Assembly: GCF_003966955.1 (NCBI RefSeq)
Contig: NZ_AP019367.1
Span: forward strand, 62,001 to 126,000
DNA length: 64,000 nt
Origin: Parolsenella catena
GTDB lineage: Bacteria; Actinomycetota; Coriobacteriia; Coriobacteriales; Atopobiaceae
Direction of reading: 5' to 3'
The position numbers and the translations under genes were made by a program. The notes under the pieces were generated by a model. It ran no database searches. It was not told the DNA's origin and saw nothing but the letters and a program-made list of their open reading frames with translations. Every line of letters starts with the position of its first letter. The stretch's first letter is position 1. Positions 1 through 64,000 of the stretch are shown piece after piece.

Positions 1-431
1 GCACGGTCGTCATCTTCAAGCGCGAGAAGGCCAGCGAGGAGGTCGCCGCGAACCTTGAGCTCAAGCCCCGTGCGGAGGTCTACAAGCTCGTGCGCCTTCG
101 CTACGTGGACGAGAAGCCCAACGTGTTCGTTGAGAGCTACATTCCCGTCGAGCCCTACCCCAACTTCGAGAGCTATGACTTCACGACGGAGCGCATGTAC
201 GGTGCCATGACCGACGAGGGCCATCCCGTGACGCAGGCGCACCGTCGCCTGGACGTCATCAAAGCGGACTCCGCCACGGCGGCGCTGCTTGACGTCGAGG
301 TGGGGGACCCGCTGTTCTTGTTCCACACCGTGGGGCGTGAGGCCGATGGCCGGGCCGTCGAGTACTCCGTGGCCACCTACCGCGGCGAGAACAACACGTT
401 CGAGTTCAACGTCAGTCGCGAGGAGGCGTAG
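1..431 (+). CDS. GntR-family transcriptional regulator, C-terminal part (UTRA effector domain), cut by window edge
   Basis: The frame is open from base 3, so the start and the N-terminal winged-helix DNA-binding domain lie outside the window. The visible ~142 residues look like a UTRA (HutC-type) ligand domain: a basic strand with KLVRLRY, an 'ES..P' strand (ESYIPVEPYP), a long central segment, and the late 'EYSVATYRG' strand. UTRA domains bind a small sugar phosphate or metabolite and control release of DNA. A deoC gene is convergent downstream, and that gene's upstream region holds a repeated motif, so this protein may be its regulator; that link is inferred from position only. Family call is firm, ligand unknown. 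Confidence 0.85.
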   Translation, partial: TVVIFKREKASEEVAANLELKPRAEVYKLVRLRYVDEKPNVFVESYIPVEPYPNFESYDFTTERMYGAMTDEGHPVTQAHRRLDVIKADSATAALLDVEVGDPLFLFHTVGREADGRAVEYSVATYRGENNTFEFNVSREEA

Positions 432-483
432 CCCTCCAGCGGGGATGGTCGGCACCGGCCTCCTTGCCACACATATATGAAGC

Positions 484-521
484 GAGCGCCCGCCGGATCC
501 TGGGTTATCCGGCGGGCGCTC
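484..521. terminator. bidirectional hairpin terminator between GntR gene and deoC
   Basis: A perfect 15-bp stem (484-498 with 507-521) with an 8-nt loop lies between two convergent genes. There is no good T-run on either side, so efficiency is uncertain. Confidence 0.7.
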
Positions 522-556
522 TCTCAAAGAGGGTGCGGTCTTGTGCGGTGCGGGCC

Positions 557-1285
557 CTACAGCTCGATGGAGTCGACGCCCTGCTCCTCGAAGCGGCGGC
601 GAATCTCGTTGATGATGGGGATGCCTGCCGAGCAGCCGATGCGCGTGGCGCCAGCGCGCACCATGTCAAGGAACGTGTCGGCGTCACGGATGCCGCCGGA
701 GGCCTTGACCTGCACGGCGTCGCCCACGGTGGCCTTCATGAGCTTGACGTCCTCGACGGTGGCGCCGCCGGTGGAGCAGCCCGTGGACGTCTTGACGAAC
801 GTGGGCTTCACGCGCGTGGCAATCTCGCAGATCTTGACCTTCTCCTCATCGGTGAGCAGGCAGGTCTCGAGGATGACCTTGCAGGGGATGGGCAGCCCCG
901 TGGCCTCGCGGGCCTCCTGGCAAGCGGCCACGATCTGGGTCATCTCGTCCTCGACGTAGTCCCAGTTGCCAGCCTTGACCTGCGTGAGGTTCACGACGTA
1001 GTCGATCTCGTTGGCGCCGTTGGCGAGCGCGTCCTTGGTCTCGAAAACCTTGGAGGCGATGGACGTCTGGCCCAGCGGGAAGCTGATGGCGGCGCCGGTG
1101 TCGATGTCGGTGCCGGCAAGGCGCTCGGAGCAGAACTTCACGGGCACCTGGTTGATGGCGACCATCTTGAAGTGATACTCCTTGGCCTCGTCGCAGAGCT
1201 TGGCGAGGTCCTCCTCCGTTGCGTCGGCGTGGATGTTCGTGTGGTCGATGAGGCGAGAGAGCTCGTCGAGGGTCCAGCGTGCCAT
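557..1285 (-). CDS. deoC: deoxyribose-phosphate aldolase (first copy)
   Basis: 242 residues, full DeoC length. The enzyme splits 2-deoxyribose 5-phosphate to glyceraldehyde 3-phosphate and acetaldehyde in the cytosol. The class I aldolase residues are visible: Schiff-base Lys165 in VKTSTG, Lys194 in KASGGIR, and Asp95 in NEIDYVVN. The start at 1285 has a good ribosome site (AGGAAGG) about 5 bases upstream. It is transcribed alone, toward the GntR-type regulator. A second, clearly different deoC lies at 16356. Having two paralogues in different contexts suggests different inducers: deoxynucleosides for one, a PTS sugar for the other (inference). Confidence 0.95.
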
Positions 1286-1332
1286 GGCATATCCTTCCTA
1301 TGGGCGAGCGGCTACATCCGCTCAGTTTGCTT

Positions 1333-1385
1333 AGCTAATATGTCAGAACAATAGGTTATCTATAGCAATATGTCATCTGTAAACG
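1333..1385. promoter_or_regulatory. candidate operator: two direct copies of AATATGTCA upstream of deoC
   Basis: AATATGTCA occurs at 1337-1345 and again at 1377-1385, each preceded by TAGC or AGCT. The copies are exactly 40 bp apart, close to four helical turns. They lie 50-100 bp upstream of the deoC start, in an AT-rich island of otherwise GC-rich DNA. The GntR-type protein encoded at the window start is the obvious candidate binder, but this is inference. Confidence 0.4.
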
Positions 1386-1550
1386 GTGAAATCTCGCCCG
1401 CAAGTGGTGCTTATTGTCATAGACGTTCCGCAAACCATGGGAGATATGAACTAACATAACTATTTCAATCGCTGTGTTACGAGTGGACCCGCCCAAGACG
1501 CCGTAGGCCCTGCGCTGGGTATACTCATCCCTACGCGCGATGCGCGCCCA

Positions 1551-1612
1551 GCCGGCGAGAGAGCCGGCGGCCAGGCCGGGGCATTCCGGTCAGAGCCGGC
1601 AGCCATGCCGGC
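1551..1612 (+). promoter_or_regulatory. structured leader of the CorC-like gene: three successive 6-bp hairpins with 6-nt loops
   Basis: GCCGGC pairs with GCCGGC at 1551-1556/1563-1568. GGCCGG pairs with CCGGTC at 1574-1579/1586-1591 (one G-U). GCCGGC pairs with GCCGGC again at 1595-1600/1607-1612. Each hairpin is 18 nt with a 6-nt loop. No known riboswitch core is recognised. A TATACT -10-like box at about 1520 would place the hairpins in the 5' leader. Confidence 0.45.
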
Positions 1613-1632
1613 ATGCCATGAGCGAGGAGAAC

Positions 1633-1746
1633 ATGAACGCCAAGAACGACACCGGAGACTGTCACAGTAGGTGCCAGCGCGAGGCCCGCCGCGTCGCGAG
1701 CCCGCTTGCAACCTTGACGTGCGGGGAGGTGCCGTCATGGGAGTAG
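1633..1746 (+). CDS. possible 37-codon upstream ORF overlapping the CorC-like start
   Basis: ATG at 1633 follows GAGGAG by 3 bases; an alternative in-frame ATG lies at 1618. The frame runs to TAG at 1744-1746, overlapping the next gene's ATG by 10 bases in a different frame. The peptide has three Cys and several basic residues and matches no family I know. It could be a leader peptide coupled to the downstream gene, or chance. Confidence 0.25.
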   Translation: MNAKNDTGDCHSRCQREARRVASPLATLTCGEVPSWE

Positions 1747-3062
1747 CGCTCAGCATCATCCTCACGCTCGTTCTCACCATCGCCAACGGCTACTTCTCGA
1801 TGTCGGAGTCCGCGCTCGTCGCGGCGAAGCGCGCCGTCCTCGAGCATGACGCAGACGAGGGCGACAAGCGCGCCAAGGTGGCGCTCGAGCTCTCCGGGGA
1901 CTCCGGCCAGTTCCTCGCTGCCATCCAGGTGGCCATCACGCTCGTGGGCTTCTTCTCGGCCATGGTGGCCTCCACCACGCTCTCCGACCCGCTTGCCGAT
2001 TGGCTCATCTCGCTGGGCGCTCCGGCTGGCATCTGCACCGCGGTCGCACCCATCGTCATCACGGTCATCGTCTCCTATGTCTCCATCGTGGCCGGCGAGC
2101 TCGTTCCCAAGCGCATCGCGCTGGCCAACGCCGAGTCCGTGGCAAAGTCGGTCTCGCCATTCCTGCGCGGCTTCTCCCGCGCGGTGGCCCCGCTCGTGTG
2201 GCTCACATCAAAGTCTGCCGACGGCCTGAGCCGACTTCTCGGCATCAAGTCCGCCGACGACCGCCAGGAGGTCTCCGAGGAGGAGATCCGCTACATGGTG
2301 ACGGACGCGGACGAGCTCTCCGACAAGGAGAAGTCGATGATTCACGAGATCTTCGACCTGGGAGACGCCATCGCCCGCGAGGTCATGGTGCCGCGCGTCG
2401 ACCTCACGGCCGTCGAGGACACCGAGACCCTGGGCAGCGTCCTTGCGCTCATGCGCCGCACGGGCTACTCGCGCATCCCGGTGTTTCACGAGGATGTCGA
2501 CCGCATCGTGGGAGTGGCCCACATCAAGGACCTCCTTGGCCCCATCGTCGACAAGGGCGAGGCGGACCGGCCCATCCGCGACTACGTGCGCGACCCGGTG
2601 TTCGTGCCCGACACAAAGGACATCATCCCGTTGCTGTCCGAGATGCAGCAGCGCCATGACCAGATGGCCATCGTCGTGGACGAGTACGGCGGCACGGCCG
2701 GCGTCATCACGATCGAGGACATCGTCGAGGAGGTCGTGGGAGAGATCGAGGACGAGTTCGACCCCGACAACAAGTACCTCACGCGCCTGTCTGAGCGCGA
2801 GTGGCTCGTTGACGGCCGCTTCTCCATCGATGATGCCCGCGACCTTGGCTGGCCCATCGAGGACTCCGAGGAGTACGAGACGGTCGCTGGCTTCATTCTC
2901 GAGCTTGCCGACTCGGTACCCAGCCCCGGCGACGCGTTCGAGGTCGAGGGCTACACGTTTCGTGTGCAGTCCATGCGTGGCCGCCGCATCGCGCTGCTGC
3001 GCGTCACCGCGCCGGCGCCGGCGCCCGAGGCCCAAGACGAGGATGCCGTCGGGCGGCGCTAG
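1737..3062 (+). CDS. CorC/HlyC-family membrane protein (CNNM transmembrane domain + CBS pair)
   Basis: 441 residues from ATG 1737, chosen for the GGGGAGGT site 7 bases upstream; the frame is open further upstream but has no ribosome site there. Residues 1-160 form the CNNM (DUF21) module: an N-terminal hydrophobic segment followed by MSESAL, then three more membrane segments ending in the conserved GELVPKRIAL. A CBS pair follows (about 215-335, with REVMVPR and VVDEYGGTAGVITIEDI), then a C-terminal CorC_HlyC domain (about 350-430). Family members are linked to Mg2+/Co2+ export or resistance. The older name 'hemolysin' is misleading. Substrate cannot be told from sequence. Confidence 0.9.
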   Translation: MGVALSIILTLVLTIANGYFSMSESALVAAKRAVLEHDADEGDKRAKVALELSGDSGQFLAAIQVAITLVGFFSAMVASTTLSDPLADWLISLGAPAGICTAVAPIVITVIVSYVSIVAGELVPKRIALANAESVAKSVSPFLRGFSRAVAPLVWLTSKSADGLSRLLGIKSADDRQEVSEEEIRYMVTDADELSDKEKSMIHEIFDLGDAIAREVMVPRVDLTAVEDTETLGSVLALMRRTGYSRIPVFHEDVDRIVGVAHIKDLLGPIVDKGEADRPIRDYVRDPVFVPDTKDIIPLLSEMQQRHDQMAIVVDEYGGTAGVITIEDIVEEVVGEIEDEFDPDNKYLTRLSEREWLVDGRFSIDDARDLGWPIEDSEEYETVAGFILELADSVPSPGDAFEVEGYTFRVQSMRGRRIALLRVTAPAPAPEAQDEDAVGRR

Positions 3063-3187
3063 CCCCCGCCCGCGCCCGAGGGGAGAATTCGGCTACCATT
3101 TGTGAGGGCGCACACGCGTCTGGTACGTTGCCCGCCTGGCCCCGTGGCCAAGCGCCGGCAACCTCGCACAACCACAAGGGAGCAAGC

Positions 3188-3805
3188 ATGGCTCAGCTCA
3201 TCGACATCCGCCGCGTCGCCGTGGCGCCCAAGCACTTCACCGCCCGCGTCACCATCGCAAACGGTGGCCCCCTCATGACCGACGAGGACCTCGTCGGCAC
3301 CACCCACGTCTACAACCTGCTGCCCCAGATCACGGAGCATGCCTGCCTGGGAGACTCCGGCGAGACGTTTCGCGACGTCATGGGCTCCACGGAGGTGGCG
3401 CACCTGCTCGAGCATGTGACGATCGAGCTCATGGCCCAGACGGGCCTGGGTGGCGACGTCTCCTGTGGGCGCACGTGGGAGGTCACGGGCGAGCCGCGCA
3501 CCTATGACGTGCAGCTTGCCTGCCCCGATGACGTCCTTGTTGCCTCGGCCCTCTCGAGTGCGGCCTGGATCTTGCAGTGGGCCTACTCGGGCGGTGCCGA
3601 CCCCAAGCCCGACGTTGCGGCCATCGTCTCGGGCATCCGCGAGCTCGTGGAGAACGCCGAGCAGATTGCCGAGCGCGAGGCCGCCGAGGACGCCGCTGCC
3701 GCCGACGCCCGCGAGGAGGACGCCGACGAGCCTGCCGACGCCACTGTCGGCGAGCAGGTGGAGGAGCCGCAGACGGATGCCGTTCCCGGAGAGGGCGAGG
3801 CATAG
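3188..3805 (+). CDS. stand-alone protein resembling the N-terminal domain of cyanophycin synthetase
   Basis: 205 residues from ATG 3188, with AAGGGA 5 bases upstream. The first ~135 residues carry a pattern I recognise from the CphA N-domain: 'LPQITEHAC', an acidic and Gly segment, 'HLLEHVTIELM', a Gly-rich turn, 'CGRTWEV', then a Tyr-containing strand. The ATP-grasp and Mur-ligase domains of real cyanophycin synthetase are absent. The last ~60 residues are an Ala/Glu/Asp-rich tail, probably disordered. In CphA this domain helps hold the polymer chain; what a lone copy does is unknown. It precedes a YtxH-type gene by about 80 bases. Homology is remote and by eye. Confidence 0.55.
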   Translation: MAQLIDIRRVAVAPKHFTARVTIANGGPLMTDEDLVGTTHVYNLLPQITEHACLGDSGETFRDVMGSTEVAHLLEHVTIELMAQTGLGGDVSCGRTWEVTGEPRTYDVQLACPDDVLVASALSSAAWILQWAYSGGADPKPDVAAIVSGIRELVENAEQIAEREAAEDAAAADAREEDADEPADATVGEQVEEPQTDAVPGEGEA

Positions 3806-3886
3806 CCCCTCGGCTGGGTATAATCGCCAACAACGAACGACCGACAACGAGCACTCGCGCATGCGCGGGTGCCAAAGGAGGCAGCT

Positions 3887-4321
3887 ATGAGCAAGGGTGC
3901 AGCTGGATTTGTCCTGGGAAGCGTCTTTGGTGCGGCCGTGGGTGCCGTCGCCGGCATCATGCTGGCCCCCCGCTCCGGCGCGGAGAGCCGCGCCATGGCT
4001 GCCGACGCCATGAATGACGCCTGGGACGCCGCGGCGGACGCCTACGAGAAGGGCGGCAGCGTCGTCAACGATCGCCTCAGCGGCCTTCGTCCCACGGTCG
4101 ACGCCACGACCGACGAGCTGCGCGCCAAGATCGACCTCGCCCGCGAGCGCATGGACCAGCTCCGCAGCACGCTGTCAGACAACGTCGCCGCTGCCGCGGA
4201 CACCGTGACGAACACCGTCACCGCCGTGGCCGACAAGGTTGGCGCCGCCGTTCCGCAGGCGCCTGCCACCGAGGCCGTTGACGTCCACGTGGAGGAGAGC
4301 TCCGAGGACGCTGAGGCCTAG
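3887..4321 (+). CDS. YtxH-domain small membrane-associated protein
   Basis: 144 residues from ATG 3887 with a strong AAAGGAGG site 5 bases upstream. A Gly/Ala hydrophobic segment (residues 5-27) followed by LAPRSGAE is the YtxH signature. The rest is Ala-rich amphipathic helix, likely coiled coil, with an acidic tail. YtxH proteins are often stress-induced envelope proteins of unknown mechanism. A strong terminator directly follows. Confidence 0.8.
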   Translation: MSKGAAGFVLGSVFGAAVGAVAGIMLAPRSGAESRAMAADAMNDAWDAAADAYEKGGSVVNDRLSGLRPTVDATTDELRAKIDLARERMDQLRSTLSDNVAAAADTVTNTVTAVADKVGAAVPQAPATEAVDVHVEESSEDAEA

Positions 4322-4343
4322 CCTCTCGCAAGCGATTGGATGC

Positions 4344-4380
4344 GGGGCGCCGCGGGAGACCGCCGGCGCCCCGTCTTTTT
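4344..4380 (+). terminator. rho-independent terminator after the YtxH gene
   Basis: An 8-bp outer stem (GGGGCGCC with GGCGCCCC), an inner GCGG/CCGC pairing with a GAGA loop, then TCTTTTT. It ends only 15 bases before the next start codon, so the next gene must be transcribed by read-through or from a promoter in this short gap. Confidence 0.9.
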
Positions 4381-4394
4381 GAGATGGGTACGCA

Positions 4395-5297
4395 ATGGCA
4401 AAGCAGATGATGGGCCAGCTCGTTCGCAAGAGGGTCTTCGTGCCGGGGAAGGCCTCGCGCAAGCAGGCGAAGGCGGGGGAGCAGCCGGAGCCCAAGCGCT
4501 ATGGCAAGGTCCACAACCTCGTGTTCTCCTCGGACAGCAAGCGCGTCGTGGGCATCATGGTGCGCCGTCCCGACGTGGCCGGGATGGTGAAGCAGGATGA
4601 CCGCTTCGTCCCGCTCGATTGCATCGAGTTCCACGAGGGCGGCCTGCTGTGCGCGGGCACCAAGGAGTCCTTTGACGAGGAGGCGTGCAAGCGCCTTGGC
4701 CTCGACCTCGACACCTGCATCATCTGGGAGGGCGCGGACGTCATCTGCGAGTCCGGCAAGTTCCTCGGCTACGTTATGGACGCGAGCTTTGACGTGGCGA
4801 CGGGCGAGGTGGACTGTTTCTGCGCCAACGAGGGAAACGCCGCCAGCGAGCTCGTGGGCTACTTCGAGATTCCGTGTGCGTGGGTCGTTCGCTATGACAA
4901 GGGCCGCATGATCGTGCGAGACCAGGCGGCCGAGCTCGAGCTCTCCGGTGGCCTGGCCGCCAAGGCGGGCGAGGGCTACGCGCATGCCAAGGACGGCGCC
5001 AAGAAGGCAACGGCCAAGTTCGACGACGCCGCGTCCAAGGCCGTCGACAAGGGCGCCCACGGCCTTGGACGCATGATCGGCAAGGCCAAGAGCAAGGTCC
5101 GGGAGGCCAAGGCGAGCTATGACGAGGCAGCCGGCGCCGACCCCGCACAGACCTCGCCCGGCGAAAGCAAGGTGGCGTCCTCCTCGGCGTCCGCCGATAA
5201 TGGAGCAAAGGTCGCGAAGGCGGTTGGCGAGCAGCTCGGCAAGACAAAGGGCATGTTCTCCGGCTTCATTCGCGAGTTCAAGGAGGCCAGCAAGTAG
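4395..5297 (+). CDS. PRC-barrel domain protein with helical tail
   Basis: 300 residues. Two PRC-barrel-like halves appear. One is at about 35-90 (GKVHNLVFSSDSKRVVGIMV, then DRFVPLDCIEF). The other is at about 115-165 (GKFLGYVMDASFDVATGEV, then YFEIPCAWVVRYDKGRMIV). The C-terminal third is Ala/Lys/Asp-rich and likely coiled coil, similar in composition to the YtxH protein before it. PRC barrels bind proteins or RNA and sense cofactors, but nothing here shows which. The ribosome site before ATG 4395 is weak (GAGATGG). Function unknown. Confidence 0.7.
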   Translation: MAKQMMGQLVRKRVFVPGKASRKQAKAGEQPEPKRYGKVHNLVFSSDSKRVVGIMVRRPDVAGMVKQDDRFVPLDCIEFHEGGLLCAGTKESFDEEACKRLGLDLDTCIIWEGADVICESGKFLGYVMDASFDVATGEVDCFCANEGNAASELVGYFEIPCAWVVRYDKGRMIVRDQAAELELSGGLAAKAGEGYAHAKDGAKKATAKFDDAASKAVDKGAHGLGRMIGKAKSKVREAKASYDEAAGADPAQTSPGESKVASSSASADNGAKVAKAVGEQLGKTKGMFSGFIREFKEASK

Positions 5298-5366
5298 CGG
5301 TCCATTGGGTGGGGTGGCCTTCCGTGCCACGCCGCCCGGACCGCGGCCTTGCGGCAAGAGAAGCGG

Positions 5367-7190
5367 ATGACCATGCCCTACAACCAAGACCCATACGGCG
5401 ACCCGCGCGGTCGCCGAGACAATCGCGACCGCGCCCGCCGCGTGGACTCGCAACGCGACGGCGCTGCCTATCGACAGACGCGTGACGGATACGCGGCTGC
5501 GCGCCCGCGCACCTCTCGTCCAGCGGCCTTTGAGGGGCAGCGCTATGGTGCGCCGTCTTCGCGTCCCCGCCGCCCGGATGCGCGGCCGTCGGGTCCCCAC
5601 TCGTCGAGCACCTACTCCCAGCGTCCGTCCTCGCGCCCGCGAACGGACGGACGCCCGCGGACGGATGCCCGCTCGCGAGCCACGGCGTCGCGTCCCTACG
5701 ACCAGCCCCGCCCTCGCGCCGGCGCCGCCGCCCGGCCGTCCGCCTCGCGTGGGCGGAGCCGCTATGACGCCCAGCCTCGCTACGCGTCCCAGCCTCGTGA
5801 CCGTGGTTCGGCACGCGGCCGTCGCTCCGGTGGCAACCGCCTCGCTGGTGGTATGGCGGTGCTCGCCTCGGGCATCACAGGTGGAACGCGCTCCTCGGGT
5901 CTCAACCGCCGCCAGTCCGCGCCGTCGGGCGCCCGCAACGTCATCGTTGGCATCGTCGCCGTGGCAGTGGTCGCCATCATCGGCGTGCTGCTGTGGTCAA
6001 ACCGCAAGGTGGACATCACGTTGAACGGCGAGGCCATGAGCATCCGCGTGGGCAGCACCTGCGAGGAGGTCATCCAGACGGCCGAGCTCTCGCCCAAGGC
6101 CGGCAACCTCGTCTCCGTCTCTGGCAAGCGCCTGCAGGAGGGGGCGGGCTACGCCTACACGGCCAAGCTCGGCGGCAACGAGCTGTCCGAGGACGACGCC
6201 AAGAACTACCGTGTCTCTCCCGGCGACAGTCTCGACATCTCCGACGGCGGAGACCGCATGGAGGACTACGACGTCCAGGTCATGACCGAGGAGCCGCAGC
6301 TCGAGATGGGTGGCGACGCCTGGGGCAACCTGAGCTACGTCTCCCAGTGGCCCAAGGCCGGCCAGTACGAGATGCGCACGGGCAAGCAGTCCGGCGAGAC
6401 GGCGCGCGGCGACACCATCGAGGAGACGCAGAACGCCGTGGTCACCATCCACCAGATCTCCCCGGACGACGACAGCAAGAAGCTTGTGGCCCTCACGTTC
6501 GATGACGGCCCCGCCGAGAGCTACACCGAGAAGTACCTCGAGATCCTCGACAAGTACGGCATCCACGCCACGTTCTTCAACCTCGGCCAGAACATCGAGG
6601 AGTACCCGGAGTTCGCCAAGGAGATCTGCGACCGCGGTAGCGAGGTCATGAGCCACACCTACCAGCACCAGCAGCTCTCCCAGCTCGATGCGAGCGCGCT
6701 GCAGAAGGAGTTCTCGAGCACGTTCTCCACCATCGAGTCCACCACGGGCGTCAAGACGACGGGCTTCCGCCCGCCCTACGGAGACTTCACCGAGAAGGCG
6801 TGGCTCAACTCGGGCGGTCTGGCAAGCGTGAGCGTGCTGTGGAACCAGGACTCGCTCGACTGGAAGCGCCCGGGCGTGGATGCCATCGTGGAGAACTCCA
6901 CGAAGAACGTCACGAGCGGCAGCATCATCCTCATGCACGACGGCGGCGGCAACCGCGACCAAGACGTCGAGGCCCTGCCCAAGATCATCGAGAAGCTCCA
7001 GGCCGAGGGCTATGAGTTCGTGACGGTCACCGAGCTCATGAAGTCCGACAGCTCCATCCCGGCAGACGTTGCCGCAGGCGATGCCGCGATGCCGGACGGC
7101 TGCGTGTGGCCCACGCAGATCAAGAGCGATGACAGCTTGAGTGACGACTCCGGATCGGACTCCTCGAGCGGGTCTGGCTCGGACAACTAG
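5367..7190 (+). CDS. membrane-anchored polysaccharide (peptidoglycan-type) deacetylase
   Basis: 607 residues from ATG 5367, chosen over an upstream TTG for the AAGAGAAG site. Residues 1-190 are Arg/Pro/Ser-rich, low-complexity and probably cytoplasmic. A membrane helix covers about 191-211. A small globular region (about 215-350) follows, then the NodB catalytic domain. NodB motifs are intact: TFDDGP (about 377), HTYQH (about 430-434), RPPYG (about 467), the D..DW strand and LMHDGG (about 521). It probably removes acetyl groups from cell-wall sugars outside the membrane, as lysozyme-resistance deacetylases do. The Asp/Ser tail is disordered. Substrate is inferred. Confidence 0.9.
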   Translation: MTMPYNQDPYGDPRGRRDNRDRARRVDSQRDGAAYRQTRDGYAAARPRTSRPAAFEGQRYGAPSSRPRRPDARPSGPHSSSTYSQRPSSRPRTDGRPRTDARSRATASRPYDQPRPRAGAAARPSASRGRSRYDAQPRYASQPRDRGSARGRRSGGNRLAGGMAVLASGITGGTRSSGLNRRQSAPSGARNVIVGIVAVAVVAIIGVLLWSNRKVDITLNGEAMSIRVGSTCEEVIQTAELSPKAGNLVSVSGKRLQEGAGYAYTAKLGGNELSEDDAKNYRVSPGDSLDISDGGDRMEDYDVQVMTEEPQLEMGGDAWGNLSYVSQWPKAGQYEMRTGKQSGETARGDTIEETQNAVVTIHQISPDDDSKKLVALTFDDGPAESYTEKYLEILDKYGIHATFFNLGQNIEEYPEFAKEICDRGSEVMSHTYQHQQLSQLDASALQKEFSSTFSTIESTTGVKTTGFRPPYGDFTEKAWLNSGGLASVSVLWNQDSLDWKRPGVDAIVENSTKNVTSGSIILMHDGGGNRDQDVEALPKIIEKLQAEGYEFVTVTELMKSDSSIPADVAAGDAAMPDGCVWPTQIKSDDSLSDDSGSDSSSGSGSDN

Positions 7191-7199
7191 CGACATGGC

Positions 7200-7236
7200 G
7201 GGGCGGTGCGCGAGCGTGCCGCCCCGTCAGCTTTTT
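7200..7236 (+). terminator. terminator after the deacetylase gene
   Basis: GGGGCGG (7200-7206) pairs with CCGCCCC (7219-7225), followed by a CTTTTT run at 7231-7236. Confidence 0.85.
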
Positions 7237-7375
7237 GCAAGCATTGGGCCCTGCCGCCGCGAGGCGCCGCCAAAACGCGTGTACAATGGGCCGCGCATGG
7301 GTGCTACGCTCGTGTGCCGCCGCAGCCTTGCGGCGAGCGTGCGGCCACAGCCGCACATCCTGTTCCCAAAGAGAA

Positions 7376-7414
7376 GGGTCATTGATGAAACCCCGACCTG
7401 TGAGTCGATGACCC
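7376..7414 (+). CDS. 8-codon leader mini-ORF (MKPRPVSR) inside a hairpin, upstream of the metal-transport operon
   Basis: ATG 7385-7387 follows GAGAAGG (7371-7377) by 7 bases and runs to TGA 7409-7411, encoding Met-Lys-Pro-Arg-Pro-Val-Ser-Arg. GGGTCAT (7376-7382) and ATGACCC (7408-7414) form a perfect 7-bp stem that encloses the whole mini-ORF and takes part of its ribosome site. The Pro and Arg codons recall the mgtL leader peptide of Salmonella mgtA, where slow proline decoding reports on the cell. The coding status is a hypothesis. Confidence 0.35.
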
Positions 7415-7552
7415 CGTGTGACGTGTCTCCCGGATACGCCGCATGGGGTGTCCGGGCTGCGTGAGCGCCTGATGGCTGCCAGCCGTCGTGCGCACGCGCA
7501 GCTAAAGTGCCGCCGGGCCGCAGCGCCCGGTCGCAAGCACAAAGGAGCACGT
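7415..7552 (+). promoter_or_regulatory. rest of a long, structured 5' leader before the MgtE-like gene
   Basis: After the mini-ORF hairpin, CCCGGA pairs with TCCGGG near 7429-7456, and CCGGGC pairs with GCCCGG just before the ribosome site. A TACAAT -10-like box at 7282-7287 would give a leader of about 260 nt. I could not find the conserved core of the Mg2+ M-box, so this is an unassigned candidate cis-acting RNA. Confidence 0.4.
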
Positions 7553-9394
7553 ATGATCTATCTGTCCCAGCTGCTGGGCAACCCCGTCCTCGACGCCAAT
7601 GGCGAGAGGATTGGCGTCGTCAACGACCTTGGCATCGCCACGCGCGAGGTCTTCCCCCGCGTCACGTCGCTTGCCTTCCAGGGCCCCGGCAAGACGCCGT
7701 TCATGATCTCGTGGCGCAAGTACGTGGAGACGTTCGACGAGACCGAGGTTCGCCTCGCCGTCCCCGCAACAGACATCCGCTTCTCCTACCTGCAGCCCGA
7801 CGAGGTGCTCATCGCGCGAGACCTGCTCAACAAGCAGATCGTGGACACCCGTGGTATGCGCGTCGTGCGCGTGAACGACCTCAAGCTCTCCGACACCAGC
7901 TCGAGCCAGCTGCGCCTCCTCGGCGCCGAGGTGGGTGTGCGCGGCATCCTGCGCGCGCTGTCCCCGGCATTCGAGCGCCTCGTCATACGTGCCTCCCACG
8001 CGATGGGCCATGACATCCCCGAGAAGATCATCGCGTGGAACTACATGGACCTCATCGACCGCGACCTCTCGAGCGTGAAGCTGTCCGTCTCGCACCAGAC
8101 GCTCGACGACCTGCACCCGGCAGACGTTGCCGACATCATCGAGCAGCTTGACCCGCGCCTGCGTGGCCAGGTGTTCGCCCAGCTCGACGACGCGCAGGCT
8201 GCCGAGGCCATGGCCGAGCTCGATGATGACGAGATGGCCGCCAAGATCGTGGGCGACATGGAGGACGCCGACGCCTCGCGCATGCTGTCTGAGATGGACC
8301 CGGACGACGCCGCCGAGCTCGTGGGCGAGCTTGACTACGAGCGTGCCGAGAAGCTCCTGCGCCTCATGGGCATCAACGAGCAGCGCGCCATCCGCCAGTT
8401 GCTTGGCTACAAGGACGACACGGCGGGCCGCATCATGACCTCGGAGTTCGTCTCCGTTCCGCGCGAGACCACCGTCGCCGAGGTTGCCGAGCGCATGCGC
8501 GCCCTGCCCGATGACTTCGAGCCGGTCAACTACGTCTACCTCACGGATGCCGACGAGCGCCTCTGCGGCGTCGTACCCGTGCGCCGTCTGTTCGTCTCAG
8601 AGCCGGACGTGTCCCTCTCGGATCTCGCCAGCGATGATGACGTCCTCACGGCCAAGCCCGACGACGACCAGGAGGACGTCGCCCAAGACATTGCCAAGTA
8701 CAACCTGCTTGCCATGCCCGTCGTGGACGAGAAGAGCGGCAAGGTCCTCGGCATCGTGACGGTCGATGACGCACTCGACGTCATGGAGGAGGAGCACGAG
8801 GAGGACCTGCGCATCGCTGGCGGTACGGCCAACTCCTCTGACTCCGAGACCAACTCCGGCGACCTCATGCGCTTCCTGCGCAACGAGATGTGGTTCTTCT
8901 TCTGGATGGCCGCCGCGGTGGTGCTCGCCATCGCCCTCGGCCCGGACACGGGCGTGGCCGTTGCGTTCGCGGCGCCCGTCGCTCTCGTCGCCGCCGTCGA
9001 GATGGTGCGCTTCGTGACGAACTTCTTCCTCGAGTACGACGAGGACGACGAGGACGCCCCGTCCGTTCCCGGCTTTGCGGTGAAGAGCATTGCGATGGGC
9101 GTGCTGTGGGCCGCGATCGTCATGCTCGTGTGCGCCGCTGCCAATGGCGTGGTGAGTGGTGCCACGGAGGGGCTCGGCGCCATCGTGTTCCAGCTGCTCC
9201 GCGGCTTCGAGGCTAGCGTGGCTGCCGTGGTCATCACGTTCGTGCTTGCGCCCATTTACCTGCTGGTCCTGCGCCGTCGCGACGAGCAGGGTGCCGACAC
9301 GAGCGGTCTTGCGCTGCAGGTCGTGGCGCTTGTGCTCGCCGTCGTCGTCTTTGTGGGCGTGGCGCTCGCCCTCGTCACCCCGGTGCTTGGGTAG
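7553..9394 (+). CDS. MgtE-N/CBS-domain membrane protein, probable magnesium-uptake partner or regulator
   Basis: 613 residues from ATG 7553 with AAAGGAGC 6 bases upstream. Residues 1-90 resemble a PRC barrel (GERIGVVNDLGI). About 180-285 is the MgtE_N superhelical domain with the 'LHPADVADIIEQLD' start and repeated acidic helices. About 290-415 is a CBS pair (AGRIMTSEFVSVP to DALDVMEEEHEED). Residues 440-613 hold about four or five hydrophobic helices. These do not look like the classic MgtE pore domain, whose conserved Asp-containing helices I do not see. In MgtE the cytosolic domains sense Mg2+ and gate the channel. Here they may gate or inform the NRAMP-type carrier that starts 3 bases downstream (inference). 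Confidence 0.8.
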   Translation: MIYLSQLLGNPVLDANGERIGVVNDLGIATREVFPRVTSLAFQGPGKTPFMISWRKYVETFDETEVRLAVPATDIRFSYLQPDEVLIARDLLNKQIVDTRGMRVVRVNDLKLSDTSSSQLRLLGAEVGVRGILRALSPAFERLVIRASHAMGHDIPEKIIAWNYMDLIDRDLSSVKLSVSHQTLDDLHPADVADIIEQLDPRLRGQVFAQLDDAQAAEAMAELDDDEMAAKIVGDMEDADASRMLSEMDPDDAAELVGELDYERAEKLLRLMGINEQRAIRQLLGYKDDTAGRIMTSEFVSVPRETTVAEVAERMRALPDDFEPVNYVYLTDADERLCGVVPVRRLFVSEPDVSLSDLASDDDVLTAKPDDDQEDVAQDIAKYNLLAMPVVDEKSGKVLGIVTVDDALDVMEEEHEEDLRIAGGTANSSDSETNSGDLMRFLRNEMWFFFWMAAAVVLAIALGPDTGVAVAFAAPVALVAAVEMVRFVTNFFLEYDEDDEDAPSVPGFAVKSIAMGVLWAAIVMLVCAAANGVVSGATEGLGAIVFQLLRGFEASVAAVVITFVLAPIYLLVLRRRDEQGADTSGLALQVVALVLAVVVFVGVALALVTPVLG

Positions 9395-9397
9395 GCG

Positions 9398-10708
9398 GTG
9401 CCCGTGAGGAGCTTCAAGGTCTGGAAGAATCTCCGCGGCGTGCGCTCCGTCGGCGCTGACAGCTCCGCGCCCGTCCGTCGCCGCGAGCCGCTGCGTGTGG
9501 CCGCCGTGCTGGGTGCCCTCGGTCCCGGCCTGCTCACGGCGCTCGCCGGCATGGACGCCGGTGGCGTGGCGACGTTCTCGAATGCCGGTGCCGTCTTTGG
9601 CTACGAGCAGCTGTGGTCAATCCCGGTGATGTGCTTTCTGCTCATCGTGGTGCAGGAGACGGCCGCCCGCATGGGCTGCGTCACGGGCAAGGGCTTTGCG
9701 GCCCTCATCCGCGAGCAGTACGGCGTGCGCCTCAGCGCGTTCGCGATGCTCGCGCTCATCGTCTCAAACACGGCCGTGACGCTCTCCGAGTTCGCGGGCA
9801 TCGCCTCGGGCATGCAGCTGTTTGGCGTGCCCACGATCATCAGCGTGCCCATCGCGGCCATTGCGGTGTGGCTGCTGGGCATGAGCGGCTCGTACAAGCG
9901 CATCGAGAAGATTCTGCTCGCCATCGGCTGCGTGTTCGTGACCTACGTGGCCGCGAGCTTCATGGTGGGTCCGGACTGGGGAGAGGTCGTCAAGTCCACG
10001 TTCATGCCCCAGGTCAACGTGACGCCCGCCTACGTGAGCCTGCTCGTGGCAAACATCGGCACCACCATCTCTCCGTACATGATCTTCATGGGTCAGGGCA
10101 ACGTCGTGGAGAAGAACTGCGACGCCGACGACCTTCCCTATCAGCGTATCGACACCGTGAGCGGCGCCGTCGTGGCCCAGCTCATCGCGTTCTTCATCGT
10201 GGTGTGCACGGGCAGCGTGCTGCACCCGGCCGGCATCGCCGTGAACTCGGCCGAGGACGCCGCCCGCGCCCTTGCGCCGCTTGCCGGCCCGTACGCCGAG
10301 GTGCTGTTCGGCGTTGGCCTCGTGGGCGCGAGCTTCCTGGCGGCCTGCGTGCTGCCGGGCATCACGTCGAGCGCCGTGTGCGAGGCCTTTGGCTGGGAGC
10401 GAGGTCAAGACAAGAGCTGGAGCGAGGCGCCTGCCTATCGAGGCATGGTTACTGCCATCACGCTGCTCTCTGCCGTCGTGGTGCTGCTGCCCGGCGTGGA
10501 CCTGTTCGGCATCATGATGGTGGCGCAGGTGATCAACGGCGTGCTGCTGCCGGTGCTTCTCGTGTTCATGGTCCGCATCGCAGATGACCGTCACGTCATG
10601 GGCGCCTACGCCAACGGCCGCGCGTGGACGGCGCTCACGTGGCTCATCGTCGTGGTCGTTGCGATCCTCACCGTCGTGATGTTCGTGCTGCAGGCGCTCG
10701 GCTACTAG
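9398..10708 (+). CDS. NRAMP-related divalent metal transporter, magnesium-type (DAGG in place of DPGN)
   Basis: 436 residues, about 11 membrane helices, starting with GTG 9398 just 3 bases after the previous stop, so the pair is almost surely co-translated. A second GTG lies at 9404. Helix 1 carries D53-A-G-G56 where Mn2+/Fe2+ NRAMP carriers have DPGN. Helix 6 reads GTTISPY (about 221-227) and lacks the Met that selects transition metals. Both changes fit the NRMT clade, one of which (from Eggerthella lenta) is known to carry Mg2+ and Mn2+ without proton coupling. The MgtE-N partner supports Mg2+. Family is firm; Mg2+ specificity is inferred. Confidence 0.85.
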   Translation: MPVRSFKVWKNLRGVRSVGADSSAPVRRREPLRVAAVLGALGPGLLTALAGMDAGGVATFSNAGAVFGYEQLWSIPVMCFLLIVVQETAARMGCVTGKGFAALIREQYGVRLSAFAMLALIVSNTAVTLSEFAGIASGMQLFGVPTIISVPIAAIAVWLLGMSGSYKRIEKILLAIGCVFVTYVAASFMVGPDWGEVVKSTFMPQVNVTPAYVSLLVANIGTTISPYMIFMGQGNVVEKNCDADDLPYQRIDTVSGAVVAQLIAFFIVVCTGSVLHPAGIAVNSAEDAARALAPLAGPYAEVLFGVGLVGASFLAACVLPGITSSAVCEAFGWERGQDKSWSEAPAYRGMVTAITLLSAVVVLLPGVDLFGIMMVAQVINGVLLPVLLVFMVRIADDRHVMGAYANGRAWTALTWLIVVVVAILTVVMFVLQALGY

Positions 10709-10721
10709 CCAGCGACGCCTC

Positions 10722-10901
10722 GCTGCCATTCCCGGAGCGTTTCTGCACGGCGAGAACATTGCCGTTGCGCTTTTGCACGCTACGCACCCTCTGAGCGTGC
10801 AATAACGCCACGCGATTGCGGCGCACGTGCGATAACGCCATGCGATTGCGGCGCACGTGCGATAACGCCATGCGAGTGCAATGCGCGTGCGAACATGCCG
10901 C
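10722..10901. repeat. six tandem 30-bp repeats, the central two identical
   Basis: Units lie at 10722, 10752, 10782, 10812, 10842 and 10872. Units 10812-10841 and 10842-10871 are identical and contain GCGCACGTGCGATAACGCC; the others are diverged. The array fills the gap between two convergent genes and ends one base before the DeoR stop codon. There are no spacers, so it is not a CRISPR array. Read on the minus strand without stops it would encode a 10-residue repeat, but that frame has no start or other coding signs. Confidence 0.85.
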
Positions 10902-10902
10902 G

Positions 10903-11658
10903 CTACAGCACGTTGATGCCGCTATCTCGCAGCGCTGCGATGGCACCGGGGCGGTCCTCGTCGCAGATGGCGATGTCAAAGTCGTCGAGCGAGGCATAGC
11001 GATACGTGCCCGAGCGCCCGAGCTTGTCGGTCCCGCACAGCAGCACGCTCTGGCTCGCGCGCTCGAGCGCCGCCTGCTTGGCCGGGACGTCGTCGAGGTC
11101 GAGCGTGAGCACGTCCCCGTCCTGCGCGTCCACGCCAACGGCGCCCATGAACGCGGCGTCGAACCGGTAGGCGTCGAGCGCGTGCGCCGCGAGCGGCCCG
11201 ATGAACCCGTTGTACTCCACGCTGTACGTGCCGCCTGGGCAGAAGGCCCGCGCCGAGCCGCCGCGGCAGACCGCGCGCATGACGTCAACCGAGTTCGAGA
11301 CAACCGTGAGCGACATCCTGCTTGCGGCGATCATCTCGCCAAGCAGGATGTTTATGGACGAGAAATCAAGGTAGATGGTCTGCCTCGGACGAATGAGCTC
11401 GAGTGCCTTCGCGGCGATGGCCTGCTTCTCGGGGCGCAGCGTGTCCACGCGCTCGGCGATGTTGCGGTTGACCTCGCCCTCTATGCGCGTGGCGCCGCCG
11501 TACACCTTGCGGCATCGTCCCTGCGCCACGAGCTGGCGCAGGTCCTTGCGGATGCAGTCGCTCGTGACGGCGAACCTCTTGGAGAGCTCGGCGACGGTGA
11601 CGCGCCCCTCGACGTCGATGATGTGGGCGATTTCTTCCTGTCTCTCGCTCGAGTACAT
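10903..11658 (-). CDS. DeoR/GlpR-family transcriptional regulator (first copy)
   Basis: 251 residues from ATG 11658, with GGGAGG 5 bases upstream. The N-terminal winged helix shows the family pattern (RQEEIAHIIDVEGRVTVAELSKRFAVTSDCIRKDLRQL, about 6-43). The rest is the DeoRC sugar-phosphate sensor with IYLDFSS and late Asp residues. It is divergent from the fructose-6-phosphate-aldolase-like gene, the usual position for its repressor. It probably responds to a phosphorylated sugar taken up by the PTS encoded nearby (inference). Confidence 0.9.
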   Translation of the reverse strand: MYSSERQEEIAHIIDVEGRVTVAELSKRFAVTSDCIRKDLRQLVAQGRCRKVYGGATRIEGEVNRNIAERVDTLRPEKQAIAAKALELIRPRQTIYLDFSSINILLGEMIAASRMSLTVVSNSVDVMRAVCRGGSARAFCPGGTYSVEYNGFIGPLAAHALDAYRFDAAFMGAVGVDAQDGDVLTLDLDDVPAKQAALERASQSVLLCGTDKLGRSGTYRYASLDDFDIAICDEDRPGAIAALRDSGINVL

Positions 11659-11686
11659 GTCTGCCTCCCACAACACTAAGCCTGAT

Positions 11687-11724
11687 TTACTACAGAGTAA
11701 GATAAAACAAGTCAAACTACTTGT
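11687..11724. promoter_or_regulatory. candidate operators between deoR and the aldolase gene
   Basis: ACAAGT-N6-ACTTGT (11707-11724) is a perfect inverted repeat. TTACT-N4-AGTAA (11687-11700) is a second. On the minus strand TTGACT, then 17 bases, then TAGTAA gives a plausible promoter for the deoR gene overlapping both. This suits autoregulation plus control of the divergent aldolase. Confidence 0.45.
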
Positions 11725-11826
11725 AGAACGATAATCTCCGCGCTATCTTATGGCCGAGAAGTAACTGCCGCATGCGTGCGGCCGCCGTGCGAGACAGATC
11801 GTGCGGCCCAATCGAAGGGATGCGCC

Positions 11827-12495
11827 ATGGAAGTCATCATCGATACCGCCGATATCAACGAGATCAAGGTGCTCGACTCCCTGCTCAACGTCGACGGCGT
11901 CACCACGAACCCCACGATCATCACGCGTAGCGGCAAGACCCCCGAGGAGGCCCTCAAGGAGATCATCGACTACCTCAAGCCCGAGCAGAAGCTGTTCGTG
12001 CAGGTCGTTGCCACGGACTATGACGGCATCATGGCCGAGGCCCGCAAGATCAATGCCCTCCGTCCCGAGAATACCTACGCCAAGATCCCCGTGTCTCCGG
12101 CCGGCCTCAAGGCCTGCAAGGACGCCAAGGCCGAGGGCCTGAACGTGCTCTCCACCTCCGTGTACTCCTCCGAGCAGGGCTTCCTCGCCGCCGTCAACGG
12201 CGCCGACTACATCGCCCCGTACACCAACCGCATGTCCAACTACGGTGACGGTGTCCAGCAGGTCAAGGACCTCATCGAGATGCTGCGCGTCCAGGGCCTG
12301 AGCTCCAAGGTCATGGCCGCCTCGCTGCATAACACCAACCAGGTGCACGAGCTCATCAAGGCCGGCATCCAGGCCATCACGTTCCCGCCTGCGGTACTGC
12401 ACGCCATGATCGACCACCCCGGCACCAAGATCGCCGTTGACGAGTTCAGCGAGTCCTGGGAGAAGGCCTACGGTCGCAACGAGCTCGGCCTGTAG
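11827..12495 (+). CDS. fsa: fructose-6-phosphate aldolase-like (TalC/FSA) enzyme
   Basis: 222 residues, the short transaldolase-like family. ATG 11827 has GAAGGGA 6 bases upstream. Schiff-base Lys86 lies in AKIPVS; NPTII (about 28-32), the 'TSVYSSEQG' strand and 'APYTNRM' are family landmarks. FSA enzymes reversibly cleave fructose 6-phosphate to dihydroxyacetone and glyceraldehyde 3-phosphate and accept related sugar phosphates; some close relatives are true transaldolases. With the PTS and second deoC downstream, it is likely part of one catabolic route. Exact substrate unknown. Confidence 0.85.
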   Translation: MEVIIDTADINEIKVLDSLLNVDGVTTNPTIITRSGKTPEEALKEIIDYLKPEQKLFVQVVATDYDGIMAEARKINALRPENTYAKIPVSPAGLKACKDAKAEGLNVLSTSVYSSEQGFLAAVNGADYIAPYTNRMSNYGDGVQQVKDLIEMLRVQGLSSKVMAASLHNTNQVHELIKAGIQAITFPPAVLHAMIDHPGTKIAVDEFSESWEKAYGRNELGL

Positions 12496-12520
12496 GGGCT
12501 AGGACACATATAGGCGTTCA

Positions 12521-12559
12521 GCGTCCCAAAGGTGTCAGTCGCCTTTGGGACGCTTCTTT
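12521..12559. terminator. bidirectional terminator between aldolase and second deoR
   Basis: A perfect 12-bp stem (12521-12532 with 12542-12553) with a 9-nt loop, followed on the plus strand by TTCTTT. Confidence 0.85.
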
Positions 12560-12570
12560 GGGATGCCGCG

Positions 12571-13365
12571 TTAGCAGAGCGCGGGCGTGCCGGTTGCCGC
12601 GATGGCACGCAGAACGTTTGAGTCGGTGGAGTCCGTGATGACCGCCGTGAAGTCAGAGATCGACGCCCAGCGATACCCACTGTGGATGCTGAACTTCTCG
12701 TGATCGGCGAGAAGGAAGCGATACGACGCGTTCTTGAGCACCTGGTCGTCCACCTTGCCGTCATCCGTCGTGGTGGCGAGCACCGCACTCGTGCCCAGGT
12801 CGACGCCGCACGTGCCGAGGAACGCCTTGGAGAACAGCAACGGCTCGAGAAGGCTGATGCATGCGGGCCCGGTGAAGCCGTTGTTGAGCACGTTGAGATA
12901 GCCGCCGGTGGCGAGCGCCGTGATCTTGGGGTTGCCGGCGAGGCGTTGGAGCACATCAATCATGTTCGTCGTGACGATGAGGCGTTTATCGCCCGCCGCG
13001 ATGAGGTCTGCGAGGTAGGCGTTCGTGCGCGAGACGCCAAGGAAGATGGCGTCTCCGTCGTTGATCTCGAGCCAGGCGCGCGCGGCAACCGCGCGGCGGC
13101 CGGCATCGGCCTTGGCCTCGTCGTCTGCGAGGATGCTCTCGAGCGTGGGGGAGGGTGCAGGGTCAGGAGCGGCCGCGCTCTCGGGCTCGAGGCGCAGCGC
13201 GCCGCCGTACTCTCGCTTGATCTTGCCCTCGAGCTGCAGGACCTTGAGGTCCTTGCGGATGCTGTCGACGCTCACGCCAAAGCGCTTGGAAAGGTCGTCC
13301 ACGGTGGCAAAGCCCGTGGCGTTCACGATCTCCAGAATCTCTTTCCTGCGCTCTTTGGGAAACAA
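12571..13365 (-). CDS. DeoR/GlpR-family transcriptional regulator (second copy)
   Basis: 264 residues, starting at TTG 13365 with GGAG about 8 bases upstream. The N-terminal helix-turn-helix is clear (RRKEILEIVNATGFATVDD to DSIRKDLKVLQ). An Ala/Pro-rich linker (about 62-80) precedes the sensor domain, where IFLGVSRTN replaces the more usual Gly/Ser phosphate loop. It is divergent from the PTS genes and probably represses them. It is a paralogue of the regulator at 10903, so the two DeoR proteins frame one catabolic unit. Confidence 0.9.
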   Translation of the reverse strand: MFPKERRKEILEIVNATGFATVDDLSKRFGVSVDSIRKDLKVLQLEGKIKREYGGALRLEPESAAAPDPAPSPTLESILADDEAKADAGRRAVAARAWLEINDGDAIFLGVSRTNAYLADLIAAGDKRLIVTTNMIDVLQRLAGNPKITALATGGYLNVLNNGFTGPACISLLEPLLFSKAFLGTCGVDLGTSAVLATTTDDGKVDDQVLKNASYRFLLADHEKFSIHSGYRWASISDFTAVITDSTDSNVLRAIAATGTPALC

Positions 13366-13519
13366 CGTGCTGCTCCGACTCGAAGACTGATGGGTCGCGA
13401 CACCTCTGCGTGAAGGTCGGGCATGCCTGCTTGGGGGGGCAGCCAGTCGCGTTTACCACATGTTATAGGAAGCATCCAGATTGTAATCGGTGAGTGCCGT
13501 TCACCGCCAAAAATCGACC

Positions 13520-13596
13520 GCAAACAGGAAGCAGAACCGGGCAAACAGGAAAAATCAGGAAATCAAGCTGCAATCTGCGAAGCCAATCTGTACAAT
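13520..13596 (+). promoter_or_regulatory. PTS operon promoter region with paired direct repeats
   Basis: GCAAACAGGAA occurs at 13520-13530 and 13541-13551, 21 bp apart (two helical turns), a good geometry for a dimeric repressor. CTGTACAAT at 13588-13596 is a likely -10 box for the PTS transcript. The second DeoR protein, encoded divergently, is the likely binder. Confidence 0.45.
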
Positions 13597-13641
13597 GCAT
13601 GAAGGTTTTATGTGTAGTTGTTTACAGGAGGGGGTTTGTCC

Positions 13642-14097
13642 ATGGCCGGTATGGAGGACATGCTCAAGCGTCAGAACGTCCAGATCGTCGAGAAGGTCAA
13701 CGACTGGGAGGAGTCCGTCCACGTCGCGGTTCAGCCGCTCGTTGACCAGGGCTACGTCAAGTCCGACTACATCGACGGCATCATTTCCAACGCCAAGGAG
13801 TTTGGCCCCTACTTCGTCATCTGCCCCGACCTGGCGCTGCTCCACGCTCGTCCCGAGCAGGGCGTCATCAAGCGTCAGCTCGCCGTCACCGTGCTCCGTG
13901 AGCCGGTGCGCTTCAAGGAGGAGGGCCCTGACGTCCGTCTTCTCGTGACCCTGGCCGCCGAGGACGCCGACTCCCACATTGACGTCATGCGCAAGCTGGC
14001 CGTTATGTTCAGTGATCCCGCCAACATCACCAAGATTGCCGAGGCTAAGGACGCAGACGAGGTCTATGCCCTCTTCTGCGCCCCCACCGAGGAGTAA
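13642..14097 (+). CDS. PTS sugar transporter subunit IIA (ascorbate/fructose-type EIIA)
   Basis: 151 residues from ATG 13642 with CAGGAGGGGG 7 bases upstream. The phosphohistidine is His68 in ALLHARPEQGV, the EIIA type-2 active site. It passes phosphate from HPr to the IIB protein encoded two genes later. It heads the order IIA-IIC-IIB. The closest named relatives by motif are UlaC-like proteins, but the ascorbate catabolic genes are not here. Confidence 0.9.
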   Translation: MAGMEDMLKRQNVQIVEKVNDWEESVHVAVQPLVDQGYVKSDYIDGIISNAKEFGPYFVICPDLALLHARPEQGVIKRQLAVTVLREPVRFKEEGPDVRLLVTLAAEDADSHIDVMRKLAVMFSDPANITKIAEAKDADEVYALFCAPTEE

Positions 14098-14195
14098 ATC
14101 AAGGCGACTTTTGGCGATCGCGCCGCGCAAGACGTCCGCAGCCGTCGAGCGCGGCAGGTAAAAATGCAGTACTACGTTAGGAAGGAAGGGAAGAA

Positions 14196-15611
14196 ATGGC
14201 AGTCATCGACTTTATCGTCAACATTCTGTCTACGCCGGCTATCCTCGTCGGCCTTCTCGCTCTCCTCGGCCTCGCGCTTCAGAAGAAGCCGATCGAGGAC
14301 ATTGTCATGGGCACCATCAAGACCATCGTGGGCTTCCTGGTTCTCACCGCCGGCTCCAGCTACCTGCAGTCCGGCTCCCTGCTCGCCTTCGGCGAGATCT
14401 TCAACTACGCCTTCTCCATGCAGGGCGTCGTGCCGAACAACGAGGCCGTCGTGTCCATGGCTCTGACCGACTTCGGTCAGGCCTCCGCACTCATCATGTG
14501 CGTGGGCATGCTCCTCAACATCGTGCTTGCTCGCTTCTCGCGCATGCACTACATCTTCCTCACCGGTCACCACACGCTCTACATGGCGTGCATGCTCGCC
14601 GTCGTGCTGAGCATCGGCGGCCTCGAGGGCTGGCAGCTCATCGTCGCTGGTGGCTGCGTCCTCGCCTTCATCATGGTGCTCTCCCCGGCCTACTGCCAGC
14701 CGACCTTCAAGAAGGTCACCGGCACCGACGGCGTTGCCCTCGGCCACTTCGGCGGCATCGGCTACGCCATCGCCGGTCAGGTGGGCAAGCTCTTCAAGGG
14801 TGGTAAGTCCACTGAGGACATCAACTTCCCGAAGCGTCTCATCTTCCTGCGTGACACCACGGTCTCCATCTCCATCACGATGATCGTCTTCTTCGTCGTC
14901 GTGACCGGCGTTGCCGTTGCCCGTGGCATCCTCTCCGCTGACCCGACGCAGTTCACCTACCTCAACGAGCTGCTCAACGTCGGCACCGAGACCCAGACCA
15001 ACTGGGTCGTCTGGGCCTTCACCTCTGGCTGCGCCTTCGCTGGCGGCGTCTACATCGTCCTCTCCGGCGTCCGCCTGATCGTCGGCGAGATCGTCCCCGC
15101 CTTCAAGGGCATCGCCGAGAAGCTCGTCCCCGGCGCCATCCCCGCCATCGACTGCCCGGTTGCGTACCCCTACGCTCCTAACGCGGTCATCATCGGCTTC
15201 CTGGTCTCCTTCGCCGCTGGCGTTGTCGGCCTGTTCATCCTGTCTGCCATCGACGCCAACCTCGCTCCCGTTGCCCTGATTCTCCCCGGCGTTGTCCCGC
15301 ACTTCTTCTGCGGCGCCACCGCTGGTGTCTTCGGCAACGCCGAGGGCGGCGTGAAGGGCTGCGTCGCGGGCGCCTTCGTCCACGGCCTGCTCATCACCTT
15401 CCTGCCGGCCATCTGCATGCCGGTCTTCACGAGCCTCGGCTTCACCTCCGCCACGTTCTCCGACGCCGACTTCTCCTGGCTCGGCATCCTGTTCGGCAAC
15501 CTGGCTCAGGCCCTGCCCGGCTCCCCGCTCCTCATCATCTGCATCCTCTTCTTCGTCGCGCCGATCGTGTACAACTTCGTCGCCCCGAAGCACGAGGTCG
15601 CTGCTGAGTAG
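14196..15611 (+). CDS. PTS sugar transporter subunit IIC (UlaA/SgaT-type permease)
   Basis: 471 residues, about 11 membrane segments, with GGAAGGGAAG just upstream of ATG 14196. Typical UlaA-family landmarks are present: the N-terminal 'ILSTPAILVGLLALLGL', 'HYIFLTGHHTLYMA', and the C-terminal 'PGVVPHFFCGATAGVFGN' with its Gly-rich run. It forms the sugar channel in the inner membrane. The family is named for L-ascorbate, but members differ in substrate. The flanking aldolases argue for a pentose, deoxy-sugar or ketose instead (inference). Confidence 0.9.
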   Translation: MAVIDFIVNILSTPAILVGLLALLGLALQKKPIEDIVMGTIKTIVGFLVLTAGSSYLQSGSLLAFGEIFNYAFSMQGVVPNNEAVVSMALTDFGQASALIMCVGMLLNIVLARFSRMHYIFLTGHHTLYMACMLAVVLSIGGLEGWQLIVAGGCVLAFIMVLSPAYCQPTFKKVTGTDGVALGHFGGIGYAIAGQVGKLFKGGKSTEDINFPKRLIFLRDTTVSISITMIVFFVVVTGVAVARGILSADPTQFTYLNELLNVGTETQTNWVVWAFTSGCAFAGGVYIVLSGVRLIVGEIVPAFKGIAEKLVPGAIPAIDCPVAYPYAPNAVIIGFLVSFAAGVVGLFILSAIDANLAPVALILPGVVPHFFCGATAGVFGNAEGGVKGCVAGAFVHGLLITFLPAICMPVFTSLGFTSATFSDADFSWLGILFGNLAQALPGSPLLIICILFFVAPIVYNFVAPKHEVAAE

Positions 15612-15690
15612 CATCTGCTGCGGAAGGGCTAGCTGGCAACCCGCCCTGTAAGCGAATGCCAGTCTGACCCGAATTTGTGTCACCTTACCG

Positions 15691-15726
15691 ATTGCGGGGC
15701 TGGGGCTGCGGCTCTGGCCCCGCAAT
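15691..15726 (+). other. strong hairpin between the IIC and IIB genes
   Basis: ATTGCGGGGC (15691-15700) pairs perfectly with GCCCCGCAAT (15717-15726); there is no T-run. In a 206-base gap inside an operon it may be a processing site, mRNA stabiliser or partial terminator that lowers IIB relative to IIC. Confidence 0.6.
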
Positions 15727-15817
15727 TGGGTACCATCGTTGTTAGTGCGCGGTATGTTCCGCGCGTAAAGCGTGCGGCGTGCCCAGGGGGGAACGCCGCG
15801 ATACGAAAAGAGGAACC

Positions 15818-16102
15818 ATGGAAGTCCACAAGATTATGTGCGCCTGCGGCTCTGGCCTCGGCTCCAGCCTTATGGTCGAGATGAACATCAACGACGTCCT
15901 CAAGAAGATGGGCCGTACCGACATCCAGGTCAGCCACTCCACCACCTCCGACGTCAAGCCCGGCGCTGCCGACCTGTTCGTCGTTGGCTGCGACCTCGCT
16001 GACTTCATCAAGGGTGTCCCTGAGGACTCCAAGGTCATCCTCAACAACATCGTTGACAAGAACGAGCTTCAGGAGAAGCTCACCGAGGCCTTCGCCCGCT
16101 AA
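15818..16102 (+). CDS. PTS sugar transporter subunit IIB (lactose/ascorbate-type EIIB)
   Basis: 94 residues from ATG 15818 with AAAAGAGGA 5 bases upstream. The phosphocysteine loop [10 protein letters not shown] lies at residues 8-17; Cys10 is the expected phosphate carrier. It takes phosphate from IIA and gives it to the sugar in IIC. The 200-base gap before it is unusual for a PTS operon. Confidence 0.9.
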
Positions 16103-16194
16103 GCCTTGTCTGTCGATCGCCTCGGTGATCGCACGCGCGAAGATATTCGCATTCGTCGCAGTCTCGCTGCGGCACTCTTTCCAGAGAAACGTGG

Positions 16195-16246
16195 CCCGGC
16201 ATCGTTCGTACGGTACAAACGTGCGGCGATGCCGGGCTTCTTCTTT
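16195..16246 (+). terminator. terminator after the IIB gene
   Basis: CCCGGCATCG (16195-16204) pairs perfectly with CGATGCCGGG (16227-16236), followed by CTTCTTCTTT. The second deoC therefore probably has its own promoter or depends on read-through. Confidence 0.8.
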
Positions 16247-16355
16247 AGCTTCCTGGTGTGTCGTATGCTTTGGCTGTCAAATGTATGGCCAATGCAAACT
16301 TATCGATTCGCAGATTCGACGTGCCGTTTGGGGCACGCAGGAAAAGGAGATGCAC

Positions 16356-17000
16356 ATGGAAATCAATCGCATGATCGACCACACGCTGCTCAAGCCCAAC
16401 GCCACGCGCGCCCAGATTGAGAAGCTCTGCGACGAGGCGCTCGAGTATCACTTTGCCTCCGTTTGCGTGAACACCTGCTGGGTGCCCCTCTGTGCCGAGA
16501 AGCTCGCCGGCAGCGACGTCAACACCTGCTGCGTCGTGGGCTTCCCCCTGGGTGCCATGCTTCCGGCTGCCATCGCCGAGGAGACCCGCATGGCCGTCGA
16601 GGCCGGTGCCGACGAGGTCGACATGGTCATCAACGTGGGATGGCTCAAGGACGGCGACTATGATGCCGTTCGTAACCAGATTGCTGGCGTCGTCAAGGCT
16701 GCCAACGGCAAGTGCGTGAAGGTCATCATCGAGGCCTGCCTGCTCACCGACGAGGAGAAGGTTAAGGCTTGCGAGCTCTCCGTCGAGGCCGGTGCAACGT
16801 TCGTGAAGACGAGCACGGGCTTCTCGACCGGCGGCGCCACGGTGGCAGACGTGGCCCTCATGCGCAAGACCGTGGGCGACAAGTGCAAGGTCAAGGCTGC
16901 CGGCGGCATCCACACCGCCGAGGAGGCCAAGGCCATGGTCGAGGCTGGCGCAGACCGCCTTGGCTGCAGCGCTGGCGTTCAGATCATGAGCGGCTGCTAG
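16356..17000 (+). CDS. deoC: deoxyribose-phosphate aldolase (second copy)
   Basis: 214 residues from ATG 16356; AAGGAG sits 6 bases upstream, and the alternative ATG 16350 is too close to it. Catalytic residues are intact: Asp89 (DEVDMVIN), Schiff-base Lys151 (VKTSTG) and Lys180 (KAAGG). It is about 28 residues shorter than the copy at 557 and belongs to a different DeoC subgroup by its N-terminus (MIDHTLLKP). It is unusually Cys-rich in the first third. Downstream of the PTS genes, it fits cleavage of an imported, phosphorylated sugar. Confidence 0.93.
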
Positions 17001-17022
17001 CTTTGCGCTCATAGACAAGAAG

Positions 17023-17054
17023 AGAGCCCCTCGCATCCGTCTGCGAGGGGCTCT
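17023..17054. terminator. bidirectional terminator between deoC and lemA
   Basis: A perfect 13-bp stem (17023-17035 with 17042-17054) with loop TCCGTC, between convergent genes. Confidence 0.85.
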
Positions 17055-17097
17055 TGTCGTATCCGGGTGTTCGCGTGGGCCAGGCCGCAGATTCAGG

Positions 17098-17646
17098 CTA
17101 GAACTTCACCTGTGGGGCCTGGGCGTCTGCGTCAGAGATCTCAAAGCCCTTCTTGGGGGCGCGGCCGCCAGCGAACAGGCTGCCGGGGAACGTCTGGATG
17201 GCGTTGTTGAACATGAGCACGCAGTCATTGAAGCTCTGGCGAGCGTAGACGATCTTGTTCTCGGTCTCCTCGAGCTGATTCTGGAGCTGCTGGAAGTTGG
17301 CGTTTGCCTTGAGCTCGGGGTAGCTTTCGGAGACGGCGAACAGCTGGCGGAGTGCTCCGGTGAGCACGTTGTTGGAGGCCATGACCTCGTCGGGCGTGGT
17401 GGCCTTCACAACGCCGTTGCGCGCGGCGATGACGGCCTCAAGCGTGCCAGACTCGTGGGAGGCATAGCCCTTGACGGTCTCCACGAGGTTGGGGATGAGG
17501 TCGGCGCGACGCTTGAGCTGGGCATTGATCTGGTCCCAGGCGTTGTCGCAACGATTGGACAGTCTCACGATGTTGTTGCTCAGGTGGATGCAGAACAGTG
17601 CGATCACGACGATGACCGCAACGACAATGACGATGCCGACGCCCAT
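17098..17646 (-). CDS. lemA: LemA family protein
   Basis: 182 residues with GGAAGGGAG upstream of ATG 17646. One N-terminal membrane helix (about 4-24) is followed by the LemA helical domain (NNIVRLSNRCDNAWDQI, RRADLIPNLVETVKGY, FPGSLFAG). LemA proteins form helical bundles at the membrane and are tied to envelope stress. They often sit next to a DUF2207/TPM protein; here a DUF2207 gene exists but is 39 kb away at 56837. Confidence 0.93.
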   Translation of the reverse strand: MGVGIVIVVAVIVVIALFCIHLSNNIVRLSNRCDNAWDQINAQLKRRADLIPNLVETVKGYASHESGTLEAVIAARNGVVKATTPDEVMASNNVLTGALRQLFAVSESYPELKANANFQQLQNQLEETENKIVYARQSFNDCVLMFNNAIQTFPGSLFAGGRAPKKGFEISDADAQAPQVKF

Positions 17647-17756
17647 GGCGCTCTCCCTTCCGTAGTGCCGCCTTGTGCGGCGCGTGAGATGAGTATACCC
17701 AGCAAACGGTGCGTATCGAGAGCCTGCGGTGCGAGTGGTTCGCCTGGGCGCGCCAC

Positions 17757-17790
17757 AAGAAAAGGCCCCGCCGGCGAACCGACGAGGCCT
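17757..17790 (-). terminator. terminator of tRNA-Ser(UGA)
   Basis: On the minus strand a 12-bp stem (two G-U pairs) closes a TTCG tetraloop and is followed by TTTTCTT. Confidence 0.85.
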
Positions 17791-17799
17791 GTGCTCTCA

Positions 17800-17890
17800 T
17801 GGCGGAGGAGGAGAGATTCGAACTCTCGAGACGGACGAGCCGCCCAACGGTTTTCAAGACCGCCGCATTCAACCGCTCTGCCACTCCTCC
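17800..17890 (-). tRNA. tRNA-Ser (anticodon UGA), CCA encoded
   Basis: The 7-bp acceptor stem GGAGGAG/CTCCTCC, anticodon loop CTTGAAA, long variable arm and GTTCGAATC T-loop are all visible. The discriminator G and CCA are encoded (17800-17802). Confidence 0.95.
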
Positions 17891-17941
17891 AGCAAAAACC
17901 AATTCTAACAGGCGCTCGGCCCTGCGGCTACGTGCGTTCTC

Positions 17942-18301
17942 CTAGTACTCCGGATTGGGATCCTCGATCTTGTCGACCTCCTGGAACGGGGCGAGCGTCG
18001 AGACCATCTTGACCACCTTGTCGTAGGGGTTGTTCACATAGTGGACCTCGCCCGGGCCGATGTGGATGAAGTCGCCCTCGCTGATGGTGTGGCAGACGCC
18101 GTCGACCACGATGTCCACCTTGCCCTCAAGGATGAAGAAGTTCTCCTCCATGACGTTGTGGTGGTGGGCCTGGAAGCTCTGGCCGGGCTGGAACTGCACG
18201 AGGGCGTAGTTCATGCGGGGGCCCTTCATCAGGTACTTGGGGCCAGAGTCACCAAAGCGGTACTCAAAGTCGTTCTCGTTGACGACAAACGTCTCTGCCA
18301 T
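17942..18301 (-). CDS. small cupin protein at the end of the lsrR-lsrK transcript; candidate P-AI-2-processing enzyme
   Basis: 119 residues with AAAGGAG upstream of ATG 18301. Both cupin motifs are complete. Motif 1 reads G40-x5-H46-x-H48-x4-E53-x6-G60, and motif 2 G76-x5-(G)P83-x-G84 region-H87-x3-N91. So a metal site of His46, His48, Glu53 and His87 is expected. It lies 73 bases after lsrK on the same strand, with a small hairpin (18322-18338) between. The Lsr locus here has LsrF but no LsrG, the isomerase that acts just before LsrF. A metal cupin of this size could do such an isomerisation, but nothing direct shows that; a sensor or unrelated role is possible. Confidence 0.8.
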   Translation of the reverse strand: MAETFVVNENDFEYRFGDSGPKYLMKGPRMNYALVQFQPGQSFQAHHHNVMEENFFILEGKVDIVVDGVCHTISEGDFIHIGPGEVHYVNNPYDKVVKMVSTLAPFQEVDKIEDPNPEY

Positions 18302-18374
18302 GATTGTTCTCCTTTGCTTATGCCCGCTTCAAGCGGGCCGTTCCTGGTTTCCTAGCGGCTAGCTGCGCTCGGGC

Positions 18375-19937
18375 CTACAGGCCGGGCGCGCGCCACATGC
18401 TCTTGGTGACGCCAGCCTCGCTCAGCTCGAACTGCTGCTTGTAGACCTTCTTCCACGTCTGATAGAGCTCCTCGTAGACGGCCGCGTTCTCCGGGTTGGG
18501 CTCGTAGGTGGTGTCGTACTTCACGACCTTGGCGGCACCCTCGGCCACGCTCGGGTAGATGCCCACGCCCGTGCCGGCGATGATCGCGGCGCCCAGGGCG
18601 GTGGCCTCCTTCACCACGGGAACCTTGACGCGCTTGCCCGTGACGTCGGCGACGATCTGGCTCCACAGCGGGCTCTTGGCCGCGCCGCCGCCAAACATGA
18701 GCTCCTCGGGCTCGTTGCCGGTTGCCTCGCGCACGAGCTCGATGTGGCCGCGGACGAGCAGCGCCGTGTTCTCGAGAATGGCGCGATAGAACGTGTACTT
18801 GTTGAACTTCTCGGGCTCGAGCTCGAAGTTGGTGAACGTCGGCGCGGCGTGAGTCCAGTGGATGTAGTTCATGATGTCGCTGAAGCAGCACACCATGCCA
18901 TAGCTGCCGGCTGGGATGTTGGCGGCCTTCTCGTTCATGACGTCATAGACGTCGCGGCCTTCGGCCTTGGCCTGTTCCTTCTCTGCCTGGCAGAAGCCAT
19001 CGCGGAACCAGCGCATGACGAGGCCGGGCTTGAACGCGAGGGCCTCGTACTGCCAGACGCCCGGTGTGGCGTGGCAGTTCACGCGCACGCGGCAGTCGGA
19101 GTCGGTCGCGGCGTTGTCGGTGTTGAACTCGTACTGCCAGAAGCTGCCGCCAAAGACGCCGGCCTGTCCGGGCAGGCACGCGCCCACGCCGATCATGCCA
19201 AGCTGGCAGTCGCCACCGCCAACGATGACGGGCGTGCCCTCGGCAAGCCCAGTGTCCGCGGCCCCCTTGGCGCTTACGGTGCCGGCGAGCTCGCCGCTCT
19301 CCTTGACGGGGCCAAAGATGTCGGTGCGCAGACCGCAGCGCTCGGCGATGCTCGGGTCCCAGTTGCGGGTCTCGAGGCTCATGATGCCGGTCGTCGAGCC
19401 GTTGGAGGGCTCAACGGCGAGCTCGCCGGTGAGCTTGTAGATGAGCCAGTCGTTGAACATGCCGATGCGGGCGGTCTTCTCGTAGACCTCGGGCATCTTG
19501 TTCTTGACCCACAGCAGGCGCGGCAGCGCGCCGAGGGCGTAGGTCTGGCCGCTCTCGCGGTACAGCTCGGCCTCAAGGTCGGGGTTCATGGCGATGAGCT
19601 CGCCCACCTCGTCGTTGCTGCGCGCATCGACGTTGGCGCAGGCCCAGATCTCCTTGCCGTCCTTGTCGTAGAGCAGGATGCCCTCGCGCATGCAGGTGGT
19701 CGAGACGGCGGCAATGTCGGAGGCGTCGATGCCCGTCTTGGCGAGGACCTCGCTCACGCACGTGCGCGCGAGCTCCCAGTTCGTGGTCCAGTCAAAGTCC
19801 ATGCTGCCGGGCCATCGGGGATCCTCGTTGTGCGTCCACTCCTTCTGGACGCAGCCCACCTGGTCGCCTTCGGTGGAGAAGATGACAGCGCGCACGCTGC
19901 CGGTTCCCGCATCCATTGCCATGAGGTACTTTGCCAT
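18375..19937 (-). CDS. lsrK: autoinducer-2 kinase LsrK (FGGY family)
   Basis: 520 residues from ATG 19937; the ATG at 19946 directly abuts AGGAG, so the later one is better spaced. The FGGY kinase fold is clear: N-terminal MAMDAGTGSVRAVIF phosphate loop, catalytic region around GGGDCQLG, and C-terminal 'FGGGAAKSPLWSQIVADVTG'. LsrK phosphorylates AI-2 (DPD) in the cytosol, trapping it and creating the LsrR inducer. Assignment over a xylulokinase rests on overall resemblance and on the complete set of lsr neighbours. It follows lsrR by 12 bases. Confidence 0.9.
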   Translation of the reverse strand: MAKYLMAMDAGTGSVRAVIFSTEGDQVGCVQKEWTHNEDPRWPGSMDFDWTTNWELARTCVSEVLAKTGIDASDIAAVSTTCMREGILLYDKDGKEIWACANVDARSNDEVGELIAMNPDLEAELYRESGQTYALGALPRLLWVKNKMPEVYEKTARIGMFNDWLIYKLTGELAVEPSNGSTTGIMSLETRNWDPSIAERCGLRTDIFGPVKESGELAGTVSAKGAADTGLAEGTPVIVGGGDCQLGMIGVGACLPGQAGVFGGSFWQYEFNTDNAATDSDCRVRVNCHATPGVWQYEALAFKPGLVMRWFRDGFCQAEKEQAKAEGRDVYDVMNEKAANIPAGSYGMVCCFSDIMNYIHWTHAAPTFTNFELEPEKFNKYTFYRAILENTALLVRGHIELVREATGNEPEELMFGGGAAKSPLWSQIVADVTGKRVKVPVVKEATALGAAIIAGTGVGIYPSVAEGAAKVVKYDTTYEPNPENAAVYEELYQTWKKVYKQQFELSEAGVTKSMWRAPGL

Positions 19938-19949
19938 GCCGTCCATCTC

Positions 19950-20909
19950 CTAATTCGAACTCTCGTACTCGATTGCCGTGTTGGTGGGGGCCTCTCCGTA
20001 GGAGAGCAGTCCCCGTGCCGTGACCTCGTCGGTGACGAGGACATTGAGGTAGCCATGCTTGAGAACCGCGTTGATCGCGGGAATCTTCACCTTGCCGCCT
20101 GCGACGCCCACGACGTTGCGCATGCCCTGGAGCGTCTCGAGGCTCGTGCTCACGATGCGGTCCTCGATGTCGGTGTCGACGGGGTTGCCGTCTGCGTCGA
20201 TGAAGTGGTTGAGGACGTCGCCCACCGCTCCCTGCATCTTGAGCAGTGCGAAGTCCGTCTTGCTCAAGATGCCGTTGCGGATGATCGTGGCCTCCTCGTC
20301 CATGCTGCCGATGCCCACGACCGTCATGTCCGCGTGGCTCGTCATGCGGTAGACGTCTTGGATGGCGGGCTCGCGCAGCAGGGCGTCTCGTAGGTTCTGC
20401 GAAGAGAGGATGAGCGGGGAGGGCGTGAGATAGAGGTGCATGGCGAACACCTCGGAGCTCACCTTGGGCAGGTAGTAGCTCACGCCGCCCGTGAGGCTCG
20501 CGACGTTGACGTCAGAGTGGCGCGTCGTGGCGAGGTTGTCGAGGATGCGCCCCGTCATGTCACCGTATCCGATGTTGAGGAAGCCGTCTGCGCGCAGGTG
20601 GTCTGCCACATACATGGAGGCGGCGCGCGCGATGCTGTTCATGAGGTCAGACTTGTGCGCCGGCGTGGGCACGATGAACGCGTCGTGAAGGCCGAACTTG
20701 GCAACGAGGTCGCGCTCGATCTCCATGCGCTCCTGGTCGTTCTGCCGGAACAGGAAGCGGATGATCCCCTCGCTGCGCGCCTCATCGAGCAGGCGGATGA
20801 CCTTGCCTCGGGAGACTCCCATGAGGGCGGAGATCTGCTGCTGGGTGTAGTTCTCCATGTAGTAGAGCCACGTTGCCTTGAGCATGAGTTGGTACTCTTC
20901 GTCGGTCAT
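19950..20909 (-). CDS. lsrR: LsrR-type (SorC family) repressor of the lsr locus
   Basis: 319 residues from ATG 20909, with GGAGG 6 bases upstream; the longer frame to 20993 lacks a ribosome site. An N-terminal helix-turn-helix (about 22-48, YTQQQISALMGVSRGKVIRLL) is followed by the SorC sugar-binding domain (LNIGYGDMTG, GGVSYY, VVGIGSM). In enterobacteria LsrR represses lsr genes until phospho-AI-2 binds. Here it is first in its own transcript with lsrK and divergent from lsrACDBF, the same layout as E. coli. Confidence 0.9.
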   Translation of the reverse strand: MTDEEYQLMLKATWLYYMENYTQQQISALMGVSRGKVIRLLDEARSEGIIRFLFRQNDQERMEIERDLVAKFGLHDAFIVPTPAHKSDLMNSIARAASMYVADHLRADGFLNIGYGDMTGRILDNLATTRHSDVNVASLTGGVSYYLPKVSSEVFAMHLYLTPSPLILSSQNLRDALLREPAIQDVYRMTSHADMTVVGIGSMDEEATIIRNGILSKTDFALLKMQGAVGDVLNHFIDADGNPVDTDIEDRIVSTSLETLQGMRNVVGVAGGKVKIPAINAVLKHGYLNVLVTDEVTARGLLSYGEAPTNTAIEYESSN

Positions 20910-20924
20910 GTCCTGCCTCCGTCC

Positions 20925-21037
20925 TTTGTTCGATAGGCTTGCATGTGTCGAACGCCCCGAGGTCTTGGCGGGTGTCCCCTGAGCGCGAATCACTTTTGTT
21001 CGGGCGATGAACAGATGTCAGCATCACGAACAAAAGT
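20925..21037. promoter_or_regulatory. candidate LsrR operators (TTTGTTCG motifs)
   Basis: ACTTTTGTTCG (20992-21002) and CGAACAAAAGT (21027-21037) form a perfect 11-bp inverted repeat with a 24-bp gap. A further TTTGTTCG lies at 20925-20932. All fall just downstream of a good lsrR promoter, where a bound repressor would block transcription. Confidence 0.55.
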
Positions 21038-21045
21038 CTGAGTTA

Positions 21046-21074
21046 GCTATACAGCGACCAAAATGGGGTGTCAA
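21046..21074 (-). promoter_or_regulatory. sigma-70-type promoter for lsrR-lsrK-cupin
   Basis: On the minus strand, TTGACA (21074-21069), 17 bases, TATAGC (21051-21046). The predicted start near 21039 is next to the inverted repeat at 20992-21037. Confidence 0.7.
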
Positions 21075-21447
21075 TCTCGTGGGGGCGAGAATCCCGTGAG
21101 GGGTCGCCTGGGCTAGGCGAATGCAATCGTCTCTGTTTCCGTTTGGGAAACTCGCACGTAAACGTTGGTGAATTCGGCTCAGGTCTGACGAAATATCCCT
21201 TAAATTATCCCGTTGATTTCCGGGCTGCCCGCGCTGGCTCGCATTCTGCCCTGGTCTCAATTGGGCCGAGAGCTCAAACCTGAAAACGGAACAATCGTCC
21301 GAGTGTCGTGCAAATTACCGTCCGCGTGCCAATTGCTACCGTTCGCTGTACGCGTAGTACGACCCCTCAAGATCAATAGATACCTTGGAATCGAAATCGA
21401 CTGATTAGTCGTGTGCAGATCATTTGTCTCAAGGGGAGGGGAATCGA
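21075..21447 (+). other. lsrA upstream region, no gene seen
   Basis: This 373-base stretch is less GC-rich than its surroundings and has no plausible ORF. It must hold the lsrA promoter; TTAAATTAT near 21198 is a possible -10 region but no -35 stands out. CGACT-N4-AGTCG near 21399 is a small inverted repeat. Confidence 0.5.
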
Positions 21448-23034
21448 ATGACCAACGAGACCCAGTCGTCGCCCGCAGCGGGCAGCGCCGACGCCCTCCG
21501 TGAGGTTGTCGAGGACATCAAGGGGCGCTCGAAGCTCCTGTCCGTCCACGACATCTACAAGTCGTTCGGAACGAACGCGGTCCTCAAGGGCATCAGCCTC
21601 GAGGTCGACCACGGAGAGGTGCTCGCCCTCATCGGCGGCAACGGCGCCGGTAAGTCCACGCTCATGAAGATCATCATGGGCATCTATTCCGCGGACAGCG
21701 GAGACGTTGTCATCGATGGCGACAAGGTGGACATCTCGAACCCGAAGGCCGCCCTCGCCCACAGCATCTATATGGTTCCTCAGGAGCCCATGCTGTTCCC
21801 GAACATGACCGTTCGCGAGAACATCACCATCGGCTTCGAGGAAAAGGCCAACGTCCTCAACGAGCGCCTCGAGAAGGTCATGGGCCAGACCGGCTGGCAC
21901 ATGGACCTCGAGCGCAAGGCCATGACGCTCTCCATCGCTGAGCAGGGCATGGTCGAGATCCTGCGCGGCCTCATGCGCAACCCCGAGGTGCTCATTCTCG
22001 ACGAGCCCACCTCCGCGCTCACGTTCGACGAGGTCCAGAGCCTGTTCAACTGCGTGCGCGAGCTGCAGAAGCAGAACATCGGCATCATCTACATCACGCA
22101 CCGTCTCGCCGAGGTGTTCGAGCTCGCCACGAGCGTCGCCATCCTTCGCGACGGCATCGTGGCCATGCAGGGCAACATCAAGGACTTCACGCGCGAGGAC
22201 CTCGTCCGCGGCCTGCTTCCGCCGGATGCTTCTAACATCCGCTCGGACACCGCCGCGGCGGCACGTGCCATCGACTACGACGCGGACCCCGTGCTGGAGC
22301 TCCAGGGCTTCTCGGGCTATGGCTTCAAGGACGTCAACCTCAAGGTCTACCCCGGTGAGATCGTGGGTATGGCTGGTGTCGTGGGCGCCGGCCGCACCGA
22401 GATGGCCACGACCATCTTTGGCATGGAGAAGCCGCTTGGCGGCAAGGTCCTGCTCGACGGCAAGGACATCACGGGCAAGAGCACGGCTGACGTCATCAAC
22501 GCCGGCATCAACTACGTGCCCGAGGACCGCTTTGCGGACGCTCTGTTCCGCATCCGCGACGTCTCCGAGAACACGACGAGCTCACTTCTGTGTGGCAAGC
22601 GCCTGGGCAACTTCCTCCTCAACTTCAAGAAGGAGGAGGAGATCTCCCAGCAGTACGTGAACGACTTCCGCACGAAGGTCACGGGCCTCGACCAGGAGGT
22701 TGGCGGCCTGTCCGGCGGCAACCAGCAGAAGATCATCATCGGCCGCATCTTTGCCTCCGAACCGCGCCTCGTCATTCTCGACGAGCCCACCCGAGGCATC
22801 GACGCAGCTGCCCGTGGCGACGTCTACGCGGTGCTCAACAAGCTTCGCGAGTCCGGCGTCTCCATCCTGCTCATCTCCTCAGACATGGAGGAGGTCGTCG
22901 AGCTCGCGGACCGTGCGGTCGTCATGTTCCAGGGTCGCATCAACAGCGAGTTCCAGAAGGCCGACATCTCGCAGGACAACCTCATGTCCGCGGCCTTCGG
23001 CGTCACCAGCGACAAGGGGGCGGTGTCGGCATGA
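21448..23034 (+). CDS. lsrA: AI-2 ABC importer ATPase LsrA (double ATPase)
   Basis: 528 residues from ATG 21448, behind a strong AGGGGAGGGG site. Two ABC cassettes in tandem: the first has Walker A GGNGAGKST and Walker B LILDEPTSAL. The second has the degenerate Walker A GVVGAGRTE typical of sugar-type (Rbs/Lsr) ATPases, with signature LSGGNQQKI and Walker B VILDEPTRGI. It powers uptake of AI-2 through LsrC and LsrD. It is first gene of lsrACDB. The same fold serves ribose importers; lsrF and lsrK nearby decide the name. Confidence 0.9.
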   Translation: MTNETQSSPAAGSADALREVVEDIKGRSKLLSVHDIYKSFGTNAVLKGISLEVDHGEVLALIGGNGAGKSTLMKIIMGIYSADSGDVVIDGDKVDISNPKAALAHSIYMVPQEPMLFPNMTVRENITIGFEEKANVLNERLEKVMGQTGWHMDLERKAMTLSIAEQGMVEILRGLMRNPEVLILDEPTSALTFDEVQSLFNCVRELQKQNIGIIYITHRLAEVFELATSVAILRDGIVAMQGNIKDFTREDLVRGLLPPDASNIRSDTAAAARAIDYDADPVLELQGFSGYGFKDVNLKVYPGEIVGMAGVVGAGRTEMATTIFGMEKPLGGKVLLDGKDITGKSTADVINAGINYVPEDRFADALFRIRDVSENTTSSLLCGKRLGNFLLNFKKEEEISQQYVNDFRTKVTGLDQEVGGLSGGNQQKIIIGRIFASEPRLVILDEPTRGIDAAARGDVYAVLNKLRESGVSILLISSDMEEVVELADRAVVMFQGRINSEFQKADISQDNLMSAAFGVTSDKGAVSA

Positions 23035-23099
23035 GCCTAGACCGCCAGTTGGTTGGAAAGTCTCTGTCAGGCAACGATGTGAGGGAAGGGGTGTAATCG

Positions 23100-24134
23100 A
23101 TGGAGAAGGTCAAGAAGCTTCTCAAGGCGCGCGAGCTCACGAGCCTGGTCTTCCTCATCGCGCTGTTCGTCATCGTTGGCGCGATGAACCCGATGTTCCT
23201 CGATCCGTCCAACGTCTCCGCGTGCTTCAACTCGTCCGTCGTCTACACGCTCGTCGCAGTTGGAATGGCCTTCGTGCTGTTCATTGGTGAGATTGACGTC
23301 TCGGTTGGCGCAAACCTCGGCCTCACGGCCGCCGTCGTGGGCACGATGCTGCGCGATGGCCAGTCGCTCGTTCTTGCCATCATCGTTGCCATCGTCATCG
23401 GCATCGTGATTGGCCTCATCAACGGCTGGGGCGTGTGCGTCATGGGAGCACCGTCGCTCATCTTCACGCTGGGCGTCAACGGCATCCTGCGCGGCCTCAT
23501 CTACCTGTACACGAACGGCGCCTGGGTCGAGAACCTGCCCAAGTCGTTCAAGGACTTTGCCTCGGTGAACCTCATCGGATCGGTGTCCGTGTACTACTGC
23601 TGCATCATCGCGCTCGTCATCGTGATCCACCTCGTGCTGACCCGCACGCGTCAGGGCCGCTACTTCGTGGCCGTTGGTGACAACGCCCAGGGCGCCACGC
23701 TCGTTGGCCTGCCCACGTTCAAGACCAAGATGCTCGCGTACGTCATCTGCGCGGTCATGGCCTCCATCGGTGGCGTGATCTTCTGCAGCCGCATTGGCTT
23801 CGTGACCCCGATGAGCGGCAACGGCTACGAGATGAAGGCCATCGCGGCCTGCGTGCTCGGCGGCATCTCGCTCGCCGGTGGCGTCGGCTCCGTGATTGGC
23901 TCCGCCATCGGTGCCGTCATCATGTCCTCCATCAGCTACCTGCTCGTGTTCATGGGCTTCTCCTCCAACTACGACAACGCCATCACGGGCATCATCCTGC
24001 TCGTCATCGTCGTCATCGACGCCGTGATCCAGCACCGTAGCCTCGTCAAGAACAAGCACGACCGTCTGCTGGCCCGCGTCTCCCAGGACGCCCCGGCCCC
24101 CAGCGTCCAGGCCGAGAAAGGCGGTGAGGCGTAA
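23100..24134 (+). CDS. lsrC: AI-2 ABC importer permease LsrC
   Basis: 344 residues, about 8-10 membrane helices, BPD_transp_2 (ribose-type) permease. The landmarks are 'DVSVGANLGLTAAVVG' after helix 2 and 'CVLGGISLAGGVGSVIG' near the C-terminus. The ribosome site is a purine-rich GGGAAGGGG upstream of ATG 23100. It shares its stop and the lsrD start by one base (TAATG). Confidence 0.88.
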   Translation: MEKVKKLLKARELTSLVFLIALFVIVGAMNPMFLDPSNVSACFNSSVVYTLVAVGMAFVLFIGEIDVSVGANLGLTAAVVGTMLRDGQSLVLAIIVAIVIGIVIGLINGWGVCVMGAPSLIFTLGVNGILRGLIYLYTNGAWVENLPKSFKDFASVNLIGSVSVYYCCIIALVIVIHLVLTRTRQGRYFVAVGDNAQGATLVGLPTFKTKMLAYVICAVMASIGGVIFCSRIGFVTPMSGNGYEMKAIAACVLGGISLAGGVGSVIGSAIGAVIMSSISYLLVFMGFSSNYDNAITGIILLVIVVIDAVIQHRSLVKNKHDRLLARVSQDAPAPSVQAEKGGEA

Positions 24135-25174
24135 TGGATAAGGTCAAGAAGCTCCTCTCGAGGGGCCAGGCTAGCTGGAACCTCATCCTCATTGCCCTGC
24201 TCGTCCTCGAGTTCGTGATCTTCGGCGCGGCAAACCCCAAGTTCCTGCGCCCCCAGCTGCTCTTCACCGCGGTGAACGACAACCTCGCCGTGTTCATGCT
24301 GGCCCTGTTCGTCACGCTCGTCATGTGCACCGGCGGCATCGACATCCAGGTGGCGTCGCTCGTGGGCCTCACGTCAATCATCATCGGCGTGGCCTGGCAA
24401 GACTTCGGCTTCTCCATCTGGGGTGCGTGCGCCCTGGCAACCGTGGTCGTCTGCCTGTGCGGTGCCCTCTCGGGCTTCTTCATCGCCTACTGCAGGGTGC
24501 AAGCGATGGTCATCACCCTGGGCGGCAGCTTCCTGTACTCCGGTCTCGCCCTGCTCGTCTCCACGCTTTCCAGCACGGCGTCCTACGAGTCCATCAGCGG
24601 TTTCCCGGATGACTTCAAGTTCATCGCCAACTACCAGGTCGGTGGCGTGATCCCGTTCCAGATTCTCATCTATGCCGCAATGCTTGTCGTGGCGTTCATC
24701 CTGCTCCACAAGACCAAGTACGGCCGCAAGATCATTCTCACCGGCGTAAATCAGTCGGCTGCCGAATATTCCGGCATTCACACTCGCCGCGTGATAATGT
24801 CCACTTACGTTCTGAGCGCCCTGGCGGCCGCCATTGCCGGCATCGTTCTCACTGCGTACCTGGGGACTGCAAAGTCTGACCTCGGTGGCGACCTCACGAT
24901 GGACATCATCACGGCCGTCGTCCTTGGTGGCACGCTCTCCACGGGTGGCAAGGGCTCGGTCATCGGCACGGCGCTCGCGTCGCTCGCCATCGCGCTTCTC
25001 CGCTTCGGTCTTCCTCTGTGCTTCAAGATCGGCACCCAGTATCTGGATATCCCGGTGGGCATCCTGCTCGTCGCGGTTATCGTCGGGCGTTCTGCAGCGA
25101 CCAATACGGGAATCGTCCCGTGGCTGCGCTCGCTGTTCGCAAGGAAGGGTAGTTCTAAGGCAAGTGCCCAGTAA
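24134..25174 (+). CDS. lsrD: AI-2 ABC importer permease LsrD
   Basis: 346 residues, paralogue of LsrC with the same landmarks (GGIDIQVASLVGLTSI; VVLGGTLSTGGKGSVIG). Its start overlaps the lsrC stop by one base, so the two are translationally coupled, as expected for a heterodimeric channel. Confidence 0.88.
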   Translation: MDKVKKLLSRGQASWNLILIALLVLEFVIFGAANPKFLRPQLLFTAVNDNLAVFMLALFVTLVMCTGGIDIQVASLVGLTSIIIGVAWQDFGFSIWGACALATVVVCLCGALSGFFIAYCRVQAMVITLGGSFLYSGLALLVSTLSSTASYESISGFPDDFKFIANYQVGGVIPFQILIYAAMLVVAFILLHKTKYGRKIILTGVNQSAAEYSGIHTRRVIMSTYVLSALAAAIAGIVLTAYLGTAKSDLGGDLTMDIITAVVLGGTLSTGGKGSVIGTALASLAIALLRFGLPLCFKIGTQYLDIPVGILLVAVIVGRSAATNTGIVPWLRSLFARKGSSKASAQ

Positions 25175-25199
25175 GGGGCAAAGAAAAGGGAGGTTCGTT

Positions 25200-26333
25200 A
25201 TGAAGAACATGACTCGTCGCGGTTTCCTGAAGGTGGCTGGCGCTGGTGCAGCCGTCGCGGGCCTCGGCCTGGTCGGCTGCGGTGGCGGCTCCGGTTCCGC
25301 CGCTACGACCGCTGCTGCGAGCGGTGAGGCCGCTGGCGGCGACGTCGCCGGCAAGACCGTCGCCTTCATCCCGAAGATCACGGGCAACGCCTTCTTCGAG
25401 TCCGCCAACGACGGCGCTCAGAAGTATGCCAAGGACTGGGGCTTCACGGTTGATTACCTCGGCTCCTCCAGCGCCTCCGCATCCGACCAGGTCGGCATCA
25501 TCAACCAGGCCGTCGCCAACGGCGTCGATGCCCTCTGCATCTCCACGGTTGACGCCGCTGGCGTCTCCGACGCCCTGAAGAAGGCCACGGATGCCGGCAT
25601 CGTCGTCACCACCTGGGACTCCGACGCCCAGCCTGAGGATCGTACGCTCATGGTCTCCCAGGGCACGCCCGAGATTCTCGGCCAGATGCTCGTCGACATG
25701 TCCGTCGACGGCCTCAAGCAGCGCGGCAAGGATCCCAGCGCCGACAAGATCACCTACGCCTGGCACTACTCTCAGGCCACCGTCACCGACCAGAACTCCT
25801 GGCAGGTCGCCGCTGAGGCCATCATCAAGAAGGATTACCCGAACTGGGAGAACGTCCACCCCGACAACTACTACTCCAACCAGGACGCCGAGCAGGCCAA
25901 GACGGTTGGCGCCGCAGTGCTGAGCGCGTTCCCCGACATCGACCTGATCATCTGCAACGACTCCACCGCCCTTCCCGGCCAGCTCGCCGCTGCCGAGGAC
26001 GCCGGCTATGACGCCCAGAAGATCACGATCACGGGCTTTGCCTCCCCGCAGTCCATCAAGTCCTACTGCGAGAACGGCACCATCTACAACTGGGGCCTCT
26101 GGGACTGCGCCGTCCAGGGAGCCATGGGCTGCTACGTCGCCGCCTATCTGGCCGCTGGCAACACCGTCAAGGTTGGCGACACCATCTCCATCCCGAGCAT
26201 CGGTGACGTCAAGGTCGAGGCCAACGACTCCATCTCCGAGGGCGCCACGACCGGCGACGAGAACAACGGCGTCGTGCTCCTGCCCGAGCGTCTTGTCTTC
26301 ACCAAGGACAACATGAACGACTACAACTTCTAA
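25200..26333 (+). CDS. lsrB: AI-2-binding lipoprotein LsrB
   Basis: 377 residues from ATG 25200 with AAAAGGGAGG upstream. The N-terminus has a twin-arginine motif (TRRGFLK) and a lipobox with Cys27, so it is probably a Tat-exported lipoprotein facing outward. Four known LsrB ligand contacts appear conserved: Lys59 (FIPKITG), Asp140 or Asp142 (TTWDSD), Asp197 and Gln198 (VTDQNSW). The Pro and Ala of the 'CPDA' contact loop are instead Asn253 and Ser255 (ICNDSTALP). So the pocket differs from Salmonella LsrB, a point to test. It is last in the lsrACDB run. Confidence 0.88.
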   Translation: MKNMTRRGFLKVAGAGAAVAGLGLVGCGGGSGSAATTAAASGEAAGGDVAGKTVAFIPKITGNAFFESANDGAQKYAKDWGFTVDYLGSSSASASDQVGIINQAVANGVDALCISTVDAAGVSDALKKATDAGIVVTTWDSDAQPEDRTLMVSQGTPEILGQMLVDMSVDGLKQRGKDPSADKITYAWHYSQATVTDQNSWQVAAEAIIKKDYPNWENVHPDNYYSNQDAEQAKTVGAAVLSAFPDIDLIICNDSTALPGQLAAAEDAGYDAQKITITGFASPQSIKSYCENGTIYNWGLWDCAVQGAMGCYVAAYLAAGNTVKVGDTISIPSIGDVKVEANDSISEGATTGDENNGVVLLPERLVFTKDNMNDYNF

Positions 26334-26349
26334 GTTGTATTGATCTGCG

Positions 26350-26431
26350 GCGGGGGTGCCGCGAAAACGGCGCCCCCGCTTCTGGTTCGCACGGGGCCGT
26401 TATCCCCGTGGTAACGTTCGCGTGCGAACCA
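26350..26431 (+). terminator. two strong hairpins between lsrB and lsrF
   Basis: The first is a 12-bp stem (26350-26361 with 26368-26379, one G-U) with an A-rich CGAAAA loop. The second is a perfect 11-bp stem (26383-26393 with 26421-26431). Neither has a T-run, so they may give partial termination or protect the upstream mRNA from decay, making LsrB more abundant than LsrF. Confidence 0.6.
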
Positions 26432-26565
26432 GAGGCATTGGCTGCTCCCGGTTGGGGCGCAGCAAGGCGGTTCGACCGGCCTTATGCCGGATATCTGCAA
26501 ACACCGTCACTATTACAGGCGTCTTCCCCAGGGGTGGGGGAGACACGGGGAAAGGAACCTGACAC

Positions 26566-27444
26566 ATGGCTGATCTGGATGGCCTCAAGGTCGCTCACGA
26601 CTACCACGTCGACGAGCCGTTTGCCAACGACAAGGGCTTCTACGTCAAGGGTGCCAACAGCCTCGACTGGGGCATGAAGAAGCACCTCTCCAACATCTTT
26701 AACCCCAAGAGCGGCAACACCGTCATGTTCGCCTTCGACCACGGCTACTTCATGGGCGCCACGGCCGGCCTCGAGCGCCTCGACCTGCTCCTCCCGAAGC
26801 TCGCCCCCTACGTGGACTGCTTCATGGGCACGCGCGGCGCCATCCGCTCCTGCGTCCCGCCCGAGATTACGAAGGCCATCGCTCTTCGCACCACCTCCGG
26901 CTCCTCCATGCTCCAGAGCGATCTCTCTCACGAGTGCATCGCCGTTGACGTCGAGGACGCCATCCGCATGAACGCTGACTGCATGGCCGTTCAGACCTTC
27001 ATCGGTGGCGACGGCCAGCTGTCCTCCATCGACAACCTGAGCCAGACCATCAACGCCGGCTTCCGTTACAGCATCCCGACGCTCGGCGTCTGCGCCGTGG
27101 GCAAGGACATGGAGCGCACCCCGCGCTTCTTCAAGCTCGCCACGCGCATCATCGCCGAGATGGGCTGCCAGATGGTCAAGACCTATGACTGCGAGGACTT
27201 CGAGGAGGTCGTGGCTGCCTGCCCCGTGCCCATCGTCGTTGCCGGCGGCAAGAAGCTCCCCGAGAAGGATGCCCTGCACCTCGCCTACGACGTCATCCGC
27301 AAGGGTGCCCACGGCGTTGACATGGGCCGCAACATCTTCCAGTCCACGCACCCCATCGAGATGGCCCAGTGCGTCAACAAGATCGTGCACGAGGGCTACA
27401 CGGACGCCGAGGCCTGGGAGATGTTCCAGGACATCGCCAAGTAG
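26566..27444 (+). CDS. lsrF: LsrF, 3-hydroxy-5-phosphonooxypentane-2,4-dione thiolase
   Basis: 292 residues, matching E. coli LsrF in length; ATG 26566 follows GGAAAGGAAC. It is a class I aldolase-fold enzyme with FAFDHGYFMG (about 56-64) and catalytic Lys205 in MVKTYDCEDFEEV. LsrF transfers the acetyl group of the isomerised phospho-AI-2 to CoA, giving acetyl-CoA and dihydroxyacetone phosphate. It normally acts after LsrG, which is not found here. A long (232-base) structured gap separates it from lsrB, but no other gene intervenes. Confidence 0.93.
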   Translation: MADLDGLKVAHDYHVDEPFANDKGFYVKGANSLDWGMKKHLSNIFNPKSGNTVMFAFDHGYFMGATAGLERLDLLLPKLAPYVDCFMGTRGAIRSCVPPEITKAIALRTTSGSSMLQSDLSHECIAVDVEDAIRMNADCMAVQTFIGGDGQLSSIDNLSQTINAGFRYSIPTLGVCAVGKDMERTPRFFKLATRIIAEMGCQMVKTYDCEDFEEVVAACPVPIVVAGGKKLPEKDALHLAYDVIRKGAHGVDMGRNIFQSTHPIEMAQCVNKIVHEGYTDAEAWEMFQDIAK

Positions 27445-27509
27445 CGTCTGTCTAGCACACGCATTGCAGCATCACGTGGCTCACACCCGTCTTAGGTGAG
27501 CCGCCTCCC

Positions 27510-27560
27510 GCGCCCGGAGCCCAGTTTCCCCCTTCCACTGGCTCCGGGCGCATTGTATGT
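27510..27560 (+). terminator. terminator after lsrF
   Basis: A 15-bp stem with one bulged C (27510-27525 with 27537-27551), then a T-rich ATTGTATGTTTG. Confidence 0.8.
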
Positions 27561-27609
27561 TTGTGGCCTGGAGCTCGCGAGGGGAAGGACCTGGCTGGTG
27601 GGGAGCGGC

Positions 27610-28101
27610 ATGACGGACGAGGACTACATGCGCCTGGCGCTTGAGGAGGCCAGGCTTGCGGCCGAGGAGGGCGAGGTGCCCATTGGCGCGGTTGTCGTGT
27701 GCGGCGGCGAGGCCATCGCCCGTGCTCACAACAGGCGCGAGACTGATCGGGACCCCTCTGCCCACGCCGAGTTCTCGGCCATGTGCATGGCGGCGCGCGC
27801 TCTCGACCGGTGGCGTCTCACCGGCTGCACGGTCTACGTGACGCTTGAGCCGTGTCTCATGTGCGCCGGCCTCATGGTGAACGCACGCATTGACCGCTGC
27901 GTCTATGGTGCGCCGGATCCCAAGGGCGGGGCGCTCGGCACGCTGTTCGACGTGAGCCATGACGAGCGTCTCAACCATGAGTTCGATGTGGCGTCTGGCG
28001 TCCTCGAGCAGGAGTGCGCCAACGAGCTGCGAAGCTTCTTCCGCGCGCGTCGCGCCAAGAAGAAGGGCCCCGGCGCGGCCGAGGCCCAAGGCTGCTGCTA
28101 G
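27610..28101 (+). CDS. tadA: tRNA adenosine(34) deaminase TadA
   Basis: 163 residues from ATG 27610 with GGGGAG upstream. The zinc deaminase motifs are complete: His52-Ala-Glu54 and Pro81-Cys82-x2-Cys85. TadA converts A34 to inosine in tRNA-Arg(ACG), which is itself encoded in this window at 54664. The C-terminus ends in a basic, Ala-rich tail. Confidence 0.93.
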   Translation: MTDEDYMRLALEEARLAAEEGEVPIGAVVVCGGEAIARAHNRRETDRDPSAHAEFSAMCMAARALDRWRLTGCTVYVTLEPCLMCAGLMVNARIDRCVYGAPDPKGGALGTLFDVSHDERLNHEFDVASGVLEQECANELRSFFRARRAKKKGPGAAEAQGCC

Positions 28102-28138
28102 CTTGTGGATGGACGCTGCGCCGTTGCGCTCGGCCGCT

Positions 28139-29398
28139 TTAGTAGTGTCTGCCGTAGCGGCCGCCGCGAGGTCCGCGTCCACGGCTGCGGGAGCCACTGA
28201 ACAGGCTGCGCGTGGGCTTTGAGGTGCTACGGCGCGCGTTCGGGACGATGCGCCCCTCCGCATAGTCGAAGCCCCCGAGGTCAAACAGCGGGATGAGCTT
28301 CTTGGTGAAGTACTCGATCTCTCGCAGGGGGCTCACCTCGTCGGGGGCCATGAAGGTGTAGGCCTGGCCCGTGGCGCCGGCGCGGCCCGTGCGACCGATG
28401 CGGTGAACGTAGTCCTCGGGGTCCATGGGAACGTCGAAGTTCACGACGGCGTCGATGCCAGAGACGTCGATGCCGCGACTCATGACGTCGGTGGCCACGA
28501 GCACGCGGATCTTGCCGTCGCGGAAGCGCTCGAGTGCGCGCTCGCGAGCCTTCTGCGGGCGGTCGGCGTGCATGACGTCCACCTTGACCCCGGCGTTCTT
28601 GAGCGTCTTGCATACGCCGTCGACGCGCATCTTCGTGCGGCAGAAGACAAGCACGCGCTCGAAGCTCTCCTGTTTCATGAGGGCCTCGAGCAGGGAGACC
28701 TTGTCGCCCTGTGTCACGGGGCAGAGGTGCTCGTCGACCGTGGCGGCCGTCTCGCCCGCGCGCGCGATCTCCACGACGTAGGGGTCGGGCAGCATGGCGT
28801 CCACGGTGCCCTTGATGCTTGGCGGAATCGTGGCCGAGAACAAAAGCGTCTGGCGGGTCTCGGGGCATGCCTTCACGATGCGGCGGACGCTGGGCCAAAA
28901 GCCCATGTCGAGCATGCGGTCCGCCTCGTCCAGGACGAGGACCTGAATGTCGCCGAGGTTGACGTGGTTGTGTTCCATGAGGTCGATGAGGCGTCCCGGC
29001 GTGGCCACGAGCAGGTCGCAGCCGGCGTCGAGCGCGCGGATCTGGCGGTCGAACTTGGCGCCGCCCATGACCACGACGGTGGTCTGGCCGGTCTTGGCAC
29101 AGACCTCCTTCGTGACATCCTCGATCTGCGAGGCGAGCTCGCGCGTGGGAGTGATGACGAGGGCAAGGGGGCGGCCCGGCTTGGCAATCTTCTTGCTGTC
29201 GGCGATGCGCTGCAGCGTGGGTAGCGTGAAAGCGCAGGTCTTGCCCGTGCCCGTCTGCGCGCTGGCGAGGACGTCGCGCCCGTCGAGAACGGCGGGGATG
29301 GCGGCTGCCTGTACGGGGGTTGGCGTGGTGAAGCCAAGGGCATTGACCCCGGCGAGTATTTGCTCGTTTAGCCCGAGCTCGGCAAATGAAGTAGTCAT
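28139..29398 (-). CDS. DEAD-box RNA helicase
   Basis: 419 residues from ATG 29398; the ribosome site is weak (GCGGGT). All helicase motifs are present: Q motif (TPTPVQAAAIP), I AQTGTGKT, Ia PTRELASQ, II DEAD, III SAT, V VATDVMSRGIDV and VI HRIGRTGR. The C-terminal ~25 residues are Arg/Gly/Ser-rich, an RNA-binding tail like RhlE-type proteins. It probably unwinds rRNA or mRNA in ribosome assembly or cold response. It is convergent with tadA, 37 bases apart. Confidence 0.93.
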   Translation of the reverse strand: MTTSFAELGLNEQILAGVNALGFTTPTPVQAAAIPAVLDGRDVLASAQTGTGKTCAFTLPTLQRIADSKKIAKPGRPLALVITPTRELASQIEDVTKEVCAKTGQTTVVVMGGAKFDRQIRALDAGCDLLVATPGRLIDLMEHNHVNLGDIQVLVLDEADRMLDMGFWPSVRRIVKACPETRQTLLFSATIPPSIKGTVDAMLPDPYVVEIARAGETAATVDEHLCPVTQGDKVSLLEALMKQESFERVLVFCRTKMRVDGVCKTLKNAGVKVDVMHADRPQKARERALERFRDGKIRVLVATDVMSRGIDVSGIDAVVNFDVPMDPEDYVHRIGRTGRAGATGQAYTFMAPDEVSPLREIEYFTKKLIPLFDLGGFDYAEGRIVPNARRSTSKPTRSLFSGSRSRGRGPRGGRYGRHY

Positions 29399-29500
29399 AC
29401 CCGCAAGTATGCAGCAACACGCCCGCTTATGCACGCGGTGACACTTGGGGATGGAATCAAGCTGTCGCCGCGTGCCCCGTCCCACTCTCCCCAATGCCCC

Positions 29501-29539
29501 AAAGAAGTGCCCCGGTTCCCGAGAGGGGAGCCGGGGCAC
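29501..29539 (-). terminator. terminator of the metNIQ operon
   Basis: A 14-bp stem (29507-29520 with 29526-29539) and, reading on the minus strand, TTCTTT after it. Confidence 0.85.
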
Positions 29540-29566
29540 TGGCGTGCCGAGTCTGTCTTGCGTTGT

Positions 29567-30427
29567 TTAGAACACCGGGATGACGGAGCCCTTGTACTGC
29601 TCCTCGATGAACTTGCGAGCGGTGTCCGAGGTCAGGGCCTTGATGAGGGCCTTGGTCTTCTCGGAGTTCTCATCGCCCTTGCGAACGGCAACGATGTTGG
29701 CGTAGGTCTGGGCGGCCTCGGAGTCGGCGCTCTCGCTGGCGAGCGTGGCGCTCGTGTCGAGACCGGCGGACAGGGCGTAGTTGCCATTGATCACGGCGAA
29801 GTCGGAGTCCTCGAGCGAGCGGGGAACGGCGGCGGCCTCAACCTCGACGAGCTGGATGTTGTGCGGGTTCTCCTCGATGTCGTTGGCCGTGGCCTCGAGA
29901 CCCACGCCGTCCTTGAGCTTGATGACGCCCTGGTCCTGGAGCAGCAGCAGCGCGCGGGCCTCGTTCGTGGCGTCGGAGGGAACGGCGATCTTGGCGCCAT
30001 CGGGCACGTTGTTGATGTCGGAGCTCTTGCCCGCGTACAGGCCCATCGGCTCGAAGTGGATGGCGCCGGCGCTCACGAGGTCGGTGCCGTTCTCGTCGTT
30101 GTAGTTCTCGAGGTAGGGGAGGTGCTGGAAGTAGTTGGCGTCGAGATCGCCGGCGTCAAGGGCAACGTTGGGCTGCACGTAGTCGTTGTACTCGACGACC
30201 TTGAGCTCGTAGCCCTCGCTCTTGAGCTCGTCGGCCACGGCGTTGAGGATCTCTGCGTGGGGCGAGGGGGAGGCGCCCACGGTGATGACATTGTCCTCGG
30301 AGGAGCCGGAGGCGGCTGCGGTGGTGGCTGCGCTGCCGGAGTTGCCGCCGCACGCGGTGAGCGCGAGGGCGAGGCCGGCGACAGCGGCGATGCCGGCGAG
30401 CGGCTTGAGGTGCTGCTTGAGAGACAT
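29567..30427 (-). CDS. metQ: methionine-binding lipoprotein MetQ (NlpA family)
   Basis: 286 residues with GGAAAGGA upstream of ATG 30427. A lipoprotein signal ends at LTAC (about 22-26), then a Ser/Gly/Ala linker. NlpA/MetQ landmarks follow: ITVGASPSPHAEIL, 'LDANYFQHLPYLENYN', 'GLYAGKSSDINNVPDGAKIAVPSDATNEARALLLLQDQGVI'-type segment, and 'FAVINGNYALSAGL'. It binds methionine outside the membrane and delivers it to MetI/MetN. It is third in metN-metI-metQ, after a 141-base gap with GC-rich hairpins. Confidence 0.95.
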   Translation of the reverse strand: MSLKQHLKPLAGIAAVAGLALALTACGGNSGSAATTAAASGSSEDNVITVGASPSPHAEILNAVADELKSEGYELKVVEYNDYVQPNVALDAGDLDANYFQHLPYLENYNDENGTDLVSAGAIHFEPMGLYAGKSSDINNVPDGAKIAVPSDATNEARALLLLQDQGVIKLKDGVGLEATANDIEENPHNIQLVEVEAAAVPRSLEDSDFAVINGNYALSAGLDTSATLASESADSEAAQTYANIVAVRKGDENSEKTKALIKALTSDTARKFIEEQYKGSVIPVF

Positions 30428-30568
30428 GGCGATTCCTTTCCATCTGTCTGTGATTGCGAGATTTAGCTATAGGTAGCCCCGGCCCGCCCGTACGAGCGGG
30501 GCAAATCCCCTGGGTTTTGCCGGGATGCCCGGCCTGTGCGCGAGACGCGCGGGAGACGTGGCGCCCCG

Positions 30569-31245
30569 CTAGGAGCGCATTCGCTTGTCGCAGAGCTTGA
30601 CGAGCAGGTTGCACACGGTCTGGATGACCTGCACCATCACGATGAGGATGATGACGGTGGCAACCATGACGTCGTCCTGATAGCGCTGGTAGCCGTAGCG
30701 GATGGCGATGTCACCAAGTCCGCCGGCGCCCACCGTGCCGGCCATGGCCGTGTAGCCCAAGATCGTGATGATGACGATGGGCAGGCCGCGAAGCAGGCTG
30801 GGAAGGCCCTCGCGCAGGTAAACCTTCGTGATGATCTCCCAGGTGGAGGCACCCATGGAGCTTGCCGCCTCCACGAGGCCGCGGTCAACCTCGGCCTCGG
30901 ACGACTCGACCATGCGCGCCACGAACGGCGCGGCGGAGACGATGAGTGGAAACACCGCCGCGGGAACGCCGAGCGTGGTACCCACGACGGCGCGCGTCAC
31001 GGGGATGAGGAACAGCAGCAGGATGATGAACGGCAACGAGCGCGCCATGTTCACGATCCAGCCGATGACGGCGTAGGCGACGCGGTTGGGACGCAGCCCA
31101 CCCGGCGCGAGCACCGTGAGCAGCGTGCCGAGAATGACGCCGATGATGTAGGCTCCCAGCGTGGAGGCAAGCACCATGAGGGCGGTGTCGACCGTTCCCT
31201 GGGCGAGGAGCGCCCCGTACTTGTCGAAGAAAGCGGCGAAGTCCA

Positions 31246-31246
<1 letters not shown>
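30569..31246 (-). CDS. metI: methionine ABC importer permease MetI
   Basis: 225 residues, five membrane helices, with the permease EAA loop (EAASSMGASTWEIITKVYLREGLPSLL region). The start ATG overlaps the metN stop by one base (TAATG), so translation is coupled. Confidence 0.93.
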
Positions 31247-32004
<758 letters not shown>

Positions 32005-32017
32005 GCGGACGAGTATA
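32005..32017 (-). promoter_or_regulatory. promoter for a leaderless metN mRNA
   Basis: On the minus strand TATACT (32017-32012) ends 7 bases before the A of the metN ATG (32004). No ribosome site lies between. Leaderless mRNAs are common in actinobacteria. The -35 is weak. Confidence 0.5.
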
Positions 32018-32110
32018 TCAGCGAATCTGAAAGCCGAGCTAAATAAACCCCATAAACCCACCAGGAATTACTGATACGAAGCCATAGGACAAAGCTATGG
32101 CTATCCAGGG

Positions 32111-32145
32111 AAAAGAGCCGCCGCCTGCATCGTGCGGGCGGCGGC
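32111..32145 (-). terminator. terminator of the nitroreductase gene
   Basis: GCCGCCGCC pairs with GGCGGCGGC (9 bp) and, on the minus strand, TCTTTT follows. Confidence 0.85.
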
Positions 32146-32171
32146 GTCTGCTCGGGCTTTGGGTCGCCTGG

Positions 32172-32696
32172 CTACTTCACGTAGGTGACGCGGCTCGCGA
32201 GGCGCTCGGCCGCTGGCTTCTCGCCGCCCTCGTCTGCGTATCCCAGGATGCAGTGGCCCACTCCGCGCCACTCGCCCTTGACACCCCATTTGGCGAGCAG
32301 TGCCTTGCCCTCGTCGGAGTCGAACTCCTCGTGGGCGCGGTGAATCCAGCACGACCCCACGCCCAGGGCATGTGCCGCGTTCATGAGGTTGCCCATGACA
32401 AGCGCGCCATCCTCGACGCAGGTGGGAACGGCGGGGTCCGTGAGTACGACGATGACGGTCCTGGCGCCGTAGAATGGATCGCCCTCGGCGCCCATGATGG
32501 CCGCGTTCATGCGGCTGAGTTGCGCCACGTCATCCGGGTTCGTTACTACGACGAGGTGCGTGGCCTGCCTGCCCATGCCGCTCGCGGCGTACAGCCCCGC
32601 CTCGACGATCTGCTTTACCTTCTCGTCCTCGACAGGCTTGTCCGAGAACTTCCTGCAGCTGCGACGCTGCTCGAGCGCCTCGATGACCCCGTTCAT
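32172..32696 (-). CDS. nitroreductase-family flavoprotein
   Basis: 174 residues with AGAAGGGA upstream of ATG 32696. The N-terminal RRSCRKFSDKPV and the internal 'GSCWIHRAHEEF' are typical of FMN-dependent nitroreductases, which reduce nitro groups, quinones or flavins with NAD(P)H. It is likely co-transcribed with the peptidase gene upstream (48 bases apart). Natural substrate unknown. Confidence 0.9.
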   Translation of the reverse strand: MNGVIEALEQRRSCRKFSDKPVEDEKVKQIVEAGLYAASGMGRQATHLVVVTNPDDVAQLSRMNAAIMGAEGDPFYGARTVIVVLTDPAVPTCVEDGALVMGNLMNAAHALGVGSCWIHRAHEEFDSDEGKALLAKWGVKGEWRGVGHCILGYADEGGEKPAAERLASRVTYVK

Positions 32697-32744
32697 GCTC
32701 TGGTCCCTTCTCGCGGTTGGTGCCTGTTGCGTTTATACCCGTGG

Positions 32745-34121
32745 CTACGAGCGAAGCGCGCGCTCGAGGTCGCCGCGGCCCAGCGCCTCCTCGAACAGGT
32801 GCGCGAACACGACGCTGCCATGCAGGCCATCGTGCTCAAACTCGTTCGTGACCCAGGCATGGCTTGTGGCCACGCGGGAGAGCGTGTCGAGCTGCAGGCC
32901 CGAGTCCACGTACAGGTCATCGAAGTAGACGGCGGCCTGCAGGGGCACCTCGTTTGCCGCGAGCTGGCGCTCGTCGTAGATCTCGTCGAACTCCGTGTCC
33001 TCCATGAGCAGGTCCACGGCTGGCTTGAGCGGGGCAAGCAGCGGGTCGTCCTCGAACATGAAGGGGAACGCCGCCTCGCCCGTGAGCATGAGCGGCCGCG
33101 CCGCCGCATCGAACTCGGAATGGCGCGCGTATTCGTGCTCGGCTGCCCAGCGGATGGGGGCGTCGAGCGTGCCGTTGGCGTAGATGAACTCCTGCAGCGT
33201 CCAGTAGAGCGGATTGCCGGCCGTCGTGAGGTTCTGAAGCACGGCCATGAGGAAGCCGTCCGTGAGCTCGGGCGTGGAGCCGGCGCAGGCGGGGGAGCCA
33301 TTGCCCGTCTCGAAGGCGGTGTCGAGAAGGTTGTGCAGGCGCTCGGGCGCGGGCTTCATGCCCAGGCCGCCGCCGAGCGTCTGGAGGCGGCGCGGCGTGA
33401 GCGGGCTGCCATCGGGCAGCGTGACGTCGCCTGTGGCGAGTCGGTCCGCGACCGCGGCCATGCGGGCCTCGTCCTCGGGGTAGCGTGCGTAATAGGCGCG
33501 CGTCTTGGCGGCCATGCGCGGGAACGTGTGGGCATAGACGTCCGCAGCGCTTGCCGGCACATGCGGGATGCCGCCGCACGTGAAGCTCGCGGCGATGCCC
33601 TGCGGGTAGAAGCTGAGGTAGGTGAGCGTGAGGAAGCCGCCATAGCTCTGGCCGAGCGTGGTCCAGGCGCGGCCGCCGAACTCGGTGAGGCGGATGTACT
33701 CGAGGTCACGCACGATGGATCGGGCGAGCAGTCGCTTGAGGTAATCCGCCTGGGCGCGCGCATCCCCGCGGCGCGCGATGGACTTGGCGCTCGCGTGCTC
33801 GCTGCGGCCAGTGCCGCGCTGGTCTGGCAGCACCACGCGGAAGTGCTTGATGGCCTCGGCGATCCAGCCGTCCGAGGTGGGCGAGAGCAAGCGCGGGCCC
33901 TGGCCGCCCGGACCGCCCTGGAGGAACACGAGCAGGGGCAGGTCCCGGCCGACGTTTTCGGGTGTGCAGACCGTGCGGTAGAACACGTGGATGCGCTCGC
34001 CGGCCGGCAGTCCGTCCGTGGCGGCTCGCTCGGGCTCGGTGCCACGCCAGTCGAGCGGGACCTCCACGGAGTGGTCCTCGACGTAAAGGCCGGGCAGGTA
34101 GTAGCTTGCTAGTTTGGGCAT
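32745..34121 (-). CDS. alpha/beta hydrolase, proline iminopeptidase-like (family S33)
   Basis: 458 residues from ATG 34121 with GAGGAG upstream. The oxyanion motif QGGPGGQGP (about 68-76), DQRGTGRS (about 100-107) and the nucleophile elbow GQSYGG with Ser159 mark an S33 aminopeptidase that removes N-terminal proline or short residues. No signal peptide, so cytosolic peptide turnover is likely. It is divergent from metA. Confidence 0.88.
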   Translation of the reverse strand: MPKLASYYLPGLYVEDHSVEVPLDWRGTEPERAATDGLPAGERIHVFYRTVCTPENVGRDLPLLVFLQGGPGGQGPRLLSPTSDGWIAEAIKHFRVVLPDQRGTGRSEHASAKSIARRGDARAQADYLKRLLARSIVRDLEYIRLTEFGGRAWTTLGQSYGGFLTLTYLSFYPQGIAASFTCGGIPHVPASAADVYAHTFPRMAAKTRAYYARYPEDEARMAAVADRLATGDVTLPDGSPLTPRRLQTLGGGLGMKPAPERLHNLLDTAFETGNGSPACAGSTPELTDGFLMAVLQNLTTAGNPLYWTLQEFIYANGTLDAPIRWAAEHEYARHSEFDAAARPLMLTGEAAFPFMFEDDPLLAPLKPAVDLLMEDTEFDEIYDERQLAANEVPLQAAVYFDDLYVDSGLQLDTLSRVATSHAWVTNEFEHDGLHGSVVFAHLFEEALGRGDLERALRS

Positions 34122-34324
34122 GGGCACTCCTCGTTCGTTGGCGTCTGCTCCATTATCGGCGTTTGGGCCCAACCCAACGACGCTGCCGCCGCGTTGCGCC
34201 CCGCCTCGCTGCGTTACCATAAAGAACCGTACGTTTGACTGCCGGCGGTAGACCGACCGGCGCCATGGCCCGCGCGGAGTCTCATTTGCCCCGCCGCGTG
34301 TGCCCAGAAAGGTTTCTCGGCTCA

Positions 34325-35305
34325 ATGCCCATCAACATCCCCGACGGTCTGCCCGCCAAGCGCATCCTCCAGCAGGAGCGCATCTTTGCCCTCGAGGAGG
34401 ACGTGGCCCGCAAGCAGCAGATTCGTCCGCTTCACGTGGCGCTGCTCAACCTCATGCCCACCAAGATCGAGACGGAGACGCAGATCTTGCGCCTCATCTC
34501 GAAGTCGCCCATCCAGGTGAGCGTCGACTTCATGCGCGTCTCGTCCCACGAGGCCACCCATGCCGCCGATCACCTCGTGAAGTTCTACGACACGTTCGAT
34601 GACCTCAAGCACAACAACTACGACGGCCTCATCATCACGGGTGCGCCCGTGGAGCAGATGCCGTTCGAGGAGGTCGACTACTGGGACGAGCTGTGCCAGA
34701 TCATGGACTGGGCGCAGGAGCACGTGCTGTCCACGATGTTTCTGTGCTGGGGCGCCTTTGCCGGCCTGTATCACCTGCATGGCATCCACAAGCGCCTGCT
34801 GGGCTCCAAGCTCTTTGGCGTGTTTCCCCAGCGTCTGTGCGATGAGTACAACTTCCTCACGAACGGCTTTGACGAGGTGCACAACATGCCGCACAGCCGT
34901 CACGCCGCGCCAGACGAGAAGGAGATCGACGCCGACCCCGCGCTACAGGTGCTCTCCCGCGGCGAGACGAGCGGCCCGGCGCTCATCGCCACGCGCGACT
35001 TCCATGAGATCTATGCCCTCGGCCACTTCGAGTACGGCCGCGACACGCTGGCGGACGAGTACTGGCGAGACTTCCACGCGGGCCTGCCCATCCAGCTGCC
35101 GCTGAACTACTTCCCCGACGACGATCCCGAGAAGCAGCCGCTCTTCACGTGGCGCAGCCATGCCAACCTGCTGTATCGCAACTGGCTCAACTACGTCTAC
35201 CAGACGACGCCCTACGAGCTCGAGCGCGTGCCCGAGGTCGTGGCGGAGCTGCGTGAGCACACCGAGCAGCTCCTTGCGAAGGGCGGCGTGCCGAGTAAGT
35301 TCTAG
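34325..35305 (+). CDS. metA: homoserine O-acyltransferase MetA, predicted acetyl-specific
   Basis: 326 residues from ATG 34325; AGAAAGG lies 10 bases upstream. Nucleophile Cys141 (FLCWGAF), His234 and Glu236 (GHFEYGRD) are present. MetA activates homoserine, the first committed step to methionine. In MetA enzymes a Glu in the 'TGAPVE' position selects acetyl-CoA while Gly (E. coli, TGAPLG) selects succinyl-CoA; here it is Glu110, so acetyl is predicted. It lies near the methionine importer but on the other strand. Confidence 0.95.
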   Translation: MPINIPDGLPAKRILQQERIFALEEDVARKQQIRPLHVALLNLMPTKIETETQILRLISKSPIQVSVDFMRVSSHEATHAADHLVKFYDTFDDLKHNNYDGLIITGAPVEQMPFEEVDYWDELCQIMDWAQEHVLSTMFLCWGAFAGLYHLHGIHKRLLGSKLFGVFPQRLCDEYNFLTNGFDEVHNMPHSRHAAPDEKEIDADPALQVLSRGETSGPALIATRDFHEIYALGHFEYGRDTLADEYWRDFHAGLPIQLPLNYFPDDDPEKQPLFTWRSHANLLYRNWLNYVYQTTPYELERVPEVVAELREHTEQLLAKGGVPSKF

Positions 35306-35354
35306 GGCGGCGTGCGAGGGACTCTGGTGTCCGCCGCTGCCCGCCGTCGTCGCT

Positions 35355-35450
35355 TATCGTGCCAAGCGCACCTAAAACGTAAGACTTCGCTTCATCGTGC
35401 AGAACGCACCCTATCTGGGCCTCTCGCGGGCTCGATAAGGTGCGTTCGGC
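35355..35450 (+). repeat. ~97-bp palindromic direct repeat, copy 1 (left of the antitoxin-toxin pair)
   Basis: Highly similar to 36164-36261, same orientation. It contains an inverted repeat (35402-35414 with 35435-35447, one mismatch over 13 bp) around a GGGCCTCTCGCGGGCTC loop. It also contains two copies of an ATCGTGC..ACGCACC motif 38 bp apart. Confidence 0.85.
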
Positions 35451-35547
35451 GTAGCTAGCGAGTGACGACGCATCGCAAGATGGCTTCGCATGTCGATGGG
35501 GCGGTTGCTACAATGAAATTATTAATTTCATTGTATTGGAGGCTGTC

Positions 35548-35826
35548 ATGGTGACGATGATGAGCACGAAGATGACGAAGGCCGGGCAGACCACCGTTCC
35601 AAAGGAGATCCGTACCGCGCTTGGCATTGCGGATGACTCTCGCGTGTACTGGTTCTGGGATGGCGAACACGCTTACATCGCCTCCACGCCCTCGCCTTTG
35701 CCGGAGGTGACTTCGGCAAAGGAATTCTGGCGGGGGATTGCGGACGCGGAGAGACAGGTAGAGGCCGGCAAAACCCGCTCCGCCAACGAGGTCGTATCAG
35801 AGATGAGGTCGAGGTATGGCTGCTGA
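35548..35826 (+). CDS. AbrB/MazE-type antitoxin
   Basis: 92 residues from ATG 35548 with GGAGG 5 bases upstream. The N-terminal swapped-hairpin domain is clear (STKMTKAGQTTVPKEIRTALG, then DSRVYWFWDGE). The C-terminal half is a charged helix that would bind the toxin. Its end overlaps the toxin frame by 11 bases, the classic antitoxin-toxin arrangement. It looks intact. Confidence 0.85.
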   Translation: MVTMMSTKMTKAGQTTVPKEIRTALGIADDSRVYWFWDGEHAYIASTPSPLPEVTSAKEFWRGIADAERQVEAGKTRSANEVVSEMRSRYGC

Positions 35827-36136
35827 TGGCTACGAGGCCGTGCTTACCAACCTTTTCGAGGAAGACTTGGATACGGAGCTGGCGTGGCGAGCGCATGAAG
35901 TGGGGCCGGGGAGTGCTGCGAGCTTTCTCGACTCCTTCGAGCAGGCAAAAGATGCGGCGGTTTCCTTTCCCGCCTTCATGCCGTAAGTCGAGGGCTCGGA
36001 TTATCGTTGGGTGCCGGTTAAGAAGAGGATTGCGGTGTTTCGCATAGACGCGCGCGCCCGTAGGGTTGTTTTCCTGCGCTTGTATAACGCGTCCTCGAAT
36101 TGGAAGAGCATGCTGAGGAAATCTGCCAAGTCGTAG
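35816..36136 (+). pseudogene. toxin gene of the antitoxin pair, broken by one in-frame TAA
   Basis: ATG 35816 overlaps the antitoxin end. The frame runs 56 codons to TAA 35984-35986, then stays open in the same frame for 49 more codons to TAG 36134-36136. The part after the stop (VEGSDYRWVPVKKR, FRIDARARRVVFLRLYNAS) looks like the end of a RelE/ParE-like toxin, so the two halves belong to one protein of about 106 residues. One base change from AAA or GAA to TAA would explain it. It may be an inactivated toxin, a sequencing error, or read-through. Confidence 0.75.
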
Positions 36137-36163
36137 GCCCCCAGTGATTTCAGTCTGGCTGTT

Positions 36164-36261
36164 TTTCGTACCAAACGCACCCTAAAACGTAAGACTGTTG
36201 ATTCATCGTGCCGAACGCACCTTATTTGGGCCTCTTGAGGGCTCGATAAGGTACGCCCGGC
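36164..36261 (+). repeat. ~97-bp palindromic direct repeat, copy 2 (right of the antitoxin-toxin pair)
   Basis: Matches 35355-35450 nearly base for base across most of its length, including CTAAAACGTAAGACT and GGGCTCGATAAGGT. The internal inverted repeat is 36213-36225 with 36246-36258. Confidence 0.85.
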
Positions 36262-36341
36262 ACGATAGGTATACGGGGGTATACGGGGCGGAGACAGCGG
36301 CCCCATCGCCCCACGGCAAATACGCCAGGGTGTGCGCGGCG

Positions 36342-36485
36342 CTACTCGGTTCCGGGCTTGAAGTACTGGATGTAGGCCTCGATGAGGTCGGAGCCTGACT
36401 GTGCCGCGGACACCGGATATTTGAATCTGAAGTAGTAGAGATATCCGTCAGTTACGTAGTACTTGTCGTAGTACTCAAAACATGT
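36342..36485 (-). pseudogene. orphan C-terminal coding remnant downstream of the phosphoesterase
   Basis: On the minus strand a 47-codon open frame without a start ends at TAG 36344-36342. It is rich in Tyr and Phe (YYDKYYVTDGYLYYFRF) and ends PGTE. It is in the same frame as the phosphoesterase, directly after its TAG stop. It looks like the tail of a lost secreted or surface protein; I do not recognise the family. Confidence 0.45.
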
Positions 36486-37070
36486 CTATGCCTCCAGGAT
36501 GACGTGGCGCAGGGCGCCGTTCTCGTAGACGCCATAGCTGTGCGTGCCGTCCTTGGGGATGGAGACGCTGCCGGGGTTGAACGCCCAGACGCCCTCGTGC
36601 GCGGGCGCGGGTTCGCTCACCTTCTTGTGCGTGTGGCCGTACAGCAGGATGGAGCCCGCGGGAAGCTCCGGTAGCCTTTCGACGCTGTTGTGGAAGCCGG
36701 CACCGTAGACGTGGCCGTGCGTGAGGAAGAGCTCGCAGCCGGTCTTCTCGCGTGCGGAACCATCCGCGGCGAGTGCGGCCGCGGGGTCGAAGATGGTGGT
36801 GTAGTCCGCCATGCAGGGGAAGTCGAGGACCATCTGGTCGACCTCCGCCTCGCAGTTGCCACGCACGGCGATGATGCTCGACGCGAGCGGGTTGAGCATG
36901 GCGATGACCTCCTTGGGCGCGTAGCCCTCGGGGAGGTCGTTGCGCGGGCCGTGGTAGAGGATGTCGCCGAGGAGGAGCAAGCGGTCGGGCTGCTCGGCGT
37001 CGAGGGCGTCCATGAGGCGACGGCACCAGGCGGCGGAGCCGTGGATGTCGCTTGCGATGAGGAACTTCAT
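36486..37070 (-). CDS. YfcE/MJ0936-type metallophosphodiesterase
   Basis: 194 residues from ATG 37070 with AAGGAG upstream. Calcineurin-like motifs: D8-x-H10 (SDIHG), LLGDILYHG, RGNCE, LTHGH and YGHTHKK. These bind two metals and hydrolyse phosphodiesters; the natural substrate of YfcE-type enzymes is unknown. It starts 10 bases after the M20 amidohydrolase stop, so the two are one transcript. Confidence 0.92.
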   Translation of the reverse strand: MKFLIASDIHGSAAWCRRLMDALDAEQPDRLLLLGDILYHGPRNDLPEGYAPKEVIAMLNPLASSIIAVRGNCEAEVDQMVLDFPCMADYTTIFDPAAALAADGSAREKTGCELFLTHGHVYGAGFHNSVERLPELPAGSILLYGHTHKKVSEPAPAHEGVWAFNPGSVSIPKDGTHSYGVYENGALRHVILEA

Positions 37071-37080
37071 GAGGTTCTCC

Positions 37081-38232
37081 TTACTCGCACCGCAGAAGGG
37101 CGCGATAGGTCTCGAGTCCGCGGACGAGCACGTCCTCGTCCATGCGGAATTCGTCCGAGTGAAGCGGGATGCCGGTGCCAGTGCCGAGCAGCATGAACAG
37201 GCCCGGGAGGTGGCGCTGGTAGAAGGCGAAGTCCTCGGCGATGAGGAGGGGTTCGGGCACGAGCTCGAGCGTGTCTCCGAGGGCGGACTTCGCGAGGTCA
37301 TAGAGGGCCGCGTCGTTCGTGACGGGCGGGTAGCCCTCGGCAAAGTCGAGGTTATAGGTGCAGCCGTAGGTGGCACAGGCGTCCGCGAGGCGCTGCTCGA
37401 CGCCAGCGCGGGCGCGGTCGAACATCTCGTCCGAGAAGACGCGCAGGCTGCCGGCGACCTTCGTCTCCGCACTGATGGCGTTGCAGACCGTACCGCTCTG
37501 CATGAGGCCGAACTTGAGCAGGCACGGCTCCTCGGCGGAGAGCTCTGCCATGAGGGCCTCGACGCCGGTGAGGAAGTGCGCGCCGGCGAGCAGGGCGTCG
37601 TTGCCATCCGCGCTCTTGGCGATGTGGCTCGAGGTGCCGTGGATGGTCACGTGGGTCTCGCTCGCGCGGGCGAGCAGGGCGCCCGGGCGCGTTGCGACGA
37701 CGCCGGCGGGAAGGTCCGGCCAGACGTGGAAGCCGAAGATGCGGTCTGCGTGGTAGCGCTCGAACACGCCGCTCTCGCAGACGATGCGGGCGCCGCCGGT
37801 GGTCTCCTCCGCGGGCTGGAACACGAACAGGACGTTGCGTGGCAGGGGACAGGCGGCTCCCTCGCGGACGCCTCGCAGCACCTCGTCCACCCAGCAGGCC
37901 GCGGCGAGGGCCATGGCCATGTGGCCGTCGTGGCCGCAGGCGTGCATGTGGCCGGGCTTGGCCGAGCAGAACTCGACGCCGCTGTTCTCGGTGATGGGCA
38001 GGGCGTCCATGTCCGCGCGGACGGCCGTAGCGGGTCCGCCTGACTCGCGCCCGCATGCCGCGCCCACGTCGAAGAACGCGCAGACGCAGCTCTCGCAGGG
38101 CGTCGTGACCTCGCAGGACAGGCCGTCGAGAACCCCGCGAACGTAGCGGATCGTCTCTGGCAGGTCAAAGGAGAGCTCCGGGATGCGATGCAGGTCTCGC
38201 CGGAACTTGGTGAGAAGCTCGAAGTCTTCCAT
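37081..38232 (-). CDS. M20-family amidohydrolase, possible N-acetyl-diaminopimelate deacetylase
   Basis: 383 residues. M20D landmarks: ADMDALPI, the metal motif HACGHDGHMAMALA, FQPAEETTGGA, and HGTSSHIAK. The family includes hippurate hydrolases and N-acetyl-LL-DAP deacetylases. The lysine genes beginning at 39115 use DapH, the acetyl branch, which needs exactly such a deacetylase. That makes the DAP role attractive, though it lies on the other strand. A TATAGT -10 box (38274-38269) on the minus strand gives it its own promoter. Confidence 0.85.
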   Translation of the reverse strand: MEDFELLTKFRRDLHRIPELSFDLPETIRYVRGVLDGLSCEVTTPCESCVCAFFDVGAACGRESGGPATAVRADMDALPITENSGVEFCSAKPGHMHACGHDGHMAMALAAACWVDEVLRGVREGAACPLPRNVLFVFQPAEETTGGARIVCESGVFERYHADRIFGFHVWPDLPAGVVATRPGALLARASETHVTIHGTSSHIAKSADGNDALLAGAHFLTGVEALMAELSAEEPCLLKFGLMQSGTVCNAISAETKVAGSLRVFSDEMFDRARAGVEQRLADACATYGCTYNLDFAEGYPPVTNDAALYDLAKSALGDTLELVPEPLLIAEDFAFYQRHLPGLFMLLGTGTGIPLHSDEFRMDEDVLVRGLETYRALLRCE

Positions 38233-38313
38233 GTGGCTCCCGTCTTGGGGTTGTCGTTTCCTGCCAAGACTATACGCCGCGCTCGTCCGGTGAAAAGAGG
38301 GGACTGCCGCGTC

Positions 38314-38754
38314 TCACTCGCAGCGCTCGAGTTCGCGGACGTCACCGCCGCCATGGTCGACCACCACGCGCTCGATGGCGTCTGCGCTCCCCTCGCGAAC
38401 CTCCAGGCGCCACTCGGTGAGTGCGAGGTCCATTGTGGTGGGGCCGTCGGTCTCCTCGAGTGCGACGGTGAGCGTGCCGCCCTCCTCGGTCACACGCTCG
38501 ATCTTCTGGCCGGGGATGGACGCGCCGGCAAGCTGGAGCTGAATGAAGCCGTCTCGCATGGCCCAGCCATCGCCGGGTAGGGCCACGTCGTTTCCCGGCG
38601 ATGCCTCGAGGGTGAGGACGGGCAGCGAGTCGTCCTGGGTCGCGGACCATAGAGGCGCGCCGCCGGTCTTCTGGCTGCCCGCGCACCCGGCTGCCGCGAG
38701 CGCCGCCACGACGCCCGCCGCGGCGGCCACGAACTGCCTTCTCGTCATGCTCAT
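38314..38754 (-). CDS. small Tat-type lipoprotein, function unknown
   Basis: 146 residues from ATG 38754 with GAGAGGA upstream. It has a twin-arginine signal (TRRQF) and lipobox (AAAGC) near residue 24. The mature part is short, acidic and probably beta-rich, with no motif I recognise. Confidence 0.75.
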   Translation of the reverse strand: MSMTRRQFVAAAAGVVAALAAAGCAGSQKTGGAPLWSATQDDSLPVLTLEASPGNDVALPGDGWAMRDGFIQLQLAGASIPGQKIERVTEEGGTLTVALEETDGPTTMDLALTEWRLEVREGSADAIERVVVDHGGGDVRELERCE

Positions 38755-38920
38755 GCGGGTCCTCTCGTGCGGGGCCTGTGATGCCCTGGATTCTACCCGG
38801 GCCTGCGCGTTCGATGCCTGCCGCCGGTCGCTCGCTCTCATCGCGCGGTCGCATTCGTGGCGAGAACGTTACGTGCCCTCGCGCCTCGCCGCCCATCCCG
38901 TGCTTTGTGCTACGGTAGCT

Positions 38921-39064
38921 CCACTGATAGAGGCGCGGGGAAGAGGAGGCGTGTGCGAGCCGGCAGGCGTCGAGTGCGCGCAGAGGCAACCCCGCCGAAC
39001 CCGGCCGTCAGGCATGACGCTCGGGTGGGCTTGCGGGAGACACCCGCGAGACTGTCTGCAGTGG
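38921..39064 (+). promoter_or_regulatory. lysine riboswitch (L-box) controlling lysA-dapA-dapB-dapH
   Basis: The conserved core is readable: GATAGAGGCGCG (38926-38937), AAGAGGAG, CGCCGAACC (38993-39001), the CGGGTG/CACCCG stem and ACTGTC (39051-39056). CCACTG (38921-38926) pairs with CAGTGG (39059-39064) to form P1. No T-run terminator follows, so control is probably at translation of lysA, whose GGAG site lies about 40 bases downstream. Confidence 0.9.
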
Positions 39065-39114
39065 CCGTTCGCGCGGCCCCAAATCCCTGCAGGAGCGCTA
39101 TCGATTGGAGACGC

Positions 39115-40539
39115 ATGAGCGCGCCGCAAGACACCTGTCTGCCCACTGGGGCAGCGCAAGGTGAGACGTCGGAGGTCCGCACCACCGCTGACCTCGACCG
39201 TCTCCCAAACCATGGGTATGACCTCAAGCTCCCGTTTGCGAGCAAGGCCACGCTCGAGGCGGTTGCCGAGAAGTACCCCACGCCCTTCCACCTGTATGAC
39301 GAGGCGGGCATTCGTCGCAACATGGAGGCCATTCGCGAGGCCTTCTCGTGGAACCCCGGCTTTCGCGAGTACTTCGCCGTGAAGGCCAACCCCAACCCCG
39401 CGCTGATCTCCATCCTGCGCGAGTACGGCTGCGGCTGCGATTGCTCGAGCTACACGGAGCTCATGATCGCCGAGGCCGTGGGCATCACGGGGCAGCAGAT
39501 CATGTTCTCGAGCAACGACACGCCGGCGGCGGACTTCGCGAAGGCGCGCGAGCTAGGCGCCATCGTCAACTTCGACGACATCAGCCACATCGAGTTCTTC
39601 GAGAGGGTCGCCGGCCCCATCCCCGAGACCGTGAGCTGCCGCTTCAACCCCGGCGGCCTGTTCCAGCTTGCCAACGGCATCATGGATAACCCCGGCGACT
39701 CCAAGTACGGCATGACGACGGAGCAGCTCTTCGAGGCGTTCTCCCAGCTCAAGGCCAAGGGCGCCAAGAATTTCGGCATCCACGCATTCCTCGCGAGCAA
39801 CACGGTCACGAACGACTACTACCCCAAGCTCGCGCGCATCCTGTTCAAGCTTGCCGTCGAGCTCGAGGAGAAGACGGGTGCGCACGTGGCGTTCGTCAAC
39901 CTCTCCGGCGGTGTGGGCGTGCCCTACCTGCCCGCTCAGACCGCGAACGACATCCGCGCGATCGGCGAGGGCGTGCGTGCCGCCTACGAGGAGATCCTCG
40001 TCCCCGCCGGCATGGGCGACGTCGCGATCTATACCGAGATGGGCCGCTTCGTGTTGGCGCCCTATGGCTGCGTCGTGACGCGCGCCGTCCATGAGAAGCG
40101 CATCTACAAGGACTACATCGGCGTCGACGCGAGCGCCGTCGACCTCATCCGCCCCGCGATGTACGGCTCCTACCACCACGTGAGCGTCGTGGGCCAGCCC
40201 GGCGGCGAGGACAAGACGCGTGCCGAGGCGAGCGAGACCTATGACGTGACGGGCAACCTCTGCGAGAACAACGACAAGTTCGCCGTCGACCGTCACCTGC
40301 CGCACGTGGACATGGGCGACCTGCTCGTCATCCATGACTCGGGCGCCCACGGCTACTCCATGGGCTACAACTACAACGGCAGGCTCCGCGCGGCCGAGGT
40401 GCTGCTGCACGAGGACGGGAACGCCGAGCTCATCCGCCGCGCCGAGACACCGGCGGACTACTTTGCCACGCTCGACGTGCTGCCCGAGGCGCACGAGCGC
40501 CTCGCCGCGGCGTGCGAGGGACTCACGGGAATCAAGTAG
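39115..40539 (+). CDS. lysA: diaminopimelate decarboxylase
   Basis: 474 residues from ATG 39115 with GGAG 4 bases upstream. The PLP Lys90 lies in YFAVKANPNP, and the C-terminal barrel has GDLLVIHDSGAH with the YNYNGR segment. LysA makes L-lysine from meso-DAP. The ~45-residue N-terminal extension before the barrel is longer than in many LysA proteins. It heads the lysine operon behind the riboswitch. Confidence 0.95.
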   Translation: MSAPQDTCLPTGAAQGETSEVRTTADLDRLPNHGYDLKLPFASKATLEAVAEKYPTPFHLYDEAGIRRNMEAIREAFSWNPGFREYFAVKANPNPALISILREYGCGCDCSSYTELMIAEAVGITGQQIMFSSNDTPAADFAKARELGAIVNFDDISHIEFFERVAGPIPETVSCRFNPGGLFQLANGIMDNPGDSKYGMTTEQLFEAFSQLKAKGAKNFGIHAFLASNTVTNDYYPKLARILFKLAVELEEKTGAHVAFVNLSGGVGVPYLPAQTANDIRAIGEGVRAAYEEILVPAGMGDVAIYTEMGRFVLAPYGCVVTRAVHEKRIYKDYIGVDASAVDLIRPAMYGSYHHVSVVGQPGGEDKTRAEASETYDVTGNLCENNDKFAVDRHLPHVDMGDLLVIHDSGAHGYSMGYNYNGRLRAAEVLLHEDGNAELIRRAETPADYFATLDVLPEAHERLAAACEGLTGIK

Positions 40540-40597
40540 GCGCGGCCGCTCCCGGTCACGCGAATGGGGTGGCTCGCCGCCCCGCTAAGGAGACAAC

Positions 40598-41488
40598 ATG
40601 GACGTTCGCAAGCTCGAGGGATCGATCGTGGCCCTTGTCACGCCGTTCAGCGAGGACGGCTCCGTCAACTTCGACCAGCTCGAGCGCCTGCTCGAGTTCC
40701 ACGTCGAGAACGGCACGGACGCGATCCTCACGCTGGGCACCACCGGCGAGAGCGCCACGATGACCGACGAGGAGGACAACTCCGTCGTCAAGTTCGTCGT
40801 AGACCACGTGGCCGGCCGCGTGCCCGTCATCGCGGGGTCGGGCTCCAACTGCACCGCGGTGCAGACGGCCAAGAGCCTCACGTACCAGAGGCTGGGGGCC
40901 GACGCCGTCCTCATCATCTCGCCCTACTACAACAAGTCCAACGAGGAAGGCATCTACCAGCACCTCAAGCACACGGCGGACGCCACCGACATCCCCTGCA
41001 TCCTCTACAACATCCCCGGGCGCACCGGCTGCTCCATCTCCGTGCGCAACGTCGAGCGCCTGGCCGCCCACCCCAACGTGATGGGCATCAAGGAGGCGAG
41101 CGGCAACATGGCCTACGCCGCGAGCATCGCCCACTGCCTGTCCGATGACTTCCGCCTCTACTCCGGCGAGGACGCGCTCACGGTGCCGCTCATGGCGCTC
41201 GGCGGCTCGGGCACCATCAGCGTGTGGGCAGACGTGCAGCCGGCCCTCGTCCACGAGATGTGCCGCGCCTACCTCGACGGTGACGCCGAGCGCGCCACGC
41301 GCATCCAGGTGGAGGGCCAGCCGCTCATCTCCGCCCTGTTCGGCGAGGTCAACCCCATTCCCGTCAAGGAGGCGCTCGCCCAGATGGGGCTCATCGACGC
41401 CAACTACCGTCTGCCGCTCGTTCCCATGAGCGAGGGCCCCAAGGCCGCCCTGCTCGATGCCATGAAGGGAGCTGGTCTCATTGACTAG
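40598..41488 (+). CDS. dapA: 4-hydroxy-tetrahydrodipicolinate synthase
   Basis: 296 residues with AAGGAG before ATG 40598. Schiff-base Lys165 (GIKEASG), Tyr137 (LYNIPGR) and the GTTGE loop (47-51) are intact. It condenses pyruvate with aspartate semialdehyde. Its last 8 bases overlap dapB. Confidence 0.96.
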   Translation: MDVRKLEGSIVALVTPFSEDGSVNFDQLERLLEFHVENGTDAILTLGTTGESATMTDEEDNSVVKFVVDHVAGRVPVIAGSGSNCTAVQTAKSLTYQRLGADAVLIISPYYNKSNEEGIYQHLKHTADATDIPCILYNIPGRTGCSISVRNVERLAAHPNVMGIKEASGNMAYAASIAHCLSDDFRLYSGEDALTVPLMALGGSGTISVWADVQPALVHEMCRAYLDGDAERATRIQVEGQPLISALFGEVNPIPVKEALAQMGLIDANYRLPLVPMSEGPKAALLDAMKGAGLID

Positions 41489-42251
41489 CGAGAACGCCGC
41501 CCCCATTCGCGTCGCCATCATGGGCGAGGGCCGCATGGGCTCGCTCATCCGCTCCACGGCCGAGGCCGCGCGCACCGAGGAGGGCTCGGCCGCGTTCGAG
41601 GTCGTGGCCCAGATCGGCTTTGACCTCTCCGCCGCCGACGCCGCCCCTGCCGCCGACGTCCTCATCGACTTCTCGAACGTCGTGACGCTGCCGGCCGTGG
41701 CCAGCTACGTGCGCCGCACGGGTGCCGCGCTCGTCTCGGGCACCACGGGCTACACCGACGAGCAGATGGCGGAGCTGCGCTCCCTTGCCAAGACGAGCGC
41801 CGTGCTGCAATCGGGCAACTACTCGCTGGGTATCGCCGCGCTGCGCCACGCCGCGACGCTTGCCGCCCGCGAGCTTGCCGGCTTTGACGTCGAGATCGTC
41901 GAGACGCACCACAACCAGAAGGTCGATGCGCCCAGCGGCACGGCAAAGCTTCTGCTTGACGCCGTGGTTGCCACCGAGGCCGAGGAGGGCCGCGGCGAGT
42001 ACCACCCGGTCTATGGTCGCGAGGGCATGGTTGGCAAGCGTGACCCCCGCGAGGTGGGCATGCACTCGCTGCGCGGCGGCACGGTCGCCGGCGTGCACAC
42101 AGTGAGCTTCTTCGGCACCGACGAGGAGGTCTCGCTCACGCACCGCGCCACGAGCCGCCAGATCTTCGTGAACGGCGCGCTTGCCGCCGCCCGCAAGATG
42201 GCCGGCCGCGAGCCGGGCTTCTATGGCTTCGACGAGGTCATGTTCAACTAG
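41481..42251 (+). CDS. dapB: 4-hydroxy-tetrahydrodipicolinate reductase
   Basis: 256 residues from TTG 41481, overlapping the dapA stop by 8 bases. The nucleotide loop is MGEGRMG (about 14-20), one Gly replaced by Glu against the usual GxxGRMG. Catalytic ETHHNQKVDAPSGTA is intact. It reduces the DapA product to tetrahydrodipicolinate. Confidence 0.95.
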   Translation: MTSENAAPIRVAIMGEGRMGSLIRSTAEAARTEEGSAAFEVVAQIGFDLSAADAAPAADVLIDFSNVVTLPAVASYVRRTGAALVSGTTGYTDEQMAELRSLAKTSAVLQSGNYSLGIAALRHAATLAARELAGFDVEIVETHHNQKVDAPSGTAKLLLDAVVATEAEEGRGEYHPVYGREGMVGKRDPREVGMHSLRGGTVAGVHTVSFFGTDEEVSLTHRATSRQIFVNGALAAARKMAGREPGFYGFDEVMFN

Positions 42252-42320
42252 CCATTCGGCTGGCCAAGAAATCGAGAAAACGCTATCGGCCGCCGTTCGC
42301 GGCCTGAAGGGATGCAGCGC

Positions 42321-43025
42321 ATGGACGCTCAGGAAATCATCAACTACATCGCCACGGCACCCAAGAAGACGCCGGTCAAGGCTTACATTCGCCTCAAGGA
42401 GGGTGCGAGCGTCGACCTCTCCTGCGCCGAGCACGTCTTTGGCACCGAGCAGAACAAGGTCGTCTTTGGCGACTGGGCACTTCTCGGCCCCGTGCTCGAG
42501 CAGGCCGCCGGCGCCATTGACGATCTGGTGGTAGAGAACGACGGCCGCAACACGGGCGTGCCCATGCTCGACAAGAAGGGCATCCACGCCCGCATCGAGC
42601 CGGGTGCCATCATCCGCGACAAGGTTGAGATCGGCGACAACGCCGTCATCATGATGGGCGCCGTCATCAACATCGGCTCGATCATCGGCGACGGCACGAT
42701 GATCGACATGGGCGCCATTCTCGGTGGTCGCGCCACGGTGGGCAAAAACTGCCACATCGGTGCCGGCACCGTCCTCGCCGGCGTGGTGGAGCCTGCGAGC
42801 GCCACGCCCGTCGTCATCGAGGACGACGTGCTCATCGGCGCCAACGCCGTGGTGCTCGAGGGCGTTCGCGTGGGCAGGGGCGCCGTCGTGGCAGCTGGCG
42901 CTGTCGTCATCGAGGACGTGCCCGCCGGCGCCGTCGTGGCCGGCGTTCCCGCCAGGGTCATCAAGCAGGCGAGCGAGGTCGCGAGCGGCAAGGTGTCGCT
43001 CGTCGACGCGCTGCGCACGCTGTAG
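42321..43025 (+). CDS. dapH: tetrahydrodipicolinate N-acetyltransferase
   Basis: 234 residues from ATG 42321; the ATG at 42312 touches the GAAGGG site and is less likely. Left-handed beta-helix hexapeptide repeats ([22 protein letters not shown] region, then [13 protein letters not shown]) match Bacillus DapH closely. It acetylates tetrahydrodipicolinate with acetyl-CoA, so lysine/DAP is made by the acetylase route. That route also needs an aminotransferase (not in the window) and a deacetylase (see 37081). Confidence 0.95.
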
Positions 43026-43088
43026 GCGCGCGCGGCCCGTCTGGCCCTCGCGGCCGCCACAAGGGCGATAGCTTAGATAGATATAAGA

Positions 43089-43125
43089 AGAGGGACGGAC
43101 AGGCGCTTGGCTTGTCCGTCCCTCT
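43089..43125. terminator. terminator of the lysine operon
   Basis: A 15-bp stem (43089-43103 with 43111-43125) with loop CGCTTGG, between convergent genes. Confidence 0.85.
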
Positions 43126-43210
43126 GTCGTTGTGCGCCCAAGCCCGAGGGCTCCCCGTGGCGCACGGGGCTCACACTGCCTCTCCGCGGCGTGTCCCGTT
43201 TGGCGAGAAG

Positions 43211-43396
43211 CTAGTCCTCGGCGATCTCGGTGATGGCACCGGCGGGGCAGGCCTCCTGGCAGGAGCCGCAGGCCACGCAGGAGTCCTCGTCCTTGACGGT
43301 GGCAACGTCCTCGAGCTCGAGAACGTCGCAGGGGCAGGTGTCGACGCAGACGCCGCAGGCGACGCACTCGTCAGCGTTGATAACGGGATGGGCCAT
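43211..43396 (-). CDS. 2[4Fe-4S] ferredoxin
   Basis: 61 residues from ATG 43396 with AAGGGA upstream. Two CxxCxxCxxxCP-type clusters are complete (CVACGVCVDTCPC and CVACGSCQEACP). It is a clostridial-type electron carrier, consistent with an anaerobe. Confidence 0.95.
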   Translation of the reverse strand: MAHPVINADECVACGVCVDTCPCDVLELEDVATVKDEDSCVACGSCQEACPAGAITEIAED

Positions 43397-43697
43397 GATG
43401 ATTCCCTTCATCGTGTTTTTTACTGCCGGGAGCAAGGGTCGTCGGGCTTAAAAGTAAGCCTTGGTAACCTTTCTACCAGCTCCTTTAGGTGAGAATACCA
43501 GTCGCGCGCCCGTTTGCAAGGCACGATTGGGAATTGGTCTGGAGTGCCCCAAATCGGGCACATCGCTGAGAAAATCCCACTAATGAGGGGTATTTTTGTC
43601 CGAAGCTTCAGGTGCGCTCGGCCGGACGTGCCCTGCATCCTTGAAAGGGCAGGCCAGCGACGTGACGCCAAGACCCTATGCCAAACACCTCAAAAAA
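43397..43697. other. upstream region between ferredoxin and the heat-shock operon, no gene seen
   Basis: No ORF with coding character. It should hold the ferredoxin promoter (minus) and distal dnaK promoter elements. CCCACTAATGAGGGGTATTTTT near 43578 is the most AT-rich spot. Confidence 0.5.
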
Positions 43698-43718
43698 CCT
43701 TATGTGAAGAGACTTAGA
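43698..43718 (+). promoter_or_regulatory. HAIR-like HspR operator upstream of dnaK
   Basis: CCTTATG-N7-ACTTAGA. The second half-site ACTTAGA also appears upstream of clpB (48226), and ACTTAG-like halves before hsp20 (53467-53487). GTATAGAAT follows as the likely -10 region. Confidence 0.55.
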
Positions 43719-43750
43719 TAATGTATAGAATGAGTGCGCAGGGGGCATAA

Positions 43751-45730
<1,980 letters not shown>

Positions 45731-45743
45731 CGAGGGGTGAGTC

Positions 45744-46622
45744 ATGATGGCTCGCACCACCGTGAACGATAGGAACCAGGCGGGGGCACCCGAGGCCCCC
45801 GCGCCGAGCCCCGAGGGGGACGACGTGAAGGTCGACATCGAGGTCGAGGGCGACGAGAAGCCCGAGCAGACCGCCGACGCCCAGCAGGAGGAGCCCCAGG
45901 CCGTCGAGGCCGAGGTCATAGAGCCGGACGACGCCGAGGGCAACGCCGCGGCCGATGCCGACGAGGATGACGAGCGGGCCCGCGTCGAGGCGGCCATCAA
46001 GGCCGGCGAGGCCGCGGCCGAGCAGGACTTCAAGTCCGAGGCGGACGGCCTGCGTGCCGAGCGCGACGAGCTCGCCAAGAAGCTCGCGAGCGTCTCGGAC
46101 GACATCGAGGCCGCCAAGGCCGAGGCCGCTGCGTCCGCGGACAGGCTCTCGCGCCTCCAGGCGGACTGGGAGAACTACCGCCGCCGCACCGAGCGCGACC
46201 GCGTGACCGAGCGCGAGCGTGCCTGCGAGGGTCTCGTGAAGGACCTGCTGCCCGCCATCGACGACCTCGAGCGCGCCATCGCGCACGCCCAGGCGTCTGC
46301 CGAGGGCAACGACGTTGCCCAACAGCTCGCAGACGGCGTCTCCGCCGTGCACGAGAAGGTAGTCTCGGTGCTCGAGAAGCAGGGCGTCGAGGTCATCGAC
46401 CCCGCCGGCCAGCCGTTCGACCCGATGGATCACCAGGCCGTCGGACGCGTGGAGAACCCCGACGAGTACGATGAGACCGTCGCGGACGTCTACCAGAAGG
46501 GCTATCGCATGGGCGGCAAGGTCGTCCGGCCGGCCATGGTGACCGTCACCTACGGCGGCGCCAAGAGGCCCGCCGAGCCCGCAGAGGGCGACGCGGACGC
46601 TGGAGAGGCCGAGTCCAAGTAA
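45744..46622 (+). CDS. grpE: nucleotide exchange factor GrpE, with long acidic N-terminus
   Basis: 292 residues, against about 190-210 for most GrpE. The extra ~90 N-terminal residues are Glu/Asp/Ala-rich and disordered. A long helix follows (about 90-140), then the conserved LQADWENYRRRTERDR and the C-terminal wing 'KGYRMGGKVVRPAMVTV'. It releases ADP from DnaK. It starts 14 bases after dnaK. Confidence 0.95.
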   Translation: MMARTTVNDRNQAGAPEAPAPSPEGDDVKVDIEVEGDEKPEQTADAQQEEPQAVEAEVIEPDDAEGNAAADADEDDERARVEAAIKAGEAAAEQDFKSEADGLRAERDELAKKLASVSDDIEAAKAEAAASADRLSRLQADWENYRRRTERDRVTERERACEGLVKDLLPAIDDLERAIAHAQASAEGNDVAQQLADGVSAVHEKVVSVLEKQGVEVIDPAGQPFDPMDHQAVGRVENPDEYDETVADVYQKGYRMGGKVVRPAMVTVTYGGAKRPAEPAEGDADAGEAESK

Positions 46623-46628
46623 CGAACC

Positions 46629-46661
46629 GCGTGCGCCCGGGCCATCAGCTCGGGCGCACGC
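46629..46661 (+). other. hairpin between grpE and dnaJ
   Basis: An 11-bp stem (46629-46639 with 46651-46661), no T-run. Likely a processing or stabilising structure that sets dnaK-grpE above dnaJ-hspR. Confidence 0.6.
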
Positions 46662-46689
46662 ATCTGATTGAGAGGGGGTGCCCTTCGCC

Positions 46690-47628
46690 ATGGCGCAAAG
46701 GACGTTCTACGACGTGTTGGGCGTCAAGAAAGACGCCTCTGCCGACGAGATCAAGAAGGCGTTTCGCAAGCTCGCGGTGAAGTACCACCCCGACGCCGGC
46801 GGAGACGAGCAGAAGTTCAAGGAGATCAGCGAGGCGTACGAGACGCTCGGTGACGAGAAGAAGCGTCGCGAGTATGACCAGATGCTCATGTTCGGTGGCA
46901 TGCCGGGCGGCGGCGCGGGCGGCTACTCCTACTCCACCAACGTGGGCGGCAACTGGGCCGACATGTTCACGAACATGCGCGGCGGCGATGGCTTCGGCGG
47001 CTTTGACTTCTCCACCATCTTTGGTGGGGCCGCCGGCCAGCAGGCGCGCAGGTCCATGCGCGGCAGTGACCTCACGCTCACGATCAGCCTCACGCCGGAG
47101 GAGGCGTTCAAGGGCACGAAGCGCGACGTCTCGTACATGGTGCCTTCGACGGGCGAGCGCGCCAAGCTCACGGTCGAGGTTCCCGCCGGCGCCTACGACG
47201 GCATGAAGCTGCGCTATCACGACCGCGGCGAGTATGGCAGCAACGGTGGTCCGCGCGGCTCGCTCGTCATCACGACGAGCGTGGCCGAGCATCCGCTGTT
47301 CAAGCGCGATGGGGCCGACGTCCGCCTCGAGCTTCCCGTGAGCATCTGGGACCTCGCCCTCGGTGCCTCGGTCAAGGTGCCTACGCCGGGCGGCAACACG
47401 CTCAAGCTGCGCATCCCGGCCGGCACGCAGGACGGCAAGACGTTCCGCTTCCGTGACCTGGGAGCGCCGAACGTGAAGCGCCGTGGCACGTTTGGCGCCA
47501 TGTACGTCACCGTTCGCGCCCAGATCCCAACGCGGCTGTCCGCCAAGGAGCGCGAGGCCCTCGAGGCACTGCGTGACGCCGATGAGCGCGACTACCGCAA
47601 GGACGTCGAGAAGTACTTCAAGGCATAG
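46690..47628 (+). CDS. dnaJ: DnaJ-family co-chaperone, class B (no zinc finger)
   Basis: 312 residues from ATG 46690. The J-domain (about 4-68) has YHPDAGG; a Gly/Phe-rich linker (about 72-110) follows. The two beta-sandwich substrate domains then run directly, with no CxxCxGxG repeats, so this is a CbpA-type DnaJ. It stimulates DnaK ATP hydrolysis. The same type is found in other actinobacterial dnaK operons. Confidence 0.95.
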
Positions 47629-47702
47629 CTTCCGGGCGCCGGGGCATCGGCTCCGGCGCCCGTATGGGGTGCAAGCCACCCCGCAGGAGGGGAGAGCCGC
47701 AG

Positions 47703-48137
47703 ATGGCGCACAAGAACGAAGAGGGCCGCAACAAGCCGCTCTACATGATCAGCGTCGCCGCCGAGCTCACGGGCATGCACCCGCAGACGCTTCGCGTCTA
47801 CGAGCAGAAGGGCCTCGTGAACCCGGGGCGCTCCCGCGGCAACACGCGTCTCTACTCGCAGGCCGACATCGAGCGCCTCGAGCTCATTGGCCGTCTCACG
47901 GACGAGGGAATCAACCTCGCCGGTGTCGTGCGCATCCTCGACATGCGCGAGCACGAGGAGGAGATGGAGCACGAGATAGACGAGATGCGCGCCCGCGTGC
48001 GCGAGCTGGAGGACCAGGTGCGTGAGTTCAAGACCCGCGAGCGCATCACGGCGCTGGCCCCCTACGAGGGCATGACGCCCGAGAAGGTCATGCGCGGCCT
48101 TCTCGGCGGCAAGGTCGAGGGCTCAGACGCGGAGTAG
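47703..48137 (+). CDS. hspR: HspR, MerR-family heat-shock repressor
   Basis: 144 residues from ATG 47703 with GGAGGGGAG upstream. The MerR helix-turn-helix is clear ([43 protein letters not shown]). A coiled coil (about 85-115) follows. HspR binds HAIR elements and represses dnaK, clpB and related genes at normal temperature. In this window HAIR-like sites precede dnaK, clpB and hsp20. Confidence 0.95.
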
Positions 48138-48170
48138 CCGCTCGGCTGCTTGGGCACATGGAGTCACGGG

Positions 48171-48198
48171 GCGGGCGGCCTTGGCTGCCCGCTTTTTT
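48171..48198 (+). terminator. terminator of the dnaK operon
   Basis: A 9-bp stem with a 4-base loop, then TTTTTT. Confidence 0.92.
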
Positions 48199-48211
48199 GT
48201 GCGCCGCAAAA

Positions 48212-48232
48212 TCTGCTATCAATGGACTTAGA
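48212..48232 (+). promoter_or_regulatory. candidate HspR half-site upstream of clpB
   Basis: ACTTAGA (48226-48232) followed by TTTTGTATAT, parallel to ACTTAGATAATGTATAG before dnaK. The left half-site is poorly conserved. Confidence 0.45.
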
Positions 48233-48359
48233 TTTTGTATATCGTTCCATGTAGGTGGGAATATACAACCTCGATAAGCGACGTCGCCCACAAGGGCGAC
48301 AGCCCCGCACGGCCGGCATCGTCCGGCTGTGCCGGCGGCATCCAGGAGAGGTGATCGAT

Positions 48360-50996
<2,637 letters not shown>

Positions 50997-51034
50997 CGTG
51001 CCCGCCCGGCCAGGGCGAGAAACGTGGGATGATA

Positions 51035-51069
51035 GCGCCCGAGGCCCTTGTGGCCCCGGGCGCTCTTTC
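51035..51069 (+). terminator. terminator after clpB
   Basis: A 12-bp stem with one mismatch (51035-51046 with 51052-51063), then TCTTTCT. Confidence 0.75.
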
Positions 51070-51123
51070 TGCCCTGGGCACGCGAACCTCGCCTCATCCG
51101 ATAACCGACCGATTGGAGCGACC

Positions 51124-52623
51124 ATGAGTGACGATGAGGGCCAGTCCCCAGAGCCCACCGAGCTGCTCCCGGGTGGCGTGGGCAAGCGCCCTGAGCCCGA
51201 GCGAAAGGCTGACGGCGGAACGCTTCCCATGCCAGCCCCGCAATCGCGTCCCGATGACGAGACGACCGAGCTTGCGCCTGCCGCAACGACAAGCCTAGGC
51301 GAGGGCGAGGGGCCGGGGCCCGAGCGGGATGCTGCGCCTGCCCCCGATGGCGACAAGCGCCGCCGCTGCGCCCTTGCCGCCGTTCTCGCCGTGGCCCTGT
51401 GCCTTTTGCTGGCGGCAATCACCTACCAAGCCGAGCTCTGGGGAGGCGTGAGCGTCCCTGACGTTACGGGCCTCACGGAGGCAGGCGCCACCTCGGCGCT
51501 TCGCGACGCCGGCTTTGACGTGAGCGTGATGGACGTCCCCACAGACTCTGGCGCGGGCACGGCCCTCTACACGAATCCCCAGGTGGGCGCGCGGGCGCGT
51601 CGCGGCTCAACGGTTGAGCTCGGAGTGGGCGTCCCAAGGACGGTCCCCTCCATCGTGGGCCTCTCGCTCGACGACGCACGCTCGCGGCTGGATGACGCCG
51701 ACATCACGAACCTGCGCCTCGAGTACAGAAACTCGGACGACGAGGAGGGCATGGTGCTCTCGTGCGCTCCCGCCGCCGGCTCCGTCGTCACGGCCGACGA
51801 GCAGGTGACGCTCGTCGTGGCCCAGCCCTACACCGTGCCAGACGTCGTGGGCCTTTCCCAGGACGAGGCCGCAAGGGTCATAGGCGAGGCTGGCCTCGCG
51901 TCAAGGGTGGAGTGGCAGGAGGCCGAGGGGGATTCCCTCACGGTGCTGTCCACCTCGCCCCGGGCGGGGGAGCGCGCAAGCGCGGGCGCCACGGTCACGG
52001 TGACCGTCGTGGCACCGGGCGCGAGCTCCGAGGCGCACGTGGCCGACTACCTTGCCTCAGATCCGAGGGACGTCTCGGCCTACCTTCGCTGGAAGGGCTG
52101 GTCGTTCGAGTATGGCGTCACGGAGCCTGGCGCGGGCTCGCTTGCGCAGGGCGAGTATGCCGAGACCGGCTGGAAGAAGGCGGGCGTGGGAGCGCTCACG
52201 TTTACGCCCCGGCCGCTCTCGCCTGCCCATGGGGTGTTCCTCGGAAGCCTGTTCACGAGTGACGTGCTTGCCCAGGGCTCGCCGATTGCCGGCGTGCGCT
52301 TTGAGCCCGTCCTGACCGGGGACGATGCGGACCCGCAGGTGAACGCCGCGACCGTCTCAACATGGGCCGCGCGCTGCGGGCTGGAGAGCCTCGAGGGAAC
52401 GCTCTCGGGGGATGACGTGGCGCGTGCCACGGGCGCCGCCGCGCCGTCCCGTCGCTACGTCGTGGGATATGGCGAGCAGGATGCTTTCGTCTGGGCCATC
52501 CTCGTGCGCGAGCGAGGCGTCGTGGTGACGTGCGCTCCCGCCGGCCTGTACGATGACGTTGACCTGAGCAAGTACGGTGACTCGCTTGGGGTGTACCTCG
52601 CGTATGCCCTGGGCTCGGACTGA
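51124..52623 (+). CDS. PASTA-repeat membrane protein without a kinase domain
   Basis: 499 residues from ATG 51124 with TTGGAG upstream. The N-terminal ~78 residues are Pro/Glu/Asp-rich and cytoplasmic; a membrane helix covers about 82-100. Three PASTA repeats follow, each starting VPDVTGL/VPSIVGL/VPDVVGL (from about 108, 172 and 236). PASTA domains bind muropeptides or beta-lactams. A final ~190-residue extracellular domain (about 310-499) is unlike anything I recognise. It may sense cell-wall material without signalling by phosphorylation. Confidence 0.85.
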   Translation: MSDDEGQSPEPTELLPGGVGKRPEPERKADGGTLPMPAPQSRPDDETTELAPAATTSLGEGEGPGPERDAAPAPDGDKRRRCALAAVLAVALCLLLAAITYQAELWGGVSVPDVTGLTEAGATSALRDAGFDVSVMDVPTDSGAGTALYTNPQVGARARRGSTVELGVGVPRTVPSIVGLSLDDARSRLDDADITNLRLEYRNSDDEEGMVLSCAPAAGSVVTADEQVTLVVAQPYTVPDVVGLSQDEAARVIGEAGLASRVEWQEAEGDSLTVLSTSPRAGERASAGATVTVTVVAPGASSEAHVADYLASDPRDVSAYLRWKGWSFEYGVTEPGAGSLAQGEYAETGWKKAGVGALTFTPRPLSPAHGVFLGSLFTSDVLAQGSPIAGVRFEPVLTGDDADPQVNAATVSTWAARCGLESLEGTLSGDDVARATGAAAPSRRYVVGYGEQDAFVWAILVRERGVVVTCAPAGLYDDVDLSKYGDSLGVYLAYALGSD

Positions 52624-52633
52624 TGGGGGAGCC

Positions 52634-52813
52634 ATGAGTGACGAGAAGAAGCCGGCGACGCGCGAAGCCGCCCACGAGCGTCATGATGCTGCGGCGCCGA
52701 TGCTCGCGGACCCGTGTGTTCGTGCGGAGAACGAGGACGATGACGGCTACGATCCCTACTCTGATCGCAGGCCGGCGCCCGAGCCCATGTTCGAGCGCGA
52801 CCCCTGGAGCTAG
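52634..52813 (+). CDS. small acidic hypothetical protein
   Basis: 59 residues from ATG 52634 with GGGGGAG 4 bases upstream, 10 bases after the PASTA gene. Charged and Asp/Pro-rich (NEDDDGYDPYSDRR), probably disordered. No family recognised; its tight spacing suggests it belongs with the PASTA protein. Confidence 0.65.
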   Translation: MSDEKKPATREAAHERHDAAAPMLADPCVRAENEDDDGYDPYSDRRPAPEPMFERDPWS

Positions 52814-52823
52814 CGCCCTATGA

Positions 52824-52857
52824 CGAGGCCCGCCTGACACGTGCCAGGCGGGCCTCG
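52824..52857. terminator. bidirectional terminator
   Basis: A perfect 13-bp stem with an 8-base loop, between convergent genes. Confidence 0.85.
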
Positions 52858-52877
52858 ATTCGTCTATGGGGAACCCT

Positions 52878-53324
52878 CTACTGGAGGAGCAGAACGACGA
52901 GCAGCGCGACGATCGCGATAACCGCTACCACGACGGCAACCGTCGCGATCGTGCGGCGCTGCTGGCGCTCCCGCGAGCCAAAGATCTCGCGGCTTCCCTT
53001 GGGAACGGAGAGGTACTGGCCATACTTGAGCTCCTGGCGGACCTTCGTCTCCTGGGAGCGGGCGCTGCGATAGGCGCCGCGCGACATGCGATTGCGCGTC
53101 GAGAGCGTGTAGCCGGACTCGTGGGAGTACTGGTTGTCGTACGTCTCGTCCGCCTGGACGTCATTCACGGGCGGCTGGCTCTTGTGGTGCCTGGGCTCGC
53201 GCACGTAGGCGGGTCGGGGAGCCGGCTCGTGCTCCTCGCGTGCCTCCGATACGGGAGCCTCCTGGCTCGCCTGCTCGAAGGTGGGCTCCTCTGGTTCGAG
53301 TTCGTTCATGTCGTCCGTGCCCAT
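52878..53324 (-). CDS. tail-anchored membrane protein, unknown function
   Basis: 148 residues from ATG 53324 with AGAGGA upstream. A Glu/Pro-rich N-terminal ~85 residues, a basic stretch (about 85-122), then one strongly hydrophobic C-terminal helix ending at the last residue. Topology is cytoplasmic with a C-terminal anchor. No family recognised. Confidence 0.7.
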   Translation of the reverse strand: MGTDDMNELEPEEPTFEQASQEAPVSEAREEHEPAPRPAYVREPRHHKSQPPVNDVQADETYDNQYSHESGYTLSTRNRMSRGAYRSARSQETKVRQELKYGQYLSVPKGSREIFGSRERQQRRTIATVAVVVAVIAIVALLVVLLLQ

Positions 53325-53466
53325 GCATCCTCTTTCGGGACTCGCTGTAACTCAACAGAGTGTACCCCGCCCCGTGGGTCCCGGCGGCGCTCTCTTGCGG
53401 CCCCTTGAATCCGACATGCCTCCCAAAGCCTCCTGAAAGGTTTGCACGATGCCTGGCGTCCTTGAA

Positions 53467-53487
53467 CCTAAGTCAAACACGCTTAGG
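53467..53487 (+). promoter_or_regulatory. HAIR-like inverted repeat upstream of hsp20
   Basis: CCTAAGT-N7-GCTTAGG is an inverted repeat with the 7-7-7 geometry of the actinobacterial HAIR element (CTTGAGT-N7-ACTCAAG) but a different half-site. TTTATGAG follows as a possible -10 region. The surrounding 53325-53619 holds no other gene. Confidence 0.6.
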
Positions 53488-53619
53488 TTTTATGAGCAAA
53501 ATAATTGAGAAATCTTGCGTGACGATGAATAGAACCATGTCAGGCGGGAACAACAACTGATGAAACGAGGGGCGCAGGATCCACGGGGCGCCCGCATCCA
53601 ACAAGAGGAGTTGGTAACT

Positions 53620-54042
53620 ATGGCAAGCATGATTCCTTACGACCGTTACAACAGGCTCGCGCGTTCGGTCTTCCCGTTTGATGACGTCTTCGACAGCTTC
53701 CTGGCTCCGGTGTCCACGCCGGCAGACTTCAAGATGGACGTCGAGGACGCGGGCGACAAGTACGTCATCAGCGCCCATGTCCCCGGTGTCACGCGTGACC
53801 AGATTGACGTCGAGCTCAACGAGGGCCGTCTGTCCATCACGGTGGACAAGAAGGACTCTGACGAGCAGAAGTCCAAGAACTACCTGCAGCGTGAGACCGG
53901 CGAGTACACCTGCACGCGTGGCGTCTTCCTGAAGGACGCCGCCACCGCGGGTCTCTCCGCCAAGCTTGCGGACGGCATTCTGATCGTCAACGTTCCCAAG
54001 CAGGACGAGAAGGCCAACGTCACGAAGGTCTCCATCGACTAA
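53620..54042 (+). CDS. small heat-shock protein, Hsp20/alpha-crystallin family
   Basis: 140 residues from ATG 53620 with AGAGGAG 9 bases upstream. The alpha-crystallin domain runs about 38-130 (DFKMDVEDAGDKYVISAHVPGV start, then GILIVNVPK end). It holds unfolding proteins for DnaK/ClpB. Its upstream HAIR-like site ties it to HspR. Confidence 0.95.
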   Translation: MASMIPYDRYNRLARSVFPFDDVFDSFLAPVSTPADFKMDVEDAGDKYVISAHVPGVTRDQIDVELNEGRLSITVDKKDSDEQKSKNYLQRETGEYTCTRGVFLKDAATAGLSAKLADGILIVNVPKQDEKANVTKVSID

Positions 54043-54067
54043 CGGCAGACGGGCAATACCGTGCCTG

Positions 54068-54096
54068 GGGTCGTCGCTTTGCGGCGGCCCTTTTTT
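54068..54096 (+). terminator. terminator after hsp20
   Basis: A 9-bp stem with two G-U pairs, then TTTTTT. Confidence 0.88.
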
Positions 54097-54214
54097 GTTT
54101 GTGGCGCAGGGGGGCGCGACGGGCCAGCCTCCATAAGGCAAACACAAGTTCGATTTCATGTCCGCAACGGGTCGTATGCTCTCGGCGATTAGGCGCGAGA
54201 GAGGAGATGCGGAC

Positions 54215-54610
54215 ATGGGCGATACGGGAATCGGGCTGCTCGAGCGGTGCGTGGTGCTAAGAGAGCGGTGTGGGGGAGACGAGCGCGTCGTTGTGCTGGA
54301 GCGCCGGGCTGCGGTCCTGCTCGTCTACTACGGAACGCGAGGAGAGCAAACGAGCGAGGCCTTTGGCTCGGCATGGCGGGTCTCCTGCGTTCGGCTGGGC
54401 GAGGAGCGCGAGGCGGGGCTCGTGTGCGCCTTGCATGGCGAGTCTTCCGCGGGGCTTGCGGATGCAATCAGGTCCTACTTCTCCCAAAGCGACACGGAGC
54501 TCTCGGATCTGCTCGACCTCATGGATGGCGCGGGCATTCCCTATGCCTACGCGTGCGCGGATGAGGGCGGAATCGTGTGCAGGGAGGAGGCGGGTGCAAT
54601 CGCTTCGTAG
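54215..54610 (+). CDS. hypothetical protein
   Basis: 131 residues from ATG 54215 with GAGGAG 8 bases upstream. A mixed alpha/beta composition with four Cys in the first 75 residues and more near the end (ACADEGGIVC). No membrane segment or signal. I do not recognise it; it lies alone between hsp20 and tRNA-Arg. Confidence 0.6.
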   Translation: MGDTGIGLLERCVVLRERCGGDERVVVLERRAAVLLVYYGTRGEQTSEAFGSAWRVSCVRLGEEREAGLVCALHGESSAGLADAIRSYFSQSDTELSDLLDLMDGAGIPYAYACADEGGIVCREEAGAIAS

Positions 54611-54620
54611 CCCGAGACAG

Positions 54621-54653
54621 CAAAAGAGGCCGGAACCCGTGGGTTCCGGCCTC
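54621..54653 (-). terminator. terminator of tRNA-Arg
   Basis: A 12-bp stem (54626-54637 with 54642-54653); on the minus strand CTTTTG follows. Confidence 0.8.
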
Positions 54654-54663
54654 GTGCATGTAA

Positions 54664-54740
54664 TGGTGCGGCATATAGGATTCGAACCTATGACCTTTTG
54701 ATTCGTAGTCAAACGCTCTATCCAGCTGAGCTAATGCCGC
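54664..54740 (-). tRNA. tRNA-Arg (anticodon ACG), CCA encoded
   Basis: 77 nt with acceptor GCGGCAT/ATGCCGC, anticodon loop CTACGAA and GGTTCGAATCC T-arm; CCA is encoded. A34 is the target of TadA (27610). Confidence 0.95.
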
Positions 54741-54893
54741 AGCGCAGTTAGATATATTGCACCTCTAGGGCTAATGCGTCAAGCAAAAAATGAAAAAAGT
54801 TGAGCTATTTTTTCGGTCAGCGTATCTACCTCGGAGTTTGCGCTGAAGGCATGCATTTCGTGGGGAGCCACTCTGTGGAATGCGCGCCCAGAC

Positions 54894-54929
54894 AAAGAAA
54901 AAGCCCCGCGAGGAAATCCCCACGGGGCT
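54894..54929 (-). terminator. terminator of tRNA-Ser(GCU)
   Basis: AGCCCCG pairs with CGGGGCT, and CTTTTTCTTT follows on the minus strand. Confidence 0.8.
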
Positions 54930-54937
54930 GCGCGTTC

Positions 54938-55028
54938 TGGCGGAGAGCTGGGGATTCGAACCCCAGATACCCTTGGGGGGTATACTCGCTTAGCAGGCGA
55001 GCACCTTCGGCCTCTCGGTCAGCTCTCC
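54938..55028 (-). tRNA. tRNA-Ser (anticodon GCU), CCA encoded
   Basis: 91 nt with acceptor GGAGAGC/GCTCTCC, anticodon loop CTGCTAA, a long variable arm (TATACCCCCCAAGGGTA) and GGTTCGAATCC; CCA is encoded. Confidence 0.95.
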
Positions 55029-55144
55029 GGAAAAGGTGCTAGAGCATCATACCTCACCGGCGCGCAACTTCATAGCGACAAAAGTTGCGAACTCTGCACG
55101 TCTTCACATCCGTCCCCGAGTGTCACCCAAGACGGTCCCGCCAT

Positions 55145-56164
55145 CTACCGCGGGAGGAAGCCGTCGTCCACCACGATGTCCTCGCGATGTCGGGCGATCG
55201 TCTCCCACGAGAAGCGTCCCACCAGCTCGTCCGCGCTCACCGGCTCGCCCGCCTCGGCAAGTCCCAGGTTGCTGGCGATGGCGCCAAGCAGGGGCTCCGG
55301 GCCCGAGAAGTGCTCGCGCAGCACCCCAAGGTCAAGATCGTGCTCGCGCTTCGAGAGCCTGCGGCCGTCCGGCGCCACAAGCAGGGGGACGTGCCCGTAG
55401 GAGGGATGGTCGTAGCCAAGGAGCCGCTGCAGGTGCATCTGACGGGCCACCGACCCAAGCAGGTCTCGCCCACGGACAACCTGGGTGACGCCCATCTCGG
55501 CATCGTCCACCACGACGGCCAGCTGGTAGGCCACCACGCCGTCGCTTCTCCTTACGAGAAAGTCCCCGCATTCGCGCGAGAGGCTCTCGCGCTCCTCGCC
55601 AAAGGCAAGGTCGCGGAACCCAATGACGTCCACTGGCTCGCCAGGTGCGGGTACGCGCAGACGCGTCGCGGGTGGCCTCGCGGCAGCCTTGCGCTCGACC
55701 TCGTCGCGAGAGAGCCCGCGGCAGGTTCCGGCGTACACGTAGGTGCCGTCGCTCGCGTGCGGGGCGCTCGCCGCGTGCAGCTCGCTTCTCGTGCAGAAGC
55801 ACGGGTAGGTGAGGCGCAGGCCACTGCGGCCCGCCTCGATGCCGCTACCGCCAAGCCTCTCGATGGCGGCCTCGTAGACCTCCCCGCGCTCGCTCTGCCA
55901 GAAGGGCCCCTCGTCCCAGTCCAGGCCAAGCCAATGGAGGTCGTCCATGATGAGCCGCGCGGCCTCGCGGCTCTGGGCGCGCGGGTCGAGGTCCTCGACC
56001 CGCAGCACCATGCGCCCTCCGGCTGCGCGCGCGCTCAGCCACGCCACGAGGCATGCCGCCACGTTGCCGAGGTGCATGCGGCCCGAGGGCGTGGGCGCAA
56101 AACGCCCGACGACGCGCTTGGGCGCCGCCGGGCGTTGAGTGTTGGTGTCATTCTCGGTAGCCAT
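55145..56164 (-). CDS. gluQ: glutamyl-Q tRNA(Asp) synthetase-like enzyme
   Basis: 339 residues. It has the class I synthetase motifs of a short GluRS without the anticodon domain: 'FAPTPSGRMHLGN' (HIGH region, about 22-34) and 'RRLSKREHDL' (KMSKS region). A CxC segment (PCFCTRSEL) follows the pattern of the zinc site. GluQ attaches Glu to queuosine at position 34 of tRNA-Asp. The C-terminal ~40 residues are specific to this group. Confidence 0.9.
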   Translation of the reverse strand: MATENDTNTQRPAAPKRVVGRFAPTPSGRMHLGNVAACLVAWLSARAAGGRMVLRVEDLDPRAQSREAARLIMDDLHWLGLDWDEGPFWQSERGEVYEAAIERLGGSGIEAGRSGLRLTYPCFCTRSELHAASAPHASDGTYVYAGTCRGLSRDEVERKAAARPPATRLRVPAPGEPVDVIGFRDLAFGEERESLSRECGDFLVRRSDGVVAYQLAVVVDDAEMGVTQVVRGRDLLGSVARQMHLQRLLGYDHPSYGHVPLLVAPDGRRLSKREHDLDLGVLREHFSGPEPLLGAIASNLGLAEAGEPVSADELVGRFSWETIARHREDIVVDDGFLPR

Positions 56165-56195
56165 GCCACTCAGTATGGCACAGCGCAGGGGCGCG

Positions 56196-56714
56196 CTACA
56201 TGGGCAGCGTGGTCTGGGCGATGTAGGTGCGCGTGGCGTACTCGCGGTCGAGGTCGTACAGGCCCTTGGGGTCGCTGCCGAACAGCTTCATGTTGCTGAT
56301 CATGTCGCGGGCGTTGGCCTCCTCCTCGCCCTGCTCCTTGACGAACCAGTCGAGCATCTGCATGGCGCGGATGTCGTGGGCCTCCTGGGCCACCTCGTAG
56401 CAGTGGTGGATGAGGCTCGTGATGTACTCCTCGTGGGCGAGGCCCGCCTCGAGCGGCTCGAGGTCGTTGGCGAAGGTCTTGTCGGGCTTGGCGATGGCCT
56501 CCATCGTGGGCTTGTAGTCGTTGTCGAGCAGGTAGCGGCGCAGTGCCTTGGCGTGGTCGGTCTCCTCCTGGACCTGGATCATGTACCAGTTGGCGAAGCC
56601 CTTGAGGCCGCGGTCCTCGTAGTAGTCCGCGAACGTGAGGTAGAGGTAGGCGGAGTAGAGCTCCTTGTTGATCTGGTCCTCGAGCGCCTTGGCGACGTTC
56701 TCGTTGATTGCCAT
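56196..56714 (-). CDS. ftnA: ferritin (bacterial FtnA type)
   Basis: 172 residues with GAAAGGAAC upstream of ATG 56714. A four-helix bundle with the ferroxidase residues: Glu17-region (INKELYSAYLYL), 'EETDHAKALRRYL' (Glu and His), and 'FVKEQGEEEANARDMI'. It stores iron as a 24-mer shell in the cytosol. Confidence 0.95.
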   Translation of the reverse strand: MAINENVAKALEDQINKELYSAYLYLTFADYYEDRGLKGFANWYMIQVQEETDHAKALRRYLLDNDYKPTMEAIAKPDKTFANDLEPLEAGLAHEEYITSLIHHCYEVAQEAHDIRAMQMLDWFVKEQGEEEANARDMISNMKLFGSDPKGLYDLDREYATRTYIAQTTLPM

Positions 56715-56836
56715 GTCCGTTCCTTTCGTTATCCGGTCCGTCGTGCGCCCCTAGCCTACCCGTCGAGGCGGGCACCAAACACGCCAAGCCGTTCGGGTAC
56801 CATATCTGTACGTATAGGCACGTTTAAGGGAGTCCC

Positions 56837-58774
56837 ATGGACACTTCCCGTACCGGAATCCCCCGGCGCCTCGCCCTTGTCGCGCTTGCCGCCATGGTGG
56901 CGCTGCTGCTTGCCCTGGCCCCGCGCGCGGCCGAGGCTCGCGAGTACTCCATCGACGCCGTGAACATCGACCTCACCGTGAACACGGACGGATCGATCGG
57001 CGTCGTCGAGGACCGCACGTTTAACTTTGACGGCTCGTTCAACGGCGTGTACTGGGATATCGCCACGCGCGGCCCCGCCTTGTCGACGAGCGACGAGGAT
57101 CCGCAGGTCACGGCCCTTGCCGTCGAGGACCTCACGCGCGGCGGAGGGGAGTTCTCGCAAAGCGACGAGGGCACGCCGGGGACGTACGAGGTCACGGAGC
57201 ACTCGTCCTACACGCGTGTGAAGATCTACACGCCGCACGAGGACGAGAGGGCCACTGTCCGCATCTCCTACACCATGGCAAACGTGGTGAACGCCTGGGC
57301 CGACACGGGTGAGCTGTACTGGAAGTTCGTCTCCGACGGCTGGGACGTGTCCTCCAACAACGTGACGTGCCGCGTCCATCTGCCCGTCGCGGCCGGCGAG
57401 AGCGTCGTGGCCGGTGACAACGTGCGCGCCTGGGGCCACGGCCCGCTCGACGCCTCGCTTGAGTTTGACGGCAACGACATCGTCTACACCGTCCCGGGCG
57501 TTGGCACCGACGAGTACGCCGAGGCCCGCGTGACGTTCCCCGTCTCGTGGCTCACGGGTATGGTGCCCTCGAGCATCTCGCGGCTGCCCAACATCAGGGC
57601 CGAGGAGCAGCAGTGGGCAGACGAGGCGAACGCCCGCCGCGAGCAGGCGCGCCGCACGATCGCCGTCTGCACGGTGCTTGGCGCAGGCGCCGTCGCGGGC
57701 ATCGTGGCGCTCACGGTGCTGTTCAAGCTGCGCTACGCTCGCAAGCACAAGGCGCGCTTCTCCGACCCGTACTTCCGCGACGTTCCGTCCGCCGACCACC
57801 CGGCCGTCCTCGCGGCGCTGTGGGAGGGCGGCAAGGTGCCCGGCGAGGCGTTCACGGCCACGCTCATGAAGCTCACCGATGACGGCGTCATTGGCCTGTC
57901 GCTCGTCAAGGACGAGAAGGGCCGCGAGAAGGACTACCAGATCGAGCGCGGGAGCCGCACGCCCACGGACGACATCGACGACGCGGCCATGAGGCTCATG
58001 TTCGACGTCGTGGCGCCGAGGGGCAAGGGCCGGCGCTGGCGCGAGGCTCCTGCCGGCGGCTATACCACGCTGCGCTTCTCGGACGTGAAGCGCGCCGCCA
58101 AGAAGGCGCCCCAGACCTACTCTGAGGCGCTTGGCGAGTGGAGCAGCGAGGTGAGCGCCCGCTGTGAGACCCGCGGTTTCTTCGATGACGCCGGCTTCAC
58201 GGGACGCGCCCCGCTCATAACGCTCAGCGTCGTCCTTGGCGTTGCCGGCTGCGTCGCGGGACTGCTCCTGCTTGGCGCCGAGGCCTATGCGGCCGGCTTT
58301 GGCGTGCTCGTGGCCAACATCGTTGCCTGTGTGGTCTCGTGCGTGGTCGCCGCCGGCCTGCGCCCGATGTCTGCCGAGGCCGTTGAGCTCAAGGCGCAGC
58401 TCTCGGCGCTTCGCAAGTGGCTCCAGGAGTTCACGCTGCTCAAGGAGGCCGTCCCGCGTGATGTTGCGCTGTGGGACCGCCTGCTCGTCATGGCCGTGGT
58501 GCTGGGCGTTGCGGACCGCGTGGTCGAGCAGCTGAGGATGGTGGCGCCCGAGGTTCTTGAGAACCCGTACTTCTACAGCTACTACTGGTATCACTCCTAT
58601 GGCAGCCTTGGCTCGCCCGCGACGGCGTTCACGACGAGCTACGAGAGCGCACACCACGTGAGCACGGCGGCGATGGCCTCCTCGTCGAGCAGCTCGGGTG
58701 GCGGCTTTGGCGGCGGCTTCTCCGGCGGTGGCGGCGGAGGGGGAGGCGGTGGCGGTGGCGGCGGTGCGTTCTAG
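56837..58774 (+). CDS. DUF2207-family membrane protein with glycine-rich C-terminus
   Basis: 645 residues with AAGGGAG 4 bases upstream. Signal peptide (about 1-32), the extracytoplasmic DUF2207 domain (about 35-235, YSIDAVNIDLTVNTDGS start), one membrane helix (about 275-295), a cytoplasmic part, and two more helices (about 455-505). It ends in a Gly/Ser tail with a run of Gly before AF. DUF2207 proteins are often paired with LemA, which here is at 17098. Function unknown. Confidence 0.88.
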   Translation: MDTSRTGIPRRLALVALAAMVALLLALAPRAAEAREYSIDAVNIDLTVNTDGSIGVVEDRTFNFDGSFNGVYWDIATRGPALSTSDEDPQVTALAVEDLTRGGGEFSQSDEGTPGTYEVTEHSSYTRVKIYTPHEDERATVRISYTMANVVNAWADTGELYWKFVSDGWDVSSNNVTCRVHLPVAAGESVVAGDNVRAWGHGPLDASLEFDGNDIVYTVPGVGTDEYAEARVTFPVSWLTGMVPSSISRLPNIRAEEQQWADEANARREQARRTIAVCTVLGAGAVAGIVALTVLFKLRYARKHKARFSDPYFRDVPSADHPAVLAALWEGGKVPGEAFTATLMKLTDDGVIGLSLVKDEKGREKDYQIERGSRTPTDDIDDAAMRLMFDVVAPRGKGRRWREAPAGGYTTLRFSDVKRAAKKAPQTYSEALGEWSSEVSARCETRGFFDDAGFTGRAPLITLSVVLGVAGCVAGLLLLGAEAYAAGFGVLVANIVACVVSCVVAAGLRPMSAEAVELKAQLSALRKWLQEFTLLKEAVPRDVALWDRLLVMAVVLGVADRVVEQLRMVAPEVLENPYFYSYYWYHSYGSLGSPATAFTTSYESAHHVSTAAMASSSSSSGGGFGGGFSGGGGGGGGGGGGGGAF

Positions 58775-58809
58775 CCGCGGCTTGTCGCCCGCACGCTGAC
58801 GGATATAGC

Positions 58810-58847
58810 GAGGGTCCGGTTGCCACGGAGCTGGTGACCGGGCCCTC
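58810..58847 (+). terminator. terminator after the DUF2207 gene
   Basis: An 11-bp stem (58810-58820 with 58837-58847), one G-U, followed by GTTCACTTTTCTT. Confidence 0.75.
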
Positions 58848-59107
58848 GTTCACTTTTCTTGGCGGCTCCGTGCGCAATCTACCGGTTTTGTGACCCGTTG
58901 CATGGTCGCAAAACCGAGTAGTGAACGCCTTTTGCTCATATTTGGGGATAGCGTGTTTCGAGTCATGTCGCAAACATGCTGGTAGCTGTTCTGTGCGGAA
59001 TTATGTCAACCCGTCGTTTTCGAAAAAGGCTGCCCGTGCTCGTGCACAACTCGGGTTTCGGACCAAGAGGCGGGGCCTTCTCTTGGTAGATGCGCCGCCG
59101 CGCTCCT
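58848..59107. other. intergenic stretch with one long inverted repeat
   Basis: CGGTTTTGTGAC (58883-58894) pairs with GTCGCAAAACCG (58905-58916; one G-U) around a 10-base loop. Otherwise no gene or recognised site. The acetyltransferase gene ends at the right edge. Confidence 0.5.
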
Positions 59108-59812
59108 CTAGGCGCGCCCGCCATAGACGAAGTAGCGCTCGGGCGCGTCCGCGACGGCGCCGGTGCGCTCGGCGAGTCGCTCGAGCCCAAGGTGCTCGTA
59201 GAAGGGCCAGTCGCAGTCCGTGTCCGTGACGAGCCAGTAGCGCTCGGCGCCGTGGCGCGAGAAGTGGTCTCGGGCCCGTGCAAGCAGCCTGCGCCCAAGG
59301 CCGTGGCCGCGGGCCGCCTCGCCAACGACGAGCAGCAGTACGCGCGGCTGATTCGCAAGGCCCGCCTCGGCGCGCATCTCGTCTGTTGCCCGGGCTTCGT
59401 CGAGGTAGACGGGCTCGCTGGGCTCCGTCGCGCGCTCCTCGCGCTCGCGGGCCCGGGCAAGCAGCCGCTCGGCGGCCTCGCGGGCCTGCTGCCCCACGCC
59501 CTCCCAGTACGCGGACGCCTCGGCGCTCGCATGCGTCCCCTGCGTGAGGATGATGCCGACGACCTGCCCATCGAGCAGGGCCTTCATGCCCCACGTGGAC
59601 TCCGCGAGATACGACGCCACCTCGTCGGTGGCAAGCAGTCGGGCGGCCGCCTCGCGCTCGTCGCCATCCAGCCCGGCTTTGTCGAGCGTGCCGGCGGCCA
59701 GGTCGCCGAGCCCGTCCGGCGAGTACCATGCGGCCTGCGCCAGTCCCACGATGTCATCGAGGTCCGTCCTCGTGACCCGCTCGAACGTGATGCCGTCTGT
59801 CATGTCGTCCAT
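59108..59812 (-). CDS. GNAT-family N-acetyltransferase
   Basis: 234 residues from ATG 59812 with AAGGAG 6 bases upstream. Acetyl-CoA loop: 'RVLLLVVGEAARGHGLGRRLLARA' pattern (V..xARGxGLGxxLL), then 'FYEHLGLE' near the C-terminus. Target unknown. Confidence 0.88.
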   Translation of the reverse strand: MDDMTDGITFERVTRTDLDDIVGLAQAAWYSPDGLGDLAAGTLDKAGLDGDEREAAARLLATDEVASYLAESTWGMKALLDGQVVGIILTQGTHASAEASAYWEGVGQQAREAAERLLARAREREERATEPSEPVYLDEARATDEMRAEAGLANQPRVLLLVVGEAARGHGLGRRLLARARDHFSRHGAERYWLVTDTDCDWPFYEHLGLERLAERTGAVADAPERYFVYGGRA

Positions 59813-60015
59813 GTGCGCTCCTTGGCTGTCGCTCCCGTATGTCGTGCCGATTTCGGCTTCACCCTCATGCCAAGAATGGCACAAAGCGAGTGCGTCCGCG
59901 TTCGCCTGTTGCGGCACAATATAGGTTTGGGAGTTCAAACCCCGGCGCCGGCGCTCGTGCGTCCCGCCGACGGAGGCCGCTCCCACAAGCATTCGCACTT
60001 CAACAAGGAGGTTTC

Positions 60016-61623
60016 ATGGCACAGGGTTCCATCAAGAGGGCGCTCGTCTCGGTCACTGACAAGACCGGTGTCGTCGAGTTCGTCAAGACGCTCGAGGATG
60101 AGTTCGGCGTCGAGGTGATTTCTACCGGTGGCACGGCCCGCGTGCTCGCGGACGCTGGCATCAACGTCGTCCCCATCGAGCAGTACACGGGATTCCCCGA
60201 GATGATGGATGGTCGCGTCAAGACCCTGCACCCCAAGGTGCACGGCGGCCTGCTTGCCCGCCGCGACGACGAGAAGCACATGGCCGAGGCCGCGGAGCAT
60301 GGCATCGGCATGATCGACCTCGTCGTCGTCAACCTCTATGAGTTCGAGAAGACCGTCGCCAAGCCCGACGTCACCTTCGCGGACGCCATCGAGCACATCG
60401 ACATCGGTGGCCCCTCCATGCTCCGCTCCGCCGCCAAGAACGCCGACGCCGTGACCGTCGTCAGCGACCCGGCGGACTACGACGCCGTCCTCGCCGAGAT
60501 GCGCGCCAACGACGGCGCCACCACGCTCGAGACCCGTCGCCGCCTGCAGCTGAAGGTCTACCAGACCACCGCCGCCTATGACACGGCCATTGCCGCCTGG
60601 CTGGGCGAGCAGGCTGCCAAGGCCTCCGCCGAGGGCGAGGCCACGAGCGCCTTCCCCGAGAAGTTCGTCCTCACCGCCACCAAGGAGCAGGACCTCCGCT
60701 ACGGCGAGAACCCGCAGCAGGCTGCCGCCTTCTACATGAGCCCGGATGCGCCGGAGCACTCGCTCGCCCGCGCCGAGCAGATCCAGGGCAAGCCGCTCTC
60801 CTACAACAACATCCTCGACGCCGACGCCGCCTGGGCGGCCGTCCGCGAGTTCGACGAGCCCGCGGTGGTCATCCTCAAGCACCAGAACCCGTGCGGCTCC
60901 GCCACCGCCACGAATGTCACCGAGGCGTATGACCGCGCCTTCGCCTGCGACCCCATCTCCGCCTATGGTGGCATCATCGCCGTCAACCGCGAGGTGCCCC
61001 TGTCGCTGTGCGAGCACTTCGCCGACGTGAACAAGCAGTTTGTCGAGGTCATGATTGCCCCGAGCTACACGCCCGAGGCCCTCGAGCGCCTCTCGAAGCG
61101 CAAGAACATGCGCGTGCTCGCCACCGGCGGCGTCGACCGCACGATCGGCCACGAGGTCCGCACCGTCGACGGCGGCGTCCTCGTCCAGGACATCGACCAC
61201 GTGAGCGAGGACCCCGCGACCTTCACGGTGCCCACCAAGCGCAAGCCCACGGACGCCGAGATGGACGACCTGCTGTTCGCCTGGCGCGTCTGCAAGGCCG
61301 TGAAGTCCAACGCCATCCTCGTCGCCAAGGGCCGCGCCGGCATCGGCATGGGCCCCGGCCAGCCCAATCGCACGGACTCCGCTCGCATCGCCTGCGAGCG
61401 CGCCGAGGCCGCCTGCGAGCGCATGGGCGTGTCGACCGAGGGCATGGTCGCCGCGTCCGATGCCTTCCTGCCGTTCCGCGATGACGTCGACGTCCTCGCC
61501 GAGCACGGCATCACCGCGATCATCCAGCCCGGAGGCTCCATTCGCGACGAGGAGTCCATCCAGGCCTGCGACGAGCACGGCATCGCCATGGTGTTTACCG
61601 GCACCAGGCACTTCCGTCACTAG
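60016..61623 (+). CDS. purH: bifunctional AICAR formyltransferase / IMP cyclohydrolase
   Basis: 535 residues from ATG 60016 with AAGGAGG 5 bases upstream. The N-terminal cyclohydrolase (MGS-like, ALVSVTDKTGVVEFVK) and the C-terminal formyltransferase with 'KHQNPCGSAT' and 'RIACERAEAACERMG' are both complete. It makes the last two steps to IMP. It stands alone, followed by a hairpin. Confidence 0.96.
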   Translation: MAQGSIKRALVSVTDKTGVVEFVKTLEDEFGVEVISTGGTARVLADAGINVVPIEQYTGFPEMMDGRVKTLHPKVHGGLLARRDDEKHMAEAAEHGIGMIDLVVVNLYEFEKTVAKPDVTFADAIEHIDIGGPSMLRSAAKNADAVTVVSDPADYDAVLAEMRANDGATTLETRRRLQLKVYQTTAAYDTAIAAWLGEQAAKASAEGEATSAFPEKFVLTATKEQDLRYGENPQQAAAFYMSPDAPEHSLARAEQIQGKPLSYNNILDADAAWAAVREFDEPAVVILKHQNPCGSATATNVTEAYDRAFACDPISAYGGIIAVNREVPLSLCEHFADVNKQFVEVMIAPSYTPEALERLSKRKNMRVLATGGVDRTIGHEVRTVDGGVLVQDIDHVSEDPATFTVPTKRKPTDAEMDDLLFAWRVCKAVKSNAILVAKGRAGIGMGPGQPNRTDSARIACERAEAACERMGVSTEGMVAASDAFLPFRDDVDVLAEHGITAIIQPGGSIRDEESIQACDEHGIAMVFTGTRHFRH

Positions 61624-61636
61624 TAGCTGGTACAGT

Positions 61637-61658
61637 CCGGCGGGCTTCGGCCCGCCGG
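61637..61658 (+). terminator. terminator after purH
   Basis: CCGGCGGGC-TTCG-GCCCGCCGG, a 9-bp stem with a UUCG tetraloop, then CATTTGGTTC. Confidence 0.8.
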
Positions 61659-61669
61659 CATTTGGTTCA

Positions 61670-62375
61670 AGACTTTAGTCCGCTGGCCGCGCAGCGGCCA
61701 GCTTTAAACCACCCGCTACGCGGGTGGAGACAAACGGCTTTACAAAGCCACCCCTCCGACCGATATTGACGATTGTTCAGGCCGTCAAGAATTCGAGTCG
61801 AAGGGGTGGTCGCCATGGCCCAGAAGGCCTACAGCCTTTCCCACACGAAGTGGATGTGCAAGTACCACATCGTGTTCACGCCGAAGTATAGGCGCAAAGT
61901 GATCTACAATCAAATCAGGAGCGACATAGGGGAGATCCTCAGGAAGCTGTGCGAGTACAAGGGGATCGAGATAATCGAGGGGCACCTGATGCCCGACCAC
62001 GTGCACGTGCTGCTGGCGATCCCGCCGAAGTACAGCGTCGCGAGCGTCATGGGCTACCTGAAGGGGAAGAGCTCGCTGATGATATTCGACAGGCACGCCA
62101 ACCTCAAGTACAAGTTCGGCAACAGGAAGTTCTGGGCGGAGGGCTACTACGTGTCCACCGTCGGCCTGAACGAGGCGACGATCGCCAAGTACATCAGGGA
62201 GCAGGAGTCCCACGACATCGCGCTGGACAAGCTGAGCGTGAAGGAGTACGAGGACCCCTTCAAGAGGGGGTGATGCTGCCGGTTCGACCGGCGCGCCACG
62301 GGTCAAGATGCACTAGGCCTGGACGAAGTCCGGGCCCGCGCCTTTAGACGCGAGCCCGGGGCCCGTGGGTTATAC
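61670..62375 (+). mobile_element. solo IS200-type insertion sequence (IS200/IS605 family)
   Basis: It carries tnpA only. Left-end hairpins lie at 61682-61702 (8-bp stem) and 61709-61727 (8-bp stem). The right end has a GC-rich foldback around CGCG-CCTTTAGA-CGCG at 62337-62352. CTTTAG appears near both ends. Exact ends cannot be fixed by eye because this family makes no target duplication or inverted ends. Confidence 0.75.
61815..62273 (+). CDS. tnpA: IS200/IS605 Y1 transposase TnpA
   Basis: 152 residues from ATG 61815. HUH metal motif His62-Val-His64 (PDHVHVLL) and catalytic Tyr126 in the KYIREQE helix are intact. It cuts and joins single-stranded DNA at hairpins. No tnpB or other accessory gene accompanies it. 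Codon use differs slightly from the neighbours (AGG Arg, ATA Ile), a sign of transfer. Confidence 0.95.
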   Translation: MAQKAYSLSHTKWMCKYHIVFTPKYRRKVIYNQIRSDIGEILRKLCEYKGIEIIEGHLMPDHVHVLLAIPPKYSVASVMGYLKGKSSLMIFDRHANLKYKFGNRKFWAEGYYVSTVGLNEATIAKYIREQESHDIALDKLSVKEYEDPFKRG

Positions 62376-62385
62376 CCTAAGAGCA

Positions 62386-62408
62386 AACCACCCTTTTTAA
62401 GGGTGGTT
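62386..62408 (+). promoter_or_regulatory. perfect palindrome before the response-regulator gene
   Basis: AACCACCCTT-TTT-AAGGGTGGTT, a 10-bp stem with a 3-base loop, 17 bases before the start. It may end the IS transcript or be an operator for the two-component system. Confidence 0.5.
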
Positions 62409-62424
62409 CTGATTTGGGGGAGCG

Positions 62425-63099
62425 TTGTCCAAAATCTATGTCATAGAGGACGACGAAGGCATCCGCGTCGAGCTCGTTCGCATGCTCGAGCGCGAGGGCT
62501 TCGAGGTCGAGGCGTGCGAGGACTTCTCCCACGCCGCCGAGTTCGCCCTCGCCGCCGCCCCGGACCTCGCCCTTCTCGATCTCACGCTTCCGGGCACGGA
62601 TGGGCAGCTCGTCTGTCGGGAGATCCGCGCCGCCTCCTCCGTCCCGGTCATCGTGCTCACGAGTCGCGTGACCGAGGCGGACGAGGTGGTCTCCATGACG
62701 CTGGGCGCGGACGACTTCGTGCCCAAGCCCTATAGCCCTCGCGTGCTCGTGGCTCACATCCAGGCCCTGCTGCGTCGCGCGGGCCAGGCTGCGACGCCCG
62801 CCTCGACCATCGAGCGCGGGGCCGTGACGCTCGACCTCTCCCGCTCCTGCGCCGCCGCGAACGGCAAGACCGTCGAGCTCACCAAGAACGAGATGCGTAT
62901 TCTGGGCCTGCTCATGCGTCGTTGCCCCGCGATCGTCTCGCGCGAGGACCTCATGCGCGAGCTTTGGGACTCAGACGCTTTCGTCGATGACAACACGCTT
63001 ACGGTCAACGTGAACCGCCTCCGCGCCCAGCTCGCGAGGGTGGGCGTCGAGGGCTTCCTGGTCACGCACCGTGGCCAAGGCTATTCGGTCCGGGCGTAG
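62425..63099 (+). CDS. OmpR-family response regulator
   Basis: 224 residues from TTG 62425, GGGGGAG 3 bases upstream. The receiver has acidic pair DD (9-10), phospho-acceptor Asp52 (LLDLTLPG) and Lys101 (VPKPYSP). The winged-helix output domain ends with HRGQGYSVRA. It is followed 3 bases later by the sensor kinase gene, with which it forms a pair. Confidence 0.95.
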   Translation: MSKIYVIEDDEGIRVELVRMLEREGFEVEACEDFSHAAEFALAAAPDLALLDLTLPGTDGQLVCREIRAASSVPVIVLTSRVTEADEVVSMTLGADDFVPKPYSPRVLVAHIQALLRRAGQAATPASTIERGAVTLDLSRSCAAANGKTVELTKNEMRILGLLMRRCPAIVSREDLMRELWDSDAFVDDNTLTVNVNRLRAQLARVGVEGFLVTHRGQGYSVRA

Positions 63100-63102
63100 C
63101 CG

Positions 63103-64000
63103 ATGAGGCTGGGAAGCTACATCCGCTCGCGCGTCCCGGAGCTTCTGGTCCTCGTGGCGCTCGAGCTCCTCCTCGCGCTCGTGCTGCGCATCTCCGGCAT
63201 GGGTACGGACTTTGTCGCGTTCGTTTGCTCGATCGTGCTCGTCTCGGCGGTTGTCGCCGTCGCGCTGGGGTTTGCCCGCGAGCGCGGCTTCTGGGACTCC
63301 CTCTCCGAGACCTGCTCCTCGCTCGACAACGCGTGCCTGCTGCCCGAGCTCATCGACAGGCCGGAGTTTCCCGAGGGCCAGGCGGCCTATGATGCGCTTG
63401 TCTCCGTGGCGAAGTCCGCCAACGACGAGGTCGCCAAGCAGCGTCGCTTCGTCGGGGAATATCGCGCCTACGTCGAGACCTGGGTGCATGAGGCAAAGAG
63501 CCCGATTACGGCCGCGCGCCTGGCGCTCTCAAACCTCGAGGAGGACGCGGATGCGTGCGCGGTCTGCCCGCGCGAGGTCGAGCCGGTCGTTCCGCGCCTG
63601 CGCTCGGTCGAAGACGAGCTCGCCCGCGTCGAGCGCTACGTTGAGCAGGCGCTGTTCTATGCGCGCTCCGAGACGCTCGAGCGCGACTTCCTCGTCCGCT
63701 CCCACTCGCTTCGCGAGATGGTGGCCTCGGCCATCAAGGCCAACGCGAACCTGCTCATCGCCGCCGGCGTGACGCCGCGCCTGGGCGAGGGCCTCGACCT
63801 CAAGGTCTTCACGGACGACAAGTGGCTCGTCTTCATGCTGGGGCAGCTCCTCCAGAACACGGCCCGCTACGTGCGCCCCGGTTGCGAGGGCTGGCCTCAG
63901 GTCTGGTTTGACGCGCGCCTCTTGGACGAGGGCCTCGCGAACGAGCGCGTTGAACTGACCGTGCGCGACAACGGATGCGGCGTGAGTGCGGCGGACCTGC
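63103..64000 (+). CDS. sensor histidine kinase, intramembrane-sensing type, cut by window end
   Basis: 299 residues visible from ATG 63103. Two membrane helices (about 12-30 and 37-58) are joined by a loop of only about 6 residues, so there is no external sensor domain. Phospho-acceptor His129 lies in WVHEAKSPI, the N box is QLLQNTARY, and the G1 box (RDNGCG) is reached just before the window ends. This shape is typical of BceS/GraS kinases, which work with an adjacent ABC transporter against peptide antibiotics. That transporter would be expected just beyond 64000 (inference). Confidence 0.9.
   Translation, partial: MRLGSYIRSRVPELLVLVALELLLALVLRISGMGTDFVAFVCSIVLVSAVVAVALGFARERGFWDSLSETCSSLDNACLLPELIDRPEFPEGQAAYDALVSVAKSANDEVAKQRRFVGEYRAYVETWVHEAKSPITAARLALSNLEEDADACAVCPREVEPVVPRLRSVEDELARVERYVEQALFYARSETLERDFLVRSHSLREMVASAIKANANLLIAAGVTPRLGEGLDLKVFTDDKWLVFMLGQLLQNTARYVRPGCEGWPQVWFDARLLDEGLANERVELTVRDNGCGVSAADL

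Follow-up and report, generated by a model that had tools for sequence, protein, structure and literature searches.

The window, a 64,000-nucleotide stretch of Parolsenella catena DNA (GCF_003966955.1, NZ_AP019367.1, positions 62,001 to 126,000, forward strand), to which all coordinates refer, holds two closely spaced genes on the plus strand. The first (7553 to 9394), which encodes a putative Mg2+ sensor of 613 amino acids, begins with an ATG at 7553 that is preceded by the ribosome site AGGAGC and ends with a TAG stop codon at 9392 to 9394. The second encodes an NRAMP protein of 436 amino acids that runs from a GTG at 9398 to a stop at 10708. Translation could equally begin at an in-frame GTG at 9404; both GTGs are kept in a relative of the same genus, and the residues downstream of them are not conserved. 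The intergenic gap consists of the three bases GCG between 9394 and 9398, which agrees with the spacing given in the earlier note. A natural fusion of sensor and carrier, suggested by a 1048-amino-acid open frame in two relatives, was rejected because a TAG lies between both genes.

Pfam matches the PRC, MgtE_N and two CBS domains in the sensor, as had been proposed from the sequence, and leaves the C-terminal membrane part unmatched. The protein is predicted to comprise one or more PRC domains, MgtE_N, a CBS pair, a plug helix and a decayed MgtE pore, all encoded on the plus strand. The N-terminal PRC-barrel domain (PF05239) is located at 7553 to 7717, and a relative in which two PRC stretches are detected points to a second such stretch. 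The MgtE_N domain (PF03448, E 5.4e-24) spans 8111 to 8419 and contains E218, D251 and E255 as equivalents of Mg2+ ligands, as mapped to Thermus thermophilus MgtE. The two CBS domains at 8423 to 8788, identified by PF00571 and by MgtE cytosolic domains in the PDB, with an approximate boundary for the first, contain the ligand equivalents E374 and D406 and have N384 in place of D226 in the same mapping. The plug helix (8774 to 8836) carries D409, E414, E417 and D418, which correspond to D250, E255, E258 and D259 of the T. thermophilus protein. The five-helix membrane domain that follows (8849 to 9376) is predicted to have the MgtE fold with the pore residues lost, as judged from AlphaFold, PDB matches, hhalign and column counts. 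Between helices 2 and 3, at about 9030 to 9075 on the plus strand, lies an acidic loop (EYDEDDEDAPS) that shows good conservation across the window's family and is cytosolic by MgtE topology; it could be an extra Mg2+ site.

The NRAMP protein at 9398 to 10708 (plus strand; PF01566, E 2.6e-90) groups by sequence and by fold with the NRMTs and not with the Mn2+/Fe2+ NRAMPs. Its best PDB match is EleNRMT (7qia, E 2.9e-147), whereas the Mn2+ transporters (MntH) reach 8e-30, and EleNRMT also ranks first against the predicted fold, with a Z of 56.7 and 2.0 Å over 397 residues. In NRMTs, Gly, Thr and Ala replace N54, A232 and M235 of EcoDMT (PMC8806188). The ion site of the window protein has the Gly and Thr as in NRMT, and Ser225 occupies the classical helix-6 Met position, where NRMT has Ala. 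The helix-1 motif (9554 to 9565, plus strand) reads DAGG (D53-A-G-G56) in place of the classical DPGN, and the helix-6 motif (10058 to 10078, plus strand) reads GTTISPY where the usual NRMT sequence is GTTIAPW. The NRMT-like DAGG and missing helix-6 Met named in the earlier note are thus both present (DAGG, TTISP, with EleNRMT as the best match), and from sequence and model the protein is a predicted Mg2+ carrier of the NRMT type. The Ser and Tyr of helix 6 covary, with SPY found in 7 and APW in 32 aligned carriers; Tyr at this position occurs also in the plant Al3+ transporter SiNRAT (PMC10115441). The genome encodes a second, distant NRAMP (contig C1, 630686 to 631741), 25% identical, which probably belongs to a different substrate group.

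No match to PF01769, the MgtE pore family, was obtained by Pfam in the sensor, nor in the whole genome. The five-helix partner of a sister class, L042, matches this family above cut-off (2.6e-9), and other five-helix partners match it weakly at the same place. Profile comparison with hhalign aligned the L042 group with true MgtE bundles at a probability of 97% (E 2.8e-11), and the window-type bundle with the L042 group at 71% (E 3.7e-5). The direct comparison of the window type with MgtE is collinear over 167 columns, with a weak E of 0.095 that counts against the relationship; control comparisons of NRAMP pieces with partner bundles gave 0.17 to 0.55 in short alignments. An AlphaFold model of the sensor plug and bundle, built with 62 sequences, has a pLDDT of 91 and a pTM of 0.83. 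A structure search with this model (VIA-align) returned MgtE entries at all of ranks 1 to 5, with Z of 11.5 to 12.4, the alignment spanning plug and bundle in full (model 1 to 205 on chain 244 to 449). Unrelated helical bundles follow from Z 10 down, and for helical bundles the tool warns of Z values close to those reached here (about 12), which also counts against the assignment. Foldseek with the same model found nothing at E ≤ 0.001 and placed MgtE at ranks 1 to 4 with E of 0.04 to 0.4. The MgtE link of the window-type bundle is therefore drawn through intermediate sequences and structure, and not through a direct profile match; on this basis the membrane domain very probably descends from MgtE. 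The earlier note had called this domain atypical, which does not hold in the sense of an unrelated domain: by sequence and predicted structure it is a decayed MgtE pore. It is also not the normal MgtE pore that the same note named as evidence against its proposal, given the unmatched PF01769 and the loss of the pore Asp and GGN...Q.

The residues lost and kept were compared by aligning 62 partner sequences to 16 true MgtEs, and the cytosolic ligands were compared in 30 relatives from the order. Residue D432 of T. thermophilus MgtE, the pore Asp of the Mg1 site (PMC5882242), is conserved as Asp in 16/16 true MgtEs; the partners have Asp there in 0/62 cases, and the position is never acidic in them and is mostly Met, Val or Leu. 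In the sensor it is taken by Leu593 (9329 to 9331). The window type has also lost the GGN...Q of helix 2 and the helix-5 DPA motif, with the Pro after it. The plug acids at the E255, E258 and D259 positions, in contrast, do not vary among the 62 partners, and the equivalents of D91, E216 and D247 are invariant in all 30 order relatives, in which D250 is matched by D or E and D95 mostly by Glu. E216 and E255 are ligands in the MgtE structure. The D226 equivalent is mostly Asn and that of E59 is variable among the order relatives, and this counts against a sensor that gates the NRMT. The sites D91/D247, D95, D226/D250, E59, E258 and D259 act in the closure of MgtE, which occurs at about 4 mM cytosolic Mg2+ (PMC5882242). 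In soluble partners, which have no bundle, the plug acids are mostly absent. The sensor has thus kept the MgtE_N domain, the CBS pair, the plug acids and, by prediction, the five-helix transmembrane fold of the channel; since the elements linking Mg2+ sensing to the bundle are retained and those for ion passage are not, selection has kept only the former.

The sensor is present, mostly at full length, in 34 of 40 relatives, and in all 29 relatives' loci that were fetched the NRMT follows next to it on the same strand. An identical neighbor in the same orientation in 29/29 loci places the pair beyond chance, and the conservation of the gene pair, which the earlier note had put forward as a check, is borne out. 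In the six relatives that have no sensor, some with incomplete genomes, the NRMT is absent too: five give no match, and one gives a distant NRAMP (E 6.5e-49). NRMT genes also mostly adjoin sensor genes in the phylum sample, and across phyla this adjacency is kept while the other neighbors vary. Among 80 named loci from Nitrospirota, Deltaproteobacteria, Acidobacteria, Omnitrophota, Firmicutes and others, a partner lies beside the NRMT in 67, and is soluble in all 67; eight have none, and five are at contig edges. Six phylum genomes have a small PRC gene alone beside the NRMT and a sensor of five-helix length elsewhere in the genome. In two NRMT genomes no partner of the sensor type was found, which counts against the sensor gating the NRMT. 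Small PRC-only genes also stand beside NRMTs at nine loci of other classes.

The partners occur in several architectures: some are soluble, some have a single helix and some have five. In most phyla the partner is soluble and all membrane helices are gone, and one subgroup has lost four of the five helices and still keeps the pair; the carriers of this single-helix subgroup are nearly identical to EleNRMT. In a tree built on the N and CBS region, which does not fix how MgtE, the soluble and the five-helix sensors are rooted, the five-helix sensors form one group (94/86) separate from true MgtE (99/93) and from the soluble sensors (96/91). The five-helix group includes the single-helix sensors as a nested branch, with strong support, and so, on this sequence tree, the single-helix form most likely arose through loss.

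The genome contains one MgtE_N protein, which is the sensor, and one MgtA-type ATPase, and CorA was not found in it. With no CorA and no MgtE pore beside these two, the sensor-NRMT pair stands out as a good candidate for a principal Mg2+ route of this genome. M-box riboswitches lie upstream of the operon at seven five-helix-type loci, all from sister families, and also upstream of several soluble-type loci. Neither an M-box nor another riboswitch was found upstream of the window operon, and the scanned loci of its family contain no M-box. Upstream of the sensor lie a CNNM/CorC gene (PF01595, CBS, CorC_HlyC; 1671 to 3062, plus strand) and, just before the sensor region, a gene for a 300-amino-acid PRC-barrel protein (4395 to 5297, plus strand). 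This gene order (CNNM, PRC protein, polysaccharide deacetylase, sensor) recurs at one locus of the same genus and one of another family of the order, and was not seen in five further genera of the family to which the window belongs. Downstream, 10903 to 17000 contains sugar-utilization genes, with two DeoR regulators, a fructose-6-phosphate aldolase/transaldolase, a PTS EIIA, an EIIC-GAT and a DeoC/LacD-type aldolase.

These observations suggest a two-gene Mg2+ uptake system in which a pore-dead MgtE acts as a cytosolic Mg2+ sensor and as the gate of a passive NRMT, a reading to which we give a probability of about 0.6. The first gene would encode a descendant of MgtE that has kept the N domain, CBS pair, plug and five-helix bundle and lost the pore, and the second an NRMT, an outgroup member of SLC11 that would act as a passive carrier of hydrated Mg2+. 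Millimolar cytosolic Mg2+ would bridge the N domain, the CBS domains and the plug helix, as in MgtE, and the compacted sensor, with its membrane bundle, would hold the adjacent NRMT shut. On a drop in Mg2+ the sensor would relax, and the carrier would run on the membrane potential. A shut-off would be needed because transport by EleNRMT is passive and uncoupled (PMC10115441). The mechanism presupposes that the sensor dimerizes, that its dead bundle contacts the NRMT and that it inhibits at high Mg2+, all of which we infer. In the two-component sensor and carrier of the earlier note, the pairing is what is well supported, through adjacency, co-absence, the M-boxes of sister families and the conserved ligands, and physical gating is the conjectural part.

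A joint AlphaFold model of both proteins, in which the TAG was read as Gln as a computing device, has a pLDDT of 78 and a pTM of 0.53 and comes with no pair-error or interface score; a fold search with it returned no MgtE among the matches listed, the carrier filling the list. Two results of Shin et al. 2014 (PMC4072509) count against gating: NRMTs transported Mg2+ with no partner, and co-expression of the soluble Acidobacterium capsulatum partner did not improve rescue. An inhibitor, though, would not improve rescue. A broader form of the reading is evenly balanced in our judgment. In it, a pore-less Mg2+ channel has become the gating subunit, embedded in the membrane, of a carrier from the unrelated SLC11 family, related lineages show other degrees of reduction (five helices, one helix, soluble), and regulation by a pseudo-channel has been transferred from one transporter fold to another.

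The sensor could instead be an independent Mg2+-dependent membrane protein, a scaffold or regulator acting via its PRC and CBS domains, that adjoins the NRMT through a shared Mg2+ regulon only. The decayed-MgtE gene lies on another contig than the NRMT in the six genomes with unlinked sensors, NRMT functions in Bacillus subtilis with no sensor (PMC4072509), and the window itself has the CNNM/CorC gene upstream; yet adjacency persists across phyla as other neighbors change, the relatives without a sensor also lack the NRMT, and both genes still occur in one genome in the unlinked cases, so that this account is unlikely. Strict pairing and co-absence would also fit a sensor that activates or stabilizes the carrier, as an obligatory subunit or assembly factor, and not a shut-off at high Mg2+. 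This is quite improbable given that NRMTs transport Mg2+ in vivo without the partner, according to the 2014 study (PMC4072509), that EleNRMT was purified and characterized on its own (PMC8806188), and that the retained ligands are those that close MgtE (PMC5882242).

It is also conceivable that the membrane domain still conducts, as a re-tooled MgtE that uses acids of helix 2, and that the two genes are merely co-regulated uptake routes. The fold is MgtE-like, and the helix-2 GGN positions are often acidic in the partners (D 25 and E 12, and D 26 and E 9, of 57), with one acid, a Glu, in the window protein. These acids are not invariant, Arg standing there in 11/57 and Ser and Gly also occurring, whereas the Mg2+-binding pore Asp is gone in 62/62 and the GGN and the Gln four residues later are lost; moreover, the pair is kept though a subgroup has lost four of five helices and most phyla have lost all. 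Continued conduction is accordingly very improbable.

A partner that has kept the gate and lost the pore makes it directly testable how cells that carry passive NRMTs avoid over-filling with Mg2+. The pair suggests that a broken channel has been re-used as the off-switch of another transporter. If gating by the sensor is true, the pair would clearly exemplify the reduction of a channel to the role of regulator for another family of transporters, and would suggest that the NRMT structures solved to date may be missing a natural partner.

The pairing of an NRMT with an MgtE cytoplasmic-domain protein and the idea of feedback are prior knowledge. According to Shin et al. 2014 (PMC4072509), most members of the NrmT group adjoin a gene homologous to the cytoplasmic domain of MgtE, and feedback regulation by this neighbor was speculated on. 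That paper alone was found on the pair in a search of the open-access literature, subscription papers and supplementary figures lying outside it, and no description of an MgtE-pore-derived membrane domain in the partner was found in open-access papers or in the available part of that study. The MgtE-pore identity of this domain is provisionally the new part. The window pair resembles the NrmT pairs of that study (PMC4072509) in the two-gene arrangement, the proposed feedback role and the M-box on some members; the partner there is a homologue of the MgtE N-terminal cytoplasmic domain, to which the window sensor adds a plug helix and a bundle of five helices that derives from the pore of MgtE.

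The carrier is like EleNRMT of Eggerthella lenta (PMC8806188; 7qia, 7qji) in family, in DAGG and in the absent helix-6 Met, and differs in helix 6, which is APW in EleNRMT and SPY in the window carrier. The deposited EleNRMT structures are without a sensor, and two of its very close relatives carry a one-helix partner gene. CNNM/CorC proteins share with the sensor a membrane domain with a CBS pair and a tie to Mg2+ homeostasis, but have a different membrane family (PF01595) and a CorC_HlyC tail and are encoded by a separate gene. MgtE itself (T. thermophilus; 2zy9, 5x9h, 4u9l) has the same order of N, CBS, CBS, plug and five helices as the sensor, together with most cytosolic Mg2+ ligands and the overall fold of plug and bundle. 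Unlike MgtE, the sensor has lost Asp432, GGN...Q and the helix-5 DPA with the next Pro, has gained N-terminal PRC domains and, in the cases checked, occurs in genomes that encode an NRMT.
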